Assembly (NCBI GenBank): GCA_937925855.1
Contig: CALAMO010000023.1
Coordinates: 1 to 64,000 of the forward strand
Length of the DNA: 64,000 bases
DNA from: an uncultured Thiotrichaceae bacterium
Lineage (GTDB): Bacteria; Pseudomonadota; Gammaproteobacteria; Thiotrichales; Thiotrichaceae
Reading direction: 5' to 3'
The notes beneath the pieces were generated by a model that made no database searches, had not been told where the DNA came from, and saw nothing but the letters and a program-made list of their open reading frames with translations. Positions within the stretch are counted from its first letter, which is position 1; each line of letters starts with the position of its first letter. A program made the position numbers and the translations under genes. Below are positions 1 through 64,000 of this stretch, piece by piece.

Positions 1-91
1 TCGGTTTGTGAAAGCACTGTAGCAAGTTTTATCCGGCAAGAGAATCATCCCGGCGTGCCGTCAGGATAATGCTTGCCTGCGCGGCGGACGC
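1..91. other. non-coding flank downstream of valS
   Basis: This edge segment lies beyond the valS stop codon. I see no open frame with a ribosome-binding site and no stem followed by a T-run that would be a convincing valS terminator. The flanking gene lies outside the window. Confidence 0.5.
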
Positions 92-2914
92 TTAAAGCGC
101 CCGCATTTTATCAAGTTGGTGTTGCAGCTGGCCCAGCGCAGTGCGCTGCTCTTCGGCCTGTTCCTGTGCCTTGGTCACTACCTCAGGCTTCGCCCGCTCA
201 GTAAAGTTCGGATTATTCAGCCGACCTTCCAGTCCGGCCAAACCTTTCTCTAACTTAGCGATTTCCTTTTCCAGCCGCGCAATTTCTGCGTCTTTATCAA
301 TCAGTCCGGCCAGTGGAATCAAGATATTCATCTCGCCCACCAGCGCCGTGGCTGATTCCGGCGCTTCCGCCCCGTTCTCCAGCCAGCTAACCGAGTTCAC
401 CTTAGCCAGCGTGCGGGTAAACGCTTCGGTCTCAGCATGCAGCGCCCGGTCTTCTGCCGACCAGTTCTGGATCAGAATATCCAGTGCCTGTCCCGGTTTA
501 ATGTCCATTTCTGAGCGGATACGGCGGATCCCCATAATGAATGCCTTCACCCAGGCAATTTGTGCGCTGGCGGTGGCATCAATCTGAGTGCTATCACTCA
601 CCGGCCAGGCCTGCTGCATAATCGAGTCGCCGTGTTGGCCGGCCATGGCTTTGACGTTCTGCCAGATTTCCTCGGTAATATAAGGCATAAACGGGTGGCT
701 CAGGCGCAGTGCCGTTTCCAGTACCCGCACCAGCGTGCGCCGCGTGCCGCGCTTGGCTGCTTCATCGTCGTTATGTTTACTGAGCACTGGCTTGGTCAGT
801 TCCAGGTACCAGTCGCAGTACTCACCCCAGATAAAGCTATACAAGGCCTGTGCCGCCAGATCAAAGCGGTAATGCTCAATATGATCGGCTACGTCGGCCT
901 CAATCTGCTGTAATTCGGAGCGTATCCATAAATCCGCCGCCGACAGCTTAATCTCAGCGCTTGCATCCAGTCCGGTGTCTGCACCGTCACACTGCATCTG
1001 CACAAAGCGCGCCGCATTCCACAATTTATTACAGAAATTGCGGTAACCTTCCACCCGGCTAAGATCCAGACGCACATCGCGCCCGGTAGACGCCAGCGCG
1101 GCGAAGGTAAAGCGCACCGCATCGGTACCGTACGGCGGAATGCCATCGGGGAACTGTTTGCGCGTGGCTTTGGCGATTTTTTCCGCCAGATAAGGCTGCA
1201 TCATGCCCGAGGTGCGTTTCTCAACTAAGGCTTCCAGCTCAATACCGTCGATAATATCCAGCGGATCCAGGGTATTGCCCTTGGATTTAGACATTTTCTG
1301 GCCTTCAGCATCACGCACCAGTCCGGTGATATACACCTCCTCGAACGGAATATCACCGCCGAATTTGGTGCCGAACATAATCATGCGTGCGACCCAGAAA
1401 AAGATAATGTCAAAGCCGGTGACCAGCGTGCTGGTGGGGTAAAATGTTTTTAGCGCATCGGTCTGTTCCGGCCAGCCCAGCGTAGAGAACGGCCACAGCG
1501 CGGAAGAGAACCAGGTATCGAGTACGTCTTCATCCTGCTGCAAACTCACGTCATCCGCCAGCTGGTATTTCTCGCGTACTGCCGCTTCATTATGACCGAC
1601 ATAAACCTTACCATTAGCGTCATACCAGGCCGGAATGCGATGGCCCCACCACAGCTGGCGTGAGATACACCAGTCTTCCAGGTTGTTCATCCACTGGTAA
1701 TAAGTTTTTGACCAGTTTTCCGGGATAAATTTCACCTGTCCCGATTGTACGGCGGCAATAGAAGGGTTCGTTATTTCCGCTTTACCACCGGGCCGACCGT
1801 CGGGCTGTACCTCACGGGTCAGATCCACATACCACTGATCCGTCAGGTATGGCTCGACCACCGCACCACCGCGTTCGGCACGCGGTACCATCAGTTTGTG
1901 ATCTTTAATCTCATCCAATAGGCCGAGCATATCCAGATCAGCTACAATTTGCTTGCGTGCATCATAGCGATCCATGCCGCGATATTTGGCCGGTGCCTCG
2001 TCATTAATCGCCGCATCAACGGTAAAAATATTAATCAGTGGCAGCTGGTGGCGTTTACCGACCTGGTAATCATTAAAATCATGCGCCGGGGTGATTTTAA
2101 CGCAGCCCGTACCTTTCTCCGGGTCAGCGTGTTCGTCGCCCACGATGGGTACCAGCCGATTAACCAGCGGCAGCAGAATGTTTTTTCCAATCAGGTGCTG
2201 ATAGCGTTCATCCGTTGGATGCACCGCCACACCGGTGTCACCCAGCATGGTTTCCGGGCGGGTCGTCGCCACAATCAGGTATTCTTCCGTCGCGTTACCG
2301 TCGTCATCCGCCACCGGATAACGCAGGTGCCACATATGACCGTTTTCTTCCTCGGATAACACCTCAAGATCGGATAGGGCAGTGTGAAACACCGGATCCC
2401 AGTTCACCAGACGTTTACCGCGATAAATCAGACCTTCGTCATACAGCTTAACGAAGACCTCTAATACCGCGTCGGACAAACCTTCATCCATGGTAAAGCG
2501 TTCACGCGACCAGTCGCAGGACGTACCAATGCGTCGCATCTGGCGGGTGATAGTGTTACCGGATTCTGCTTTCCAGTCCCAGACGCGCTCCAGAAATTTT
2601 TCCCGCCCCAGATCATGCCGATCTTTACCTTCGGCGTTGAGCTGGCGTTCGACCACCATTTGGGTGGCGATACCGGCGTGATCGGTGCCGGGTTGCCATA
2701 AGGTATTGTCGCCCTTCATTTTATGGTAGCGGGTGAGCACATCCATAATGGTGTGCTGAAACGCGTGGCCGACGTGCAGCGTGCCGGTGACATTCGGCGG
2801 CGGTAGCATAATGCAATAGGGTTGGCCGTCGCCGGAGGGGGCAAAGTACTGTTTAGCTTCCCAGTTCTGATACCATTTTTCTTCGAGGTCTTTGGGTTGG
2901 TAGGTTTTGTCCAT
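92..2914 (-). CDS. valS: valyl-tRNA synthetase
   Basis: Class I aminoacyl-tRNA synthetase that charges tRNA-Val in the cytoplasm, with an editing domain that removes mischarged threonine (family knowledge). The HIGH-type motif HVGH is near residue 47, after the PPPNVTG lead-in, and KMSKS is near residue 540. The C-terminus is a Lys/Glu-rich heptad arm (repeats of LEKEIAKLE type) that binds tRNA. Length is about 940 residues, normal for the family. An in-frame ATG ten codons upstream exists, but family members begin at M-(D/E)-K-T-Y and a TATAAT box lies just upstream of that ATG, so the internal ATG is preferred. It follows a small unknown gene, holC and pepA on the same strand, an order also found in Pseudomonas. 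Confidence 0.97.
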
Positions 2915-2959
2915 GGTGCGCGCCGTTGAATCCGTAAGATGCATGAGATAGAGCAGGGC

Positions 2960-2965
2960 ATTATA
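2960..2965 (-). promoter_or_regulatory. probable valS -10 box
   Basis: Read on the minus strand this is a perfect TATAAT, preceded by a CG-rich hairpin-like stretch (AACGC/GCGTT). The predicted transcription start is about 40 nt before the preferred valS ATG. No clear -35 box was found. If it works, valS can be transcribed independently of the upstream holC region. Confidence 0.45.
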
Positions 2966-3022
2966 ACGCGAAAGCGTTAGGGGGAAAGGCGTGTTTGGTT
3001 TTTTAGGGTGGTAGTCGGCGAC

Positions 3023-3382
3023 TTAGCGTTTTGCGGTTTGTTGTTCTTCTAACATGGCCGACAATTCGCTGATGAGTTCACTGCGCTGTTGGTCGATCTG
3101 TTGCTCGTAATCTTTCTTCAGCGAGGTGTTATTGGGGTCGTTATCATCACGCGATACCTCTGAGCGAATCGCATGCGCGCGCCCTAAGCCGGCATATTCA
3201 TCTTGCCCGGCGGCGGATTGCAGTTCGGCGATGCGTTTTTTTAAGCGCTGCTCAAAGTTTTTCTGGTACTCGATCGATTCGCCCGACTTGGCGCGGCGAA
3301 TAATTTCGGGATCGCCGGGGCTGATCAGATCGGTGATCACCGGTATTCTAATAGTTGTGTCTAAACTGTGTTGCTTATTCAT
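3023..3382 (-). CDS. conserved-looking small cytoplasmic protein of unknown function
   Basis: I do not recognise a named family. The 119-residue product is charged and mostly helical, with no signal peptide or membrane segment. The N-terminal third contains a proline-rich stretch (IRIPVITDLISPGDPEI), and the rest is Glu/Lys/Gln-rich and likely to form a helix pair. It sits between holC and valS. Pseudomonas also carries a small hypothetical gene in that slot, as far as I recall, which suggests a real conserved gene. A role linked to replication or translation would be guesswork. Confidence 0.75.
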   Translation of the reverse strand: MNKQHSLDTTIRIPVITDLISPGDPEIIRRAKSGESIEYQKNFEQRLKKRIAELQSAAGQDEYAGLGRAHAIRSEVSRDDNDPNNTSLKKDYEQQIDQQRSELISELSAMLEEQQTAKR

Positions 3383-3424
3383 ATTTATTCACTAATCACT
3401 AATGCCAACGTGACATTCACACAT

Positions 3425-3847
3425 TTACAATGAGTGGTAATCCACATTATAGCCTCTGTCACGGTAAAACCGGTAACGTTGACGACCAGCTTGCAGAATT
3501 TGTGTTTCCTGATCAAGAATTTCTGCCAGACGCACAAACCGTGGGAAAAATTCCGGTATTTCATTCGATAGGTTAATCAGAAAATCACAGTTTTCCATGG
3601 GCTCGAAGTCAAAACCGAGCTGTACACGGGTCTCCTTGTCCTGTGTTGGAGCAATGCTGTGGGGTATAAAGCTTAGGTCGCTGTAAGTCCAAATAAGTTC
3701 ATCTAATTGTTGGCAACTGCTGTCCGTATCGAGGTGGATATAGGTATTGAGGGCCTGTTTGTGGGCTTTTTCCAGCAGCTTACAGGCCAGTAGTAATCTG
3801 GCCTGTAAAGACTGGCTATTTGTGACGTAAAAAGAAACGCGCGTCAT
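3425..3847 (-). CDS. holC: DNA polymerase III chi subunit
   Basis: Accessory subunit of the replicative clamp loader; chi pairs with psi and contacts SSB (family knowledge). The 140-residue product begins MTRVSFYV and contains the typical aromatic and acidic pattern (W-T-Y near residue 52, then PHSIAP, then a C-terminal RYRFYRDRGY segment). E. coli HolC is 147 residues. A longer frame starting 13 codons upstream would overlap the pepA stop codon. The internal ATG matches the family N-terminus and leaves a 22-bp gap after pepA, so it was chosen. It is probably co-transcribed with pepA. Confidence 0.9.
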   Translation of the reverse strand: MTRVSFYVTNSQSLQARLLLACKLLEKAHKQALNTYIHLDTDSSCQQLDELIWTYSDLSFIPHSIAPTQDKETRVQLGFDFEPMENCDFLINLSNEIPEFFPRFVRLAEILDQETQILQAGRQRYRFYRDRGYNVDYHSL

Positions 3848-3869
3848 AAGCGTACTGTTGTGCCGGTCA

Positions 3870-5357
3870 TTAAGCCGATGCGGCACGGTTGATCAACAGC
3901 TGTGTCAGCAGTGGCACCGGTCGCCCAGTGGCCCCTTTAGCCGCGCCGCCTTTCCAGGCCGTACCGGCAATATCCAGGTGTGCCCAGGTCATATTTTCTG
4001 TGAAGCGCGCCAGGAAGCAGCCTGCCGTAATGGTACCGGCACCCGGCGTGCCAATATTTGCCATATCAGCGAAATTGCTCTCCAGCTGTTTTTGGTATTG
4101 TTCACCGAGCGGGAGCTGCCAGGCTTCATCATCTGCCTTGCGTCCCGCAGCCAATACTTCAGCCGCAAAGTCATCATCGTTACTCATCAGGCCGCAGATA
4201 TGGCTGCCTAAGGCCACGATACAGGCACCGGTTAGGGTCGCCACATCAACCACCGCCGCCGGTTTGAACTGTTCAACATAGCTCAAAGCATCGCATAACA
4301 CCAAGCGTCCTTCGGCGTCTGTATTTAGAATTTCTACCGTTTTACCGGACATTGTTGTTACAATATCTCCCGGTTTGCTGGCGTTTCCGGCGGGCATGTT
4401 TTCTGCTGCGGCAACGACGACGACCAGATTCAGTTTTAAGTCCATGTCGATAGCGGCCCGCAGGCTACCCAAAACGCTGGCAGCACCACACATATCGTAT
4501 TTCATCTCGTCCATTTTAGCGCCGGGTTTGAGTGAAATACCGCCAGTATCGAAGGTGATGCCTTTACCGACCAGGGCAATCGGCGCGTCATCATTGCCCG
4601 CCCCGTTGTAGTGCAGCACGATCATTTTGCCGGGCAGCGTGCTGCCTTTGCTGACGGAGATAAAAGCGCCCATGCCCAGTGCTTCCATTTCGCTTTCTTC
4701 CAGTACCTTCAGCGTCACTTTATCAGCGGCCGCTAGATCCTCAGCGGTATCAGCTAAATAAGCCGGTGTGCAGACATTCGGCGGCGTATTGCCTAAGTCG
4801 CGACAAAGCGTAATGCCGTTGGCAATGGCCACACCTTGTGTCACGGCAACACTGAAGTCAGCGCTGCCGCTATCGGCAATAATCCAGTGTTTATCGGACG
4901 TTGTGGTTTCCGTAGCAGGCGCGCTTTTAAAGCCGTCAAAGGTATAACAGGCAGCGCTGATAGCCTGCACACACTGTCTGATGCTCGCAGGGCGTGCGTC
5001 GATCTGGCTTTCCTCACTCAGGAAAAAGGCGATTGTCTGCATTTGAGTGGTTTTCAGCTGTTCTGCTGCCTTGCCCGCTGCGGATGCCAGCGTGGCGGAG
5101 GTGAGTTGTTCTCTTTTACCCAGGCCTACGAGGAGTAGGCGCTTTGCGTTGACGCCGCTTCGTGGGTAGTGCAAATAGGTTTCATTTTTCTTGCCGTTAA
5201 AATCACCTAAGGCCAGCAGGGTGCTCAGTTCGCCTTGGCTAGCCTCATCCAGCAGTGCGGCAGCGGCAGATAAAGCGCTATCCTGAAAAATACCTACGAC
5301 GACACAATCGGCGCTTAACGTGGCGGCATTAGTCTCATTTTGAAACGTATATTGCAT
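3870..5357 (-). CDS. pepA: leucyl aminopeptidase (cytosol aminopeptidase, M17)
   Basis: Two-metal aminopeptidase that releases N-terminal residues from peptides; in E. coli the PepA hexamer also binds DNA at xer sites and the carAB promoter. The N-terminal macrodomain-like half is followed by the catalytic half, with the metal-site run VGKGITFDTGGIS, a DMCGAA segment, and the M17 signature NTDAEGRL near residue 345. Length of 495 residues is typical. A ribosome-binding site (TAGGA) sits about seven bases before the ATG. lptF is often divergent from pepA in other gammaproteobacteria, but here the divergent gene is a DUF945 protein. Confidence 0.96.
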   Translation of the reverse strand: MQYTFQNETNAATLSADCVVVGIFQDSALSAAAALLDEASQGELSTLLALGDFNGKKNETYLHYPRSGVNAKRLLLVGLGKREQLTSATLASAAGKAAEQLKTTQMQTIAFFLSEESQIDARPASIRQCVQAISAACYTFDGFKSAPATETTTSDKHWIIADSGSADFSVAVTQGVAIANGITLCRDLGNTPPNVCTPAYLADTAEDLAAADKVTLKVLEESEMEALGMGAFISVSKGSTLPGKMIVLHYNGAGNDDAPIALVGKGITFDTGGISLKPGAKMDEMKYDMCGAASVLGSLRAAIDMDLKLNLVVVVAAAENMPAGNASKPGDIVTTMSGKTVEILNTDAEGRLVLCDALSYVEQFKPAAVVDVATLTGACIVALGSHICGLMSNDDDFAAEVLAAGRKADDEAWQLPLGEQYQKQLESNFADMANIGTPGAGTITAGCFLARFTENMTWAHLDIAGTAWKGGAAKGATGRPVPLLTQLLINRAASA

Positions 5358-5657
5358 ATGATTTTCCTAAAGTAGTCAGTTCGCACCGTCTAACGACGAC
5401 CCTATTGTTTGATCACAGGGCAGGTGCTGAGGTGAGTATATATTAGTAAGTTTATTATGCCTGCCTTCGCAGCATTCTGCGATGTCTGCTGTTTATTTTA
5501 GGGTGTTTTTAACGGGCTGCTGGCGGTTAAAGTGTGGCTGATGGGTTTAGGTGTGGTTGTTAATTGTATAAATTCTGTGTAAAACATGCAGAACTAAGTT
5601 TGTCAGCATACAAACACAGTGTCAGGGACGAATAACACTTTCAATGGAGCCTGAGCC
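5358..5657. other. 300-bp divergent intergenic region (pepA / DUF945 gene)
   Basis: No gene is visible. The region must hold promoters for both flanking genes. A short stem (TCGCAG, four-base loop, CTGCGA) lies near 5468-5483. An AT-rich stretch with TATAAA near 5574 may be the -10 region of the plus-strand gene. No strong -35 or operator was identified. Confidence 0.4.
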
Positions 5658-7304
5658 ATGAAAAAACTGCTGATCCTTACCTCGGTGTTATTAGTCATGG
5701 TTGCCCTATTAGGCGGGTTGCTGCTCTGGTTCGTTGGGGTTAAAACCGAACAGCAGCTACGTCAGCTACTCCCGACGATGACCACTGTACAGGCGAAGGG
5801 TGTCCCTCGACCTCTCCATACCTTAGTCAATTATCAGCGTACCTTATTCGGCGCGCAGGCGATTACCCGTTTGGACGTGCGTGCGACGCCGTTGGGTGCC
5901 TGGGTAGATGAGCTGCGCTTTGAGCACCGGATTCAACATGGTCCATTGGTGTGGCGTGCTCCGGCGCGTGATGGTGCGTCGCCATCATACGATCAGCGTG
6001 GCCCGCTATTGCCGGTATTAATGTATTGGCGTACCACGTTGGATCTAAGCGCGCTGAGCCGCGACAACCGGCGTCTACTGCAACAGGCGTTTGCCGCACA
6101 GCAGCCGTTATTGGCGGAAGGGTACATTGATTATGCCCAGGGCCTTCACTATCAGGCACGTCTTGCCCCATGGCAAGGCCAGATCGACGCAGTTGAGCGC
6201 TTTGAGCTGGGTGGCGTGCAGCTATCTGGTCAACGGCCTGCTCGCACAGCGGGCGAGGGCGCTGCGGCAATGCTTACGCTGGATATTGCCACTATAAAAT
6301 GGGGTAATGGAACGTCTGAGTTACAAATCCCGCAGTTAAAGCTTGTGCTAAACCCGCCGAATCCCAGTGGCGTTGCGTCTGGGCAGCGCTTAAGCGTTCT
6401 GGCGGATGATGTGCGGCTACAGCTGGCTGAGGCCAAGGAAACCGTTGTGTTTAATTTTAGCGGTGCAGGGGGTTATCGCCCCAATAACGATGAGCTTGAG
6501 GGTGAGTGGGCACTGAGATTGGATGATTTTCGTACCTCCCGTTACCCACTACAGCGCTTGGACGTGACCGCAACGTTTAGCGGTATTAACGCCGTCGGGC
6601 TGGGCGGGGTTTATCAACTACAGCAGCGCTTTCAGGACATGCAAGCAGCGCGGACGGAACATGAAGAAACGCTTGAAATGCCTGAGTCGAGGCGTGCGCT
6701 CCACCAGTTGGCACTTGAGTCTGAGGCCGTGCTTGATGAATTATTACAGGCGCTGTTTTCTCAGCTGTTGCAGCCCGAGCAATCGCGCCTGTCGTATACG
6801 CTGGCTATGATAACGCCACAGGGTCAACTCGAACACAGTGCGGCGCTAGCCTATGCCGGAACTGAGCGGAGTATTCAGCGGCGACAGCTATTGGATTACG
6901 GCTTGGCGGATTGGCTAAAACTGGTGCGAGGCCGGGTACAGCTTGGGCTGGATAAAGCCGTAGTGCCACTTGAACTCAACGCCGCGTTGGCGGCATTATT
7001 ACAAAAGCAGGTGCTGTTAGCGGCGGATGGACAGTACCGGATGGATTTACAGCTGACGGGTTATGACGCTGAGTTAAATGGCAGACCTTATGCGTATGAG
7101 CGTCTGGCAGAAAAAGTCGATCCAGTGCTGCCGAGTCTGCTGAAGAAAGTGCAGGGCATGGCCCCGTCCGATATGATGCGCCACATCGAGACGCAGGGCT
7201 TAAATGATGAGGTGTTACAGGCGATGGCGGCTGACCAACGCTTTTCAGCAGAAACGCTGGAGCTGCTTTATCAGTTGAAAGCGATGAACGAGCGCTTGCA
7301 GTGA
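5658..7304 (+). CDS. YdgA-like DUF945 family membrane-anchored protein
   Basis: The 548-residue product starts with a Lys-Lys pair and a long hydrophobic helix (residues 3-27), which acts as an uncleaved signal anchor and leaves the rest in the periplasm. The body resembles the DUF945/YdgA family: repeated beta-rich stretches such as FELGGVQLSG and LQLTGYDAELNGRPY, and a C-terminal helical segment rich in Leu and Gln. The family's function is unknown, although E. coli YdgA has been linked to the inner membrane or envelope. It stands alone between divergent pepA and convergent LysR. The start follows AATGGAGCCTGAGCC, with GGAG suitably spaced. Confidence 0.75.
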   Translation: MKKLLILTSVLLVMVALLGGLLLWFVGVKTEQQLRQLLPTMTTVQAKGVPRPLHTLVNYQRTLFGAQAITRLDVRATPLGAWVDELRFEHRIQHGPLVWRAPARDGASPSYDQRGPLLPVLMYWRTTLDLSALSRDNRRLLQQAFAAQQPLLAEGYIDYAQGLHYQARLAPWQGQIDAVERFELGGVQLSGQRPARTAGEGAAAMLTLDIATIKWGNGTSELQIPQLKLVLNPPNPSGVASGQRLSVLADDVRLQLAEAKETVVFNFSGAGGYRPNNDELEGEWALRLDDFRTSRYPLQRLDVTATFSGINAVGLGGVYQLQQRFQDMQAARTEHEETLEMPESRRALHQLALESEAVLDELLQALFSQLLQPEQSRLSYTLAMITPQGQLEHSAALAYAGTERSIQRRQLLDYGLADWLKLVRGRVQLGLDKAVVPLELNAALAALLQKQVLLAADGQYRMDLQLTGYDAELNGRPYAYERLAEKVDPVLPSLLKKVQGMAPSDMMRHIETQGLNDEVLQAMAADQRFSAETLELLYQLKAMNERLQ

Positions 7305-7371
7305 AGCCGCTGTTGCGCCATTACTGCACAAACTCAATCAGCGGATGAAACCGTTATGTTGATCAATCCCC

Positions 7372-8271
7372 TTACTGAAAAAAATCAGGGTTAAACATCT
7401 CAATGAAGCGCCGGGCCTGGGGCGTAAAAAACTTACCGCGCCGCACGATCAGGCCGTAATGTCGGGCCGGAAAGTATTGGCTTAATGGGATAGCCACCAC
7501 TTTTTCTTTGCCGGTTAGGCACACATCGGTCAGGATGGAAATGCCTAAGCCTAGCTCGACATACTTTTTCACAATCTCCCAGCCACCAGCTTCCATGCTA
7601 ACCGCATAAGGCACATTCTGCTGGCGGAAGACGGTGTCGATCATGCGCCAAGTGCTCTGATTGCGCGGTGGCAAAATCAGGCCGTACGGGCTGATGTCTT
7701 CCAGAGTGACCTGCGCTTTTTGGGTGAGCGGATGGCCTTCTGGCACCAGCAGAATTGAATTAAACGCGGCAAAGGACTTATAGATAATGCTGTCGGGCAC
7801 AGTTAACAGCGGGCCAACGGCTAGATCAACCTGATCATCCTGTAGCATCTTCATGCCACTCTGACCGTCTACCGTATGTAGATTAATGCGGATGCCGGGG
7901 TACTGCTGATAGAAGCGGCTGATATAGTCTGGCAGCACATACAGCGAAGTGGACTGTCCGGCGGCAATATTAAGCTCACCCCCCTCAATATAGCCCAGAT
8001 TAGCCGCAAAGGTTTCGCGTAAAGAATCGATGCCAGCCGTCAGGGGCTGCACCAGCTGATAGAGTATTTTACCCGCTGGCGTGAGCTTAATGCTGGGGCC
8101 GCGCCGCTCTAATAGCTTCTCACCCATTTCGCGTTCCAGCGCCTGCACCTGTAATGACACCGTCGGCTGGCTGATATGCAGCTGCTCGGCGGCGTGGGTG
8201 ATGTTTTCTTTTTGGGCGACGACACAGAAGGTGCGCAGCAGTTTATAGCGGGTTTGTTTGTAGTAGTGCAT
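7372..8271 (-). CDS. LysR-type transcriptional regulator (CysB-like subgroup)
   Basis: The 299-residue protein has an N-terminal winged helix-turn-helix (residues 8-67; AAEQLHISQPTVSLQVQALE) and a LysR effector domain. The motif GGWEIVKKYVELGLGISI resembles the CysB branch. The effector is unknown. It is divergent from ppsA, so ppsA and itself are the obvious candidate targets (inference). A perfect 16-bp palindrome lies 18 bp before its start codon and suits an autoregulatory site. Its downstream neighbour is convergent, so no co-transcribed gene hints at its pathway. Confidence 0.88.
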   Translation of the reverse strand: MHYYKQTRYKLLRTFCVVAQKENITHAAEQLHISQPTVSLQVQALEREMGEKLLERRGPSIKLTPAGKILYQLVQPLTAGIDSLRETFAANLGYIEGGELNIAAGQSTSLYVLPDYISRFYQQYPGIRINLHTVDGQSGMKMLQDDQVDLAVGPLLTVPDSIIYKSFAAFNSILLVPEGHPLTQKAQVTLEDISPYGLILPPRNQSTWRMIDTVFRQQNVPYAVSMEAGGWEIVKKYVELGLGISILTDVCLTGKEKVVAIPLSQYFPARHYGLIVRRGKFFTPQARRFIEMFNPDFFQ

Positions 8272-8288
8272 ACACAGTCATGGGTTTT

Positions 8289-8304
8289 TCAATAGTACTA
8301 TTGA
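8289..8304. promoter_or_regulatory. 16-bp perfect palindrome, candidate operator of the LysR regulator
   Basis: TCAATAGTACTATTGA is fully self-complementary. It lies in the lysR-ppsA divergent intergenic region, close to the regulator start codon. This placement is typical of an autoregulated operator. Binding by the adjacent LysR protein is inference. Confidence 0.5.
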
Positions 8305-8435
8305 GCCACACAATAATAAAAATTGAAACAATTGATTTTATTAAGGCAAAGCCGCCTTGTTAGCATGTGCAGCACTCAGTTTCCACGGACAAGCGACACA
8401 CAGCCGATGGAAAAACAATGCGAACTGTGGTGCTT

Positions 8436-8463
8436 GCGGTGTCCTCGTTGACACCGCTTTTTT
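8436..8463 (+). terminator. intrinsic terminator in the ppsA leader (candidate attenuator)
   Basis: GCGGTGTC, a six-base loop and GACACCGC form a perfect 8-bp GC-rich stem followed directly by six T. It ends 54 bp before the ppsA start codon and after the divergent promoter region, so it would stop transcription before ppsA unless it is overridden. Upstream sequence contains GACAC near 8395, which could pair with the left arm (GTGTC) as an anti-terminator. An alternative is that it ends a separate short RNA. Confidence 0.6.
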
Positions 8464-8517
8464 AAGCAGGCCCAGCACCTTAAGTCGCCGCGATAGTCAA
8501 CACAGCAGGAGTGAATA

Positions 8518-10887
8518 ATGGCTGATTATATTCTTTGGTTTGACCAGTTAGGGATGGATGACCTTAATGTTGTGGGCGGCAAAAACGCCTCCTTGGGTGA
8601 AATGATCAGTCACCTCGCCGGGATGGGCGTTAGCGTCCCTGGCGGTTTTGCGACCACCACGCATGCCTACCGTGACTTTCTGAATCATGAGGGTTTACGC
8701 GATCGGATTAATACCCTGCTGGCGTCGCTCGATGTCAGTGATATTGCGGCGCTGACTGAGGCGGGTAAAGTGATTCGCGGCTGGCTGCTGGCGGCACCGC
8801 TGCCGGAGGCGCTGTTGGCGGCGGTACAGGATGCTTATACCCAGCTGGTCGCTGGTGCGGGCGATACTGCGTCGTTTGCAGTGCGCTCTTCTGCGACGGC
8901 GGAGGATTTGCCGGATGCTTCTTTCGCTGGACAGCAGGAAACCTTCCTGAATGTGCGCGGTTTTGAACACGTGGTGGCCGCAATTAAAGAGGTGTTCGCC
9001 TCGCTTTATAATGACCGTGCCATTGCCTATCGGGTGCATCAAAATTTTGAGCACGACAAGGTCTTTTTATCCGCCGGTATCCAGAAGATGGTGCGCAGTG
9101 ATATTGGGGCCAGCGGCGTGATGTTTACCCTGGATACGGAATCAGGCTTTCGGGATGCGGCTTTTATCACGGGTGCTTACGGCCTGGGCGAAACGGTGGT
9201 GCAGGGTGCGGTCAACCCAGATGAGTTTTATGTGTACAAGCCGAATTTGCTAGCGCAGCGTCCGGCCATTCTGTCACGCCGTCTGGGTTCGAAAGCACTT
9301 GAAATGGTGTATGACACGGCGGCGGCGGATCATAAATCAGTGATTACGCGCGAAGTGGAAGCGGCGCGGCGGCAGCGCTTTTGTCTCAGCGATGCCCAGG
9401 TGGAGCAGCTGGCGCAGATGGCGCTGGTAATTGAGCAGCATTATGGTCGCCCGATGGACATCGAATGGGCGCTGGATGGCGGTGATGGCAAGCTTTATAT
9501 CGTGCAGGCCCGACCAGAAACGGTAGAAAGCCGTAGTGACGCCACTAAAATCGAGCGCTATCAGCTGACAGAAAGCGGTGAGCTGCTGGCAGAGGGCCGA
9601 GCGATTGGCCAGAAAATTGGTCAGGGCAAGGCGCGCATTATCGCGGGTATTGAGCAGATGGACGAGGTACAGGCTGGCGATGTGCTAGTGACGGATATGA
9701 CCGACCCGGACTGGGAACCGATTATGCAGCGCGCCTCAGCCATCGTGACGAATCGCGGGGGGCGTACCTGTCACGCCGCGATTATTGCACGTGAAATGGG
9801 GATTCCGGCGGTGGTCGGCTGTGGTAATGCCACGCGGGTGATTAAAGCTGGGGATGAGGTGACGGTGTCCTGTGCGGAAGGCGATACTGGGATGATTTAT
9901 GCCGGACGATTGGCCTTTGAAGTGGCGCGGGCCGATACCGGCAAGCTGCCAGCGCTGCCGGTTAAGGTGATGATGAACGTGGGTAATCCCTCCCGCGCCT
10001 TTGCCTTCGCGCGCTTGCCGAATGCGGGCGTAGGTTTGGCCCGCTTAGAATTTATTATTAATAATATGATTGGCATTCACCCCAAGGCGCTGCTGGCGTT
10101 TGAGCAGCTGCCGCACGAATTACAGGCCAGTATTGCCGGGCGCATTGCCGGTTATCCCGATCCCGTAAGCTTCTATGTGGAGAAGCTTACGGAAGGAATT
10201 GCGACCCTGGGTGCAGCGTTTTATCCCAATCCGGTAATCGTGCGGATGTCTGATTTTAAGTCAAATGAGTACGCTAATTTACTCGGGGGCGAACGCTATG
10301 AGCCGCATGAAGAAAATCCCATGATTGGTTATCGCGGGGTGTCGCGCTATTTATCGGCTGATTTCCGCGCTTGTTTTGAGCTGGAGTGTCAGGCGCTGCG
10401 TAAAGTGCGGAATGATATGGGGCTAACTAATATCGAAATTATGATTCCCTTCTGCCGCACGCCGGAAGAAGCGCAGCAGGTGACGGAACTGTTGGCCGAA
10501 AACGGCATTAGGCGCGGCGAGAATGGCCTGAAGCTGATTATGATGTGTGAAATTCCCTCGAATGCGCTGCTGGCGGATGAGTTTCTGGAATACTTTGACG
10601 GCTTTTCAATTGGTTCGAATGATATGACGCAGCTAAGTTTGGGGCTGGATCGCGATTCTGAGCTGATTGCCCACCTGTTTGATGAGCGTAACCCGGCGGT
10701 AAAGAAGTTGCTGTCGATGGCGATTACGGCCTGTAAGCGGCAGGGCAAATATATCGGTATCTGCGGGCAGGGGCCGTCAGATTATGAGGACTTTGCCGCT
10801 TGGCTGTTGGAGCAGGGGATTAGCAGTATCTCACTGAATCCTGATACGGTGGTGGATACCTGGCTGCATTTAGCCCAATCCACTTAA
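8518..10887 (+). CDS. ppsA: phosphoenolpyruvate synthase (pyruvate, water dikinase)
   Basis: Converts pyruvate, ATP and water to PEP, AMP and phosphate, the entry step to gluconeogenesis from pyruvate. The domain order is typical: an N-terminal ATP-grasp-like domain (residues 1-340, with [20 protein letters not shown]), the phosphohistidine domain with [11 protein letters not shown] near residue 418, and a C-terminal PEP-binding TIM barrel with the catalytic Cys in [10 protein letters not shown] near residue 750. Length of 789 residues is normal. AGGAG precedes the ATG. Its kinase/phosphorylase PpsR follows downstream in tandem, whereas in E. coli the pair is divergent. A leader terminator suggests additional transcriptional control. 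Confidence 0.97.
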
Positions 10888-10914
10888 GGGAAGGGTGAGG
10901 GCAGCAGCGTGTGC

Positions 10915-10923
10915 TGGTATAAT
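10915..10923 (+). promoter_or_regulatory. extended -10 promoter for ppsR
   Basis: TGGTATAAT is a perfect -10 hexamer with the TGn extension, 33 bp before the ppsR start codon. Extended -10 elements can work without a good -35, and none is evident here. It would let ppsR be expressed when the upstream ppsA transcript is attenuated. Confidence 0.55.
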
Positions 10924-10956
10924 GCTTAGTTTCTCATCTACTAAGGATAACCATTC

Positions 10957-11826
10957 ATGCAAGCCACTGAGTTAGCTCAGCCCGCTACCCGCCGCAGCGT
11001 ATTCTTTCTCTCGGATCGCACTGGCATTACCGCAGAAACCCTGGGTCACAGTCTGTTGACGCAGTTTGATAACGTCGAATGGAACCGCCACAGTATTCCG
11101 TTTCTAGATTCCATGCAGAAAGTGGCGGCGCTGGCGGAGCGAATTAATCAATGTGCTGCTACAGATGGGTGCCGTCCCCTGGTATTTAGCACGCTGGTGG
11201 ATGAAGAACAGCGCGCGGTGATTTCCGATACCCATTGCGTGTTCTATGATTTCTTCGGTACGTTCATCGATTCGATGGAAAAAGAGCTGCGCCAGCAATC
11301 TGCGCACGCCGTCGGGCGTTCCTATGGCCTACAGGGTAATCAAACCTCCTACTTCGACCGAATGGAGGCGATTAATTTCACCCTAAATAATGACGATGGC
11401 GTGTCCGCGCGCAACTTTGCTAAGGCCGATATTATTCTCATCGGTGTGTCGCGCTCTGGGAAAACGCCGACCTGTCTGTATATGGCACTGCAATACGGCA
11501 TTGCAGCGGCGAATTACCCGCTCACTGAGGAAGATATGGATTCGATGCGCCTGCCGAAGATCTTGGAGCCCTTTAAGGATAAGCTGTTTGGGCTGACGCT
11601 GAATCCGCAGCAGCTCCACCGCATCCGCCAGGAGCGTCGCCCCAATAGTCCGTATGCGGCCTTGGCGCAGTGCCAGCAGGAAATTCAGTGGCAGGAAAGC
11701 CTGTATCGTTTATCAAAGGTGCCGAATATCGATACCAGCAATATCTCTATTGAAGAAATTAGCGCCACTATTCTAAACCGTAGCGGTCTGAAACGTGCGC
11801 TGTACGGTGCCAGCAAAAACCACTAA
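10957..11826 (+). CDS. ppsR: PEP synthetase regulatory protein (kinase / pyrophosphorylase, DUF299)
   Basis: Bifunctional regulator that inactivates PpsA by ADP-dependent threonine phosphorylation and restores it by phosphate-dependent dephosphorylation (known for E. coli PpsR/YdiA). The N-terminus carries the family signature FFLSDRTGITAETLGHS at residues 16-32. A P-loop-like GVSRSGKTPT motif is near residue 164, and a MRLPKILEPFKDKLFGLT segment follows. Length of 289 residues is slightly longer than the approximately 277 of E. coli. AAGGA precedes the ATG. The tandem position behind ppsA supports the assignment. Confidence 0.95.
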   Translation: MQATELAQPATRRSVFFLSDRTGITAETLGHSLLTQFDNVEWNRHSIPFLDSMQKVAALAERINQCAATDGCRPLVFSTLVDEEQRAVISDTHCVFYDFFGTFIDSMEKELRQQSAHAVGRSYGLQGNQTSYFDRMEAINFTLNNDDGVSARNFAKADIILIGVSRSGKTPTCLYMALQYGIAAANYPLTEEDMDSMRLPKILEPFKDKLFGLTLNPQQLHRIRQERRPNSPYAALAQCQQEIQWQESLYRLSKVPNIDTSNISIEEISATILNRSGLKRALYGASKNH

Positions 11827-11909
11827 TGGCCGTTCAGGACGCCACAGCCATTAAGCAGCAGTCATCAAGCAACCGCTATTGATCCATTCACGAATAAGGA
11901 ATCGCACAG

Positions 11910-14546
11910 ATGAGAGACGGTCAGCCCAGTACCATTTACCTGAAGGATTATCAGGCTTTCCCCTGGAAGGTCGAACGTGTAGCGCTGACGTTTGAGTTGG
12001 GCGAGGACGCGACGCTAGTCACCAATACCAGCCGTTACCAGCGGCAAGCCTTCGCGCCGCAAGACAGTACCTTGGTTTTGGATGGTGAAGCCCTGGAGCT
12101 GGTGAGCTGTAAGCTCAATGGAGTGCTGCTGAGCGAAGCGGCGTATCAGCTCACTGAGGAGAGCCTCTGCTTTACCGAGCTGCCGGAGACAGCGGAACTG
12201 GAGATCATTACCCGCATTTACCCGCAGAAAAATACGTCGTTGGAGGGCCTATACCAATCGAGCGGTAATTTCTGTACCCAGTGTGAGGCGCAAGGCTTTC
12301 GCAAGATCACTTATTACCCGGATCGACCCGATGTGATGAGTCTGTTTACCACCAAGATCATTGGTGAACAGGCAAAATACCCCGTGTTATTGTCAAACGG
12401 TAATCTGATTGCCTCCGGTGAAGACGCAGACGGCCAGCATTGGGCCTGTTGGGAAGACCCACACCGCAAACCGGCGTATTTATTTGCGCTGGTCGCTGGC
12501 CAGCTAGCGCATGTGGAAGACCATTTTAGCACCGAAGAGGGGCGCGATGTGGTGCTGCGTATTTATACTGAGGCGCATAATATCGATAAATGTGAGCATG
12601 CTATGGCTTCGCTTCAGCGGGCGATGCAGTGGGATGAAGCGCGCTTTGGCTTGGTGTATGACCTTGATATTTACATGATCGTGGCGGTAGACGATTTTAA
12701 TATGGGGGCGATGGAAAATAAGGGGTTAAACATCTTTAACTCCAAGTTGGTTTTTGCTAGCCCAGAAACCGCAACCGACACCGATTATATTAATATCGAA
12801 GCGGTGATTGGGCACGAGTACTTCCATAACTGGACGGGCAACCGCGTGACCTGTCGCGATTGGTTCCAGCTGTCGCTCAAAGAAGGCCTGACTGTGTTTC
12901 GGGATCAGGAATTTACCGCCGACCTGCATTCACGCCCGGTGAAGCGTATTGATGATGTGCGCATGCTGCGGACGCATCAGTTTGCGGAAGATGCCAGTCC
13001 AATGGCTCATCCGATTCGCCCAGCCTCATACATGGAAATCAACAACTTTTACACGCTGACGGTGTATGAAAAGGGTGCGGAGGTGGTGCGCCTGTATCAG
13101 ACGCTGCTGGGGCAAGAGGGCTTCCGTAAGGGCATGGATCTGTATTTTGAGCGCCACGATGGCGAGGCGGTGACCACAGAAGATTTTCTGGCGGCGATGG
13201 CGGATGCGAATCAGCGCGACCTGAGCCAGCTACGCTACTGGTATGAGCAGGCCGGGACGCCCACGGTGCGAGTCAATATGGATTATGACGCAGCCGCGCA
13301 GACCTGTACGCTCACGATCCAGCAGTCCTGTGCACCGACCCCAGAGTGTATGCATAAGCAGGCGTATTTGGTGCCATTGACGCTCGGTTTGCTGGGGCAA
13401 GATGGACAGGATCTGCCGTTAATTGACGCGGCGGGGCAGCGTGTGAATCCGGTGTTACAGCTAACGGCAGCGGAACAGCAGTTTAGCTTCAGCCAGATTG
13501 CGGAGCGGCCTGTGCCTTCCTTGCTGCGTGGCTTCTCTGCGCCGGTGCGGCTGGAATATGACTACAGCGAGGCTGAGCTGTTTTTCCTGATGAAGCATGA
13601 CAGCGATGCCTTTAATCGTTGGGATGCCGGGCAGCGCTTGGCGATGAATACCTTCCAGCACCTGCTGGTAACGCAGCAGGCGGGTGAAGGCTTGGGTCTG
13701 AGCCATGAGTTTATTGAGGCGTTTCAGGCGGTATTGAATGATGAGTCGCTGGATGAGGCGCTGCGCGCTGAGGCGCTGTCGTTGCCATCGATGAGCGATG
13801 TGATTGAGCTGGCCCGCCCGGCTGATCCTTCCGCTATTTATCGCGTACGAGCGTTTGTCTGTGCCACGCTGGCGAAGGCGCTGCGCGTTGATTTGGAGCG
13901 CACCTATAACGCGCTACGAGACAGCGGAGACTACACGATTAGCCCAGAAAGTATGGGTAAACGCCGCCTGAAAAATGTATGCCTGGCCTATCTGGGGCGG
14001 ATTGATGATAGTGCGATACACGCCCAGTGCTTTGAACAGTATCAGCAGGCAAATAATATGACCGATGCGCTGGCGGCGCTGACGGTGCTGGTCGACATTG
14101 ATTGCCCCCAGCGTAACGCGAGCTTGCAGCACTTCCATGACCGCTGGCAGCACGATACCTTAGTGATGGACAAGTGGTTTGCCTTACAGGCCGCCTCCAG
14201 TCTGCCAGATACCTTACAGCAGGTGGAGCAGCTGATGCAGCATCGGCTGTTTGATCTGCGCAACCCGAATAAGGTGCGCTCACTGGTTGGGAGCTTTGCT
14301 ATGCGCAATCCGCTGCACTATCACGCCGCCGATGGCAGTGGCTATGCGTTTTTGGCCGATCGTGTGCTGGAGTTGAATGCGACTAATCCGCAGGTGGCCG
14401 CGCGTATTGTGCGCCCCCTGATGAACTGGCGACATTTTGAAATCGGGCGTTCTAACCTAATGAAAGCGCAGCTGGAGCGCATCCAGACACATGACGGCCT
14501 GTCGGTTGATGTGTTGGAAATTGTGACTAAAAGTCTGGCGGACTAA
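11910..14546 (+). CDS. pepN: aminopeptidase N (M1 family)
   Basis: Zinc metallopeptidase that trims N-terminal residues from peptides in the cytoplasm. The exopeptidase motif GAMENKG is near residue 268. The zinc site is HEYFHNWTGNR near residue 300, and the third ligand Glu lies in SLKEGLTVFRDQEF about 20 residues later. The remaining C-terminal helical domain is complete, and the total of 878 residues is typical of the bacterial PepN branch. AAGGA lies nine bases before the start. A CPBP protease gene follows after four bases, so the two are probably co-transcribed. Confidence 0.97.
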   Translation: MRDGQPSTIYLKDYQAFPWKVERVALTFELGEDATLVTNTSRYQRQAFAPQDSTLVLDGEALELVSCKLNGVLLSEAAYQLTEESLCFTELPETAELEIITRIYPQKNTSLEGLYQSSGNFCTQCEAQGFRKITYYPDRPDVMSLFTTKIIGEQAKYPVLLSNGNLIASGEDADGQHWACWEDPHRKPAYLFALVAGQLAHVEDHFSTEEGRDVVLRIYTEAHNIDKCEHAMASLQRAMQWDEARFGLVYDLDIYMIVAVDDFNMGAMENKGLNIFNSKLVFASPETATDTDYINIEAVIGHEYFHNWTGNRVTCRDWFQLSLKEGLTVFRDQEFTADLHSRPVKRIDDVRMLRTHQFAEDASPMAHPIRPASYMEINNFYTLTVYEKGAEVVRLYQTLLGQEGFRKGMDLYFERHDGEAVTTEDFLAAMADANQRDLSQLRYWYEQAGTPTVRVNMDYDAAAQTCTLTIQQSCAPTPECMHKQAYLVPLTLGLLGQDGQDLPLIDAAGQRVNPVLQLTAAEQQFSFSQIAERPVPSLLRGFSAPVRLEYDYSEAELFFLMKHDSDAFNRWDAGQRLAMNTFQHLLVTQQAGEGLGLSHEFIEAFQAVLNDESLDEALRAEALSLPSMSDVIELARPADPSAIYRVRAFVCATLAKALRVDLERTYNALRDSGDYTISPESMGKRRLKNVCLAYLGRIDDSAIHAQCFEQYQQANNMTDALAALTVLVDIDCPQRNASLQHFHDRWQHDTLVMDKWFALQAASSLPDTLQQVEQLMQHRLFDLRNPNKVRSLVGSFAMRNPLHYHAADGSGYAFLADRVLELNATNPQVAARIVRPLMNWRHFEIGRSNLMKAQLERIQTHDGLSVDVLEIVTKSLAD

Positions 14547-14550
14547 GCCG

Positions 14551-15459
14551 ATGAGCTACCTACAGCTGGCGGCGCTGGGCAAAAATAATGTCTGGCGCTA
14601 TAGTGTCGGGCTGGTGCTGATACTGTGTATGTGGCAGCTGATTGGGGGCATTCCGGTCGGTATGCTGGCGCTGCATCTCATGGATGATGGCGATCCGGCC
14701 ACGCTGTTTGATGCGGCGAGCATGCGTTTTATTGGCGTCGATCCGCTAGTCAGCTATCTGGCGATTAGTTTCACCTTTATTGCGCTGCTGCTGGGGATTT
14801 ATCTGGCGCTGCGGTTGTTGCATCAGCGCGCTTTCCTGAGTCTGATTACCCCGTTGGCGCGCATGAGCTGGCGACGGTTTTTTGTGGGTTTTGCCGTGTA
14901 CCTTGGCCTGCTGGTGCTGGTTACTTTGGTGGGGCTGGTGCTGGACATGGAAGAGGTGACGTTAAACTTTGATGCGCGTGCATTCTTTATGTTTCTACCG
15001 TTTGCCTTACTGCTAACGCCGCTGCAAGCCTGCACCGAGGAGCTGCTGTTTCGGGGCTATGTGATGCAGGGCCTGGGCCGACTGACTCAGAATAAAACCG
15101 TGGTTGTGGTGGTTTCATCCCTGCTATTTGTGCTGCCGCACCTGATGAACCCAGAAGTGGCGCTGGATCCGGTGATTTTACCCCTGACTTATTTTGCGCT
15201 CGGCGCATTTTTAGCGATGATTACGCTGCGGGATAACCGCTTAGAGTTGGCGATGGGGGTGCATTCGGCGAATAATTTGTTTGCCTTCGTGGTGATGAAT
15301 TATGAAGGCTCAGCCTTGGAGTCACCGTCGATATTAAATGCCACCCAGCCAGAGCCGTTGAGCAGCCTTATAGGCGTGCTACTTATTGCAACGTTGTTTT
15401 ACCTGCTGGTGTTTCGCGGATTGGGGCGGGGCGAGCGAGTCAGTAGGCCGTCAAAGTAA
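14551..15459 (+). CDS. CPBP-family intramembrane metalloprotease
   Basis: Multi-pass membrane protein of 302 residues with about eight hydrophobic helices. The CPBP (CAAX protease and bacteriocin-processing) motifs are visible: EELLFRGYVMQGLGR around residue 163, then PHLMNPE, then a third histidine in GVHSANNLFAF. These are the proposed catalytic Glu and metal-binding His residues. The bacterial family has diverse or unknown substrates, and no precursor peptide gene is seen nearby. It lies four bases after pepN and may be coupled to it. The 3' end converges on argB with only 14 bp between. Confidence 0.85.
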   Translation: MSYLQLAALGKNNVWRYSVGLVLILCMWQLIGGIPVGMLALHLMDDGDPATLFDAASMRFIGVDPLVSYLAISFTFIALLLGIYLALRLLHQRAFLSLITPLARMSWRRFFVGFAVYLGLLVLVTLVGLVLDMEEVTLNFDARAFFMFLPFALLLTPLQACTEELLFRGYVMQGLGRLTQNKTVVVVVSSLLFVLPHLMNPEVALDPVILPLTYFALGAFLAMITLRDNRLELAMGVHSANNLFAFVVMNYEGSALESPSILNATQPEPLSSLIGVLLIATLFYLLVFRGLGRGERVSRPSK

Positions 15460-15473
15460 TGCCGCTATGCTCG

Positions 15474-16436
<963 letters not shown>

Positions 16437-16517
16437 CTACTAGGGCACAGCGTGTATAACTGTCGCGAGCGTTGGTAAAAAGGCTAAACAGAACCACACT
16501 AAACATAGGATTTGTAC

Positions 16518-17687
16518 ATGGATTATGAGGTACTGATTGTTGGGGGCGGTATTGTTGGCTCTCTGCTGGCCTGTTTGCTGGGGCAGACTGGGCGGCGCGT
16601 AGCACTGATTGAAACCCAGCGCCCTACGGCTTTAGCGCCGCCGCCTGCTTTTGAGCTGCGGGTATCCGCGTTGAACCGAGCTTCACAGCAGGCCTTGCAA
16701 CAGGTGGGTGCCTGGCCGGAAATGATGGCGCAGCGGTTGGCGCCCTATGCGTCTATGGTGGTTTGGGATGCGACGGGTCGCGGTGAGATTCGGTTTGATG
16801 CCGCCGATTTGGGTGAGACTGAGCTAGGCCATATCGTGGAAAACAAGGTGATCCAGCATGCTTTGCTGGCGCTGATTGAGCGCGCGGCAAACATTGACTT
16901 ACTGTGCCCGGCACAGCTGGCGACCTACGATGTCAGCGCGCAAGGCGTGCAGCTCAGTTTGCGTGATGGCCGCACGTTGCGCGCACAGCTGCTGGTTGGG
17001 GCCGATGGGGCGCATTCATCGGTGCGGGCGCAGGCTAATATTGCTTGGCGGCGGGAGGACTACGGCCAAAAGGGGCTGGTTTGTGTGGCAAAGACCTCAT
17101 CTGCACACCAAGCAACGGCCTGGCAACGGTTTATGCCCACTGGCCCGCTGGCTTTTCTACCGCTGGCGGATCCAAACTACTGTTCGATCGTCTGGTCGCT
17201 GCCTGCTGATCGGGCGGATGTGCTGTTGCAGCAGCAGGCCGCCGCATTTCACCAGAGCCTAAGTGAGGCGCTGGATTATAGACTCGGTGAGGTGCTCGAA
17301 TCTGGCCCACGGGCGGCATTTATCCTACAGGGCGCACGGGCCGAGCACTACGCACAGGAGCAGGTGGTATTGGTCGGTGATGCCGCACATACCATCCACC
17401 CCCTCGCCGGACAGGGCGTGAATCTGGGCATACGTGATGTGCTGGAGCTGAGTACGCAGTTAGCCGACCTGCCGGCGACTGAGCTGGGAAATCTGGCGAC
17501 GCTGCGGCGCTATGAGCGGGCGCGTAAGGGCGATAATATGCTGACATTGAAAGCGATGGAAGGGCTGGCGTTCCTGTTTGGGAATCGCCAGCCCGTATTA
17601 AAGTTTGCGCGCAATGAGGGGCTGGCGCTGCTGAATCATTTACCCCTGTTAAAGCAGGCACTGGCACGGCAGGCGATGGGGGTTTAG
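16518..17687 (+). CDS. UbiH/UbiF/UbiI-family FAD-dependent hydroxylase (ubiquinone synthesis)
   Basis: Flavoprotein monooxygenase of the ubiquinone ring-hydroxylase family, with 389 residues. The FAD-binding GxGxxG is at the N-terminus (VGGGIVGSLLA). The DG motif LLVGADGAHSSVR is near residue 160, and the GD motif VLVGDAAHTIHPLAGQGVNLG is near residue 290. The C-terminal RRYERARKGDN segment is typical. The ring position it hydroxylates cannot be told from sequence by eye. The ATG after AGGA and a seven-base spacer is preferred over a TTG two codons upstream. No other ubi gene is adjacent. Confidence 0.87.
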   Translation: MDYEVLIVGGGIVGSLLACLLGQTGRRVALIETQRPTALAPPPAFELRVSALNRASQQALQQVGAWPEMMAQRLAPYASMVVWDATGRGEIRFDAADLGETELGHIVENKVIQHALLALIERAANIDLLCPAQLATYDVSAQGVQLSLRDGRTLRAQLLVGADGAHSSVRAQANIAWRREDYGQKGLVCVAKTSSAHQATAWQRFMPTGPLAFLPLADPNYCSIVWSLPADRADVLLQQQAAAFHQSLSEALDYRLGEVLESGPRAAFILQGARAEHYAQEQVVLVGDAAHTIHPLAGQGVNLGIRDVLELSTQLADLPATELGNLATLRRYERARKGDNMLTLKAMEGLAFLFGNRQPVLKFARNEGLALLNHLPLLKQALARQAMGV

Positions 17688-17787
17688 GGACGGGCCTGCC
17701 GGAAACCATTTTGCTGTAAATCCGGTTCATGTGAGTGCTTTATTGCGGTAAAGTCAGCGTTATTTTGCAGATTGTGGAGTTGTTACG

Positions 17788-18618
17788 ATGGCACAGATTG
17801 AGCGTTATGCCGTGATCGGCCACCCCATCAAGCACAGCAAGTCGCCGCATATCCATAATGCGTTTGCGCGCCAAACGGGACAGCCGCTGCACTATGTGGC
17901 TTTAGAAGCGCCGCTGGGTGAGTTTGCGCGCAGTTTGGCTGAATTTCGGCAGGCCGGTTTAGCAGGCTGTAACATCACTGCGCCGTTTAAGGAAGACGCC
18001 TGGCGGCTAGCGGATGAGCGCAGTCCGTTGGCAGAGCGCGCCGGGGCGGTGAATACGCTGCTGTTTCGGGGTGATGGGAGCCTATATGGCACCACTACGG
18101 ATGGTAGCGGTTTGGTGCGTGATTTGCAGCATAATCTACAGCTAGCAGTACGGGCTAAGCGGGTGCTGATTCTGGGTGCGGGTGGGGCAGTACGCGGCGT
18201 GTTGGAGGCGCTGCTAGCGTTGCAGCCTGCTGAACTGTGTGTTGCCAATCGAACGGCTGCCAAAGCGGCCGCTCTGGCGGCGGCGTTTGCTGATTTTGGG
18301 CCGATTAGCGGCGTAGGCTTGACGGCAATTGCTGGCTGCTATGACCTGATTATCAACGGCACTGCCGCTAGCTTGCAGGGTAAAATGCCGGAGCTGCCTG
18401 CGGGCTGTTTGGCGTCGGGTGGCAGCTGCTATGACATGATGTATGCGGCTGAGCCGACGGCCTTTATGCGCTGGGGACAGGTGCAGGGTGCTGGGCAGGT
18501 GTCGGATGGCTTGGGTATGCTGGTGGAGCAGGCCGCTGATGCATTTGCGGTTTGGCGTGGCGTGCGGCCGCAGACCGCCGCCGTGCTGGCTGAGCTACGG
18601 CAACAGATGACGGGTTGA
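17788..18618 (+). CDS. aroE: shikimate dehydrogenase (NADP+)
   Basis: Reduces 3-dehydroshikimate to shikimate in the pathway to chorismate. Substrate-site residues are present: SKSPHIHNAF near residue 15, NITAPFKEDAW with the catalytic Lys near residue 66, and TTDGSGLVRD with the Asp near residue 103. The dinucleotide-binding motif GAGGAVRG is near residue 130, followed by VANRTAAKA, which favours NADP+. Length of 276 residues is normal. GTGGAG stands before the ATG. It is flanked by a UbiH-type gene upstream and convergent yceF downstream. Confidence 0.96.
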   Translation: MAQIERYAVIGHPIKHSKSPHIHNAFARQTGQPLHYVALEAPLGEFARSLAEFRQAGLAGCNITAPFKEDAWRLADERSPLAERAGAVNTLLFRGDGSLYGTTTDGSGLVRDLQHNLQLAVRAKRVLILGAGGAVRGVLEALLALQPAELCVANRTAAKAAALAAAFADFGPISGVGLTAIAGCYDLIINGTAASLQGKMPELPAGCLASGGSCYDMMYAAEPTAFMRWGQVQGAGQVSDGLGMLVEQAADAFAVWRGVRPQTAAVLAELRQQMTG

Positions 18619-18670
18619 GCCTGCCTGTAGGGTTGCAACCCGTGCCCATCTCTGCTTTGCGATGTTTGCG

Positions 18671-19267
18671 CTAACCGGGGACGCTAAACCCCTGTTGACG
18701 CAGCATCTGTGCGAGCCTAATCAGTGGGAGGCCGACTAAAGCGTTGGGGTCATCGCCGTGCATGCGCGTAAACAGGCTGATGCCATAGCCTTCAGATTTA
18801 AAGCTGCCCGCGCAGTTATAGGGCTGTTCCTGCTGTAAATAGGCTTCAATTTCTGCGGCGCTCAGCGTGCGGAAACTCACCTCATAGGGAATGCAGTCTA
18901 ACTGGTAGTCCCCGCTGCGGGCATCATATAGACACAGTCCGGTGAGGAAGCGCACCGTTTGGCCTGAGCTGGCACTGAGTTGGGCCACCGCTTGTTCATG
19001 CGTGCCTGGTTTGCCGAGAATCTTGCCGTTTAGGACGGCACACTGGTCTGAACCAATAATCAAGGCCTGCGGGTGATGTGCGACAATGGCCTGTGCTTTT
19101 TGCACGGAGAGGCGCTGCACCATGGCGTCGGCTGACTCATCGGGCAGGCGGGTTTCATCGATGTTGGGCGCGGCCGTTATGAAGGGCAGGTGCAGCTTTT
19201 CCAGGATGCTGTGCCGGTAAACAGAGGTAGAGCTCAGAACCAGTTGGACGGCAGGTTGTGTTAGCAT
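18671..19267 (-). CDS. yceF: Maf-family nucleotide pyrophosphatase YceF
   Basis: Maf-like house-cleaning enzyme; the YceF subgroup prefers 7-methyl-GTP (known for E. coli YceF). The product is 198 residues, with the N-terminal motif SSTSVYRHSILEKL, the catalytic acidic residue in IIGSDQCAVLNG near residue 72, and the KPGTHEQAVAQL segment. The subgroup is supported by position: it is divergent from yceD-rpmF-plsX-fabH, exactly as in E. coli. Confidence 0.92.
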   Translation of the reverse strand: MLTQPAVQLVLSSTSVYRHSILEKLHLPFITAAPNIDETRLPDESADAMVQRLSVQKAQAIVAHHPQALIIGSDQCAVLNGKILGKPGTHEQAVAQLSASSGQTVRFLTGLCLYDARSGDYQLDCIPYEVSFRTLSAAEIEAYLQQEQPYNCAGSFKSEGYGISLFTRMHGDDPNALVGLPLIRLAQMLRQQGFSVPG

Positions 19268-19441
19268 GATGGCCTCTAAAACAGGTTGAATAATGAATTA
19301 AATGCCGCCAGTTGTGGACGCGAATGAACATGGCGGTGCGTCGTATCCAGCGGCAGCGGTGTGCAGCAGGCAGCACAGCGCACTTTATCAGACATTTATT
19401 AGCAGTTTCAGTGAGTTTTAGCTAAAAGCGGTGAATTTTTC

Positions 19442-19471
19442 TTTACAGTAAGGGTATGGGGTTCATATAAT
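19442..19471 (+). promoter_or_regulatory. sigma-70 promoter abutting the yceD start codon
   Basis: TTTACA, an 18-bp spacer and a perfect TATAAT. Transcription should begin about 7 bp after the -10, which is at or within three bases of the yceD ATG. No Shine-Dalgarno sequence lies between them. This predicts a leaderless or nearly leaderless mRNA for the operon. Confidence 0.6.
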
Positions 19472-19480
19472 CCCGCGCTT

Positions 19481-20086
19481 ATGTCGAATAGGTTACCCGT
19501 TGAAGTCAATCCCTTCCGCCTAGTTGAGCAGCGCAGGCAGCTCAGCGGCACGGTTAAGGCGCATACTTTACCTCGCTTGCAGGAGCTGTTAGTCACAGCG
19601 CCGCTGGTGGGTGAAGCCGTTGCGGATGGCCAGAGCCAGCGGGCAGTTATGGGTTCGGACGAGTTCACGGTTGAGTTGAACTTTGATTATTCATTGAGTC
19701 AGCTGCCGATGATCAGCGGAACAGTATGTGGCAGCGTGGCCCTGGAATGCCAGCGCTGCCTAGAGCCGGTTCAGGTCGCGTTTGATGCCCACCTGAATGT
19801 GGTGGTAACCACTTCGCAGACAGATCGACGGCCTGAAGCTGAAGGCCATGAAATCTGTATCGTTGAAGACGAGCGTTTGTTTTTACAGGATTTTATCGAA
19901 GACGAAGTCCTGCTTGCTTTACCGGTCGTTCCTCGGCATGAGCGCTGTGAGCCGGTCAAGGCATTGCGCGAAGTTTCAGCCGATGAGCGTAGCGCCGAGA
20001 CGGGCGATACCCCCACCGAATATCCGCAGGAAAGGGCAGATGAAAACCCCTTTGCTGCTTTAAAAGACTGGAAAAAAACGGAGTAA
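19481..20086 (+). CDS. yceD: YceD / DUF177 protein, large ribosomal RNA accumulation factor
   Basis: Small cytoplasmic protein of the DUF177 family, needed for normal 23S rRNA levels in some bacteria and plants. The 201-residue product has the conserved CQRCLEP motif near residue 90 and the acidic [19 protein letters not shown] stretch near residue 136. It ends with the family tail [11 protein letters not shown]. The N-terminal residues align with E. coli YceD, so the ATG is well supported even though no ribosome-binding site precedes it. rpmF follows after four bases. Confidence 0.93.
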
Positions 20087-20090
20087 CACC

Positions 20091-20294
20091 ATGGCAGTTC
20101 AACAGAATCGCAAAACACGTTCCAAGCGGGGCATGCGGCGTTCACACGATGCGCTGAAAAACCCGACTTTATCGGTAGACCCCACAACGGGTGAGACTCA
20201 TCTGCGCCATCACATGACCGCAGACGGCTTTTACCGGGGGCGTCAGATCATGCCAACAGCGGTTGAAGTTGATGACGATGACGACGACGAGTAA
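20091..20294 (+). CDS. rpmF: 50S ribosomal protein L32
   Basis: Structural protein of the large ribosomal subunit. The N-terminus [22 protein letters not shown] is the family signature, followed by the [12 protein letters not shown] and GFYRGRQ segments. It lacks the four zinc-binding cysteines of the C+ form, so it is the zinc-free type. At 67 residues it is longer than the usual 55-60, because it ends in an unusual acidic run (VDDDDDDE). GGAG precedes the ATG. The gene pair yceD-rpmF is standard. Confidence 0.97.
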
Positions 20295-20338
20295 GCGCTG
20301 CGGGGTAAATACCTTGGTAACGGTTATCTGAATATAAA

Positions 20339-20367
20339 ATCGCGGGCACTAGTCCCGCGATTTTTTT
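20339..20367 (+). terminator. Rho-independent terminator after rpmF
   Basis: ATCGCGGG, a seven-base loop and CCCGCGAT form a perfect 8-bp stem followed by seven T. It lies between rpmF and plsX and ends 15 bp before the plsX start, so it can separate abundant ribosomal mRNA from lipid-synthesis genes. plsX then needs read-through or its own promoter. Confidence 0.9.
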
Positions 20368-20382
20368 GTCGGAGGGAATAAC

Positions 20383-21423
20383 GTGAGCGCAATATACCGA
20401 ATTGCTTTAGATGCAATGAGTGGGGATCATGGGCTGGACGTTATTGTGCCTGCTGCCCTTACTGCCTTAGTACAATACCGCGATATTGAGCTTATCTTGG
20501 TGGGCGATACTGAGAAAGTGCAGGCTGCTTTGGCTAGACATAGCCAGAAACAGCATGCGTCCCTGCGGCACATGATCAGTGTCCAGCATGCCAGTCAGGT
20601 GGTGGACATGGACGAACCCCCAGCTCAGGCGCTGAAAAAGAAAAAAGATTCCTCCATGCGAGTGGCGATTGACCAGGTGAAACTGGGTAAGGCCGCCGCC
20701 GTTGTGAGTGCGGGTAACACCGGTGCCTTAATGGCGATGGGGCGTTTTGTCCTGCGCATGCTGCCGGGGATTGACCGTCCGGCGATTTGCACCGCGATGC
20801 CGACATTGCACGGCCATACCCATATGCTTGACCTAGGGGCGAATGTTGATTCCTCCGCCGAACATTTGTATCAGTTTGCGCTAATGGGGTCGGAGTTAGC
20901 ACAGGCCATCGATGACAACGCTGCGCCTAAGGTTGGTTTGCTGAACATTGGGGCTGAGGCGATTAAAGGTAATGAACAGGTGAAGGCCGCCGATGCGCTG
21001 TTACAGGGTTCTGGGCTAAACTATATTGGCTATGTGGAAGGCGATGATATTTATCTCGGCGATGTAGATGTTATAGTGTGTGATGGGTTTGTGGGCAATG
21101 TTGCGCTGAAGACCAGCGAAGGTCTAGCTAAGATGATTGCCGATAAACTGAAAACCAATTATTCCCGCAGTGTGCTGACGAAATTAGCGGGATTATTTTC
21201 GCTTCCGGTGTTGAATCGTTTTCGCGCCGAAGTCGATCCGCGTCATTATAACGGCGCTAGTTTTCTCGGCCTGCAGGGCATCGTAGTGAAGAGCCATGGC
21301 GGCGCTGATAGTTTGGCGTTTGCCAATGCTATTGGGATTGCCCGTACCGAGATCATAAAAAAAGTTCCACAGCATATTGGTACTCATATCACGGAACTAT
21401 TGGACTTGAGGCAAGCTGGATGA
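20383..21423 (+). CDS. plsX: phosphate acyltransferase PlsX
   Basis: Makes acyl-phosphate from acyl-ACP, the first step toward phosphatidic acid in the PlsX/PlsY route. The 346-residue product starts at GTG behind GGAGGG. Family motifs include [12 protein letters not shown] at the N-terminus, [11 protein letters not shown] near residue 85, and [12 protein letters not shown] near residue 108. It sits directly after the rpmF terminator and overlaps fabH by four bases (ATGA), implying translational coupling. Confidence 0.96.
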
Positions 21424-22388
21424 TCTACGCGCGTATTACCGGTACTGGCAGTTACCTGCCACCCAAAATCATGACCAATGCTGAGCTTGAGAAGATCGTT
21501 GATACGTCCGATCAGTGGATTGTGGAGCGTACCGGTATTCGTCAGCGCCATGTCGCTGAGGATGAAACCGCCAGCGACTTAGCGGTCATTGCTTGCCAAC
21601 AGGCCTTGGCGATGGCGGGTCGAACGGTGGATGACGTTGACCTCATTGTGTTAGGTACTTCGACCCCGGATTTAGTTTTTCCCAGTACGGCTTGCTTGCT
21701 CCAGCAAAAGCTAGGCATCACCAATGGGGGCGCGGCGTTCGATGTGAACGCGGCCTGTGCGGGGTTTTCCTATGCGCTGAGCGTGGCGGATAAATTTGTG
21801 CGCAGCGGCTCGAATAAATGCGTGCTGGTAGTCGGCGCTGAAGTGATGACTAAACTGATGGACTGGTCGGATCGCACGACCTGTGTGCTGTTTGGCGATG
21901 GGGCCGGTGCGGTACTGCTGGAAGCCAGTGACGAGCCGGGTATTCTCTCGACGCATATCCACGCCGATGGTAGCCACCGTGACCTGCTGTATGTCTCTGG
22001 CGGTGTATCGCATCCTTATGACTGGATGCAGGCCGAGGGTGCTTTTCTGAAAATGAAGGGCAATGACGTGTTCCGCACCGCAGTTAAAACGCTGGGTCGG
22101 ATCGTGGATGAGACGCTGGCGGCGAACCAGTTGACTAAGACGGATGTGGACTGGCTGGTGCCGCATCAAGCCAATATCCGTATCATTAACGCCACCGCTA
22201 AAAAGCTCAGCATGTCGATGGATAATGTTGTAGTCACTGTGGGCGAACACGGTAATACCTCATCGGCCTCCATCCCACTGGCGCTGGACGCGGCGGTGCG
22301 TGATGGACGCATTAAACGCGGTGAGACGCTGCTGTTGGAGGCGTTTGGCGGCGGTTTTACTTGGGGCTCGGCGCTGCTGCGCTTCTAA
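21420..22388 (+). CDS. fabH: beta-ketoacyl-ACP synthase III
   Basis: Condenses acetyl-CoA with malonyl-ACP to start fatty acid synthesis. The catalytic triad is visible: Cys in [11 protein letters not shown] near residue 113, His in [10 protein letters not shown] near residue 248, and Asn in [11 protein letters not shown] near residue 278. Length is 322 residues. The usual fabD-fabG-acpP genes do not follow; the next gene is an unrelated hydrolase on the other strand, so the fab cluster is split in this genome. Confidence 0.96.
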
Positions 22389-22454
22389 AGCCTACCGCGT
22401 CTTCGCCCTATATGCTAAGCCTGCGGCATCTGGCATCTTCGCCCGACCTAACCA

Positions 22455-23402
22455 CTAATCCAGTATTTCTCGCAGCAGCGGGCTGCCTTCCTGCGCCAGT
22501 GCGCTGATTACTGAGAAGTGGTTTTGCCCGGGCTCATAATAATCCTTGATCAGTGTTGCTTGGCCTGCTGGCTTTTGGGCTGAGACCTCTGCCGTAGTTC
22601 CCGTGTCTGATCTGTCTTGTGCCGTTATTACTGACGCTGCGCCTGATGTATTCGTTTGTTTGACGGCTGTTAGGCCTGCGGGCGCATTATTTGTCTGTTG
22701 CTGCCACTGTTCCGCCATCAGTCGCGTCTGGCGCAGCAGCTCAGGTCGCTCTGCTGCACCGACCCAAAAGGTAATCGCCGTGGCGTCCAGCGCGCGCTGT
22801 AGGGCCGGGCTTTCGGCCTCGGCTTCCGCCGCTGTCAGTTGCAGTGTCTGATTCATTTCGGTCAGCAGCAGCGGGCGTAAATCGTGAATGCCGCTGATGG
22901 AGACGACTTTGGCGATGCGTTGCTGAATGGCGGGTGTAAGCGGGCTGTTTTGGCACGCCATGCGCGTCACCAGATGCCCACCAGCGGAATGACCGGCTAA
23001 ACGAATGGGGCCGTGAATACGCTGTGCTGCTGCACTAATGGCGGCGGCGATTTCCAGCGTAATCGCACGGATGCGGGCATGCGGGGTCAGCGTATAGCTG
23101 GGTATCGCTACCGCCCAGCCCTGGGCCAGCATCCCCTGAGCGAGATGCGACCAATAACTATTATCTAGCCGCTGCCAATAGCCGCCGTGGATAAAGACAA
23201 ATAGCCCTTTTGCCGGACCTGCGGGCTGAAAAATATCCATGCGATTGCGCGGCTGTGGCGCATAGGCCACGGCCAGTTCTGCGCGCCCAGCTGCTTGTAG
23301 CATGGCACGAAACTCACGAGCCGCCGTCGTCCATTGGGCTAATAAGTCGGCAGCTTCCGGTACATAGCCGCTATTATCGAAGGCATCGTCCCAGTCAATC
23401 AT
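22455..23402 (-). CDS. alpha/beta hydrolase, kynurenine formamidase-like
   Basis: The 315-residue hydrolase has the oxyanion motif FVFIHGGYWQ near residue 90, the nucleophile elbow LAGHSAGGHL near residue 140, and the histidine in GQNHFSVI near residue 292. The HGGYW plus GHSAGGHL pattern is that of arylformamidase-like esterases. An insertion of about 45 residues rich in Ala, Thr and Ser lies between the core and the catalytic His, roughly residues 236-285. Other kyn genes are absent, and the gene sits next to prpE, so the substrate is uncertain. Confidence 0.75.
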   Translation of the reverse strand: MIDWDDAFDNSGYVPEAADLLAQWTTAAREFRAMLQAAGRAELAVAYAPQPRNRMDIFQPAGPAKGLFVFIHGGYWQRLDNSYWSHLAQGMLAQGWAVAIPSYTLTPHARIRAITLEIAAAISAAAQRIHGPIRLAGHSAGGHLVTRMACQNSPLTPAIQQRIAKVVSISGIHDLRPLLLTEMNQTLQLTAAEAEAESPALQRALDATAITFWVGAAERPELLRQTRLMAEQWQQQTNNAPAGLTAVKQTNTSGAASVITAQDRSDTGTTAEVSAQKPAGQATLIKDYYEPGQNHFSVISALAQEGSPLLREILD

Positions 23403-23449
23403 CGTTCACCTCTGCCTTATCTTCAGCATCGTGTGCCTGTGGGGCTAAT

Positions 23450-25336
23450 TTAAATCACCCCACGGCTGCGGAGCACCGTTTCGATTTCCGTCATAATCGC
23501 CGGATCGTCAATGGTTGAGGGTACGGCATATTCCTGGCCGTTAATCATTTGGCGCATGCTTTTACGCAGAATTTTACCAGAGCGCGTCTTCGGCAGACGC
23601 TGGACGACATAGCTATCTTTATAACAGGCGATGGGGCCGATGCGGGCGCGAATCAATTGGGCGAGCTGCTGGGCGACCTCTGCATCGGTGCGGTCAATGC
23701 CAGATTTTAACACCACCAGCCCCAGCGGTATTTGGCCCTTAAGCGCATCATCCGCCGCAATGACTGCGCACTCTGCTATCCAGTCATGGCTACCGACGAC
23801 TTCTTCCATTTCACCGGTAGACAGACGATGTCCCGCAACGTTAATGACATCATCAACCCGACCCATGACAAAGACATAGCCATCTTCGTCAATATAGCCG
23901 CCGTCGCCGCTGGCATAGTAACCGGGGAAGGCCTCTAAGTAACCGGATTTAAACTTCGCTAAATCCCCCCAAACCGTGGTCAGGCAGCTCGGTGGTAACG
24001 GCAGTTTTAGCGCGATATAACCCTGTTCATTCGGCCCCAATTCCTCACCCGCATCATTTAGAATTTGCACGTTAAAGCCAGGTGTCGGTACGGTGGACGA
24101 GCCCATTTTAACCGGCATCGGTTCAATTCCCAGCAGGTTTGCGGTAATGCCCCAGCCGGTTTCGGTTTGCCACCAGTGATCAATCACCGGCTTGCCTGTT
24201 TGTTCTGTTAGCCATGCTTGAGTCGGCGGGTCGAGGCGCTCGCCGGCCGAAAAAATATGCGTCAGCTGGCTTAGGTCATACTGCCCGAGCAGTGTGCCGT
24301 CCGGGTCTTCTTTCTTAATGGCGCGGAAAGCGGTGGGCGCGGTGAATAGGGTTTTCACCTTATAATCTGCACACACCCGCCAGAAAGCACCTGCGTCTGG
24401 CGTCATGATCGGCTTGCCTTCAAACACCAGGGTAGTACAGCCGCGAATCAGTGGTGCGTATACGATATAAGAGTGGCCAACGACCCAGCCAACGTCGGAT
24501 GCTGCCCAAAATACTTCACCGGCATCAATCGCATAAATCGCCTCCATGCTGTAGTTCATCGCGACGGCATGGCCGCCGTTTTCGCGCACCACGCCCTTGG
24601 GCTTGCCAGTGGTGCCGGAGGTATACAAGATGTACAGCGGGTCTGTACCCTGCACGGGTACGCAGTCAGCGGGTGCCGCCTGTGCCAGCAGGGTTTTCCA
24701 GTCATAATCACGTCCCGCAACTAATGTCGCTGCAGTCTGTGGGCGCTGTAGCATGATGCAGCTTTCTGGCTGGTGGCTGGAAAGCTCAATCGCTTTGTCT
24801 AATAGCGGCTTATATTCGATGACTTTTTGTACCTCGATCCCGCAAGAGGCCGACATAATGACTCTGGGCTGGGCGTCTTCAATCCGCACTGCCAGTTCTG
24901 GGGCGGCAAAACCGCCAAATACCACGGAATGCACCGCACCTAGGCGCGCCACCGCTAGCATAGCAATCACTGCCTCTGGGATCATCGGCATATAGATAAT
25001 CACGCGGTCGCCTTTGGTGACGCCCAGTTCCGCTAACATACCCGCAGTTTGCGCCACCTCATCGCGAAGTTCGCTATAGCTATATTGTCGCTGGGTGGTG
25101 GTGACGGGGGAATCATAAATCAGTGCAGTTTGCGCGCCGCGTCCCTGTTCGACATGATAATCCAGCGCCATATAAGCCGTATTCATTTCGCCATCGGCAA
25201 ACCAGCGGTGGATGCCGTGTTCATCCTGCGCCAGAATGTTTTCCGGTGCTTTAAACCAGGGCAGGGCGCTGGCCTTTTCGCGCCAGAACCCGGCGGGGTC
25301 GGCCATTGAACGTTGGTGTTCGGCTTGGTAATTCAT
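23450..25336 (-). CDS. prpE: propionate--CoA ligase
   Basis: Activates propionate to propionyl-CoA by an acyl-adenylate. The 628-residue protein has the AMP-binding signature YTSGTTGKPKGV near residue 236, VFWAASDVGWVVGHSY after it, and the C-terminal catalytic Lys in LPKTRSGKILRK near residue 590. The N-terminus (FWREKASALPWF) is typical of the acetyl/propionyl-CoA synthetase family. Position after prpF in the methylcitrate operon favours propionate over acetate. GGAGGG lies before the ATG. A 103-bp spacer with a strong hairpin separates it from prpF. Confidence 0.92.
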   Translation of the reverse strand: MNYQAEHQRSMADPAGFWREKASALPWFKAPENILAQDEHGIHRWFADGEMNTAYMALDYHVEQGRGAQTALIYDSPVTTTQRQYSYSELRDEVAQTAGMLAELGVTKGDRVIIYMPMIPEAVIAMLAVARLGAVHSVVFGGFAAPELAVRIEDAQPRVIMSASCGIEVQKVIEYKPLLDKAIELSSHQPESCIMLQRPQTAATLVAGRDYDWKTLLAQAAPADCVPVQGTDPLYILYTSGTTGKPKGVVRENGGHAVAMNYSMEAIYAIDAGEVFWAASDVGWVVGHSYIVYAPLIRGCTTLVFEGKPIMTPDAGAFWRVCADYKVKTLFTAPTAFRAIKKEDPDGTLLGQYDLSQLTHIFSAGERLDPPTQAWLTEQTGKPVIDHWWQTETGWGITANLLGIEPMPVKMGSSTVPTPGFNVQILNDAGEELGPNEQGYIALKLPLPPSCLTTVWGDLAKFKSGYLEAFPGYYASGDGGYIDEDGYVFVMGRVDDVINVAGHRLSTGEMEEVVGSHDWIAECAVIAADDALKGQIPLGLVVLKSGIDRTDAEVAQQLAQLIRARIGPIACYKDSYVVQRLPKTRSGKILRKSMRQMINGQEYAVPSTIDDPAIMTEIETVLRSRGVI

Positions 25337-25382
25337 AAAAACCCTCCAAAATTTTTAATAACGCGGCTGAGAGATGCAAATG

Positions 25383-25428
25383 CACCCGCCGCGCAGCCAA
25401 TGGCTGGCTGCTGCGGGTGTGTTTTTTT
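25383..25428 (+). terminator. strong hairpin with plus-strand T-run between prpF and prpE
   Basis: CACCCGC and GCGGGTG close a stem that also contains CAGCCA/TGGCTG, followed on the plus strand by a run of seven T. The prp genes run on the minus strand, where no T-run follows the stem. As a terminator it would stop antisense transcription; on the sense strand it may instead stabilise the mRNA or define a processing end. Confidence 0.5.
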
Positions 25429-25439
25429 GGGGCGGCGGC

Positions 25440-26633
25440 TTAAAAACAATCTGCTGGAACCCGCACTGCGCCTTCCATTAATACTCTGGCGCTGCGACTC
25501 ATGCTGACTTTTTGTACGCGCCATACGCCGTCCTGATCCTGCGCCTGTGCACCGACTTTCAGCGTACCGGAAGGATGCCCAAAAGTCACAGCCGTGCGCG
25601 CATCGCCACCCGCCGCCAGATTTACCAGTGTACCTGGAATAGCCGCTGCGGTTCCTATAGCGACCGCTGCTGTGCCCATCATGGCATGGTGCAGCTTGCC
25701 CATCGACAGCGCCCGCACGTTGAGGTCAATTTCAGCAGCTGCAATCATTTTGCCACTGGATGCGGTATAGCCTGTTGGTGGGGCAACAAAAGCCACCTTC
25801 GGCGTGTGTTGGCGCGCCGCTGCGGCGCTAATATCATCAATCAGTCCCATGCGCAGTGCGCCCTGCGCCCGAATCGCTTCAAAGCGGGCTAAGGCCTGCG
25901 GGTCGTTATTAATGGCGTCCTGAGTTTCGGTGCCGCTATAGCCGATATCTTCCGCATTCAAAAAGATGGTCGGAATACCGGCATTAATCAGGGTCACCGC
26001 AAACGTGCCGACTTCAGGCACGGTCAGCTCATCCACCAGATGTCCGCTCGGAAACAGGGCTTCTGCCGCGTCCACCGGATTCATAAACGTTACCGGCACT
26101 TCGGCTGCTGGAAAGGTGACTCCGTCCAGCTCAAAAGCGCCGGTTTCCTGCACTTCACCCGCAGTGATCGGGACGTGCGCCAGCAGCGTTTTTTGAATGT
26201 TTTGCTGCCAGATGCGTACCTCCACCACGCCGTTTTCCGGCACACGCTCCGGTGCGACCAGTCCGTTCGCGACTGCAAACGGCCCGACTGCGGCACTGAG
26301 GTTGCCGCAGTTACCGCTCCAGTCCACGAACGGTTTATCAATCGATACCTGGCCGAACAGATAGTCCACATCATGTCCGGGCCGCGTGCTTTGTGCTAAC
26401 AGCACGGCTTTGCTTGTGCTGGAAGTTGCGCCGCCCATGCCGTCAGTTTGCTTGCCGTAGGGATCGGGGCTGCCGATGACGCGCAGTAGTAGGCGGTCGC
26501 GTGCCGGACCTGCGGTCTGTGCTGCCGCTGGTAAATCGGCGACCTTAAAAAACACGCCCTTACTTGTGCCACCGCGCATATAAGTCGCTGGTATTTTGAT
26601 TTGCGGTGGGCTAGGTTTGGTTGGCTTGCTCAT
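25440..26633 (-). CDS. prpF: 2-methylaconitate cis-trans isomerase PrpF
   Basis: Isomerises the trans-methylaconitate produced by AcnD so that the methylcitrate cycle can proceed. The 397-residue product has the PrpF N-terminus (ATYMRGGTSKGVFF), the GNCGNLSAAVGPFA motif near residue 107, and the C-terminal HPSGTLKVGA segment. The diaminopimelate-epimerase-like fold is known for the family. It follows acnD, the arrangement that defines the AcnD/PrpF variant of the pathway. Confidence 0.95.
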   Translation of the reverse strand: MSKPTKPSPPQIKIPATYMRGGTSKGVFFKVADLPAAAQTAGPARDRLLLRVIGSPDPYGKQTDGMGGATSSTSKAVLLAQSTRPGHDVDYLFGQVSIDKPFVDWSGNCGNLSAAVGPFAVANGLVAPERVPENGVVEVRIWQQNIQKTLLAHVPITAGEVQETGAFELDGVTFPAAEVPVTFMNPVDAAEALFPSGHLVDELTVPEVGTFAVTLINAGIPTIFLNAEDIGYSGTETQDAINNDPQALARFEAIRAQGALRMGLIDDISAAAARQHTPKVAFVAPPTGYTASSGKMIAAAEIDLNVRALSMGKLHHAMMGTAAVAIGTAAAIPGTLVNLAAGGDARTAVTFGHPSGTLKVGAQAQDQDGVWRVQKVSMSRSARVLMEGAVRVPADCF

Positions 26634-26739
26634 GGGTTTTACTCAACAGGCTGTACTCAATATTAGGTGTATTCGGTGTGAATCCTTAGGTTTGGATGAT
26701 GACTAGCGTGCTAGCGTTATTAACGCGCGGGCGCTGGGA

Positions 26740-29340
26740 TCAATGGCTATCCGCCGCTAAAAAATCCTGAGCGAAGCGCTGTAACACCCCGCCTGCACGG
26801 TAGACACGCACTTCTTCTGCGGTATCCAGCCGGCAGTCCACCGCAAGGTCTAGCACGCTGCCATCTGTGCGTTGCATTTGTACCGTCAGCGTTGCACCCG
26901 GCGTGATTTCACCGGAAACGGCAAACACCTCACTGCCGTCAATGCCATAGGTGTGGCGGGTGTCTCCGGCTTTAAACGTCAGCGGTAGTACGCCCATGCC
27001 AACCAGATTGGTGCGATGAATGCGCTCAAAGCCCTCGGCGATAATCACTTCGACCCCCGCCAATCGCACTCCTTTAGCGGCCCAGTCGCGGGAAGAACCT
27101 TGGCCGTAGTCGGCTCCGGCAATAATAATCAGCGGTTGCCCCCGCGCCATGTAGGTCTCAATGGCTTCCCACATGCGCATTTCAATTCCATCGGGCTCAA
27201 CGCGGGCCAGTGAGCCCTGCTTGTATTCACCCGTCGCGGTACGACACATCTCATTGAGCAGCTTGGGATTGGCGAAAGTGGCTCGCTGTGCAGTTAAATG
27301 GTCGCCGCGATGGGTCGCATAGGAGTTAAAGTCTTCTTCGGGTAGCCCCATCTTGTGCAAATAAGCCCCGGCGGCACTTTCCAGTAAAATCGCATTGGAC
27401 GGCGACAAATGATCCGTGGTGATATTATCACCCAATACGGCCAGGGGGCGCATATTTTTCAGGCTACGTTCACCGGCCAGCGCGCCTTCCCAGTAGGGCG
27501 GGCGGCGGATGTAAGTCGACTCTGGCCGCCAGTCATATAGCGGGCTGGCCGCGGGTTTAACCGCGCCCAAATCAAACATCGGGATATAAACCTGATTAAA
27601 CTGCTCCGGCCTGACGTGTGCCGCAACAATGGCATCAATCTCCTGGTCGGACGGCCAAATATCTTTGAGTGTGACCGGCTGGCCCTGGGGGTCGTAGCCC
27701 AAGACGTCCTGTTCAATATCAAAGCGGATCGTGCCCGCAATTGCATAGGCCACCACTAGCGGTGGCGAGGCTAGAAAAGCCTGTTTGGCATAAGGGTGGA
27801 TGCGGCCATCAAAATTACGGTTGCCGGATAGGACGGCGGTGGCATAAAGGTCGCGGTCTATCACTTCCTGCTGGATGGCGGGGTCGAGCGCGCCGGACAT
27901 GCCGTTACAGGTAGTGCAGGCATAAGCCACGATGCCAAAGCCCAGCTGCTCCAGCTCGCTCAATAAACCAGCTTCTTCTAGATACAGCTTTGCCACCTTA
28001 GATCCTGGTGCGAAGGATGATTTCACCCACGGTTTGCGTAGCAGTCCGCGCGCATTGGCTTTTTGCGCCAGCAGACCGGCTGCCACCACATTACGCGGGT
28101 TGGAGGTGTTGGTGCAGGAGGTGATCGCGGCGATAATGACCGCACCGTCTGGCATTAAAGTATCATCTGCTGCGGTCTTGGCGGGGTCGAGAGCAATGCC
28201 ACGCTCTACTAGCGCAGCGGTCGGTAGGCGGCGATGCGGGTTGGATGGCCCCGCCATATTGCGTTCCACCGTCGATAAATCAAACTGTAGCACGCGCTCA
28301 TAGTGCGCATCGGCCATGGCGTCCGCCCACAGGCCTGCGGTTTGGGCGTAGGTCTTGACGAGTGCCACCTGTTCTGCTGCCCGTCCGGTGAGGTGCAGAT
28401 ACTCCAGGGTTTGTTCATCAATGTAAAACAGTCCCGCAGAAGCGCCAAATTCCGGCGTCATATTAGAAATCGTCGCCCGATCGCCCAGGGTGAGATCCTG
28501 CGTGCCGGGGCCAAAAAACTCCAGCCAGGCTGAGACCACCTTAGCGGTGCGTAAAAATTCGGTGAGGGCTAGCACGATATCGGTGGCGGTAATGCCGGGC
28601 TGGCGCTGGCCGATGAGTTCGACACCCACAATATCGGGCAGTCGCATCATCGAGGGCCGTCCCAACATGACAGTCTCGGCCTCCAGCCCGCCCACGCCGA
28701 GCGCAATCACGCCGAGTGCGTCAATATGTGGGGTGTGGCTGTCTGTGCCGACACAGGTATCTGGGAAGGCGACCCCAGCCTGCACCTGGATCACCGGCGA
28801 CATTTTCTCCAGGTTAATCTGGTGCATGATGCCATTGCCCGCTGGAATGACATCAACATTCTGGAACGCGGTTTTCGTCCACTCGATGAAGTGAAAGCGG
28901 TCGGCGTTGCGGCGCTCTTCAATCGCGCGGTTTTTCTCAAAGGCATCGGGGTCGAATCCGGCATGTTCCACCGCTAAAGAGTGATCAACAATCAGCTGGG
29001 TGGGTACCACCGGGTTAACTTTGGCAGGGTCGCCGCCCTGGTCTGCGATAGCATCGCGTAAGCCCGCCAAATCCACCAGAGCCGTTTGGCCGAGTATATC
29101 GTGGCACACCACGCGGGCCGGATACCATGGAAAATCCAGCGTGCGCTGGCGCTGGATGAGCTGGTTGAGCGCAGCGTCCAGGGTATCTGGGTCACAGCGC
29201 CGCACCAGCTGTTCGGCCAGCACCTTGGCGGTATAGGGCAGCTTGGCGTAGCTGCCGGATTGCAGGGTTTCGACGGCAGCCTGAGTGTCAAAATAATCGA
29301 GTTCGCTGCCGGGTAGCTGTTTTCTATGCTTCTTGTTCAT
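26740..29340 (-). CDS. acnD: Fe/S-dependent 2-methylcitrate dehydratase AcnD
   Basis: Aconitase-family enzyme that dehydrates 2-methylcitrate. The cluster ligands are visible in SCTNTSNPRN near residue 405 and in ACTTCNGMSG near residue 470. GTDSHTPHIDALGVIALGVGG near residue 195 and the swivel-domain motif GADYGQGSSRDWAAKG near residue 740 are also present. At 866 residues it fits AcnD. It lies between prpC and prpF, so it replaces PrpD here; no prpD is seen. Confidence 0.96.
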   Translation of the reverse strand: MNKKHRKQLPGSELDYFDTQAAVETLQSGSYAKLPYTAKVLAEQLVRRCDPDTLDAALNQLIQRQRTLDFPWYPARVVCHDILGQTALVDLAGLRDAIADQGGDPAKVNPVVPTQLIVDHSLAVEHAGFDPDAFEKNRAIEERRNADRFHFIEWTKTAFQNVDVIPAGNGIMHQINLEKMSPVIQVQAGVAFPDTCVGTDSHTPHIDALGVIALGVGGLEAETVMLGRPSMMRLPDIVGVELIGQRQPGITATDIVLALTEFLRTAKVVSAWLEFFGPGTQDLTLGDRATISNMTPEFGASAGLFYIDEQTLEYLHLTGRAAEQVALVKTYAQTAGLWADAMADAHYERVLQFDLSTVERNMAGPSNPHRRLPTAALVERGIALDPAKTAADDTLMPDGAVIIAAITSCTNTSNPRNVVAAGLLAQKANARGLLRKPWVKSSFAPGSKVAKLYLEEAGLLSELEQLGFGIVAYACTTCNGMSGALDPAIQQEVIDRDLYATAVLSGNRNFDGRIHPYAKQAFLASPPLVVAYAIAGTIRFDIEQDVLGYDPQGQPVTLKDIWPSDQEIDAIVAAHVRPEQFNQVYIPMFDLGAVKPAASPLYDWRPESTYIRRPPYWEGALAGERSLKNMRPLAVLGDNITTDHLSPSNAILLESAAGAYLHKMGLPEEDFNSYATHRGDHLTAQRATFANPKLLNEMCRTATGEYKQGSLARVEPDGIEMRMWEAIETYMARGQPLIIIAGADYGQGSSRDWAAKGVRLAGVEVIIAEGFERIHRTNLVGMGVLPLTFKAGDTRHTYGIDGSEVFAVSGEITPGATLTVQMQRTDGSVLDLAVDCRLDTAEEVRVYRAGGVLQRFAQDFLAADSH

Positions 29341-29366
29341 CGCTTAATCCTTGAGCCAGCGGTGCT

Positions 29367-30536
29367 TTAGCGCTCAGCCAGCGGCACCCACTGCAAATTC
29401 TCCGGCCCCTGATAATGCGCGCTGGGCCGAATGATTTTCCCATCTGCGCGCTGCTCAATCACATGTGCACCCCAACCGGTGGTGCGGGCGATGACAAACA
29501 GTGGGGTGAACATGTCCGTGGGCACGCCCATCTGATGATAAGAGACTGCCGAAAACCAATCCAGGTTAGGAAACATTTTTTTCTGTTCCCACATCACGCT
29601 TTCCAAGCGCTCTGCAACTTCGAACAGCTTGCTATTCGCATTTTCAGCGGACAGCTGTTGCGCTACTTTCTTGATCACTTCATTGCGAGGATCACCCGTG
29701 GTGTATACGGGATGGCCAAAGCCAATAACAATTTCTTTGCGGGCCAGGCGGGCTCGAATATCGGTTTCCGCTGCCTCGGCACTGTGATAACGACTCTGGA
29801 TATAAAATGCCTCTTCATTTGCGCCACCGTGCTTTGGGCCGCGAAGCGCGCCGATGGCACCGGTGAGGCAGGAGTATATATCCGCATCCGTCCCGGCAAT
29901 CACCCGCCCAGTAAACGTGGAGGCGTTAAATTCATGCTCGGCATACAAAATCAGTGAGGTGTGCATGGCCTGTACCCAGGAGGCGCGGGGTGCGCTACCG
30001 TGTAGCAGGTGCAGGAAGTGGCCGCCGATACTGTCATCATCAGTTTCCACCTCAATGCGTTTACCGTTGATAGCAAAATGATACCAATATAATAGCATGG
30101 AGCCAAAACTCGCGAGTAGCCGATCCAGAATATGGCGCGCTTCGGCGGCGGAGTGGCTGTCTTTTTCGGGTAAGCAGCAGCCCAATACCGAACAACCCGT
30201 GCGCATAACATCCATGGGGTGCGCTGAAGGTGGCAGCGCTTCCAGCGCCTGTTTAACGCTCTGAGGAAGGCCGCGCAAGCGCTTGAGTTTGGCACGGTAA
30301 GCGCTTAGCTCAGCAGCGGTGGGCAGCGTCCCGTGAATAATCAGATGGGCAATTTCTTCAAATTCAGCCTGTTCGGCAAAATCGAGAATATCATAGCCGC
30401 GATAATGAAGGTCATTACCGCTGCGGCCAACGGTGCAGATTGCGGTGTTGCCCGCAGCGGTGCCGGATAAGGCGACTGATTTCTTGGCTTTGGGTAAAAC
30501 CCCAGGTACGATCTTGGGTGAAACGTCTACGTTCAT
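29367..30536 (-). CDS. prpC: 2-methylcitrate synthase
   Basis: Condenses propionyl-CoA with oxaloacetate. Citrate-synthase fold with 389 residues: [17 protein letters not shown] near residue 45, the catalytic histidine in [16 protein letters not shown] near residue 198, [14 protein letters not shown] near residue 274, and the C-terminal [10 protein letters not shown]. The short length and the prp operon context separate it from housekeeping citrate synthase. The start lies 22 bp after the prpB stop codon. Confidence 0.95.
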
Positions 30537-30558
30537 AGTGGCTGCTCCCCTTACTGCG

Positions 30559-31449
30559 CTAGTCCGCGCCTTTTTCTGTAAATAGTTGATCTAATTTTTG
30601 CTCGTAAGCGTGATAATTAATCGTGTCATACAGCTCCATCCGGGTCTGCATGCTGGCGAGCACGTTCTGCTGCGTGCCGTCCCGTAGTAAATGGGTATAA
30701 ACGTTCTCGGCGGCCTTACACATCGCGCGGAAAGCACTCAGCGGATACAAGGCGAGCTGGACACCAACGCTGGCTAATTCAGCGGTAGTATAGAGCGGTG
30801 TGGCACCAAATTCGGTGATGTTCGCCAGCACCGGCACCTGTACTGCGGCGGTAAATTCAGCGTATTGGCTGAGTTCAGTCATGGCTTCTGGGAAGATCAT
30901 ATCCGCTCCGGCTTCGACACAGGCTATCGCGCGGTCAATGGCGGACTGCATGCCCTCTACCGCCAGCGCGTCGGTGCGGGCCATAATCACAAAGCTGTCA
31001 TCGGTGCGTGCGTCAACGGCGGATTTCACCCGATCAACCATTTCCTGCTGGGAGACAATCGCTTTATTAGGGCGATGGCCGCAGCGCTTTTGCATCACCT
31101 GATCTTCAATATGAAAGCCTCCAGCACCGGCCTGAGCTATTTCGCGCGTGGCGCGCGCAATATTAAACGAGCCGCCCCAGCCGGTATCAATATCAACTAG
31201 CAGCGGTACCTGAGTCACGGCGGTGATGCGTTTTACATCTTCCACCACGTCGTGCAGGGTGCTGATGCCTAAATCTGGTAGGCCGAGTGAAGAGGCCGCC
31301 ACGCCGCCGCCGGATAGATAGATTGCCTTGTGGCCAACTTTTTCAGCCATAATGCCGCAGTTAGCGGTCACTGCGCCAACGACTTGAAGCGGCTGATTAT
31401 CGATGACGGCTTGGCGTAGTTTTTGCCCCGCAGTTTGTTTATTGTTCAT
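30559..31449 (-). CDS. prpB: methylisocitrate lyase
   Basis: Cleaves 2-methylisocitrate to pyruvate and succinate, the last step of the cycle. The signature MQKRCGH with the catalytic Cys is near residue 120, and [16 protein letters not shown] near residue 84 supplies metal-site acids. From the chosen ATG the protein is 296 residues, the same as E. coli PrpB. A frame beginning 12 codons earlier lacks family similarity. The chosen start overlaps the 3' end of gntR by 11 bp, so the two are translationally linked. Confidence 0.95.
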
Positions 31450-32131
31450 TACGTCCCTCACGTGCTTTGTTGTCAAGCATTTCACTCATGGATTTCCACG
31501 CGCCGCTAATATGACGGCGCATTAATAATTCCGCCAGATCACCATCACCCTCGGCAATGGCCTCGGCAATTTGGCGGTGTTGTTTTAAGGCGGGCCCGGT
31601 GCGGCGTGCGACATGACTGGTCTGATAGCGGCACATGCGCAGCAGCTGATACAACTCACCAATCAATAGATCAATGAGCATCTGGTTACCGCTGCCGGTG
31701 GCGATATGGAAATGAAAATCAAAATCCCCCTCGCGCTGAAAATAACGTGCGCCATCAGCGGCGGCGATGTCTTGTTCATGGCTGTCGAGCAACTTAAATA
31801 AAGTGTCAACCTCCGCAGCGCTCATCTGTTCAGCCGCCATCCGACAGGCAAGTCCCTCTAGGGCTTCGCGTACCCGATACAGCTCAGCCAGCGATGTCTT
31901 ATCCAGCTGGACGACTCTAGCACCCGCATGCGGAATGCGTTTCACTAGCCGCAGACCTTCTAACTCACGGATGGCTTCGCGTAATGGCCCGCGACTGATG
32001 CCAAAGCGTGTTGCCAGATCAGCCTCACTGAGCTTTTGCCCCTGTGCCAATTCGCCCGTGATAATGGCTTGGGTGAGGCGAACCGAGGCTTTGCCGGACA
32101 GGGTTTTTTCGGTGGCCGTGCTGTTTGGCAT
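31439..32131 (-). CDS. GntR/FadR-type regulator of the prp operon
   Basis: The 230-residue protein has an N-terminal winged helix (residues 12-75; [30 protein letters not shown]) and a FCD-type helical effector domain with metal-site candidates ([30 protein letters not shown]). It is the first gene of the operon and overlaps prpB. In similar operons the GntR protein represses prp genes and responds to a cycle intermediate (inference here). Two dyads of TTGTTRACAA type upstream are its likely operators. Confidence 0.9.
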
Positions 32132-32157
32132 GATGTGAACTCAGTGGATAATTGGCG

Positions 32158-32169
32158 ATTGTTGACAAT
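32158..32169. promoter_or_regulatory. candidate GntR operator 1 (prp promoter)
   Basis: ATTGTTGACAAT contains arms ATTGT and ACAAT, fitting the FadR-type half-site rule T-n-GT...AC-n-A. It lies just downstream of a minus-strand TACAAT box (32179-32184), so a bound repressor would sit over the first transcribed bases. It shares nine of ten core bases with the second dyad. Confidence 0.6.
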
Positions 32170-32218
32170 TTCGAGGTTATTGTAGCATTTTAAGCTAATA
32201 ATGAAAGAGTTTATCATT

Positions 32219-32232
32219 TTTTGTTAACAAAA
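32219..32232. promoter_or_regulatory. candidate GntR operator 2
   Basis: TTTTGTTAACAAAA is a perfect 14-bp palindrome whose core TTGTTAACAA differs from the first operator core at a single base. It lies about 60 bp upstream of operator 1, a spacing that could allow cooperative binding or looping. Confidence 0.6.
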
Positions 32233-32424
32233 TTAAGCAGGAGTGATTAATTATATTACAGCGCTTATGCCGCGATGAAACGTAGCGTAACACCGCTAAT
32301 TGTGCCAAAATTCAAGCAAGGGTAATTCATAGAAAATTAATTGAGCAATATCGACCTGTAGTGAGTCCATCTTAACGTTAATGGCGTGCCGCGCAGCCGC
32401 CACTTTTCCGCACGGGATCAAAGC

Positions 32425-34749
32425 ATGAACATGGATGAAAGCGAAAACGAACTCTTCAATAAGCTGGATACAAACCTTTACTTAACCGGTAATGATAAGC
32501 AGACCCTGAAGAGTATCTTCAAAGGTTTGCAACAGCGTTTATTGGAACGCGAAGATAATCTTAAGGGCTTGTCTGGCGTGCTGTTGGAGAAAGACGGCCA
32601 TGTGCGGGTGCGCGATGCTCGCATTGATGAGCGGGATGATCGCTTGGAAAAACTGGGTCGGCAGCTGGCAGAGAAAGATGGGCTGCTCAATCAGCTGGCG
32701 CAGGAACTGGCTTCGAAAGAGAAAACCTCCAATCAGCAAGCGGCGGCGCTAAACAAAAAAGACGGTTTAGTGCAGCAGCGTGATGAAACATTGGCCCAGC
32801 GGGAAGCGCGGATTAAGCAGGTGGAAAACCGCTTAGTCACCTATGAGAAACAGCTACAGGAAAAAGAAACGCTGATTCAGCAGCGTGATCGGTTGATGGA
32901 AGACAAGGATCGCACGCTGCTGCGTATCGATCAGGCGATTCAAAATAAAGATAAGCAGATCCAGGGGCGGGATGAGAGCCTGCAAAAGAAAGACCAGCTG
33001 CTGTTGGAGCGGGATCAGCTGCTGAAAGAACGGACGCGCCAGACCTTGGAGCAGGAGAAACTGCTGAAGGCGCGTGATTACCAGCTGGAAAAACGTGATG
33101 AAAATTTAAGTGAACGTGATCGGCAGCTGAGCGAACGCGATCAGAGGGTCAACGACGCTCAGCAGCATATGGCGGCGTTGAACAAGGCGGTGCAGCAGCG
33201 CGAAGCCGACATCAGCGCGCGCGATACCCAGCTTGAGGCGAAAGAGCAGCTGATTACGGAGCGTGATCATCGGCTAGTGGCGCAGCAAAAACAGCTGGAA
33301 GCCCGCGATTTGGCGGTGCACGAGCGTGACCAGTTTTTACAGGCCCGTGATAAGGCGCTTGTAGAGCGCGATAAACAGCTGGCAGAGCGTGATCAGGCTA
33401 TCCAGAGTCGGGACCAGCAGAGCTATAAGTACATTGAGTCGCTGGAGAATCTGGAAACCTTATTGCAAGATCGTGATCTGCAAATTACCAGCCGTGACCA
33501 ACAGTTGACGCTGCGTGATAAGCGTATCACTAAAACTGAAGCTGATTTGCAGGTGCAGGAAAAAACGCTGTCGGCACGGGATGAGCAGCTGAAAGCGCGG
33601 GACCAGCAGCTACAGCAGCGTGATACGAGCCTGAATGAGCGCGACCAGAGTCTGCGCGACCGCGATCAGCGTATCACCAGCCAGGATGTCCAGCTGAAAG
33701 AGCGCGATAAACAGCTACAGCTGCGTGATGCCCAGCTTAAGGGCCGCGATGAGACGGTGAGTGAGCGTGACGATCATATTCGGGCGCGAGATGAAAAAGT
33801 CTTGCAGCTGGATGAGCAGCTTCAGGCGCGGGACAACAGTATCGCAGGGCGCGATAAGACGCTGACACAGCGTGATCAGGCACTCAGTGAGCGTGAGGCA
33901 ACGCTACAGCACCGGGATGAACAGATTGCGGTGCGTGATACTACGCTTAAAGCGCGTGATGCCAGCATTCAAGCGCGTGATCAGCAGATTCGCGGGCTGA
34001 CGGATGAGCTGAAAAAGCGTGAGCAGACGCTGAGCGAGCGGGATAGTGAGTTGACGCAGCGTGAGGAGCGGGTGCGTAATCTTGGCCTAGATGTGCATAT
34101 GCGCGACCAAAGCGTGGCCGAGCGCGATGTCCAGCTCCAATTGCGTGATCAGACCATCCAGGATCGAGATGAGCTGGTTAGTTTGCGTGAAGAAAGTATT
34201 GCGGAGCGCGACAGCACCATTGCCAATCGCGATGCTGAGCTGACCCAGCGCAATAGTGATTTACAGCGGCATGAAGCGATTGTGCAGGCGCGTGATGCCA
34301 CCATTGCCAGCCGAGATGAGCATCTGTTAAAGCTTGATCAGCAGCTACAAGTGCGTGACCAGCAGCTACAGCAGCGGGATACCGAGTTAAAGGCGCGGGA
34401 TGCTACCCTGCAAGCGCGCGACGCCACGATTCATAAGCGCGATCAAACCATTGTGGATAAGGAAGCACACATTCGCCAGCGCGATGAAAAACTGCAGGCC
34501 TTGACCCTGCACATCCAGCATCTGGACAATGAGATGAAAGACGTGCGCGTATTGCTTAGCCAGCGTGATGAGCAGCTGCGTCAGCGTGATTTGGTGATTG
34601 GGCAGCGTGACCGTCAGTTGGATAAGCTCGATAAAAGCGTAACGAAATACGCCGCAGATACCAAGGCGAACTTTATTCAAGGCGTGGTGATTGGGCTGGT
34701 GATTAGTTTGGCGCTGGTCCTGGGACTGCGGATTCTGGCGCTGATTTAA
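32425..34749 (+). CDS. giant tail-anchored coiled-coil protein with 101 R-D-x-x-L heptads
   Basis: No known family recognised. From the ATG at 32425 the protein has 774 residues. A 41-residue N-terminal segment (ESENELFNKLDTNLYL) is followed by 101 consecutive heptads with no register break, about residues 42-748. The consensus is R-D-x-x-(L/I/V)-x-x, and by hand count about 56 heptads start with Arg-Asp. Heptads lacking Arg often carry Leu there, so that position is a core site. The C-terminus (VVIGLVISLALVLGL) is one membrane helix with no tail, so the rod should project into the cytoplasm. An in-frame GTG lies 13 codons upstream, but the ATG has a GGGA element. It may form an operon with the genes that follow. 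Function is unknown; scaffold or spacer is the natural guess. Confidence 0.85.
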   Translation: MNMDESENELFNKLDTNLYLTGNDKQTLKSIFKGLQQRLLEREDNLKGLSGVLLEKDGHVRVRDARIDERDDRLEKLGRQLAEKDGLLNQLAQELASKEKTSNQQAAALNKKDGLVQQRDETLAQREARIKQVENRLVTYEKQLQEKETLIQQRDRLMEDKDRTLLRIDQAIQNKDKQIQGRDESLQKKDQLLLERDQLLKERTRQTLEQEKLLKARDYQLEKRDENLSERDRQLSERDQRVNDAQQHMAALNKAVQQREADISARDTQLEAKEQLITERDHRLVAQQKQLEARDLAVHERDQFLQARDKALVERDKQLAERDQAIQSRDQQSYKYIESLENLETLLQDRDLQITSRDQQLTLRDKRITKTEADLQVQEKTLSARDEQLKARDQQLQQRDTSLNERDQSLRDRDQRITSQDVQLKERDKQLQLRDAQLKGRDETVSERDDHIRARDEKVLQLDEQLQARDNSIAGRDKTLTQRDQALSEREATLQHRDEQIAVRDTTLKARDASIQARDQQIRGLTDELKKREQTLSERDSELTQREERVRNLGLDVHMRDQSVAERDVQLQLRDQTIQDRDELVSLREESIAERDSTIANRDAELTQRNSDLQRHEAIVQARDATIASRDEHLLKLDQQLQVRDQQLQQRDTELKARDATLQARDATIHKRDQTIVDKEAHIRQRDEKLQALTLHIQHLDNEMKDVRVLLSQRDEQLRQRDLVIGQRDRQLDKLDKSVTKYAADTKANFIQGVVIGLVISLALVLGLRILALI
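32548..34668 (+). repeat. 21-bp periodic coding repeat (101 heptads)
   Basis: The DNA encoding the heptads repeats every 21 bp, usually as CGTGAT, CGCGAT or CGGGAT plus a CAG/CTG pair. Arg and Leu codons vary between units, so the array is old or selected at protein level and not a recent perfect tandem amplification. Confidence 0.85.
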
Positions 34750-34786
34750 GCAAGCTCACTGAATCCCAATCAATCCTGCGGAACGG

Positions 34787-35704
34787 ATGCAATCTGCGGC
34801 TGGGATGGGTAAAATCTGCGGTCTGTCATTCGATTTATACTGCGGGGAAGCCGTGCACCTGAGCGCTGAACAATACCGTCAATGGAAAAATAAAAGTGTC
34901 ACGCTGCTGGGCATGTCTGGCGTTGGCAAAACCCATCTTTCTAACCGATTGCGCCAGCATCAGTGGTTTCACTACGCCGGTGATTACCGCATCGGTACGC
35001 GCTATCTGGACGAAGCGATTCTTGATTTGATTAAGGAACAGGCGATGAAAGTGCCGTTCCTAAAGGATTTGCTGCGCAAGGACTGGATTTATATCGCCAA
35101 TAATATCAGCATCGATGATCCCGGCCCGGTCTTGTCCTTTGTTGGTAAGCTGGGTAATCCTGAGCGTGGGGGCGTGCCGCTGGATGAATTTATTGAACGG
35201 CAAGCACAGTACCGCAAGGGTGAAATCAACGCCATGTTCGACGTGCCTGAATTTATCCGTAAAGCGCAGAGCATTTATGGCTATCAGCATTTTGTCAACG
35301 ATGTCGGCGGCAGCCTGTGTGAGCTTGACGAGCCGGGCGTGATTGAGCTGCTGGCCGAGCATAGTTTGATTCTATATATCAAGGCGACCAGTAGGGCAGA
35401 AGAAGAGACGCTGATTGCCCGCGCCAAAAGTGATCCTAAACCGCTGTATTACCGCGCTGCATTTCTACAAGAGCAGCTGGCTATCTACCTCGATACGCAC
35501 GGCTTAAGCTATGCCGCTGAGATGGAGCCGGATGATTTTACCCGCTGGGTGTTTCCGCGTTTATTTCATTCACGCATCCCACGCTATGAGGCCATTGCCA
35601 GTGAATACGGTTACACCGTGACGTCAGCCGAAGTGGCGGCGGTGCAAAGCGAAGCTGATTTTAACGCTATGATTGAGCGGTCGTTGCTGCGCGGGCGAGG
35701 ATAA
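34787..35704 (+). CDS. P-loop ATPase of unknown function, linked to metA
   Basis: The 305-residue protein has a Walker A motif GMSGVGKTHLS near residue 43. The family-like stretches WFHYAGDYRIGTRYL, DWIYIANNISIDDPGP and HFVNDVGGSLCELDEPG follow, the last with a possible Walker B-type acid. It resembles a kinase-like NTPase that I have seen mainly in alphaproteobacteria; its role is unknown. An in-frame GTG at 34853 behind GGGGAAG is an equally good or better start, giving 283 residues with the P-loop near the N-terminus. The metA-type gene begins three bases after its stop. Confidence 0.75.
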   Translation: MQSAAGMGKICGLSFDLYCGEAVHLSAEQYRQWKNKSVTLLGMSGVGKTHLSNRLRQHQWFHYAGDYRIGTRYLDEAILDLIKEQAMKVPFLKDLLRKDWIYIANNISIDDPGPVLSFVGKLGNPERGGVPLDEFIERQAQYRKGEINAMFDVPEFIRKAQSIYGYQHFVNDVGGSLCELDEPGVIELLAEHSLILYIKATSRAEEETLIARAKSDPKPLYYRAAFLQEQLAIYLDTHGLSYAAEMEPDDFTRWVFPRLFHSRIPRYEAIASEYGYTVTSAEVAAVQSEADFNAMIERSLLRGRG

Positions 35705-35707
35705 GCC

Positions 35708-36790
35708 ATGCCATTAGTAAATCATACCGGTTTACCGACGTTTACCCGCTTGGCGGGTGAAGGGCAGGATATTTTGGCGGCGGATTATGCGCGCCAGCAG
35801 GATATTCGCGAGCTGCATATTGGGCTGCTGAATATTATGCCGGATGGTGCATTAGCCGCCACGGAGCGGCAGTTTTTCCGGCTGATTGGGAATGCCAATC
35901 TGATTGCCCAGTTCCATATGCATGTCTTTACCCTCGATAGCCTGCCTCGCGGTGCGCAGGCGCAGGCACATATTGATCAGTATTATGAGACCTTTGCGGC
36001 CATCAAAGCGCAGGGCCTGGATGCGCTGATTATTACCGGCGCAGCACCGGTGGCCCCGCAGCTGGAAGATGAGCCGTTCTGGCCGGGCCTGATGGAGGTG
36101 GTGGCCTGGGCACAGCAGCATGTGACCTCGACTCTATGCTCTTGTCTCACTAGCCACGCCATTGTGCAGCATTTGTATGGTGTGCGGCGTAAACCGCTGG
36201 GTTACAAGCGCTGGGGCGTGTATCCACACCGTCTGACCCTGCCACAGCATCCGCTGGTGTCGAATATGAACAGTCATTTTGATGCACCGCATTCGCGCTT
36301 TAACGAGGTCGATACGGATGAGCTGCGTGCTGCTGGGCTGCATATATTGGCGGAAAGTTGCGAGGCGGGCATGCATTTGGCGGTCAGCCCGGATTGTTTT
36401 CGCTTCGTTTTCTTCCAGGGCCACCCGGAATACGATGGGGTCAGCCTGCTGAAAGAATACCGGCGTGAACTGGCGCTGTGGTATGTTGGCGAGCGGACGG
36501 ACTATCCACCGTTCCCTGAGAATTACCTCAGGCCCCAGGTGAAAGCGATTTTGAATGAGTATCGTCTGCGGCTAGAGCACCTGCGCGATCAGGGCGGCGA
36601 GTCGCCAGTGTTCCCAGAAGCCCTGTTATTACCGCTGCTGCCGAATACGTGGCGTGATACCGCAAAAAGTCTGGTGAGTAACTGGATTGGGAAGGTGTAT
36701 CAGGTCACGCACAGTGAGCGCCACCTGCCGTTTATGGCAGGTATTGACCCGGATGACCCGCTGGGTATGCGTTCGGCTCTGCAGTTTTAA
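35708..36790 (+). CDS. metA: homoserine O-acyltransferase of the MetA family
   Basis: Acylates homoserine in methionine synthesis. The nucleophile is the second Cys of TLCSCLTSHA near residue 146, aligned with E. coli Cys142. The His-Glu pair is in FFQGHPEYD near residue 239. At 360 residues it is longer than E. coli MetA (309) and belongs to the divergent branch with GAAPVAPQLEDEPFW in the donor-selecting loop. The residue that normally separates succinyl from acetyl donors cannot be assigned safely. It is tightly coupled to the ATPase upstream. No SAM riboswitch precedes it. Confidence 0.87.
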   Translation: MPLVNHTGLPTFTRLAGEGQDILAADYARQQDIRELHIGLLNIMPDGALAATERQFFRLIGNANLIAQFHMHVFTLDSLPRGAQAQAHIDQYYETFAAIKAQGLDALIITGAAPVAPQLEDEPFWPGLMEVVAWAQQHVTSTLCSCLTSHAIVQHLYGVRRKPLGYKRWGVYPHRLTLPQHPLVSNMNSHFDAPHSRFNEVDTDELRAAGLHILAESCEAGMHLAVSPDCFRFVFFQGHPEYDGVSLLKEYRRELALWYVGERTDYPPFPENYLRPQVKAILNEYRLRLEHLRDQGGESPVFPEALLLPLLPNTWRDTAKSLVSNWIGKVYQVTHSERHLPFMAGIDPDDPLGMRSALQF

Positions 36791-36860
36791 GGCTAGCCAG
36801 CAGCACCAGCTGACAGTAGGCCGGGTTGTCAGCGTGGAATTAAACCGGGGTGCTAATGCA

Positions 36861-37868
36861 ATGAGACTGTTAATACTGCTAATTTCCTGTTCAATGCTGC
36901 TATTTAGTCTGGTAACACTGCTGGATTATTGGCGCTATGATGAGGTGCTGCAGGATGCGGCCGAGCTCATGCGGCGCGATGTCAGCAGCACTGACATACA
37001 GGCGCAGATTGAAGCGGCTCTGGCTGCAGATGCCCCGGAAGAGGCGCGCATGTACCTCAGCATTGCCACTACCTTCGGCCACGCTCTCAACCCGCAAGAT
37101 TACCTCCCGCGTATCCAGGCACTGGAAACCCCGTGGCAACAGACGAAACGGCAGGTCAGTCGCTTTGCTGATGGTTTTGTGGAGGGTGCTGCCAGCAGTG
37201 CAGCCGGTGTCGCCGGGGCGATTACGGCGGATTTCACCGTAGTCGGTGATGTGCGTGATTTGAATGAGCAATATGCCTTATATCAGCAAGGGCAGGCAGT
37301 GAATACGCTGATTGTGACATTAGCCGGTGTTGGGGTCGGACTGACAGCGGCGACGCTAGCCAGTGCCGGTAGCGCTGCACCTGCGAAATCTGGCGTGTCT
37401 GCACTCAAGCTGGCGGGACGCAGTGGTAAATTGACGCCTAAATTACAGCGCTTATTAGTGCGTCAGGGGCAATCGGTCTTTGATTATCAGCGCTTTATGC
37501 GGACGTTGGGTGCAGAACGTAGCTTAGCGCGGGTGCAGCGCGCAGCGCTAAAAGCGTATAACCCACGGGCGCTGGATGCGCTGGCTGATACTGCGAAACA
37601 AGTCAATAGGCTACGCGAATCCACTTCGCTGTTGGATACGATTAATCTGCTGCGCTACGTGGACAATATGGACGACCTGCGGCGGCTGGAAAAAGTGAGT
37701 CGGCGCTATGGGATGCAGACTAAAGGCATCCTGAAACTGGTCGGAAAGGCGGGGATCGGCACCGTACGAGTGTTGCGTCGGACAACGGAATTTTTTGTTG
37801 GGCTCGTGGCGACGCTGCTATCCCTGGTGGCGACCTTGTTTTCGCTAGCGGGGTTTGTGCGGCGCTGA
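36861..37868 (+). CDS. unrecognised membrane-associated protein
   Basis: No family recognised. From the ATG at 36861 the product has 335 residues, beginning with a hydrophobic signal anchor (LLILLISCSMLLFSLVTLL). An Ala/Gly-rich segment lies near residue 105-125 and a second hydrophobic stretch (LIVTLAGVGVGLTAATLA) near residue 152. A basic region follows (LKLAGRSGKLTPKLQRLL), and a C-terminal hydrophobic helix ends FFVGLVATLLSLVATLFSLAG. The frame continues upstream into metA, but that part is the overlap of another frame. It is the last gene of the plus-strand run that begins with the coiled-coil gene. Confidence 0.7.
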   Translation: MRLLILLISCSMLLFSLVTLLDYWRYDEVLQDAAELMRRDVSSTDIQAQIEAALAADAPEEARMYLSIATTFGHALNPQDYLPRIQALETPWQQTKRQVSRFADGFVEGAASSAAGVAGAITADFTVVGDVRDLNEQYALYQQGQAVNTLIVTLAGVGVGLTAATLASAGSAAPAKSGVSALKLAGRSGKLTPKLQRLLVRQGQSVFDYQRFMRTLGAERSLARVQRAALKAYNPRALDALADTAKQVNRLRESTSLLDTINLLRYVDNMDDLRRLEKVSRRYGMQTKGILKLVGKAGIGTVRVLRRTTEFFVGLVATLLSLVATLFSLAGFVRR

Positions 37869-37899
37869 TCAGGTAGGGCGCTGCCTATTAGACACACTG

Positions 37900-37920
37900 A
37901 ACGCTCTTAATCTGAGCGTT
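37900..37920. terminator. hairpin between convergent genes
   Basis: AACGCTC, a seven-base loop and GAGCGTT form a perfect stem between the membrane-protein gene and the convergent hydrolase, overlapping the hydrolase stop codon. There is no adjacent T-run on either strand, so it may protect 3' ends and not terminate by itself. Confidence 0.35.
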
Positions 37921-38674
37921 ACGCTAAAAAGTCCCGCACCACCGCATTAAACAACGCTGGTTTTTCCAAGTGCACGGCATGTGAACAGCCCGCAATCACG
38001 CTCAACGCTGCGCCTGGAATTGTCTGCCACAGCTGCTGCGGCAACGGCCAGCGATAGGATTGATCCTGATCGCCCCATAGGACCAGGGTGGGGGCGCTAA
38101 TGTTCGCCAGCTCAGCCACACCTGACCAATGCTCCATCGCGGTTAAGCCTGCGAGTCCAGCTTGCAGGCTTGCCATAACGGCAATATCCGCACAGCCTGC
38201 GTAGCCAGTGCTCTGTTCGCCTCCGATAAACCACTTGGCTGCAATGCGCCTAGCGGTGGTGGTAACGCCCGCTGTGCGAAGCTTCTGCCTGGACTGCGCA
38301 ATCGTTTCAAACCGGCCCGGCATCACGCCTAATGGCCCGGTGCCGTATAGCACAAGGCGCTGAATACGCTGTGGGGCCAGTCGGGCGATCTCTTGGGCAA
38401 TCATGCCGCCCATGGAATGTCCGACGAGATGACAGTGCTTCACGTCCTGTCGGTCTAGTTCAGCCAACACATACTCGGCAAAGCCGGTAATGCTTTCCGG
38501 TGCTTGTAGCGCGCTGTTGAGTCCAAAGCCGGGCAGGTCGGGGGTGATCACCTTAAAAACATCGGCAAAAGCTGCGATCTGGGCGGCCCACTGTGGGCTG
38601 CCCCCAAAATAGCCATGGACAAAAACCAGTGCGGGTTGGTTTGCTGTGGGTTTAGCGCTGGCTGAATCTGGCAT
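37919..38674 (-). CDS. alpha/beta hydrolase coupled to the betaine transporter
   Basis: The 251-residue hydrolase has the oxyanion motif VFVHGYFGG near residue 18, the nucleophile elbow LVGHSMGGMIAQ near residue 85, an Asp in LWGDQDQSY near residue 200, and a His in GCSHAVHLEKP near residue 228, a complete triad. Its start codon overlaps the stop codon of the permease gene by one base (TAATG), which implies translational coupling. A substrate related to an imported betaine ester or acyl-carnitine is a reasonable guess, but only from context. Confidence 0.82.
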   Translation of the reverse strand: MPDSASAKPTANQPALVFVHGYFGGSPQWAAQIAAFADVFKVITPDLPGFGLNSALQAPESITGFAEYVLAELDRQDVKHCHLVGHSMGGMIAQEIARLAPQRIQRLVLYGTGPLGVMPGRFETIAQSRQKLRTAGVTTTARRIAAKWFIGGEQSTGYAGCADIAVMASLQAGLAGLTAMEHWSGVAELANISAPTLVLWGDQDQSYRWPLPQQLWQTIPGAALSVIAGCSHAVHLEKPALFNAVVRDFLA

Positions 38675-40248
38675 TATTTACGCTCGCCTTGCACAATGCG
38701 ATCTAGAATCATAGCACAGAACAGAATTGCAAAGCCCGCGAGTATGCCTTGGCCGACATTGGCGTATTGCAGGGCTTCCAATACGTCTTCTCCTAAGCCT
38801 TTGGCGCCGATGAGTGAAGCCACCACCACCATCGCTAGACTCAGCATAATGGTTTGATTGATCCCGGCGCGAATCGACGGTGCGGCGAGCGGCAGGTCCA
38901 CTTTAGTCAGCAGATACCATTTACTCGCGCCAAAGGAAATTGCGGCTTCGCGGACATGTTCAGGCACACCGCGAAGGCCCAAGACAGTGAGGCGCACCAC
39001 CGGCGTGCCGCCAAAAATCATGGTGGTGACGACTGCTGCCGGTTTACCCGTGCCAAAAAATGCGATCACGGGGATCATAAAGACAAAGGCTGGCATGGTT
39101 TGCATGAAATCCATAATGGGGCGAATAAAGGAATAAAAGCGCTCTCGCCGTGCACAAAACATACCGAGTGGAATGCCGATAATAATCGATAGCACCGCCG
39201 CTGTGCCGAGTAGGGCTAGGGTGGTCATCGCCTTTTCCCAAAACCCAAGAAACCCCATATAGGACAGAAACGCCCCAGAAAAAATCGCCGCCCGTGTCCC
39301 GGCAGAGAGCCAGGTCAGCAGAATAATAAAAGCGGCAATCACCATCCACGGGGTCTGGACTAACAGTAACTCCAGGCCGTCGAGCACAAAGCGAATACCC
39401 CGGGTGATAATGTCAAAAAATACTTCGCCATGCGTGACGGCAAAGGCAAAAAAGTCTTCTACCCACTGAATGCTGGTTAGGCGAATAACGCGCTGCGTTG
39501 GAAATTCAATCAGCCAGGGCAGCACGCCAGGAAAGCTATAGTGGGTGACGGTCGCCAGTAGAATCATAGTGACAAAACCTACGGCCAGTCCGATGTGTTT
39601 GGGGGTCATGCCGCGCGCAATGCTTGGATCAGACAGCCAGTCAGAAAAACGCTTTTCCAGCAGCATATTCGCTAGCAGTGCCTGGATGAGTTTCATGACT
39701 AATAACGCGGCTAGCCCGCTTAGCGCCAGCGTCATGCCGGTGCTTTCCAACTGCTGTGCTTCTAGACGGATGCCACCAATGGAATTTTCCAGCCCGTCGA
39801 CGGTGCGCCGATAGACATCAATTTTGTCGGTATTATTCTCGATAGCGGCGGCTAGCTGCTGACGTCTTAATTCCAGTGTGCCTTCAATTTTTGCAATCCG
39901 TGCCCAGGCATCTGCCGCTAGATCACCAAATAAGCCGCGCACAATTTGTACGATGGCAAAGGTTTCTAGAATCAGAAAGCTTAGACCCCAGTTCCACAAG
40001 CTGCGGGCACAAAACCAAATGGGCCCAAGCAGCCCGGCCCATAGGTTAAACGTCCAGCTGAAGCCTGCATTGTTGCCGATTTTTTTAAACTGTTTTTTAT
40101 AGTATTCGGGGTGAGTGCGCACAAAGGCTGGGATTTGCTGTTCACGCTCGCGTGCAAAATCATCCGCACTTTGCATGAGTTCATCGTGGGCCGTGCGCGC
40201 CGCCTGCGCCGTGGCGGTCGTGTCGCTAGGCTGTTCAACCGTACTCAT
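38674..40248 (-). CDS. glycine betaine/proline ABC transporter permease with N-terminal extension
   Basis: ProW/OpuAB-type permease. The C-terminal half has the binding-protein-dependent transport fold, with IIIGIPLGMFCAR, FGGTPVVRLTVLGLR and the EAA-type loop EHVREAAISFGASKWYLL near residue 435. The 524-residue length greatly exceeds usual permeases (about 280-355). The first 230 residues hold a DUF2628-like segment (FNLWAGLLGPIWF), two or more membrane helices and an amphipathic stretch (residues 115-160). Its start overlaps the ATPase stop by four bases. Substrate specificity is inferred from the whole operon. Confidence 0.9.
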   Translation of the reverse strand: MSTVEQPSDTTATAQAARTAHDELMQSADDFAREREQQIPAFVRTHPEYYKKQFKKIGNNAGFSWTFNLWAGLLGPIWFCARSLWNWGLSFLILETFAIVQIVRGLFGDLAADAWARIAKIEGTLELRRQQLAAAIENNTDKIDVYRRTVDGLENSIGGIRLEAQQLESTGMTLALSGLAALLVMKLIQALLANMLLEKRFSDWLSDPSIARGMTPKHIGLAVGFVTMILLATVTHYSFPGVLPWLIEFPTQRVIRLTSIQWVEDFFAFAVTHGEVFFDIITRGIRFVLDGLELLLVQTPWMVIAAFIILLTWLSAGTRAAIFSGAFLSYMGFLGFWEKAMTTLALLGTAAVLSIIIGIPLGMFCARRERFYSFIRPIMDFMQTMPAFVFMIPVIAFFGTGKPAAVVTTMIFGGTPVVRLTVLGLRGVPEHVREAAISFGASKWYLLTKVDLPLAAPSIRAGINQTIMLSLAMVVVASLIGAKGLGEDVLEALQYANVGQGILAGFAILFCAMILDRIVQGERK

Positions 40249-41324
40249 GAGGTTTCGGCTCCTTCGATAACGGTCTGCAAAATATCAGCGCGGGTGATGA
40301 CACCGGCGCGCTGCCCGTTGTCGTGCACGATAATAGGGGTGGCGCTGGCAATCGCTAGCTGAATGAGTTCGCTGAGGGAGGCATCCTCAGCAACCTGCGG
40401 TGCGTCTGCGGGTATAGCCAGTCCGGTCTGTGCGTGATAGTGCTCAAAACTTTGCATGACTGCGTGGGCCTTGACAATTTTCAGGCGGGAAATGCCAGCG
40501 ACAAAATCGGCGACATAATCATTCGCTGGATTCATCACAATGTCTTCTGCCGTGCCGACCTGCACCAGGCGCCCATCGTGCATAATCGCGATGCGGTCAC
40601 CAATGCGTACGGCCTCATCCAAATCGTGGGTAATGAACACCGTAGTTTTATGCATCATCGCCGAGAGTTTGATGAACTCATCCTGTAACTGACGCCGAAT
40701 CAGCGGATCCAGCGCAGAAAACGGCTCATCCATCAGTAGCACTTCTGGGTTAGCGGTCAGTGCCCGCGCCAGACCAACCCGCTGCTGCATACCGCCAGAG
40801 AGTTCATGGGCATATTTATTACCCCAGGCCTCCAACTCCACCGTTTTTAGCATATGCGCCGCGCGCCGCAGCCGCTCATTTTTATTCATATTGCGGATTT
40901 CCAGCGGCATCGCGACATTATCGAGTACTGAGCGGTGTGGCAGCAGCGCAAAATTCTGGAACACCATGCTGATTTTTTCATTGCGGAACTTCTGCAAGGC
41001 ACGATTGCCTAGTGACATGACATCGACACCATCAATCAGAATATTACCAGTCGTGGGTTCTAACAGCCGGTTAAAGTGACGTACCAGCGTAGATTTACCG
41101 CTGCCGGACAGGCCCATGACGCAGAAGATTTCGCCGCGTCGCACATTGAAACTGACATCAGCAACGCCGACCACAGCATTGTATTGTGCCAACACTTCGG
41201 CTTTGCCGAGACCTTTTTGATGAATGGCGCTTAAGGCTTCATCCGCCCGGTCGCCGAATATTTTCCAGACATTGGAGACTTCCAGTGCGATGGCGCTGGA
41301 GGTTGCAGGAGTTGAGTTGGCCAC
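40245..41324 (-). CDS. glycine betaine/proline ABC transporter ATPase with CBS-type C-terminus
   Basis: ProV/OpuAA-type ATPase of 359 residues. Walker A is GLSGSGKST near residue 74, the signature is LSGGMQQRVGLARAL near residue 174, and Walker B is VLLMDEPFSALDP near residue 195, followed by the switch histidine in FITHDLDEA. The C-terminus (APQVAEDASLSELIQLA to VITRADILQTVI) resembles a single or shortened CBS pair; in ProV/OpuA CBS domains help sense ionic strength. It follows the binding-protein gene after a long structured spacer. Confidence 0.92.
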   Translation of the reverse strand: MANSTPATSSAIALEVSNVWKIFGDRADEALSAIHQKGLGKAEVLAQYNAVVGVADVSFNVRRGEIFCVMGLSGSGKSTLVRHFNRLLEPTTGNILIDGVDVMSLGNRALQKFRNEKISMVFQNFALLPHRSVLDNVAMPLEIRNMNKNERLRRAAHMLKTVELEAWGNKYAHELSGGMQQRVGLARALTANPEVLLMDEPFSALDPLIRRQLQDEFIKLSAMMHKTTVFITHDLDEAVRIGDRIAIMHDGRLVQVGTAEDIVMNPANDYVADFVAGISRLKIVKAHAVMQSFEHYHAQTGLAIPADAPQVAEDASLSELIQLAIASATPIIVHDNGQRAGVITRADILQTVIEGAETS

Positions 41325-41373
41325 GGCTGTGTTCGATCCCAGTGTTTTAGTCTAAAGCCCAAGTACCGCCTCT

Positions 41374-41449
41374 TTTCTCTTTAAGCAGAGCGGAGGTTTA
41401 CCAGCAATGCCGCAACATGCTGGCGGGACTCCTTTTGAATAAAGAGAAA
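41374..41449 (-). other. nested stem-loops in the proX-proV spacer
   Basis: TTTCTCTTTA and TAAAGAGAAA are perfectly complementary and enclose a smaller hairpin (CCAGCA at 41401-41406 with TGCTGG at 41418-41423). The structure sits in the 228-bp spacer between the binding-protein gene and the ATPase gene. It may regulate or process the operon mRNA. Confidence 0.5.
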
Positions 41450-41466
41450 CAAAGGGGTATTTCCTG

Positions 41467-41486
41467 GGCACCTCAGCAAAGGTGCC
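41467..41486 (-). other. hairpin in the proX-proV spacer
   Basis: GGCACCT, a six-base loop and AGGTGCC form a perfect 7-bp stem immediately beside the larger hairpin that follows proX. Together they give at least three stacked stem-loops in the spacer. Confidence 0.5.
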
Positions 41487-41493
41487 TAAGACG

Positions 41494-41530
41494 GCCTTAT
41501 TTCCTGCGGTGATGCCACAGGAAATAAGGC
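41494..41530 (-). terminator. strong stem-loop just after the betaine-binding protein gene
   Basis: GCCTTATTTCCTG and CAGGAAATAAGGC form a perfect 13-bp stem with an 11-base loop, 22 bp after the binding-protein stop codon. No T-run follows on the minus strand, so it is more likely a partial terminator or an RNase-blocking hairpin that raises binding-protein mRNA over transporter mRNA. Confidence 0.6.
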
Positions 41531-41552
41531 AAGCAGAGTCGTCGAGGGGGGC

Positions 41553-42518
41553 TTATAGCCCTAACCACGCATCGACACGGTCAGTGTTCTTCTCGACCCA
41601 TTCTTTAGCGACTTCAGCCGGATCGCGGCCCTTGCCAGAAATTTCATAGGCAAAGCTGCTGACATCGTCGGCATTTAGGCCAAAGTTTTCAAAAAACTCG
41701 GCAATGGCTGGCGAACGGTCTTTCAGGGATTTAGACCAAGCGATTTGGACATTTTTCAGTGCATCTTTGGTCGCTACCTTAGACTTTTCAAACCATTCCG
41801 CATCATCAGAAGGCTGCACCATGACATACTTTTCAGGGTCGTAAGTAGGCTCGGTCAGCATGGTCACATCGAACATATACCAAACGGCATGTGGCTTATA
41901 GCAGTAAAACGCATAGCCTTCATCTTTGGCGACGGCATCTTTAATGCGCGCAGTTTTGACGGCTTCTTCCGCCCGGATTGGCTCAATGAACTCCATCAGC
42001 TTGTAATCACGCACTTTAACTTCGTTCACGTTAGCTGAGGCCCAACCCGGTGCACCAATCCACAGTTCACCTTTGCCGTTATCGTCGCTGTCCATTAGTT
42101 TTGCGACCTCAGGGCGGCCTAGATCTGCAATGTCGGTGATGTTGTTATCTTCGCCGAATTTTTTGGGTACGCAGAAGCCCTGGTTGCCTTCGTAGGCATT
42201 TTCGCTCAGCTGGACGGTACCTGCTGCGTCGACGTATTTCTTAGTGAAGCTTTCTTGGTTGGGCAGCCAGACATCGGGATGCACATCAATATCGCCTTTG
42301 CCCTGATCCATCGCCTGGAAGATGGTTGCGTTATTGCCGGGTACTAATTCAGCTTCGCCGCCGATACGCTCCTCAACCACTACCTTCAGCAGGTTGGCGA
42401 TGGCCTGTGCTCCTGTCCAGGAGGGAACACCGATATTCACTTTTTCGCTGGCCTGAACGCTCAGTGCGCTTAGGCTAACTGCCGCCGCTAAGGATAGGCG
42501 CAATAAGTTTCTTTTCAT
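41553..42518 (-). CDS. glycine betaine/proline ABC transporter substrate-binding protein
   Basis: Periplasmic OpuAC-type binding protein of 321 residues. A cleavable signal peptide (LLRLSLAAAVSLSALSVQA, cleavage before SEKVN) lacks a lipobox Cys. Family motifs include GVPSWTGAQAIANLL, GDIDVHPDVWLPNQ near residue 78 and IGAPGWASANVNE near residue 155; the Trp residues are candidates for the aromatic cage around a quaternary ammonium. AGAGGAG precedes the ATG. It is first in the operon, ahead of the ATPase, permease and hydrolase. Confidence 0.92.
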   Translation of the reverse strand: MKRNLLRLSLAAAVSLSALSVQASEKVNIGVPSWTGAQAIANLLKVVVEERIGGEAELVPGNNATIFQAMDQGKGDIDVHPDVWLPNQESFTKKYVDAAGTVQLSENAYEGNQGFCVPKKFGEDNNITDIADLGRPEVAKLMDSDDNGKGELWIGAPGWASANVNEVKVRDYKLMEFIEPIRAEEAVKTARIKDAVAKDEGYAFYCYKPHAVWYMFDVTMLTEPTYDPEKYVMVQPSDDAEWFEKSKVATKDALKNVQIAWSKSLKDRSPAIAEFFENFGLNADDVSSFAYEISGKGRDPAEVAKEWVEKNTDRVDAWLGL

Positions 42519-42645
42519 GGAAAATCTCCTCTGATTTCATGGGTGTGGGGTGTCACAAGAGGTGACGTCCCGGAACGATTACCCTACATCGATTTAGCTG
42601 AGGTGTGCAATGCTTTTTAACCGTTTCATGCACAGCCGTAAGCTG

Positions 42646-43482
42646 CTATTTAGGCTTCTGTACGATCGGTAATTCCCAAGCACCGTGTTCCCAGTCTTCC
42701 TCAATCCAGGTGAAGTCACTGTGGAAGCAGGGTGGGGTGGCGCGCGCGTCCTGCACCAGTTCACCCGCCAGGAAGTTAAGGAAGAACATATGTGAGCCTG
42801 GGCAACAAACGCTGGAGTGATAGCCCTTGGGTACCAGCGCACAGTCGCCGTCTTGGCCGGACATTACGTCGTTAAACTCGCCGTCGCGCCAGTTACGATG
42901 CATCCAGAAACCGTTATCGGGCTGCAGTTTAAAGTAGTAGGTTTCCTCCAGATACGGTGAGCCATCATGGCCGTCGTGACAGTGAGGTGCCCAGCCAGAC
43001 CAGCAGCCACGCGGGACATAAACTTCAAATAAGATCAGCCGCTCAGCGGGCATGGGGGCCGCTAAGATATGGTTGACCTGTCGATAAGCCGCCCCGCCGC
43101 CACGGATCTCTGAGCGCATCTCCTGCGGTTCATGCAGCCGGGTCGGATAAACACCCTCAGCCGGTGCAGAGCCAATTGCAAAGGTGAGATTGCCACCGGC
43201 TAACAGCGTGATCACCTCACCGGGGTGAACATACAGGACCTGCGGCATTTCTTCGAATACGCTGCTGCGGGCCAGGGTGTAGCGGGTGCCATTGATTTCG
43301 AACGTGCCTGCGCCGCTGATGGGCACAATGGCGGTTTCCTGCTGATTGCGCTGCTCCTGAAATGCGGCGCCATCGCTGTGATCGCGCACCGAAAAGCTGA
43401 GGTATTTCCAGCCTGCTGTTTCAGGGGTGACGGCGAGCTGTACGCGCTCATTTTTTTGGGATGCTATAAAATTAAGGCTCAT
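42646..43482 (-). CDS. iolB: 5-deoxy-glucuronate isomerase, orphan iolB
   Basis: Cupin-type enzyme of myo-inositol breakdown that converts 5-deoxy-glucuronate to 2-deoxy-5-keto-gluconate. The 278-residue product has the IolB metal site HCHDGHDGSPYLEETYYFK near residue 168 and the RDGEFNDVMSGQDGD and PKGYHSSVCCPGSHMFFLNF segments. Length is typical. AAGGA precedes the start. No other iol gene is nearby, which is unusual because IolB normally lies in an iol cluster. It may use substrates produced elsewhere. Confidence 0.92.
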   Translation of the reverse strand: MSLNFIASQKNERVQLAVTPETAGWKYLSFSVRDHSDGAAFQEQRNQQETAIVPISGAGTFEINGTRYTLARSSVFEEMPQVLYVHPGEVITLLAGGNLTFAIGSAPAEGVYPTRLHEPQEMRSEIRGGGAAYRQVNHILAAPMPAERLILFEVYVPRGCWSGWAPHCHDGHDGSPYLEETYYFKLQPDNGFWMHRNWRDGEFNDVMSGQDGDCALVPKGYHSSVCCPGSHMFFLNFLAGELVQDARATPPCFHSDFTWIEEDWEHGAWELPIVQKPK

Positions 43483-43588
43483 TGATTTTCCTTATATAAA
43501 GAGAAATAAGCATGCCTGCAAGGGTAGTCAAATGATAACACACTGCATCTGCCCGGCTGCTACTTCTCATGAATCCGCTTATCAATCC

Positions 43589-44821
43589 TTATTGCTGTAG
43601 ATGGCCCTCAATGTGCGTCACCATGGCATCGAACAGCGGATTAAAGGTCAGGCGCTGGAAAGGGTAGAATTTTGTTTCATCCTCACTGCCAAACTCACCG
43701 AGCCAGTTGTTATCGCCTTGTAGGCAGTCGCTGGCTTGCTTGTCCGATACCGGCCCGACATGTAGGCCACAAGCTTTGTAGCTGCCCTGCGCGCCGTAAA
43801 TGGCATTGTCGGGCGCATAAGGCAGCGCGAGGTGCGAGAAATTAACAATTCTTTGCGCCGGTAGGTAGCTATTCACCGCTTGCAAGCCCGGAAACTTGGC
43901 CAGCGCTGCGGGTTCACTGCTGTAAATCAGCGCGCTGCTGTTGGGGTGCGTCATCTTTTGCTGGAACAGGTCTAGATTCAACTGCGGCTGGACAGCGATA
44001 TCGGCCATGCTTTGGATGAGGAGTACCGGCGTTGTTATCGCGCCCTGCTGTTGCAGTCGCTCATTGAAGTGTTGGGTCAATAAATACGTTTGCGCCAGTC
44101 CGTTCATCGTCATCGACTGATAACGCGGCGCTTGCGTCGGCGGATCTACATCCGCCCAATCTTTAATATGGCGTAACCAAGTGGTGTTCCAGGTGAGCAG
44201 CGGCATATTCACCCCAAGCGCGGGCGCTATCAAAACTGCTCCCTGTAAATCAGTATGGTCTAGCAGGGCATTAGCCGATAATAACCCCCCTAAGGAAAAC
44301 CCAGCAATAAAAGCGTGCTCAACTTCTTGCTTGAGTGAGCGGAGCCCATAATCAACGGCCGCAACCCAGTCGGAGTAGGCGATATCCGCCAGGTCTTTTG
44401 GGCGGGTGCCATGCCCAGGAAGGAGGAGACTGCGTACTAATATACAGCGTTGACTCAGGGCTGCCGCTAGGTCTCGCATGACAAAAGTGGTATCTGATAG
44501 GCCATGTATCAGTAAAATGCCGCGCTTATGCTTAGCCGTGCAGGCCGCATCAGGCTGCCATTCAAACGGGGCGACCATGGCTAATTCCTGCGCTTGCTCG
44601 GATGCGTTCTGGAATACTCGATTCTGCTGCAAATAAGCCTTGGTTTCGGCTATGTACTGCGTAAAGGGGGCATCGCTTTGATAATCAAACGTATTAGGCT
44701 GTGCTGACTTTTGGTAATAGGGTAAATCGGGCGCGGTGGCGCAGTTAGTCAGTGCGAAGGTGATGCCTAAAAAGAGTGCTAGTGCCAGTAGGTTGCGAAT
44801 TGTTTTGCGGGTGAAGACCAT
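43589..44821 (-). CDS. alpha/beta hydrolase lipoprotein
   Basis: The N-terminus is a lipoprotein signal peptide with lipobox LTNC near residue 27, so the enzyme is probably membrane-tethered. The hydrolase domain has LLIHGLSDTTFVMRDLA near residue 103 and the nucleophile elbow FIAGFSLGGLLSA near residue 168. A C-terminal region contains the SHLALPYAPDN histidine candidate. The GFSLGG elbow and lipid anchor fit esterase or lipase-like proteins. At 410 residues it is a complete gene. It stands alone between iolB and the enoyl-CoA hydratase gene, so the substrate is not indicated. Confidence 0.78.
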   Translation of the reverse strand: MVFTRKTIRNLLALALFLGITFALTNCATAPDLPYYQKSAQPNTFDYQSDAPFTQYIAETKAYLQQNRVFQNASEQAQELAMVAPFEWQPDAACTAKHKRGILLIHGLSDTTFVMRDLAAALSQRCILVRSLLLPGHGTRPKDLADIAYSDWVAAVDYGLRSLKQEVEHAFIAGFSLGGLLSANALLDHTDLQGAVLIAPALGVNMPLLTWNTTWLRHIKDWADVDPPTQAPRYQSMTMNGLAQTYLLTQHFNERLQQQGAITTPVLLIQSMADIAVQPQLNLDLFQQKMTHPNSSALIYSSEPAALAKFPGLQAVNSYLPAQRIVNFSHLALPYAPDNAIYGAQGSYKACGLHVGPVSDKQASDCLQGDNNWLGEFGSEDETKFYPFQRLTFNPLFDAMVTHIEGHLQQ

Positions 44822-44960
44822 GATGAAGTCCTGTTAGTGACGCGATTGTGAGGTGGATCTTACCGTGAAAAGTTTATTGAGTAGTCAAAAAAAGTGGATT
44901 GATAAATAAGCTATCGCGCCAAATGATTGGGGGCAGGATCGGTTTAAGCTGTCGATCAAG

Positions 44961-45758
44961 CTAACGCCCCTTAAATTCCGGCTGACGCTTCTCATTAAAC
45001 GCCAGCACCCCCTCATGCCGATCTTGGGTCGGAATGGTGCGCTGATAGGCCTCAATCTCAAATGCCATGCCATCGCGCAGTGCCATCTGTAAGCCGCGAT
45101 GAATCGACTGTTTGGCCTGACGGACCGCAATTGGAGCATTTCCAGCGATGCGCGTCGCGGTGGCTAACGCTGCTGGCAATAGGGCTGATGCAGGATAAAC
45201 CGCATTCACTAAGCCCCATTGCTGTGCTTCAGCGGCGGTGAATGGCTGTGCAGATAGGATCAGTTCTTTTGCCCGGCGTTCACCGAGCGCGCGTGCTAAT
45301 GTCTGCGTGCCCGCCGCACCGGGGATAATACCCAGGCTGGTTTCGGTGAGCGCAAAGCGCGCTTGCTTCGCTGCATACACAAAATCAACCGCCGCCGCCA
45401 GCTCGCAACCACCGCCATAAGCCGCGCCGTTGACCGCGCCAATAATGGGCAGCGGACAGTTTAGTATAGCCTGTATCATGCGCTCATAGACCCGGTGCTG
45501 CTTAACCCAGGCTGCATCGCTCAGCCCATTGCGTTCCTTCAGGTCACCGCCCGCACAGAATGCCCGTTCTCCAGCGCCGGTGAGTACGAGGCAGCGCGTA
45601 TCACCTGCATCCAGCGCCAGGGCCTCAAACAGCTGATACAGCTCGCCCGCCATTTGGGTATTGAACGCATTAGCAGCCTGTGGGCGATTGAGCGTGACCT
45701 GGAGTACCCGGGGACTGATCTGGGTGAGCTGTAGTGTGTTGTACTGGTGGGTTGACAT
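44961..45758 (-). CDS. enoyl-CoA hydratase/isomerase family protein
   Basis: Crotonase-fold enzyme of 265 residues. CoA-binding motif AFCAGGDLKER is near residue 67, the first catalytic Glu is in GGGCELAAAVDF near residue 113, and the second is in LTETSLGIIPGAAGTQTLAR near residue 135. Both acids are present, so hydratase activity is expected. The chosen ATG follows TAGGATCATTG. A frame that runs 90 codons further upstream has no crotonase similarity. It is divergent from an acyl-CoA dehydrogenase gene, which suggests a shared pathway for an acyl-CoA substrate, perhaps branched-chain. Confidence 0.9.
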   Translation of the reverse strand: MSTHQYNTLQLTQISPRVLQVTLNRPQAANAFNTQMAGELYQLFEALALDAGDTRCLVLTGAGERAFCAGGDLKERNGLSDAAWVKQHRVYERMIQAILNCPLPIIGAVNGAAYGGGCELAAAVDFVYAAKQARFALTETSLGIIPGAAGTQTLARALGERRAKELILSAQPFTAAEAQQWGLVNAVYPASALLPAALATATRIAGNAPIAVRQAKQSIHRGLQMALRDGMAFEIEAYQRTIPTQDRHEGVLAFNEKRQPEFKGR

Positions 45759-45874
45759 CAATGATCCTAAATTAAAAAGGGGTGGTGTGTGAAGTGATTT
45801 AAAGCGTGTACGGTATTTGCCAATAGCTGATAAAGTAACGCAGATGACGCCGCTTCGACAATAGGAAATGAACC

Positions 45875-47032
45875 ATGAATTATCCACTGGATCATCAGGA
45901 TATTCGGGATGCAGTGCGCCAGCTGTGCGCCGACTATCCCGGTGCATATTGGCGCGAATGTGACCGTGAGCAGGCTTACCCGACCGCTTTTGTAAAGGCG
46001 CTGACCGAGTCGGGTTTTTTGGGGGCACTGATCCCAGAAGCGTTTGGGGGTAGCGGCCTGCCGATTTCTGCCGGGGCGGCGATTTTGGAGACCATTCACC
46101 ACAGCGGCGGTAACGCAGCGGCCTGCCACGCCCAGATGTATACTATGGGCACCGTACTGCGCCATGGTTCGGCAGCCCAGCAGCAGGCCTACTTGCCCGC
46201 TATTGCGGCGGGCCGTATCCGCCTACAGGCGTTTGGCGTTACCGAACCCAGCAGCGGCACCGACACCACCGCATTGCGGACTACGGCGCGGCGCGAGGGT
46301 GACCGGTATATTGTGAACGGCCAGAAGATTTGGACGTCGCGCGCGGAGCATTCAGACCTACTGCTGCTCCTGTGTCGCACTACGCCGCGTGATCGGGTGA
46401 AAAAGCGCACCGATGGTCTGTCGGTGCTGCTGGTGGATATGCGTGAGTGCCCCGCAGGCTCACTCACGATTCGCCCGATTCGGACGCTGATGAACCATGC
46501 GACTACTGAAATGTTTTTCGATAATATGCCGGTACCGGCTAGCAGCCTGATTGGCGAGGAGGGTCAGGGCTTTCGCTATATCCTGTCGGGTATGAATGCG
46601 GAGCGCATCCTGATTGCGGCAGAGTGTATTGGCGATGCCAAGTGGTTTATCGATAAAGCGACGGACTATGCCTGCGAGCGTCGTGTGTTTGGGCGGCCGA
46701 TTGGTCAGAATCAGGGCGTGCAGTTCCCGATTGCCAAAGCTTATGCCCAGATGCGCTCCGCCGAACTCATGCTACGTGAGGCGATGCGGCGCTATGAAGC
46801 GGGAGAAAATCCAGGCGAAGAGGCGAACATGGCGAAACTGCTGGCAGCGGATGCGTCCTGGGCGGCGGCGGAAGCCTGCGTACAAACCCACGGCGGTTTT
46901 GGATTTGCGGAGGAATACGACGTGGAGCGCAAATTCCGCGAGGCACGTTTATATCAGGTTGCACCGATTTCGACTAACCTGATTCTGAGTTATATTGCAG
47001 AGCATGTCTTAGGCATGCCGCGTTCTTACTAG
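45875..47032 (+). CDS. acyl-CoA dehydrogenase
   Basis: Flavoprotein of 385 residues that oxidises an acyl-CoA to the enoyl form. Family motifs include FGVTEPSSGTD near residue 120, IVNGQKIWTSRAEHSD near residue 146, RVFGRPIGQNQGVQFPIA and QTHGGFGFAEEYDVER. The usual C-terminal catalytic Glu loop (YEGTNE) is replaced by YQVAPISTNL; Glu243 in NAERILIAA is at the alternative position used by isovaleryl- and long-chain dehydrogenases. It is divergent from the enoyl-CoA hydratase gene with a 116-bp spacer. AGGA-type spacing before the ATG is weak. Confidence 0.9.
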   Translation: MNYPLDHQDIRDAVRQLCADYPGAYWRECDREQAYPTAFVKALTESGFLGALIPEAFGGSGLPISAGAAILETIHHSGGNAAACHAQMYTMGTVLRHGSAAQQQAYLPAIAAGRIRLQAFGVTEPSSGTDTTALRTTARREGDRYIVNGQKIWTSRAEHSDLLLLLCRTTPRDRVKKRTDGLSVLLVDMRECPAGSLTIRPIRTLMNHATTEMFFDNMPVPASSLIGEEGQGFRYILSGMNAERILIAAECIGDAKWFIDKATDYACERRVFGRPIGQNQGVQFPIAKAYAQMRSAELMLREAMRRYEAGENPGEEANMAKLLAADASWAAAEACVQTHGGFGFAEEYDVERKFREARLYQVAPISTNLILSYIAEHVLGMPRSY

Positions 47033-47054
47033 CGCTTAACGTCGGAGGTCATCT

Positions 47055-47162
47055 ATGCATACACAGCGCAAGCGTCAGCTGTACCGGGTCATACTGAAGC
47101 TCATGGCTTGGGTGGCGATTTTGGGCCTGTGTTTTATCTGGCTGCGTGGCTGTTTGGCCTAG
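47055..47162 (+). CDS. candidate 35-residue single-span membrane protein
   Basis: A small open frame too short for routine gene lists, beginning 22 bp after the acyl-CoA dehydrogenase stop. GGAGGT lies six bases before the ATG, an almost ideal ribosome-binding site. The peptide has a basic N-terminus (MHTQRKRQLYR) followed by one hydrophobic helix (VAILGLCFIWL) and a C-terminal RGCLA, typical of a small inner-membrane peptide. It is probably on the dehydrogenase transcript. No function can be given. Confidence 0.6.
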   Translation: MHTQRKRQLYRVILKLMAWVAILGLCFIWLRGCLA

Positions 47163-47218
47163 GTCTGACAAGCCTGAGCAGTGGCAGGCTGGTGTGGCTG
47201 AGCGTTTTGCTGCCGGGG

Positions 47219-48652
47219 TCAGTCAAACTGACCGGGCCAGTCAAAATTCTCCAGTCCTGCCGCTTCCTGTCCGACGCGCTGGAAGCCATGTGCGCCAAAA
47301 TAATCGCGCTGCGCCTGAATCATATTCGCAGGCAGGGTGGCACTGCGGATAGCATCCAAATAGTTCAGAGCCTGTGTAAAGCAGGGGATGGGTTGGGCCT
47401 GACTTAGGCCGTGTAATACCACCCGGCGCAGGGCGGGCTCACGCTCACCCAATAAGGCGGCAATAATCTGGCTGCCGAGCAGCGCATTAGCAGCGCTCGT
47501 GTCACCTGCCAGCACAGGTAGTAATTCATTCAGTAAGGCGCCGCGAATAATACATCCGGCTCGCCAGCTGCGGGTAATCGAGGCTAGATCCAACGCCCAG
47601 CTATTGTCATTGCTGGCCGCCTTCATCAGCTGATAACCCTGGGCATAGGCGATGAGCTTGGCCGCATACAGCGCTTGCTCCAGTTCAGCGAGCACCTGTT
47701 CTTGGGTATAGGGTGAGTCGAGTCGCATCGGGGTTTGTCTTGCGGCCAGTGCGACCCGCTCCGCTTTAAAGGCAGACACCACTCGCGCCATTACTGCGGT
47801 GGTGATCAAGGTCGTCGGCACGCCATAATCCAGCGCCTCATGCGTTGACCAGCTGCCGGTACCCTTTTGACCCGCGCGATCTAGAATCACATCCAGTAGC
47901 GGCGTGCCGTCCTGAGTGCGGGCGCGCAGGATATGGCTGGAAGTCTCCAATAAATAGCTTTGTAACGGCCCCTCATTCCAGCGCGCAAACTGCTCCGCAA
48001 TCGCATCAACGTTTAGCCCAAGGGAAAAGCGCATGAGCTGATAAGCCTCGGCGATGAGCTGCATATCCGCGTACTCAATGCCATTATGGGTCATTTTAAC
48101 GAAGTGCCCGGCGCCGCCCGGCCCGACCCAGTTAGCACAAGGCTCGCCGTTATAGCGGGCCGCAATATGCTCAAATACCTCATGCGTTTGCTGCCAAGCT
48201 TCAGCATCACCGCCGGGCATCAGCGCGGGGCCAAGGCGGGCACCTTCCGCCCCTCCAGACACTCCACAACCCATATAACGACAGCCCGCCGCGCGCACCT
48301 GGGCGGCACGTCTTTCGGTGTGGCGGTAATGACTATTACCAAGATCCACCACCAGGTCGCCCGCCGTTAAGAGCGGCAGCAGTTTGCTCAGCACCTGATC
48401 CACCGGGTCGCCTGCTTTAATCATAATAAAGAGGCAGCGCGGTGCTTGTAGTGAATCCACTAACGCTTCGAGCGTGGCATAGACATCGGTCTCCGTGATA
48501 TTGAGCGCGCTAAAGCGTTGGCGTAGCGCTGCTGAATAGTCGTACACATTGAGGTGAAAACCGTTGTCTCGGATATTTTGCGCCAGATTCGACCCCATAA
48601 CACCGACCCCGATAAGTCCCATTTGTTTATTGTGACTGGGCTGAAAAGACAT
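47219..48652 (-). CDS. gnd: 6-phosphogluconate dehydrogenase (decarboxylating)
   Basis: Oxidative pentose phosphate enzyme that converts 6-phosphogluconate to ribulose 5-phosphate. The 477-residue protein has the NADP-binding GLIGVGVMGSNLAQN at the N-terminus, GCGVSGGAEGARLGPALMPGG near residue 128, and the catalytic Lys in HFVKMTHNGIEYADMQLI near residue 185. AGGAG precedes the ATG. It is the last of three minus-strand genes after hfq-like and argE. Confidence 0.95.
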   Translation of the reverse strand: MSFQPSHNKQMGLIGVGVMGSNLAQNIRDNGFHLNVYDYSAALRQRFSALNITETDVYATLEALVDSLQAPRCLFIMIKAGDPVDQVLSKLLPLLTAGDLVVDLGNSHYRHTERRAAQVRAAGCRYMGCGVSGGAEGARLGPALMPGGDAEAWQQTHEVFEHIAARYNGEPCANWVGPGGAGHFVKMTHNGIEYADMQLIAEAYQLMRFSLGLNVDAIAEQFARWNEGPLQSYLLETSSHILRARTQDGTPLLDVILDRAGQKGTGSWSTHEALDYGVPTTLITTAVMARVVSAFKAERVALAARQTPMRLDSPYTQEQVLAELEQALYAAKLIAYAQGYQLMKAASNDNSWALDLASITRSWRAGCIIRGALLNELLPVLAGDTSAANALLGSQIIAALLGEREPALRRVVLHGLSQAQPIPCFTQALNYLDAIRSATLPANMIQAQRDYFGAHGFQRVGQEAAGLENFDWPGQFD

Positions 48653-48716
48653 CGCGTTTCTCCTATTGAATGCGGGCCGTGTGGTTTATTGTGGTACGTG
48701 CTGGCGTTTGGCCTGA

Positions 48717-49895
48717 TTAAATATTACCGTGCTGGCGCAATGCCTGCACTAGATTGTGCATAAGGCGGTCGCAGGCCGCGAGCTGGGCGACGCTGACATA
48801 TTCATCCGGTTTGTGTGCCTGTTGGATGCTGCCCGGCCCGCAGACCACGGCGGGAATGCCAAGGCGCTGCGTGAATAAACCGCCTTCGGTGCCAAAGCTG
48901 ACTTTGTCGGTGGGCTGCTTGTGGTCTAACAGGCCCTGTACAAAGCTGACAACGGTTGCATCTGGCGGCGTAAATAAGCCGGGATAGCTGGAAAGGGCGT
49001 TAAATTCAATATTAGCCTGCGGGCTGATTGCCTGCATAGCGGGCAGCAGCTCATTCTGCGCGAAGGCTTTAATCTGTGCGAGTACTGCTGCCGGGTCGTC
49101 TTGCGGTAAATGACGGATCTCAAAATCAAACTGAGCGTGCTTAGGGACGATATTAAGCGCGGTACCCCCTTGGAAAACACCGACATGCAAAGTGGTGTGT
49201 GGCACGCGATAAGCGTGGTCAAACGGGCCGGAACGAGCAAACTCAGCATTCAGGCGACGTATTGCTGCGATCAGTTCGGCGGCGTATTCCACCGCGTTAA
49301 CGCCCGCAGTGGGATAGGCCGAGTGACAGCTCTGGCCGGAGACTGTGACGCGCAGCGCCTGCTTGCCTTTATGGCCAACCATCACCTGCATCAACGTCGG
49401 CTCACCGATAATCGCCATCGCTGGCCGCACCGGTAGGTCATGCATCATATCAAGCAGACGCCGCACGCCCAGGCAGCCGACTTCTTCGTCATAAGAAAAA
49501 GCAAGGTGTACCGGCGTGTGTAGCGGAGCCTCAACCAGCGCAGGTACCGCCGCCAGCGCAGCTGCAATGAAACCTTTCATATCACAGCTGCCGCGCGCAT
49601 AGAGCTTGTCGGCGCGCTCGCTTAGGGTAAACGGGTCGCTGCGCCACTGCTGCCCACTAACCGGCACCACGTCAGTATGGCCGGACAGCATAACACCGGG
49701 CTTATCCTGTGGGCCGATAGTGGCGTAGAGATTGGCTTTTTGTCCATCTGCGGCAGGCACAAGCTGAGCATCGATCCCATACTGACTGAGGTAGTCGCCC
49801 ACAAAATGGATTAATGCCAGATTGGAGTTCGCACTAGTGGTATCAAAAGCAACAAGCTGACGTAACAGTTCACGACTGTTTGGGGTCGCCATCAT
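48717..49895 (-). CDS. argE: acetylornithine deacetylase
   Basis: M20-family zinc hydrolase that removes the acetyl group from N-acetylornithine in linear arginine synthesis. The 392-residue product has GHTDVVPVSGQQW near residue 72 (metal-binding His and Asp), SCDMKGFIAAALA near residue 100 and SYDEEVGCLGVRRLL with the catalytic Glu near residue 130. The AYPTAGVNAVEYAAEL segment is the dimerisation lid. It starts 27 bp after the hfq-like gene. argB is elsewhere in the window, so arginine genes are dispersed. Confidence 0.93.
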   Translation of the reverse strand: MMATPNSRELLRQLVAFDTTSANSNLALIHFVGDYLSQYGIDAQLVPAADGQKANLYATIGPQDKPGVMLSGHTDVVPVSGQQWRSDPFTLSERADKLYARGSCDMKGFIAAALAAVPALVEAPLHTPVHLAFSYDEEVGCLGVRRLLDMMHDLPVRPAMAIIGEPTLMQVMVGHKGKQALRVTVSGQSCHSAYPTAGVNAVEYAAELIAAIRRLNAEFARSGPFDHAYRVPHTTLHVGVFQGGTALNIVPKHAQFDFEIRHLPQDDPAAVLAQIKAFAQNELLPAMQAISPQANIEFNALSSYPGLFTPPDATVVSFVQGLLDHKQPTDKVSFGTEGGLFTQRLGIPAVVCGPGSIQQAHKPDEYVSVAQLAACDRLMHNLVQALRQHGNI

Positions 49896-49922
49896 TATCT
49901 GCGTCGTGCCGAGTAATATTAA

Positions 49923-50141
49923 TTAAAAGCTTTTAGGAGCAGCGCTGCCATTCTTGGGTACGATGGTAGAAATAGCGCTTTTCATAATTAACTGAGAAGC
50001 CGCAGCACCGTGGTTAGAAGAGAGCATCACTGAGAACTGGTCGTAGCCGTCGATGACGCCTTCCAGCTTAATGCCATTAATCAAAAAACAGAAAACCGGT
50101 GATTTTGATTGCGTTAAATTATCTAAGAATGAATTTTGCAT
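49923..50141 (-). CDS. divergent Hfq-like (Sm-fold) protein
   Basis: The 72-residue product matches the Hfq core (FLDNLTQ, FLINGIKLEGVIDGYDQF, KSAISTIVP) but differs at key sites. Compared with E. coli Hfq, the rim arginines 16, 17 and 19 become Thr, Gln and Lys, distal Tyr25 becomes Phe, and the proximal YKHA becomes MKSA, losing His57. Lys31, Gln41 and Phe42 equivalents remain. A four-residue insertion (NHGAAA region) lengthens the loop before the last strand. No clear ribosome-binding site precedes the ATG. It lies between purA and argE, not beside miaA or hflX. It could be the genome's only Hfq or a second paralogue. Confidence 0.82.
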   Translation of the reverse strand: MQNSFLDNLTQSKSPVFCFLINGIKLEGVIDGYDQFSVMLSSNHGAAASQLIMKSAISTIVPKNGSAAPKSF

Positions 50142-50436
50142 TATGTACAGCCATATTATTAAGTGTATAGAAAGGTATTATACGCACTTCAATGACGGAA
50201 TTTAAACCGTTTGTGATAAATGGGGGAAATATACACACAACAGAATCTCAACACGCCCTGCAAAAGGGTTGGCGTACTAAAGCGAAACTAATGTTTTGAG
50301 TTTTGTCGCAGGCGTTAGCGGGCATAGGCGTTGTGGCGGCTGGTGTAATGTGACAATTGAGCTGTCATATTAGCTGATAACTGACGGTTTTAGGAAAGTG
50401 ATTTTTCTATCTAATTGAAAATATTAATGAATTTTC
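50142..50436. other. non-coding upstream region of the Hfq-like gene
   Basis: About 295 bp without a gene. It should contain the hfq-like promoter (reading left) and the upstream activator site of the sigma-54 promoter (reading right). A dyad TGACA-N7-TGTCA is present at 50351-50367. An imperfect ACGCC/GGCGT stem lies near 50262-50275. Confidence 0.5.
50351..50367. promoter_or_regulatory. dyad upstream of the sigma-54 promoter, candidate activator site
   Basis: TGACA, seven bases, TGTCA. Its centre is about 104 bp upstream of the predicted start of the small RNA, the usual distance for an enhancer-binding protein. The cognate activator is unknown. Confidence 0.4.
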
Positions 50437-50451
50437 TGGCATGCTTGTTGC
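50437..50451 (+). promoter_or_regulatory. sigma-54 (-24/-12) promoter
   Basis: TGGCAT-N5-TTGC matches the consensus TGGCAC-N5-TTGC at all but one base, with the GG and GC dinucleotides at the correct spacing. Transcription should start near 50463, reading toward the stem-loop and terminator that follow. Confidence 0.65.
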
Positions 50452-50462
50452 TTAATTAGAAA

Positions 50463-50549
50463 TATAGTGTGTGTCAGAACGGTGTAAGCCGATGCTACTT
50501 CAGGTAGCAAACTAAACCCCGGTGGTCTTCGACTCACTGGGGTTTTTTT
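50463..50549 (+). ncRNA. candidate sigma-54-dependent small RNA (about 86 nt)
   Basis: Between the -24/-12 promoter and a strong terminator there is no translatable frame with a ribosome-binding site. The predicted RNA has a 30-nt unpaired 5' part (GUGUGUGUCAGAACGG), a stem-loop TGCTAC/GTAGCA at 50493-50509, a short linker, and the terminator hairpin. It lacks the repeated GGA loops of RsmY/Z-type RNAs and the repeated CA-rich motifs of CrcZ. It lies a few hundred bases from an Hfq-like gene. Confidence 0.6.
50514..50549 (+). terminator. Rho-independent terminator of the candidate small RNA
   Basis: AAACCCCGGTG pairs with CACTGGGGTTT (one G-U pair) around a ten-base loop and is followed by seven T on the plus strand. 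On the minus strand no T-run follows, so it belongs to a plus-strand transcript and not to purA. Confidence 0.85.
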
Positions 50550-50611
50550 ATGGTTAGACGCTGCTGTTATTTTCGCCTAGGCACCAGCTGATAATGGCTG
50601 AGTGTCTTTTG

Positions 50612-53127
<2,516 letters not shown>

Positions 53128-53141
53128 GGTTAGATTTAGGT

Positions 53142-53339
53142 TTAATTTGCGCTTATAAACAGCAGTAGAACGCCCACAACGATACAGGCCAAGCCGATGA
53201 TACGTAGATTCTGATCTGAGTATTGTAGGAGTTGGGCCAGGGTTTTTTTCAGCTTGCTGGGGGAGATAAACGGCGATAGGCCCTCAAGGATTAACAAGAG
53301 GGCCACGGCGGTCATAAGATCAGACCAGCTAATATTCAA
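53142..53339 (-). CDS. DUF2065 small membrane protein (YjeT-like)
   Basis: Small two-helix membrane protein, 65 residues from a TTG start. The core SDLMTAVALLLILEGLSPF and the C-terminal LRIIGLACIVVGVLLLF fit the family, which starts near the WSDL sequence. An upstream in-frame ATG at 53390 would overlap hflC by 32 bp and add an N-terminus unlike the family. Another ATG at 53315 would remove the WSDL part. Its place between hflC and hisZ is conserved; its function is unknown. Confidence 0.8.
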   Translation of the reverse strand: MNISWSDLMTAVALLLILEGLSPFISPSKLKKTLAQLLQYSDQNLRIIGLACIVVGVLLLFISAN

Positions 53340-53358
53340 CGCTGGCACCGCTGGACAT

Positions 53359-54234
53359 TCACTGTGTTGCTGAGCCGCTGGTGGTGCCAAAGAAGCGGAA
53401 AAACTCAGAATCCGGTTCCAACACCATCATATCGCCATTTTTGCCTAGCGTATTGCGGTAGGCGTCAAGGCTGCGGTAGAACGAATAGAAATCCGCATCG
53501 GCCTGATAAGCATTGGCATAGGTTTCAGCTGATTTGGCATCGCCTTGACCGCGAGTTTTCTCAGAATCACGGTAGGCTTCGGCCATAATCACGGTGGATT
53601 CACGGTCTGCGGAGGCTTTGATTTTTTCCGCCTCTTCGCGTCCACGCGAGCGGAAATCCTGAGCAACCCGCTGCCGTTCAGAGCGCATACGCTCAAATAC
53701 CGACTCGCTGACCTGCTCGGGGAAATCAATTTTGCTGACGCGCACGTCGATAACGCTAATGCCGAGCTGGCTGGCCGCCTCATTTGATTTGTCTTCGAGG
53801 CCCTGCATGATTTCATTTCGCTGTTCTGACAGAGCCTCTTCGATGGTACGGCGGCTGAACTCATTGCGCAAGCCGTCTTTCATGATGTCTTCCAGCCGCG
53901 CTTCAGCCGCCCGAATTTGGCCGTTGGTAGCGCGGTAAAAAGTAGAAACATCAGAAATTTGCCATTTCAAAAAGAAATCAACCAGCACATATTTCTTTTC
54001 GCCGGTCAGGAACCGTTCGGTATTAGCATCTAGCGTCAGAATCTGAGCGGGATACCTACTGACCGTTTCCACAAACGGGATTTTGAAGTGCAGGCCCGGC
54101 TGAATTTCATCGTCCACAATTTCACGGAAGCGAAACTCAATCGCCTTCTGGCGTTCATCCACCGTGTAAGCCGAGGAATAAACTAAGACACCCAGCAAAA
54201 CTAGCGCGCCTAAAATCAGATTTTTAATGTCCAT
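53359..54234 (-). CDS. hflC: FtsH modulator HflC
   Basis: SPFH/band 7 protein that forms the HflKC ring around FtsH and limits its proteolysis at the inner membrane (E. coli knowledge). The 291-residue product has an N-terminal membrane helix (LILGALVLLGVLVYSS) and band 7 core (YTVDERQKAIEFRFREI; PGLHFKIPFVETV), then a helical coil rich in Glu and Arg. It begins two bases after hflK, so the two should be made in stoichiometric amounts. Confidence 0.95.
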   Translation of the reverse strand: MDIKNLILGALVLLGVLVYSSAYTVDERQKAIEFRFREIVDDEIQPGLHFKIPFVETVSRYPAQILTLDANTERFLTGEKKYVLVDFFLKWQISDVSTFYRATNGQIRAAEARLEDIMKDGLRNEFSRRTIEEALSEQRNEIMQGLEDKSNEAASQLGISVIDVRVSKIDFPEQVSESVFERMRSERQRVAQDFRSRGREEAEKIKASADRESTVIMAEAYRDSEKTRGQGDAKSAETYANAYQADADFYSFYRSLDAYRNTLGKNGDMMVLEPDSEFFRFFGTTSGSATQ

Positions 54235-54236
54235 AA

Positions 54237-55421
54237 TTACCGTGCCTCCCTTGAAGTTCTGGGTTGGAGGCTGCGCGTTTGCCGTCCGGCTCCTGCAGTA
54301 GATTTGCTCTGGCCCGTGCTATTAATAAAGGGTGAGGCGATCTGGGCGGGCGAAGGTAGATCGCCACCAGCAGCGGTACCCAGCGGCATATACAGCAGAT
54401 TATTACTGCTCTTGCTATCGATGAGCACTTTACGGGTGCTGCCTAAGACGCTTTCCATGGTTTCTAGATAGAGGCGTTCACGGGTGACGTCCGGCGCCTT
54501 ACGGTATTCCTGTACCAGCTGAGTAAAGCGGGAAGCGTCACCTTCGGCGCGGGCGATGACCTGCTCACGGTAGGCATTCGCCTCTTCTAGCATGCGAGCC
54601 GCTTGACCGCGTGCTTCCGGTACGACTTTTTTAGCGTAGGTATCGGCTTCATTTTTAAAACGGTTCGCATCCTCACGCGCACGGTTCGCATCATCAAACG
54701 CATCTTTGACCTCGGCGGGCGCTTCGGCATAGGTCAGATTCACTTTAATAATCTGTAGCCCGGCTTTGTAGCCATCCAGTATTTCTTGAATTAGCACCTT
54801 GGCCTGTTCGGCAATCTGCTCACGACCTTCGCGCAGAATAAAGTCCATGCTGCTGCGGCCCACGATGTCGCGGGTGGCGCTACGCATGACCTGATAGAGC
54901 GTACCATTGCGCTGATCCCGTAAATCATCCGGTAATAAGACATTAAAAGCGTAGTCTTTGGAGTCGCTGACTTTATATTGTACGGTGACGGCAATATCGA
55001 CGATATTTTCATCAATGGTCAACATAGTGCTGCGGTCTTGCGCGCTTCTATTTTGCGCGACATCAACCATTTCTACCGTTTCAATTGGGTAGGGCAAGTG
55101 CCAGTGCAGGCCGGGGCCGGTGGTTTCACTGTAGGCACCGAGGCGCAGTACCAGCGCTTCTTCCCGAGCGTCCACCGTGTAAAAGCCGGAAAATAGCCAG
55201 CCCGCCAGCAGCAAAACAGCTAACAGGCTGATGCCTTTATAGCTGATCGGGTTGCTGTCACCGTCGCCCCCGTTTTTGCCGCCGCCAAATAGGCCGCCCA
55301 GTTTTTCATTCAGCTTATTAACAATGTCTTCGGCATCACTTCTGCCGGAGCCTTTGTTTTTCCCCGTCCAGGGATCCTGTTGATTATTGCCGCCATCACC
55401 ACCCGGTTCATTCCAGGGCAT
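54237..55421 (-). CDS. hflK: FtsH modulator HflK
   Basis: Partner of HflC. The 394-residue protein starts with a Gly/Asn-rich tail (WNEPGGDGGNNQQDPW), then one membrane helix (GISLLAVLLLAGWLFSGF) near residue 65, and the band 7 domain (YTVDAREEALVLRLGAY; PGLHWHLPYPIETVEMV). The coil region is VVPEARGQAARMLEEANAY. AGGAG precedes the ATG. hfq and hflX, which often come first in this cluster, are missing; a 455-bp spacer and divergent nudC lie upstream. Confidence 0.95.
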   Translation of the reverse strand: MPWNEPGGDGGNNQQDPWTGKNKGSGRSDAEDIVNKLNEKLGGLFGGGKNGGDGDSNPISYKGISLLAVLLLAGWLFSGFYTVDAREEALVLRLGAYSETTGPGLHWHLPYPIETVEMVDVAQNRSAQDRSTMLTIDENIVDIAVTVQYKVSDSKDYAFNVLLPDDLRDQRNGTLYQVMRSATRDIVGRSSMDFILREGREQIAEQAKVLIQEILDGYKAGLQIIKVNLTYAEAPAEVKDAFDDANRAREDANRFKNEADTYAKKVVPEARGQAARMLEEANAYREQVIARAEGDASRFTQLVQEYRKAPDVTRERLYLETMESVLGSTRKVLIDSKSSNNLLYMPLGTAAGGDLPSPAQIASPFINSTGQSKSTAGAGRQTRSLQPRTSREAR

Positions 55422-55876
55422 AATGAAACTCCTAAGTTAAGCTTTTAAGACACATCGAAATCACGTTGTTCACCTGAACAAGAGGCGCATTGTAAGCACC
55501 TGTCAGGTCGGTAGCAACCTCTACGCCGTGTAGAAGTACCGTTTTAGCATATATGGGCTAAACGATGCCGAGAATAACAGACCCGCAGTGTCAATACCGA
55601 ACATACCTGTAAAAATAAAGGGCGTTTTGCCTTAATCAAGGCATCGGCGGTTTATTTGCACAGCATCAAGATTTTACGATAACAAATATCAGAAAAATTC
55701 AGCCCTGACAGCGCAGTCTGCATTGCTTCAGTAAAAGATGTGATTTATCCCCTGGAGGCGCAAAGATTACCAGCGCGGCGGCTGGCATTGGATAAGACGT
55801 CGCAGCGCCTAGACGAGTCCTAAATGGGGCGGTTTAGCGCGCTGTCGCAGTATGTTATCTGTGGTAAGCTGCAGCG
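55422..55876. other. 455-bp non-coding divergent region (hflK / nudC)
   Basis: No gene seen. It contains a perfect dyad at 55466-55481, a second dyad ACCTG-T-CAGGT at 55498-55508, a GCCTT/AAGGC hairpin near 55628-55641, and short AT-rich stretches. In related genomes hfq and hflX would precede hflK, so this may be the scar of a lost or moved hfq-hflX segment (inference). Confidence 0.45.
55466..55481. promoter_or_regulatory. 16-bp dyad upstream of hflK
   Basis: TTGTTCA-CC-TGAACAA has perfectly complementary 7-base arms, about 45 bp before the hflK start codon. It looks like a repressor or activator binding site. The bound protein is unknown; the outer TTGTT/AACAA resembles the GntR-type dyads at the prp promoter, but the centre differs. 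Confidence 0.4.
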
Positions 55877-56875
55877 ATGAATACAGATTTAAAATACACC
55901 GGTATGGCGTTGGATCGTGGCGATCCCCTGCGCCGTGATGCGACAGCGCTTGAACAGCGGTGGTGCGCTGCTGAGACCCGGATTGTAACGCTGTGCCAGG
56001 GTAAGCTCCTCGTTAAGCAGCATGCCCAGGCTGCTGCCCACGCTAGCGCCAATGTGAGCCAAACGGGCGGAGCCCTGCTGCTGCGTAGGGCTGATGCGAG
56101 TGAGCTGATCGACGCGGTTATTGAGCGTGCGTCGCATCGTGTTTTTCTTGGCCAGCAGGCGACGCACAGTTACTTTGCTGTCGAGGTGAGTGCAGCAGAC
56201 GGTCAGGTGTTATGTGATGCGTTGGCGGCTACGTTCATCGACCTACGCCGGGTTGGTCCTTGGCTGAGCGCAGAAATGGCTGCCTTACTGGGGTATGCAA
56301 AAGGCCTATTGTTTTGGCGGCAGCAGTATCAGTTTTGTCCGCGCTGTGGGCAGGCGCTGCATGCGAGCCAGGGGGGCCATGTATTGAGCTGCGCGCAGGT
56401 GGACTGCTCATGTGAGATCTATCCACGCACCGACCCCGCTGTGATTATGCTGGTCGAGCGTACCGGGTCAGATGGCGTGAATCGGTGCCTGCTGGGCCGC
56501 AATGCCAATTGGGTGGAGGGTTCGTTTTCTACCCTGGCGGGTTTTGTTGAGCCGGGTGAAAGCCTGGAAGAAGCGGTGCGGCGTGAGGTGCAAGAGGAAA
56601 CGGGAGTAACGGTGGGCGAGGTTGGTTATGTTGCTTCGCAGCCCTGGCCGTTTCCTTCAGCCCTGATGGTCGGTTTTAGGGCGACCGCGCTGGACAGCAA
56701 CATCACGCTTGATCCACATGAGGTCGCAGAGGCCGCCTGGTTTAGCCGGGAAGAAGTCGCAGGCTTCGGCGCGTGGGGGGATGAGAACAGCCGCCATAAT
56801 TTGCCGCGCAAGGACTCGATTGCCCGTTTTTTAATTGATCACTGGTTATATCAGGCGTGTAGCGGCGGAGATTAA
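55877..56875 (+). CDS. nudC: NAD+ diphosphatase / mRNA decapping Nudix hydrolase NudC
   Basis: Cleaves NADH and removes NAD caps from RNA (E. coli NudC knowledge). The 332-residue product has the zinc finger FCPRCGQALHASQGGHV with additional Cys residues after it, then the Nudix box GFVEPGESLEEAVRREVQEE near residue 225, and the NudC-specific SQPWPFPSALM about 17 residues later. All key acids are present. The N-terminus is a little long. An MFS gene follows after two bases. Confidence 0.94.
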   Translation: MNTDLKYTGMALDRGDPLRRDATALEQRWCAAETRIVTLCQGKLLVKQHAQAAAHASANVSQTGGALLLRRADASELIDAVIERASHRVFLGQQATHSYFAVEVSAADGQVLCDALAATFIDLRRVGPWLSAEMAALLGYAKGLLFWRQQYQFCPRCGQALHASQGGHVLSCAQVDCSCEIYPRTDPAVIMLVERTGSDGVNRCLLGRNANWVEGSFSTLAGFVEPGESLEEAVRREVQEETGVTVGEVGYVASQPWPFPSALMVGFRATALDSNITLDPHEVAEAAWFSREEVAGFGAWGDENSRHNLPRKDSIARFLIDHWLYQACSGGD

Positions 56876-56877
56876 AC

Positions 56878-58089
56878 ATGCTTAAGACCGAATTGAAACG
56901 CTGGCAGCGCCCTGAAATACTGCTGTTTTTATTTGCGGCGGCGATGCCGCTATCTTTTAGTGTCTGGCAGGCGCTGTTGAATAACTTTGCCATCGAACAG
57001 GCCAGCTTTACCGGTATTGAGATGGGTATTTTGCAGAGTCTGCGTGAAATCCCAGGCTTTTTGTCGTTTCTGGTGGTGTTTCTTCTGCTGATTATGCAGG
57101 AGCAGCGGCTGGCGTTTATTTCGCTCTTGCTCCTGGGCATTGGTACTGCCCTTACCGGCCAGTTGCCCACGGTGCTGGGACTTTATTGCACCACAGTACT
57201 GATGTCGATTGGCTTTCACTATTTTGAGGCGGTGAATCAGTCGCTGACGCTGCAATGGCTGGAGAAATCGACGGCGGCGCATAATATGGGACGCTTGATT
57301 GCGGTGGGGTCTTTTGCCTCACTGTTGGCTTACGGCTTGGTTTATGTGCTGATTCAGTTCGTAGGTCTGTCGATGCCGGTGGTGTATTTATTTGGCGGCG
57401 GGCTGACGATTGCCCTGGCGCTGTTCTGCTGGTTTATGTTTCCGATTTTTCCTGAAAAAACGGCGCAGAAAAAATCGATAGTGCTGCGGCGGCGCTATTG
57501 GTTGTATTACGCACTGGTGTTTATGTCGGGCGCGCGGCGGCAGATTTTCATGGTGTTTGCCGGTTTTCTTATGGTGGAGAAATTTGGGTTTGACGCCGCT
57601 GCTATTGCGGCGATGTTCCTACTGAACGGCGTGTTGAATATGATTTTTGCCCCCAAGATTGGCCAGCTAATTAGCCATTGGGGTGAGCGCAAGGCACTGA
57701 CGGTGGAATATATTGGCCTGATTTGTGTTTTTCTGGCCTACGCGGTGGTGAATAACCCATGGCTGGCGGTGGCGCTTTACGTCATCGATCATATTTTCTT
57801 TTCGATGGCGATTGCGATGAAAACGTATTTCCAGAAGATTGCCGACCCCTCGGAAATTGCACCCACGGCGGGAGTCTCCTTTACCATCAGCCACATTGCG
57901 GCGGTCGTACTGCCGGTGTTATACGGCGGGCTTTGGCTGGTGTCGCCCGCATTGGTGTTTATTAGCGGTGCGCTACTGGCTGCGGGCTCGCTGCTTTTGG
58001 CGCGTTTAATCCCGGAAGAACCCCAGGAAGGACAAGAGGTGAACTGGCCACAGTGGAAGGCACGGACTGCCTCTTCGGATGTTGCCTGA
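56878..58089 (+). CDS. MFS transporter
   Basis: The 403-residue polytopic protein has about twelve hydrophobic helices, with a basic central loop (FPEKTAQKKSIVLRRRYW) near residue 200 and repeated small-residue motifs typical of the major facilitator superfamily. No specific subfamily motif for drugs or sugars was recognised. It directly follows nudC and may share its transcript. Substrate and direction of transport are unknown. Confidence 0.85.
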   Translation: MLKTELKRWQRPEILLFLFAAAMPLSFSVWQALLNNFAIEQASFTGIEMGILQSLREIPGFLSFLVVFLLLIMQEQRLAFISLLLLGIGTALTGQLPTVLGLYCTTVLMSIGFHYFEAVNQSLTLQWLEKSTAAHNMGRLIAVGSFASLLAYGLVYVLIQFVGLSMPVVYLFGGGLTIALALFCWFMFPIFPEKTAQKKSIVLRRRYWLYYALVFMSGARRQIFMVFAGFLMVEKFGFDAAAIAAMFLLNGVLNMIFAPKIGQLISHWGERKALTVEYIGLICVFLAYAVVNNPWLAVALYVIDHIFFSMAIAMKTYFQKIADPSEIAPTAGVSFTISHIAAVVLPVLYGGLWLVSPALVFISGALLAAGSLLLARLIPEEPQEGQEVNWPQWKARTASSDVA

Positions 58090-58216
58090 TACCTGTTTAA
58101 AATTGTGTGAACAAGTGTTAAATAGCGTGAATGAGTGCGGATTAAACCTTTCAGAGGATTGATTCGACTACAATCCAAACAAACCCCCGATTCCAGTGTT
58201 AAAAGGATGATGCATT

Positions 58217-59743
58217 ATGTCGAAACAACGCTCATGGTGTTGTGGCTTTATTCCCGGTTTTTGGTGGTGGTTTCTGGTATTACTAGGACTGCCCTCACTG
58301 TTCTTACTGATGACTTATTTTACCCAAGGCGTGGTGGAAGAAGACTTGACGCAGCGCGTGTCAGCTGCGCTCACAGCAGACAATGTAGACTGGGTGGAGG
58401 TCGACGTGCGTCACCGCGGACGTGATGTCGTTCTGCGCGGCATACCGCCAGATGAAGATGCGCGGGCGCGGGCAGTAAGCACTGCAGCAGCGATATACGG
58501 CGTGCACCGGGTCGATTTTGAAAGTGATGTGCTCCAGGTTAACGCGGCGAAGGCTGAATCGTCCGTGGTGTTACCCGCGCTGAGCCTAACTGCAACAGCA
58601 GACGGGCAATTAACATTGGAGGGTTCACTGCCCTCGCAGCTAGATATCGATAATGTGCTCCAGGCTGCTGCCGAGCGTTTTGGTTTGGAAAATATCGATG
58701 ATCAACTAAGCGTTGGCCCTGGCGTGGCGACACCGGAATGGTTAGCGGCCCCGGATGAGCTGCTTAATATTTTACCGGATAAGGCCGCTAGCTTGAATAT
58801 TGCGGATGGCAACGTTGAAATTGCGACCGAGGTGAACAGCGATAATATGCGGGAAGATATGTTAGTGCGCATTAAACGTCTGCTGGGGGGCGAGGTGATC
58901 GATAACATTGTGGTCAAACCACTGCCATCGCCCGAAGTGGCGTTGGACTTGGTGAACGGTCAGCTTACGTTAGCTGGCAAAGTATCATCGGCTACACAGC
59001 GAGAGCGTCTGCTCCAGATGGCGAGGGCACGCTTTGGGGCGGAAAATGTGACGCCGCAGCTTGAAGTTGATCAGGGCGTTGCTGATGCGGTTTGGCTGGC
59101 GACAACCGAGCAAGTCATGGGCCTACTCGGTGACAAGGGCAGCGCCATCATCGCCAATGATACGCTTGAGTTACAGGTAGACGTTGATTCAGAAGCGGCG
59201 CGGCAAACGCTGGCAGCGAATAGCGCCGCCGTCTTAGAAGGTTCTGGGTTGCTGCTGGTTAATGCGATTAGTGTAGTTTCACCGGCGGTGTCCGCCACTG
59301 TTAATGCAAATGCGCAGGCGGCTCCGCAAACTGAGGCGACGACGATTGCTGCGCCAAGCGTGCAGGCCTGTCAGGAGCGACTGAATGCGGCAGTGCGTGA
59401 TCAACAGGTGTTATTTCAGGTGAACCAAGCGGATATCCGCAGTGCCAGCTATGGGCTGCTGGATGAGCTGGCGGGAATTATCACGGCCTGCCAGACTGTG
59501 TTGAGTGCGGCAAAAATACATATCGGCGGTCATACCGATAGCGATGGGTCCAAAAGCTATAATCTGAATTTAAGTCAGCGGCGTGCTGCAGCCGTGCGGA
59601 CCTATCTGGTCACTAAAGGCGTGGCAGCTGAGCAAATGCTTGCTGAGGGCTTTGGCGAGGAACAGCCGGTGGCGAGCAACAGTACGGCTGCTGGTAAAGC
59701 GCAAAATCGGCGTATTTCATTTGAAATTAAAGCAGCAGAATGA
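58217..59743 (+). CDS. OmpA-family protein with BON domains
   Basis: Membrane-anchored 508-residue envelope protein. An N-terminal aromatic-rich region (GFIPGFWWWFLVLLG) leads into a membrane helix. Two or more BON-like repeats follow, with patterns such as TADGQLTLEGSLPSQ and VNGQLTLAGKVSSATQRE. The C-terminal OmpA domain (residues 390-508) has GGHTDSDGSKSYNLNLSQRRAAAVRTYL, cited here in part as HTDSDGS and LSQRRAAAV, which binds peptidoglycan. It starts an operon of three small or membrane genes. Confidence 0.88.
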   Translation: MSKQRSWCCGFIPGFWWWFLVLLGLPSLFLLMTYFTQGVVEEDLTQRVSAALTADNVDWVEVDVRHRGRDVVLRGIPPDEDARARAVSTAAAIYGVHRVDFESDVLQVNAAKAESSVVLPALSLTATADGQLTLEGSLPSQLDIDNVLQAAAERFGLENIDDQLSVGPGVATPEWLAAPDELLNILPDKAASLNIADGNVEIATEVNSDNMREDMLVRIKRLLGGEVIDNIVVKPLPSPEVALDLVNGQLTLAGKVSSATQRERLLQMARARFGAENVTPQLEVDQGVADAVWLATTEQVMGLLGDKGSAIIANDTLELQVDVDSEAARQTLAANSAAVLEGSGLLLVNAISVVSPAVSATVNANAQAAPQTEATTIAAPSVQACQERLNAAVRDQQVLFQVNQADIRSASYGLLDELAGIITACQTVLSAAKIHIGGHTDSDGSKSYNLNLSQRRAAAVRTYLVTKGVAAEQMLAEGFGEEQPVASNSTAAGKAQNRRISFEIKAAE

Positions 59744-59755
59744 GGGAGAGCGCGC

Positions 59756-59854
59756 ATGATCTATTTGGTATCTAAATTAGCGGTCTGGCTGCTGCTCACC
59801 TTTGTATTGGGCCTGCTGCTGGGTTTATTAACAACCACAGGGCGCGAGGAATAA
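59756..59854 (+). CDS. candidate 32-residue membrane peptide
   Basis: The open frame lies between the OmpA-type gene and the next membrane gene, with 12-bp and 3-bp spacers. GAGGGAG precedes the ATG. The peptide is a single hydrophobic helix (VWLLLTFVLGLLLGLL) with a short N-terminus and charged end GREE. The tight packing and ribosome-binding site make it a likely real gene, probably a partner of its neighbours. The leucine-glycine pattern suggests helix packing. Confidence 0.7.
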   Translation: MIYLVSKLAVWLLLTFVLGLLLGLLTTTGREE

Positions 59855-59857
59855 AGC

Positions 59858-61528
59858 ATGATGACTTATTTAATGCATACGGCCCTGTTGGTATGCGCCG
59901 CCTTTTTGGCGGGTTTAATACTAGGCAAGCTGATTAAATGGCTGTTTTGTCGTGGAAAAAAAAACGCTGCCATCGCAGATGACGCGGCGGTCTATGATCC
60001 GCTGGGTGGCGCTGTAGCCGGATATGATCAGCGGCGGGCGCGTCTAGGGATGACTGGTGAGGCGCATGACCTTGCTGAAGTGGAGGCCCGCAAACCGCGT
60101 TTGAATCTGGCGGCGGGCGATGTTGATACGGCACAGCATGCGGTAGATCGCCTGAAAGCAGACCCATCGAATGCATCCGCGATAAGCGATAAGGCAGCGT
60201 TGGCGGCTAGCGCTGTCTCCTCCTTTAAAGCGAGCTTTCCGCCGGTGCGCCAGTCGTCTGACGTTACCGTGGCAGAGACCGGATTGGAGGTTGATGCTGC
60301 TACTGTATCGGGCTTGCCCGGGCTAGAGGCAGCGGCGTTGGATATCGACGAGGAGCTATCTGTTGCGGATGCTGGGGTAGACAGCGCGCGTGACCCGTCT
60401 AAAATTGCCGGACTGGAACTAGCTGATTTCGGCCTAGAAGCTGCTACTGCGACCGGCTCAACAGATAAGGAAGCATTAGCTGTCGGTGACCTTGAGCTTA
60501 ACGATACGGACTTCCCCACGATGGATGTTTTGCTGGCGCAGGCTGCCGCTGAAACGGGCGTTGATTCAGCCACGGTGCGGGCGCCTGAGATTGAGCTAGC
60601 AGAGACTGCTGTTACCGCAGCAGGCAGTGAGCTACCAGAGGCTGCTGATAGTTGGGTCGACGCGGCGGCGCCCGCTGCCGAGACCGAAACTAATCTACAC
60701 TTTAAATACCTGCGCGGTGCTAAAACTAAACCTAATATCAAACTGCCGCTGGCTAATGATGATGGAGGCATGGTCGATGCGCCTGCTGTCGATGCGCCTG
60801 CTGTCGAAGCGCCTGGTGAACGTTCCGCTACGGCTGCGGAAATGATTGACGAGCGTTCTGCTATTGCTGTGGAAGCGATTGGTGAACGTTCCGCTGCGGC
60901 TTCAGCAGCGGTTGACGAACGTCCTGCGATTGCTTCGGCAGTGCTTGATGAGCATTTAGCGATAACTGAACCGACGGTTGACGTTGGCCTGGCTGCTGCC
61001 GCTGATGCAACGGCAGCAGCGCTACAGCCGGTGACGCCAGTCACACTGGATGCCTCTGAGCTGGCACCGGTGCTTGCCGCCGCTGCGGGGGTTGGAGTCA
61101 CGCATCGGCTGGCGGCAGAGTCTGCGACAGCAGAGGCTGCGGCGATTGAGCAGGCGACCCAGCAACGTGTAAATGGAGAAGACATGAGCGAGGTGGAGGT
61201 ATCTGCACTACTGACAGACATCCGCCAGCAGCTGGATGCCTACGCTGACGGGGGGGCTAAGCCTGCCCGCACGGTAGTGTTAGATGCGCTGTGTGAGGAT
61301 TGCAGCGTCTTAAGCCGTCTTAATGCGCGTGAAACGTTGGTGCTAAACGCTGGCGAGTATGCTCAGCTAGCGTCGATTCACTGCGGGGTCACTCGCTCGG
61401 GTGTGGTAGCGGTTGGTGGGCATGTCAGTACGCTGACTGATCATCAGGTCGTGCTATTTACACTGCATGGGGTGGTGGTTTGTCGCCATGAAGACAAACA
61501 TTATTTTGTGGTCGTAGCGCCTGCATAG
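59858..61528 (+). CDS. Ala-rich membrane-anchored protein of unknown function
   Basis: The 556-residue product starts with a hydrophobic anchor (LLVCAAFLAGLILGKLIKWLF), related in pattern to the 32-residue peptide before it. A long acidic, Ala/Val/Glu-rich region (residues about 60-440) contains imperfect repeats of D-(E)-R-(S/P)-A-x-A type between residues 305 and 370. A compact C-terminal domain (residues about 445-556) follows, with LCEDCSVLSRLNARETLVL and a beta-rich end. No family recognised. It is the last gene of the OmpA/BON operon. Confidence 0.75.
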   Translation: MMTYLMHTALLVCAAFLAGLILGKLIKWLFCRGKKNAAIADDAAVYDPLGGAVAGYDQRRARLGMTGEAHDLAEVEARKPRLNLAAGDVDTAQHAVDRLKADPSNASAISDKAALAASAVSSFKASFPPVRQSSDVTVAETGLEVDAATVSGLPGLEAAALDIDEELSVADAGVDSARDPSKIAGLELADFGLEAATATGSTDKEALAVGDLELNDTDFPTMDVLLAQAAAETGVDSATVRAPEIELAETAVTAAGSELPEAADSWVDAAAPAAETETNLHFKYLRGAKTKPNIKLPLANDDGGMVDAPAVDAPAVEAPGERSATAAEMIDERSAIAVEAIGERSAAASAAVDERPAIASAVLDEHLAITEPTVDVGLAAAADATAAALQPVTPVTLDASELAPVLAAAAGVGVTHRLAAESATAEAAAIEQATQQRVNGEDMSEVEVSALLTDIRQQLDAYADGGAKPARTVVLDALCEDCSVLSRLNARETLVLNAGEYAQLASIHCGVTRSGVVAVGGHVSTLTDHQVVLFTLHGVVVCRHEDKHYFVVVAPA

Positions 61529-61708
61529 CCGTTAATCGGCACTGAGTGTAGGTCGTTAGAACAGCGTCAGCGCACGGCGCTAAACAACGCCCACTTTTTG
61601 CTATCAATCGTTAGAATATTGTGTGTATGATGCGTTTTTCTAGGCAAGTATAGCAGTCCAATCTGCAACCATTATACTGAGTGATCGTTTCGGCCAGTAG
61701 GAGACGTT

Positions 61709-63256
61709 ATGACCGGCAAACGCAGATCATCCCGGCGCGAGCGGCGCGGTCAACAGGATCAGCCGCAGGCAAAGTTTGGCTTGGAGCAAGCGGCCTGGCA
61801 GCAGTTAAAAATGCCGTATCAGCCAACGGAGCCGGTGAGTGAAGAACAGCTAGCGCTGATTCACGATGCCTCGCTGCGTATTCTGGAGCAGATTGGTATT
61901 GATGTGCTGCTGCCGGAAGCGCGCGCGATTATGGTGCAGGCTGGTGCGACGGCGCAGGGCGAGCGTGTTCGCTTTGAGCGCGAGCTGATTATGCAGAGTA
62001 TCGCCAGCTGTCCGTCAGCGTTTACCTTGCATGCGCGCAATCCGGCGCACAATATTCGCGTCGGGGAAAACTTTGTCAGTTTTGGGACGGTCGCCAGCGC
62101 ACCCAACACCCAAAGTCTCGACGGCGGGCGTCGCCCTGGTAATCGGCAGGATTTTCAGGATTTTCTGCGCCTGATGCAGTCGCTGAATATTTTGCACTTC
62201 ACCTCAGGCTATCCGGTCGAACCCACCGATATTCATGCTTCAGTGCGTCACCTACATTGCCTGTCTGACTGCGTCACGCTGACGGATAAGGTGTTTCATG
62301 CCTATTCATTGGGGCGGGAGCGAAATCGAGATGCGCTGGAAATTGCCCGTATTGGGCGCGGCGTTAGCGCTGCCCAGTTAGAGCAGGAACCGTCTTTATT
62401 CACCATTATCAACAGCAACTCGCCGCTCAAGCTGGATGAGCATATGCTGACTGGAATTATGGAAATGGCGGCGCGCAATCAGGTCGTGTGCCTAACGCCG
62501 TTTACGCTGGCGGGGGCGATGGCGCCGGTGACACTAGCCGGAGCGTTGGCGCAGCAAAATGCAGAAGCATTGGCGGGTATTGCCTTCGCGCAGATGGTGC
62601 GGCCCGGTGCGCCCTGTATTTATGGTGGTTTTACCTCTAATGTCGATATGAAATCGGGCGCGCCTGCCTTTGGCACGCCGGAATATGTGCTGGCCGCGCA
62701 GATTTCCGGCCAGCTGTGTCGGCGCTATGGTTTACCGTTCCGTTCATCTAATGTGAGTGCGGCAAATTCGGTCGATGCCCAGGCGGGTTATGAGTCGACG
62801 ATGGCGCTATGGGGCGCATTGAGCGGCGGTGCGAATTTCATTATGCACGGTGCGGGTTGGATGGAAGGCGGCCTGAGTGCCTCGTTTGAGAAAATGCTGG
62901 TGGATGCCGATTTGCTCCAGATGATGGCGAGGTATATGCAGGGCATTACGATAAACGAAGCAGAGTTGGGGCTAGAGGCGATTCAGGACGTTGGCCCAGG
63001 CGGGCATTATTTTGGCACCGCTCACACCATGGCACGTTATAAAACTGCGTTTTATGCGCCGATGATCTCGGACTGGCGTAATTTTGAGAGTTGGACCGAG
63101 GCGGGCAGTCCGACCGCCTTGCAAAAAGCGAATACCGTGTACAAGCAGCTATTAAGTGCCTATGAACCGCCCGCACTCGACCCGGCGCGGCGCGAAGAGC
63201 TGGCTGCTTTTGTCGCACAGCGCACTGAGGCTGGGGGTGTGGCGACGGATTTCTAG
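61709..63256 (+). CDS. MttB-family trimethylamine/glycine betaine methyltransferase-like protein
   Basis: The 515-residue protein belongs to the trimethylamine methyltransferase superfamily, with patterns such as ILEQIGIDVLLPEARAIM, SFGTVASAPNTQSLDGG, TPFTLAGAMAPVTLAGAL and YGGFTSNVDMKSGAP. The gene is read through without an amber codon, so it is the non-pyrrolysine type, which includes glycine betaine methyltransferases (known from anaerobes). No corrinoid protein gene is adjacent, so the methyl acceptor is unclear. AGGAG stands before the ATG. A LysE exporter gene follows after three bases. Confidence 0.87.
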   Translation: MTGKRRSSRRERRGQQDQPQAKFGLEQAAWQQLKMPYQPTEPVSEEQLALIHDASLRILEQIGIDVLLPEARAIMVQAGATAQGERVRFERELIMQSIASCPSAFTLHARNPAHNIRVGENFVSFGTVASAPNTQSLDGGRRPGNRQDFQDFLRLMQSLNILHFTSGYPVEPTDIHASVRHLHCLSDCVTLTDKVFHAYSLGRERNRDALEIARIGRGVSAAQLEQEPSLFTIINSNSPLKLDEHMLTGIMEMAARNQVVCLTPFTLAGAMAPVTLAGALAQQNAEALAGIAFAQMVRPGAPCIYGGFTSNVDMKSGAPAFGTPEYVLAAQISGQLCRRYGLPFRSSNVSAANSVDAQAGYESTMALWGALSGGANFIMHGAGWMEGGLSASFEKMLVDADLLQMMARYMQGITINEAELGLEAIQDVGPGGHYFGTAHTMARYKTAFYAPMISDWRNFESWTEAGSPTALQKANTVYKQLLSAYEPPALDPARREELAAFVAQRTEAGGVATDF

Positions 63257-63259
63257 CCG

Positions 63260-63865
63260 GTGGATAGCACGCTACAGTTTCTGCTGATTATCCTGGCGCT
63301 AGAGCTTACGCCAGGCCCCGCCGTGCTGATGGTTTTGTTTCAGGCCTCTCTGAGTTTACGCCATGTCGCGGCGGCGATTTGTGGACTGCTGACGGCCAAT
63401 GTGGTGTGGATTACCCTGGTGGCGACCGGCCTAGGTCTGCTGATTACCCGTTCACCGCTGTTATATGATGCGCTGCGGTTTATCGGTGCGCTTTATCTGG
63501 TTTACCTCGGCTATAAAATCATTCGTTTTGGTATCCGGCCCACCGCTAACGTGCAAAGTGGTGTGTTACAAAGCTACCGCCGTTCTTATCTACAAGGCAT
63601 CTTGACTTCGTTTTCCAATCCGAAGGCGCTGGTGTTTTTTATGGCGCTGTTTCCGCCGTTTGTGCGCGCTGAGCATTTCAGCCATGACATCGTGTATTTT
63701 GGCGCTCTGAAAATGCTGATGCTGGCCCTGGTGATGGGGTCGTATGGCGTATTGGGGCAGCAGATTTTTGCCGGATTGAGACACCGGCAGGTCAGTCTTT
63801 GGGTTTCATGGTTACTCGGCTTGGGTATTATTGCGGCGGGAGTAGCGCTGGCGCTAAATTATTGA
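63260..63865 (+). CDS. LysE/RhtB-family exporter
   Basis: The 201-residue inner-membrane protein has about six hydrophobic helices and family motifs: ELTPGPAVLMVLFQASLS near the N-terminus and SFSNPKALVFFMALFPPF near residue 118. The start is a GTG three bases after the MttB-like stop codon. Such exporters carry amino acids or small amines out of the cell. The tight pairing suggests it exports a product or substrate analogue of the methyltransferase (inference). Confidence 0.88.
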   Translation: MDSTLQFLLIILALELTPGPAVLMVLFQASLSLRHVAAAICGLLTANVVWITLVATGLGLLITRSPLLYDALRFIGALYLVYLGYKIIRFGIRPTANVQSGVLQSYRRSYLQGILTSFSNPKALVFFMALFPPFVRAEHFSHDIVYFGALKMLMLALVMGSYGVLGQQIFAGLRHRQVSLWVSWLLGLGIIAAGVALALNY

Positions 63866-63919
63866 GGCCGTGCACAACGCATGCGCTGCTCAGCCTGCGT
63901 GCGCTGCAATCTTGTCAGC

Positions 63920-64000
63920 TTATAAGGCCTGCACCCGCTTACGCAGCGCGAATTTTTGTATTTTACCGGTTGAGGTTTTCGGTAAGGCTGCAAACACAAT
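63920..64000 (-). CDS. acyl-CoA/AMP-forming ligase, C-terminal end only
   Basis: Only the last 26 codons lie in the window, read from its right edge to a TAA stop. They encode FAALPKTSTGKIQKFALRKR, the C-terminal motif of AMP-forming acyl-CoA ligases, with the catalytic Lys in STGKIQK. The gene continues to the right. It converges on the LysE gene with a 54-bp spacer. The acyl substrate cannot be seen. Confidence 0.85.
   Translation of the reverse strand: MVFAALPKTSTGKIQKFALRKRVQAL

Follow-up and report, generated by a model that had tools for sequence, protein, structure and literature searches.

The yceD gene of an uncultured Thiotrichaceae bacterium is preceded by a promoter so close to its ATG that almost no room is left for a 5′ leader, and this raises the question of whether the gene is transcribed as a leaderless mRNA, how widely such a layout is kept, and what it might be good for. 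The window analysed here is a stretch of 64,000 nucleotides (contig CALAMO010000023.1), and all coordinates refer to it.

The yceD promoter and start codon

YceD (DUF177, a 23S rRNA accumulation protein of 201 residues) is encoded on the plus strand at 19481..20086, as judged from the open reading frame and profile matches; it matches PF02620 with an E value of 6.4e-19 and 68.6 bits (gathering cut-off 33.2), and scores 70.4 with the NCBIfam YceD equivalog model, below that model's own cut-off of 192. The adjoining rpmF for ribosomal protein L32 (20091..20294, plus strand) has its own Shine-Dalgarno (SD) sequence, GGAG, and is followed by plsX and fabH; a maf/yceF-like gene lies divergently upstream of yceD. 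Folding revealed a hairpin with a T-run 3′ of rpmF and before plsX (20336..20367, plus strand; −18.3 kcal/mol, z −4.4) that the first scan of the region had missed. This hairpin is a probable terminator or attenuator separating yceD-rpmF from plsX-fab and, because it is stable and carries a T-run, transcription may stop at this point in a large share of cases. An Rfam search of 17500-21500 returned nothing at the gathering score.

The original prediction had placed TTTACA-N18-TATAAT ahead of yceD, and this arrangement is indeed present. The −35 hexamer TTTACA (19442..19447) and the −10 hexamer TATAAT (19466..19471), both on the plus strand, were picked up by the promoter scan and are kept in relatives; they are separated by a spacer of 18 nt and together give 11 of 12 hexamer matches to a sigma70 promoter (spacer criterion, 16-18 nt). 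A G+C-rich discriminator, CCCGCGCTT (19472..19480, plus strand), directly adjoins the ATG at 19481, so that TATAAT ends 9 nt before the start codon. The lack of an SD sequence was likewise borne out, as none of AGGA, GGAG and GAGG occurs in the 16 nt preceding the yceD ATG of the window. The ATG itself, which had been taken as the correct start, is fixed by the conserved N-terminal residues that relatives share when read from it. In many relatives the upstream frame reads ...YN-x-ALM and could pass for a coding N-terminal extension, but this string is the translated −10 and discriminator, and an extension is also ruled out by a stop a few codons upstream in several relatives.

The yceD promoter scored 13.6, while the runner-up plus-strand promoter (within about 19309-19560) scored 6.2. 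When both strands of 18900-20600 were scanned, this was the single sigma70-like site reported, with a chance expectation of 1.1 ± 1.0. The local match alone is no proof, since about one such site is expected there by chance, and its significance depends on conservation, on a gene-blind genome scan and on the single occurrence of the pattern in its own genome. TTTACA-N16..18-TATAAT-N7..10-ATG occurred once in the source genome, at yceD (reversed control, 0), and the TTGACA version of the same spacing pattern gave 0 matches there (reversed control, 1).

Conservation of the promoter-abutting layout

The closest named loci came from Thiothrix, Thiolinea and other Thiotrichaceae. With a start rule blind to the promoter, 28 of 29 family relatives had a best promoter whose −10 stopped exactly 9 nt short of the ATG, the exception (L021) being a locus whose contig ends just upstream of yceD. 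The literal sequence TTTAC(A/T)-N18-TATAAT-N9-ATG was found in 26 of the 29, and slight variants were seen in L010 (−35 TTTGCA) and L018 (17-nt spacer). Over 25 distinct Thiotrichaceae sequences the mean column identity was 0.99 for the −35, 1.00 for the −10 and 0.86 for the discriminator, compared with 0.49 for the spacer and 0.49 for −70 to −41; these sequences were picked with the promoter pattern, so that the hexamer identities are partly built in, but the contrast between the discriminator and the spacer or flank is unaffected.

For a wider comparison, 274 gammaproteobacterial genomes were searched, 218 of which gave a YceD match; the better-scoring 148 loci among them were taken, leaving out the window and genome G006, and 144 were scorable. 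Start codons were assigned without regard to the promoter, from how far they lie from the C-x-R-C motif and with a preference for ATG. This protein-distance rule superseded an earlier one, which had given 105/143 at 8-10 nt but sometimes took an ATG within the −10 as the start. The best promoter was sought from −120 to +20 and called strong at a score of 9 or more, and a core SD was defined as AGGA, GGAG or GAGG at −16 to −4.

In this sample of the best 148 of 218, 114 of 144 class loci had 8-10 nt between the end of the −10 and the ATG, and 92 had exactly 9, although these counts are not independent events, because the loci are related to one another, several relatives standing in both L002-L030 and L032-L111. 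A subset with one genome per family gave 66/78 at 8-10 nt. The promoter was strong in 110 of the 114 loci, and when any in-frame start was allowed, a strong promoter at 8-10 nt was present in 118/144. The same scoring gave 0/140 for rpmF, 0/132 for plsX and 6/2880 for shuffled upstream regions. A core SD was found in 0/110 strong yceD loci and 4/144 of all yceD loci, compared with 136/140 for rpmF; plsX, with an SD in 15/132, is a weak control here as its start was picked crudely. All 114 loci at 8-10 nt start with ATG, which the start rule favours, and rpmF lies downstream of yceD in 106 of the 110 strong loci. The first 40 nt of yceD fold weakly (mean −6.1 kcal/mol, compared with −10.0 kcal/mol inside the gene), as most genes would. 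At the level of sequence comparison, the promoter-abutting layout is confirmed as a class-wide feature of yceD, and more strongly than first claimed.

The remaining 30 of the 144 class loci do not fit, in part through start mis-calls and in part genuinely. Among 80 named loci, 78 of them scorable, a strong promoter stood at 8-10 nt in 39/78, and in 19 further named loci, from Acinetobacter, the −10 sits 13 nt before the ATG. In Corticimicrobacter (L085) the best promoter is 30 nt upstream of the yceD ATG, and no strong promoter was found close to yceD in two genomes that share a family (L169 and L198); some branches may have lost the layout. Thirty loci were fetched from other classes of Pseudomonadota; 5 of them offered no ATG candidate, and of the 25 scored none had a strong promoter at 8-10 nt.

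We also searched the 274 genomes without regard to genes. TTTGACA-N17,18-TANNAT-N8,9-ATG, a pattern shaped after the yceD sequences were known, gave 109 matches in 101 genomes, and its reversed form gave 9 by hand count. Of these matches 77 were at listed YceD places and 15 of the other 32 open a YceD frame, giving 92 at yceD and 17 elsewhere. With plain TTGACA there were 160 matches in 136 of the 274 genomes compared with 42 for the reversed form, about 68 of the 160 lying outside yceD (hand counts among the matches listed), and the perfect-consensus TTGACA..TATAAT..ATG gave 16 matches in 13 of the genomes; both outcomes limit the reading. The idea that the window merely holds a chance match to the promoter consensus, to which the one site found locally against 1.1 expected would lend itself, is contradicted by both the conservation and the gene-blind scans, and we give it practically no credence.

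Where transcription starts

Position 19478, 7 nt past the −10 of the window, is a C, and the first purine from there onward is the A of the yceD ATG, which is accordingly the predicted transcription start (19481, plus strand), with 19477-19480 as alternatives. This A, 10 nt past the −10, is at the far end of the usual start-site choice. Of the 110 strong class loci, 87 have no purine from 7 nt past the −10 until the A of the ATG, and the other 23 have one 1-4 nt earlier; pyrimidines occupy the two positions just ahead of the ATG in 93% and 97% of class loci. Most Acinetobacter loci read TAGAAT-TGCCGCCTT-AATT-ATG, where an A occupies the usual place relative to the −10 and the ATG is shifted by 4 nt. 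The simplest reading is that transcription begins at the A in that place, and if so, most of the class would be leaderless and the Acinetobacter leader would be about 4 nt long.

Leaderless mRNAs are defined, in a passage of PMC3293720, as those whose transcription starts at the AUG or no more than 6 nt ahead of it. The window yceD lacks an SD and starts with AUG, and its start position is predicted from promoter position and conservation. That the transcript is leaderless, with its start at or within three bases of the ATG, had been the core of the original prediction; the leaderless part has gained strong support from the class-wide distance between −10 and ATG, from the absence of an SD and from a remark on E. 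coli in PMC4378010, while the exact start stays a predicted one. On these grounds yceD is very likely leaderless.

The E. coli K-12 gene reads TTGACT-N17-TAATAT-GCGCGCCCT-ATG. As in the window, its promoter abuts the ATG at 9 nt, there is no SD and rpmF comes next, whereas the elements themselves differ (TTGACT/17/TAATAT compared with TTTACA/18/TATAAT). According to the passing remark in PMC4378010, a paper that includes ribosome profiling, E. coli yceD is without a 5′ noncoding leader, and its translation is less efficient than that of rpmF in the same operon. Two promoters, yceDp1 and yceDp2, are given for E. coli in a legend of PMC13060810 that cites Tanaka 1989, whereas one strong promoter is seen in the window; longer transcripts may therefore exist in E. 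coli. A second, upstream promoter could then make the main transcript, with yceD translated from a longer leader that has no SD, and the noncoding RNA SraB is indeed annotated upstream of E. coli yceD. Yet SraB as annotated stops short of the conserved promoter region, the conserved element is the abutting promoter, and the window's runner-up scores less than half as high as the yceD promoter, so we regard a main transcript from upstream as improbable.

Lambda cI, tetR of Tn1721 and E. coli rhlB, rluC, racR, hprR, dicA and cohE have, like the predicted yceD mRNA, a 5′-terminal or nearly terminal AUG and no SD (passages in PMC3293720 and PMC8794815); many of this classical set are regulators, whereas yceD has a ribosome-related housekeeping role, a class-wide layout and a predicted start. 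Six leaderless genes are named as known for E. coli in passages of PMC8794815, yceD not among them. Excerpts of PMC3293720 and PMC3415461 give 33 leaderless genes by dRNA-seq in Salmonella and, by mapping, 18 in E. coli and 10 in Klebsiella. A genome-level survey reported leaderless genes for 15 of 239 gammaproteobacterial genomes, a single loss event being suggested for the others (excerpts of PMC3160421), and leaderless mRNAs are described in part of PMC9031893 as rare in enterobacteria and unclear in their physiological role. A literature search of partial coverage found no report of a class-wide conservation of leaderless yceD. What appears to be new is how deeply the layout is conserved, as leaderless mRNA as a kind and the remark on E. 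coli yceD are already in print. Start prediction that expects an SD may misplace the start of yceD.

Possible roles of a leaderless yceD

Stringently controlled promoters have a G+C-rich discriminator, and so do rRNA P1-type promoters, which start with an A about 9-10 nt past the −10. The yceD promoter resembles the rRNA P1 type in both its discriminator and its predicted A start at about 9-10 nt; the 7 nt past the −10 are 84% G+C over 110 class loci compared with a background of 51%, and G and C are interchangeable at several positions. Unlike in rRNA P1, the predicted +1 of yceD would be the first base of the coding sequence.

An economical model can be drawn from these features, in which one growth-controlled transcript serves a weak leaderless initiation on yceD and a strong SD-dependent one on rpmF. 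The main yceD-rpmF promoter would be fused to the yceD start codon, and transcription would run from the A of the AUG or from at most about 4 nt earlier. The 5′-terminal AUG would then be recognised directly, largely by 70S ribosomes, and yceD would be translated leaderless. Because yceD would initiate more weakly than rpmF with its SD, a single transcript would yield little YceD and much L32, and the E. coli ribosome profiling, as far as it is presented in the relevant part of PMC4378010, fits this output. The G+C-rich discriminator may impose growth-rate or ppGpp-type control, as on rRNA promoters. At the stationary transition of E. coli O157, yceD was down 2.86-fold and rpmF 2.36-fold (data excerpted from PMC2241611). 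We consider it probable that the class has an old leaderless yceD mRNA, combining an rRNA-like, G+C-rich discriminator with growth-linked transcription and a low yield of YceD relative to L32.

It is possible, if less probable, that selection acts on the rRNA-like promoter with its G+C-rich discriminator and A start, and that the ATG has come to lie at +1 without a function of its own. The interchangeability of G and C in a discriminator so rich in both would agree with this, as would Acinetobacter, which retains the promoter with an ATG displaced by 4 nt; but a single spacing dominates (exactly 9 nt in 92/144), although many ATG positions would spare the promoter, and neither rpmF nor plsX has such a layout.

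A further proposal, raised with the original prediction, is feedback from the ribosome: a leaderless mRNA favours 70S ribosomes and responds to the balance of initiation factors, so that YceD synthesis would read the ribosome pool and adjust 23S rRNA. An E. coli yceD deletion lowers 23S rRNA, with no growth defect in rich medium (passage in PMC5049393), leaderless initiation depends on 70S and initiation factor levels in model systems (part of PMC9031893), and the conserved layout belongs to a gene adjoining rpmF (downstream in 106/110). On the other side, rpmF RNA was not significantly changed by the yceD deletion, as reported in the same part of PMC5049393, and kasugamycin affected endogenous E. 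coli leaderless mRNAs like others in the experiments excerpted from PMC8794815. We think feedback of this kind rather unlikely, and a low output of YceD relative to L32 would be a simpler role, one that also fits the E. coli ribosome profiling. That yceD was ancestrally leaderless and has been kept so by selection, with 70S-type initiation tying synthesis of a 23S rRNA factor to the ribosome pool as a ribosome-assembly sensor, is a speculation to which we give equally little weight. If it were true, it would be an endogenous and conserved use of leaderless translation in a group thought mostly to have lost its leaderless genes. As a housekeeping gene whose layout is shared class-wide, E. coli included, yceD is a tractable case for asking what leaderless initiation is for.

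The strength of the promoter may itself be tuned. None of the 110 strong yceD promoters has both hexamers perfect: those with TTGACA as their −35 have a −10 that deviates from TATAAT, and the Thiotrichaceae combine a perfect −10 with a −35 that is mostly TTTACA. As no promoter joins two perfect hexamers, the hexamer sequences suggest that yceD promoter strength is held below its maximum, which would suit a tuned strength.

Two kinds of match outside yceD deserve mention. At loci L319 and L320 (G254:C2 and G137:C10), from two genomes that belong to one genus, the same promoter-abutting-ATG pattern stands before short Cys-rich open reading frames of 20 and 19 residues, MRNCSALILPLYCYSCCSCC and MKNCSALILPLYCCCSCCC, each perhaps a leaderless leader peptide. 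Genome G211 has repeated copies of TTGACA..TANNAT..ATG, identical in contigs C75, C154 and C225 and similar in C194 and C204 among the matches listed, which probably represent a mobile or repeated element whose promoter abuts an ATG.

Follow-up and report, generated by a model that had tools for sequence, protein, structure and literature searches.

A length-conserved RD-heptad protein with a C-terminal membrane anchor in Thiotrichaceae, a candidate coiled-coil spacer

The stretch of DNA analysed here (the window, 64,000 nucleotides) belongs to the 3.57 Mb, 96.6% complete genome of a Thiolinea-like member of the Thiotrichaceae (G000) and carries a gene for a 774-residue protein in which an unbroken array of RDxxLxx heptads leads into a hydrophobic C-terminus. 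Comparison with orthologues indicates that the length of this rod has been held constant by selection while its sequence drifted, the strongest evidence being the behavior of a paralogue that serves as an internal control. We give about an even chance to the protein being a cytoplasmic, C-tail-anchored and probably homodimeric parallel coiled-coil spacer or tether. The carriers are sulphur-oxidising bacteria of the Thiothrix group. Spacers that reach this far are familiar from eukaryotes and have seldom been reported in bacteria. The comparisons draw on a sample of the order that comprises one family with eight genera (g1-g8) and 63 genomes; g1 is Thiolinea, and we infer that g2 corresponds to Thiothrix and g4 to Thiofilum (PMC10532065). 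The features are as follows.

32425..34749, + strand: whole gene, 774 aa plus stop (open reading frame and orthologue comparison)
32425..32526, + strand: N-terminal tip, residues 1-34 (orthologue conservation, paralogue head matches, AF2)
32527..34647, + strand: 101 uninterrupted RDxxLxx heptads, residues 35-741 (heptad parsing)
32539..32754, + strand: length-variable zone, residues 39-110 (four divergent orthologues)
32755..34746, + strand: fixed-length zone, residues 111-774 (gap-free against all near-full-length orthologues except the longer one of G019)
33043..33045, + strand: conserved polar a layer, Thr207, Thr in 13/13 (orthologue layer comparison)
33421..33423, + strand: conserved non-aliphatic a layer, residue 333 (orthologue layer comparison)
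34060..34248, + strand: conserved band, residues 546-608 (orthologue conservation)
34672..34746, + strand: C-terminal membrane anchor, residues 750-774 (hydropathy and alignment)

Heptad array, core layers and membrane anchor

The reading frame is open throughout 32425-34749 on the forward strand, and its start at 32425 matches that of the orthologues, in which the distance to the KLDxN motif is equal. The sequence-only reading had described 101 heptads (707 residues) without skip or stutter, about 56 of them beginning with Arg-Asp, with Arg or else often Leu at position 1 and Leu, Ile or Val at position 5: its coordinates and counts all hold on recount. Fifty-six of the 57 RD dipeptides in the window protein fall into a single heptad phase, whereas 2000 composition shuffles of the rod gave a mean of 10.7 RD with at most 8 in one phase. 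Over the 102 heptads of residues 35-748, position 1 is occupied by Arg (65), Leu (13) and Lys (10), and position 5 is L, I, V or M in 98, the exceptions being Ser102, Thr207, Ser333 and Thr746. The rod contains neither Pro nor Cys in 13/13 orthologues. No lag was strongly prominent in a search for long internal repeats, and promoter and terminator scans returned sites no more frequently than shuffled sequence did.

Because the spacing is 4 from Arg to Leu and 3 from Leu to Arg, we assign Leu to position a, Arg to d and Asp to e. The a/d spacing that had been claimed for the Arg and aliphatic positions is supported by orthologue substitutions: the Arg site accepts, besides basic residues, mainly Leu and also Gln, Ile, Ala, Tyr and Phe, whereas the Asp site accepts mainly Glu, Asn, Gln and Thr, a pattern that argues for a core position of the Arg. 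The constant pairing of R with D could be accounted for by a salt bridge from Arg at d to Asp at e of the opposite chain. How a core stays stable in which Leu layers alternate with Arg-rich d layers is a structural question that the protein raises. Across 13 orthologues, 96.7% of the 1326 residues at position a are aliphatic, and only layers 207 and 333 are consistently non-aliphatic within the rod; residue 333, which is Ser in the window protein, is Gly in 10/13 and Asn or Thr in the others, residue 95 is an a layer with Thr in 4/13, and residue 746 sits at the C-terminal end. The d layers without Arg are kept at the same positions across orthologues: one g2 (Thiothrix-like) protein has 15 hydrophobic d layers, and each of them has a hydrophobic counterpart in the window protein (P about 1e-14), where 19 of 102 d layers are of this type. 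Heptads of equal index in orthologues have 3.7 of their 7 residues in common versus 1.9 at other indices, which indicates that the repeat is old and not subject to ongoing homogenisation.

At the N-terminus, the tip consists of a short helix, a KLDxNxYLTxxDKQxLK turn and the beginning of the long helix (AF2: helix 3-16, loop 17-21), and it is common to the rod and to the rpoH-linked paralogues described below, whose heads match with E down to 1.7e-11. At the other end, the membrane helix that had been proposed coincides with the sole hydrophobic segment of the protein (residues ~750-772; Kyte-Doolittle 2.66, next best elsewhere 0.04), which contains Gly, is preceded by Lys and has one Arg close to its end. 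No signal peptide is apparent from inspection of the N-terminal sequence and the hydropathy scan, so the protein has the single C-terminal hydrophobic segment and the signal-free N-terminus of a tail-anchored inner-membrane protein. Together with the positive charges before the anchor, this places the rod probably on the cytoplasmic side.

AlphaFold, applied to a single chain with a four-sequence alignment (pTM 0.23), predicts helices at residues 3-16, 22-189, 205-336, 350-537 and 577-770 with moderate confidence and low-confidence breaks at 190-204, 337-349 and 538-576, two of which adjoin the non-aliphatic a layers 207 and 333. Such a single-chain model cannot decide between dimer hinges, fold-back and artefact. 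Fully extended, 707 residues at 0.1485 nm each would amount to 105 nm. The proposal of a continuous rod of about this length stands as far as the heptads are unbroken, but that it is unbroken and rigid as a helix is made less certain by the non-aliphatic layers 207 and 333 and by the low-confidence breaks predicted near them and at 538-576.

Length constancy and the rpoH-linked paralogue

All 18 orthologues from g1 and g2 measure 772-775 aa. Neither the 33 cross-genus pairs (49-56% identity) nor the 55 pairs within g2 (79% mean identity) contain an internal indel, with the pairs not being independent of one another. Four more divergent orthologues of 761, 764, 765 and 717 aa differ within residues 39-110 only, by 7+7, 7+3, 7 and 57 residues, respectively, apart from 1-2 residues at the extreme N-terminus. 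The remainder, residue 111 onwards, aligns without gaps at 44-59% identity, and in nearly all 60-residue windows no shifted register does better than the unshifted one. The rod of one g6 genome (G019) is longer, with 927+ aa on a cut contig and ~1017 aa if an overlapping C-terminal fragment on a second contig is joined. In G047, a stretch of unresolved bases close to the C-terminus has produced a spurious frame of 972 aa. In G427 (L102), rod, comEC and paralogue are all fragmented, probably by sequencing errors.

The internal control is a second RD-heptad family with the related tip KIxGNRFLTxxDRQ, which lacks a hydrophobic C-terminus and adjoins rpoH in most of these genomes (the neighbor was confirmed at three loci, one of them that of the G019 rod itself). 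Its members range from about 370 to 681 aa in 11 g2 genomes and reach about 911 aa in g1. A pair of these paralogues contains on average 3.2 internal indels, and 106 of the 177 indels have a length divisible by 7; for ComEC, which is encoded adjacent to the rod, the average is 1.7 per pair. Changes in length thus occur readily, and the paralogue tolerates them. Since heptad-sized indels arise and survive in a paralogue of like composition in the same cells but not in the rod, rod length appears to be under selection. The two families amount to a paired natural experiment, in which homologous RD-heptad proteins of the same genomes are of fixed length and anchored in one case, and apparently soluble and free in length in the other, which makes length selection directly testable via heptad number. 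Paralogue loci are L043:7753-9462, L044:6495-8804 and L107-L126, with changes mostly by whole heptads. The gene is truncated or split in G040 and G028, and short queries did not detect it in the window's own genome.

Candidate functions and comparison with known systems

Coiled coils whose length is conserved despite sequence divergence are typically spacers (PMC5082667), and the rod is a new family of this known kind with an unusual host and an unusual Arg-rich core. C-terminally anchored golgins of eukaryotes, for example giantin, likewise combine a long coiled coil with a membrane anchor and keep their length while the sequence diverges (PMC5082667), and these hallmarks of a golgin-type tether are found in the rod at the level of sequence. 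Unlike golgins, the rod is bacterial, has far more regular heptads and Arg-rich d layers, shows no detected sequence homology to them, and resides in a host not known to have vesicle traffic. Bacteria have a membrane-attached coiled-coil spacer of about 50 nm in Omp-alpha of Thermotoga maritima (PMC5082667), which spans the periplasm, whereas the rod, with no apparent signal peptide, is probably cytoplasmic. Crescentin, FilP and cyanobacterial CCRPs share the long coiled coil and a possible scaffold role; the rod differs from them by matching none of their families in the library, by its stutter-free fixed heptads and by its tail anchor. The C-terminal inner-membrane anchor without signal sequence recurs in ElaB and YqjD of E. 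coli (PMC6389858). The rod has no Pfam or NCBIfam match to the families of these two proteins. ElaB and YqjD are short.

The tail anchor, the apparent lack of a signal peptide, the selected length and the conserved layers in combination fit a cytoplasmic spacer or tether. In this mechanism, the membrane segment would fix one rod end in the inner membrane and the heptads would keep the small tip at the N-terminus a set distance away, at most about 105 nm and less if there are bends at the two polar layers (207 and 333), so that the tip could tether or position something at the far end. The rare Leu, Tyr and Phe d layers among the Arg layers might lock the register of the two chains. The earlier interpretation as a membrane-attached spacer, ruler or scaffold is partly supported, in that strict length constancy fits a spacer or a ruler. 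Speaking against a spacer, discrete conserved bands (residues 546-608 and, further, near 56-72, 140-216, 406-447, 672-699 and 714-742) point to contacts along the sides that a pure spacer could do without; in addition, there is no conserved partner gene, the AlphaFold model contains breaks, and the G019 relative is much longer. A molecular ruler of filamentous sulphur bacteria is conceivable, if tentative: two identical, parallel chains, locked in register around a core of alternating Leu and Arg, would hold a cytoplasmic structure roughly 60-105 nm away from the inner membrane, a distance encoded genetically in the number of heptads and retuned in the G019 lineage.

Fixed length could also be needed for packing and not for reach. 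In such a laterally packed scaffold, which we regard as a possible but lesser candidate, membrane-anchored cytoskeletal rods akin to crescentin or CCRPs would lie side by side under the membrane at a fixed stagger and stiffen the filament cell or its septa. The conserved bands agree in position between g1 and g2 (101 heptads, r = 0.53), and a suggestive conservation period of 19 heptads came out of an exploratory, post hoc search (P = 0.014 versus AR(1) surrogates; g1 alone P = 0.25); moreover, the named relatives grow as filaments (PMC10532065), and coiled-coil-rich proteins are enriched in those cyanobacteria that are filamentous (PMC7002697). The period is weak, however, the b, c and f positions have diverged strongly among orthologues, and the long-range charge periodicity typical of packing rods is not clearly present along the rod. 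An unlikely third geometry dispenses with the long rod: the chain would fold back at the polar layers into an antiparallel four-helix bundle with helices of about 20-29 nm each. The four long AlphaFold helices, with two of the three breaks beside layers 207 and 333, suggest this arrangement, but they derive from the low-pTM single-chain model, the breaks are of low confidence, the helices are unequal, no solved structure is alike, and neither Pro nor a register break marks a turn. We attach hardly any credence to a scaffold of sulphur-globule pockets or of sulphur oxidation. The group of the named carriers is described as forming sulphur inclusions (PMC10532065), but two genomes with the rod, the window's own (96.6% complete) and G031, yielded no dsrA, and rod-less genera have it; the rod does not follow reverse Dsr in its distribution, lacks a signal-like N-terminus and is unlike Allochromatium SgpD, an exported protein with prolines at regular intervals (PMC10386293). 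Most relatives have dsrA, and G000 and G031 possibly represent a sub-clade without reverse Dsr.

Database matches, gene neighborhood and distribution

No family model in Pfam or NCBIfam describes the rod protein, PDB searches by sequence and by fold (Foldseek) gave no significant match or solved structure, and no published account was found among open-licence papers. The view that the protein is undescribed accordingly withstood the library, homology and PHROGs searches. A phage tape measure, named by the sequence-only reading as one of the findings that would overturn it, was sought in PHROGs and viral contigs and discarded: there was no PHROGs match and no viral relative, and the neighbors are metabolic genes. 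Pfam and NCBIfam matches to RNase_Y_N, GAGA_bind, FlbB and SMC reflect coil composition. Prokaryotic SMC scores 45.9 bits against a cut-off of 567, and its ATPase domain is missing in the Pfam scan. The resemblance to the N-terminal region of RNase Y (PF12072) lies in a coil that passes the Pfam gathering score, but the best match covers only coil residues 607-693, there is no KH or HD domain, NCBIfam RNase_Y reaches 40 bits against a cut-off of 454, and the membrane segment of RNase Y is N-terminal, whereas the rod is anchored at the opposite end. On 32425-34746, both RNase_Y_N and GAGA_bind exceed their Pfam gathering scores through coil composition and are a likely source of misannotation.

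In most g2 genomes comEC precedes the rod gene, and g1 genomes carry the rod gene at several other locations. In the window it lies 37 bp upstream of a P-loop protein gene, which is followed by metA, and the P-loop/metA cluster is found near the rod in G034, too, in the other orientation. Because no operon partner is conserved across the rod loci compared, the rod probably acts as a single gene. The cluster itself (window:34787-37868; inverted in G034) encodes the P-loop protein, metA and a protein of unknown family; the P-loop protein belongs to no NCBIfam family and has a sub-threshold AAA_18 match only.

The tip domain occurs in four of the eight genera (g1, g2, g4 and one g6 genome) and is absent from g3, g5, g7 and g8 in the 63-genome order sample. 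The gene is also present in a named relative, Thiolinea disciformis DSM 14473, which is identical to the same-genus genome G018. In a sample of 370 gammaproteobacterial genomes, those outside the family returned only weak coil-type matches, which we rejected as unrelated coiled coils that match mostly in the coil and not in the tip; named by eye, they look MotB/ZorB-like, OmpA-like, methyltransferase/glycosyltransferase-like and others. Two unrelated gammaproteobacterial proteins (L050, L051) combine a MotB/ZorB-like N-terminal membrane segment with a long heptad coil of the ERDxxLxxLE type and a C-terminal domain.

Follow-up and report, generated by a model that had tools for sequence, protein, structure and literature searches.

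The locus between hfq2 and purA

The window, i.e. the whole 64-kb stretch of DNA analyzed here, is part of a 3.57-Mb genome (G000) that was compared with eight congeners. The locus has three components: hfq2 (49923..50141, minus strand), purA (50612..51904, minus strand; annotated start inferred) and, in the interval between them, a predicted small RNA gene on the plus strand, which is convergent with purA. The original prediction had placed this element between an Hfq-like gene and purA, which holds in five of the six species that carry it; in the sixth, G003, hfq2 is located on another contig, thus purA is the constant neighbor.

The gene hfq2 encodes a second, divergent Hfq (Pfam Hfq, E 5e-20) and is transcribed away from the small RNA. 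An orthologue is found in all nine genus members, in addition to the canonical Hfq gene elsewhere in the genome, and Hfq of this type is limited to the genus among the family genomes searched. Compared to E. coli Hfq, Hfq2 appears to lack the rim arginines, carries K-S at the K-H position of the second Sm motif and contains a short loop insertion. Hfq2 is a possible helper of the small RNA. The promoter region of hfq2 itself (window 50170-50235, minus strand) has a conserved CACAAACGGTTTAAA ahead of TATAAT, the AACGGT of which resembles the small RNA core, possibly by chance.

Within the window, the strict sigma-54 pattern YTGGCAYRNNNNYTGCW has a single match, CTGGCATGCTTGTTGCT on the plus strand (50436-50452), which contains the near-perfect -24/-12 promoter TGGCATGCTTGTTGCT (50437..50452) that had been described before; its TGGCA and TGC are invariant in six species. 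Taken alone, the promoter is not significant, because 0.18 matches to the strict pattern are expected in the window and at least one match occurred in 16 of 100 shuffles. With the GG at -25/-24, the promoter spacing puts the transcription start at 50463, exactly the position around which it had been predicted.

Predicted structure of the small RNA

The predicted small RNA is ~87 nt in length (50463..50549, plus strand), as deduced from the promoter spacing for the start and the T-run for the end. Folding of the RNA 50463-50551 gave -32.6 kcal/mol with a z-score of -3.9, and none of the shuffles folded equally well. From the 5′ end, the predicted fold begins with 17 unpaired bases, which are followed by a mini-hairpin of 4 bp, a stem-loop of 7 bp and a terminator. 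Of the architecture proposed previously, the stem-loop and the strong terminator with seven T on the same strand are both present in this fold, whereas the 30-nt single-stranded stretch is replaced by 17 free nucleotides and the weak mini-hairpin.

The invariant 5′ core GTGTGTCAGAACGG(T) (50470..50483) is a predicted seed and partly unpaired; within it, TGT-N-AGAACGGT is identical in six species. The stem-loop (50493..50509) is closed by GCTAC/GTAGC in the window and by GCCAC/GTGGC in other species, which represents one compensated change, and the fold is absent in G003. The intrinsic terminator (50514..50549) is composed of a stem (50514-50545) and a run of seven T (50543-50549). The two arms of the terminator vary in sequence among species and keep their complementarity, i.e. 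they co-vary. In G007 (L145:1693-1769), six T directly follow the first stem-loop on its 3′ side, so that the RNA could end at either of two terminators and exist in two lengths, short and long. As expected from the original prediction, the transcript is devoid of open reading frames, and no frame is conserved among species. A short conserved peptide was also rejected, since the congeners do not preserve the short GTG frame of the window (GTG-TAA in G007).

Conservation and origin of the element

A BLASTN search with the element against 57 genomes yielded, besides the element itself, chance-level matches only. The copies in congeners were thus located by synteny, in which PurA and Hfq2 were identified first, followed by the interval between them. 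The same element is found on the same strand and at the same place, the 3′ end of purA, in G003, G004, G005, G006 and G007, and is present in six of the nine genus members, G000 included. The shared layout consists of TGGCAY-N6-TGC, 22-25 nt, TGT-N-AGAACGGT, the GCCAC/GTGGC stem and the terminator. A comparison against related genomes had been suggested along with the original prediction; all five of these congeners carry the promoter, the invariant core TGTNAGAACGGT and the terminator in common with the window.

A pattern combining promoter and core has one match in each of the six genomes, in addition to one further place in the family (G026). A sequence model scores 44-57 bits in the six carriers, compared to at most about 20 bits at any other place in the family genomes and in 369 genomes from across the class. 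The match in G026 and the weak model matches in G350 and G380 are taken as chance. As this model was built from the same six copies, a leave-one-out profile served as the independent test. The profile derived from the five other copies has its best match in the window at 50437-50498 (E 5e-5), and with the transcript part alone the E-value is 1.3e-4, compared to 4.5 for the next match in the window.

The corresponding interval of G001, G002 and G008, the assemblies of which are incomplete, is shorter (~175-186 nt) and does not contain the element. In the trees of PurA and RpoN, G000 is sister to these three non-carriers, which is best explained by presence of the element in the ancestor of the genus and a single loss. 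Because promoter, core and terminator are conserved together at one place, the element stands above chance, and we regard it as very probably a real small RNA gene between hfq2 and purA. Moreover, the comparative evidence supports the sigma-54 dependence that had been predicted for it.

Upstream sites and the candidate activator

Upstream of the promoter, the dyad noted earlier near -104 was found as TGACA-N7-TGTCA (TGACAATTGAGCTGTCA, 50351-50367, plus strand, centered at -104), and another candidate activator (enhancer) site, TGTC, is located at 50304-50307 (plus strand, -159). Among all 4-mers in the 200-bp regions that precede the promoter in the six species, TGTC/GACA shows the strongest enrichment, with 30 occurrences against 7 in shuffles, and the sites cluster ~80-160 bp upstream of the small RNA. 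Four species (G003, G004, G006 and G007) possess TGTC-N7-GACA at this place. By contrast, the dyad of the window is everted and TGTC-N7-GACA is missing, although the half-sites themselves are present.

All nine genus genomes encode RpoN, with a single rpoN gene in G000. The sigma-54 AAA+ activators of G000 are three: NtrC, which adjoins glnA and ntrB, PilR, which lies between pilS and pilA, and an NtrX-like protein. The glnA gene has a canonical NtrC site, TGCACTATTTTGGTGCA, which looks different from the small RNA sites, and NtrC was therefore rejected as the activator. Upstream of pilA lie a sigma-54 promoter and a cluster of TGTC/GACA that includes TGTC-N7-GACA. The NtrX-like regulators of the genus (L159 in G005:C35, L160 in G000:C24 and those of congeners) have a degenerate AAA+ domain without GAFTGA and with an altered Walker B motif, and NtrX was rejected as a sigma-54 activator on account of this domain.

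In 13 genomes, a pattern of TGTC-N7-GACA with a sigma-54 core 70-100 bp downstream had 30 matches, compared to one for the reversed control. The matches include the pilA promoters beside pilR in G000, G001, G004, G006 and G007, the small RNA in G003, G004, G006 and G007, and a group of ORF-less, A-rich RNAs; a few matches in coding regions look like chance. PilR is the best candidate, because pilA beside pilR shares the arrangement of site and promoter with the small RNA of four congeners and G000 has few activators. PilR, rather than GlrR, LuxO or CbrB, is thus the likely activator of the small RNA, as suggested by these shared sites. A (C/G)TGTC consensus for P. aeruginosa PilR was not confirmed in the literature searched. 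GTCT elements and a NifA-like TGT element have been called hallmarks of PilR sites (PMC6058289).

A less probable alternative is that the small RNA does not belong to the pilus regulon and responds to an enhancer-binding protein other than PilR, which would be GlrR-like, NtrX or a protein that the assemblies lack. GlrR, the driver of GlmY/GlmZ, uses TGTC-N10-GACA (PMC4987338), the half-sites of which are identical to those of the small RNA, and the dyad in the window, which differs in spacing and is everted, weighs against PilR. In addition, the assembly of G005 contains the small RNA but neither pilS nor pilR, leaving NtrX as the only such activator; we infer an assembly gap, and G005 keeps rpoN and a TGTC-N7-GACA sigma-54 promoter elsewhere. 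However, the genome of the window has NtrC, PilR and NtrX only. NtrC and PilR both fall well short of the cut-offs for GlrR and LuxO, NtrX has no GAFTGA loop and an abnormal Walker B motif, and TGTC-N7-GACA recurs at pilA beside pilR in five genomes.

Predicted pairing through the invariant core

The core is an invariant, mostly unpaired block of 12-15 nt, and the rest of the small RNA is variable. Blocks of this kind typically mark a seed. The invariance of the core thus suggests a base-pairing RNA, and on balance the small RNA appears to act in this way. Alternatively, the core would be a protein site and the small RNA a protein-binding decoy, e.g. a ligand of Hfq2. The divergent hfq2 is indeed the neighbor in five of six species, and other RNAs with the same type of promoter are A-rich and CrcZ-like; nevertheless, we consider a decoy unlikely, as the small RNA contains no A-rich repeat for the Hfq distal face, compared to 2-12 in the CrcZ-like RNAs, and a long contiguous invariant stretch is in general more usual for a seed.

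For a pairing RNA, complements of the core were searched in the six genomes, where a variable gap inflates the match count; among the matches listed, the sites are at control level and the seed complement is not enriched. One site among these listed matches, GCCGTTCTGACACTC, recurs in five species inside a ~330-nt non-coding RNA with a terminator (L268:1602-1967, minus strand; L269:2233-2598; L270:1940-2305, minus strand; L271:1887-2252; L272:2226-2591, minus strand; further loci L193, L195, L196, L197 and L199). In the genus, this RNA lies near aminotransferase, YkgJ-like, LysR and, in some cases, IscR genes. It is structured, and its conservation spans at least two genera of the family, as its profile matches genomes of another genus with E-values of 1e-41 to 1e-50. 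It has no match in Rfam and is not a tmRNA by ARAGORN. The GCCGTTCTGACACTC site is invariant in ten aligned genomes and older than the small RNA.

The duplex between the core and GCCGTTCTGACACTC has an energy of -25 to -28 kcal/mol, and is the best site of the core in the ~330-nt RNA of five congeners. In each of the five species the pairing beats 60 of 60 shuffles of the core, and in G004 and G006 none of the other stretches among the 164-200 tested scores better than GCCGTTCTGACACTC, except for the antisense of the RNA itself. Moreover, the part of the small RNA that can pair with GCCGTTCTGACACTC is the very block that is conserved. One mismatch interrupts the pairing in G005 and G007, another that in G004 and G006, and no covariation was seen. 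As the consensus fold of the ~330-nt RNA places GCCGTTCTGACACTC in a helix, pairing would need strand invasion. A copy of the ~330-nt RNA was not located in the genome of the window, and inspection of the pilA leader of the window by eye revealed no complementarity to the core. Altogether, we propose GCCGTTCTGACACTC as the best candidate, albeit a tentative one, for the partner of the small RNA.

A proposed model of PilR-driven RNA control

The best explanation as a whole is a genus-specific, sigma-54-dependent, trans-acting small RNA that is driven by PilR and pairs through its core, to which we assign a probability of about 0.6. In this model, PilR of the PilS-PilR system would bind to the upstream TGTC/GACA sites and drive the small RNA together with pilA. 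The small RNA, probably helped by Hfq or Hfq2, would base-pair via the exposed GAGTGTNAGAACGGT core and invade the GCCGTTCTGACACTC stretch of the ~330-nt RNA, leading to refolding or titration, and might thus relay the state of the pilus or the surface to further genes by RNA pairing. The T-rich terminator and the exposed core are consistent with binding to Hfq or Hfq2. A chance sigma-54-like match followed by the terminator of purA is most improbable: one strict promoter match is not unusual for 64 kb and the stem does sit at the 3′ end of purA, but the T-run lies on the strand opposite purA in six of six species, a consistent A-run needed for a two-way terminator is absent, promoter and core are conserved along with the terminator, and the leave-one-out profile finds the transcript part alone, so that this reading was rejected on conservation and the strand of the T-run.

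The promoter signature of the putatively PilR-driven small RNA is also found at long, ORF-less, A-rich CrcZ-like RNAs, which have sigma-54 promoters with TGTC-N7-GACA and occur in several copies per genome. Single loci are L221 (G007:C33), L222 (G004:C16), L204 (G005:C58), L215 (G003:C55), L224 (G006:C58) and L212 (G011:C67), and multiple loci are L209/L218/L225 (G009), L210/L219 (G022) and L211/L227/L229 (G068). Many of these RNAs contain a repeated domain, CAAGCCCY...GAGGYAG...AATAACAA...CGACTCC, and their best match in Rfam is CrcZ, sub-threshold at 19-20 bits (gathering 95). Some of those in a sister genus start with GTCAGAACAG, close to the core of the small RNA, a likeness that may stem from a common origin of the 5′ ends or from a partner in common. 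The signature also reveals CrcZ-like RNAs that occur outside Pseudomonadaceae and are absent from Rfam.

A wider, rather doubtful proposal is a family-wide RNA network headed by PilR, comprising pilA, several CrcZ-like Hfq-titrating RNAs and, in this genus, the short pairing RNA beside the second Hfq and aimed at an invariant part of the undescribed ~330-nt RNA. If it existed, the pilus or surface state would be linked to global post-transcriptional control. To our knowledge, only a few families of sigma-54-dependent small RNAs are known, with one activator each (GlrR, LuxO and CbrB); a small RNA tied to PilR would connect type IV pili directly with small-RNA control. The small RNA is new and absent from Rfam, yet ordinary in kind, whereas its activator is probably new; its interest lies in this probable activator and in the putative RNA network exposed by the same promoter signature.

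Comparison with known sigma-54-dependent small RNAs and PilR promoters

The small RNA matches no Rfam family at the gathering threshold; anti-hemB and NsiR1, at 17 bits each, are far below it and were ruled out. It resembles GlmY/GlmZ in the sigma-54 promoter, the upstream TGTC/GACA half-sites and a short RNA of stem-loops plus terminator, but differs in the half-site spacing (7, compared to 10 for GlrR), in the gene neighbors and in the absence of an Rfam match; moreover, none of the activators examined in G000 is GlrR-like over the cut-off. With CrcZ/CrcY/CrcX it shares a sigma-54 promoter served by a response-regulator activator, which for the Crc RNAs is CbrB; CbrAB is described as unique to Pseudomonadaceae (PMC8871633). 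In contrast to CrcZ, the small RNA is 87 nt long, and A-rich AANAANAA repeats are absent from 50463-50551. These differences agree with the original view that it is neither GlmY/GlmZ nor CrcZ.

The Qrr small RNAs, activated by LuxO, are sigma-54-dependent, about 100 nt in length, and have one terminator and a conserved exposed core. The small RNA is similar in its predicted sigma-54 dependence, size, single terminator and conserved exposed core, but it has a different core sequence and no Rfam match, and no LuxO was found over the cut-off. The literature searched contained no small RNA activated by PilR. Compared to the PilR-dependent pilA promoters, the small RNA has the same arrangement of TGTC-N7-GACA and sigma-54 promoter in G003, G004, G006 and G007, with everted half-sites in the window, and differs in that the transcript here is a small RNA.
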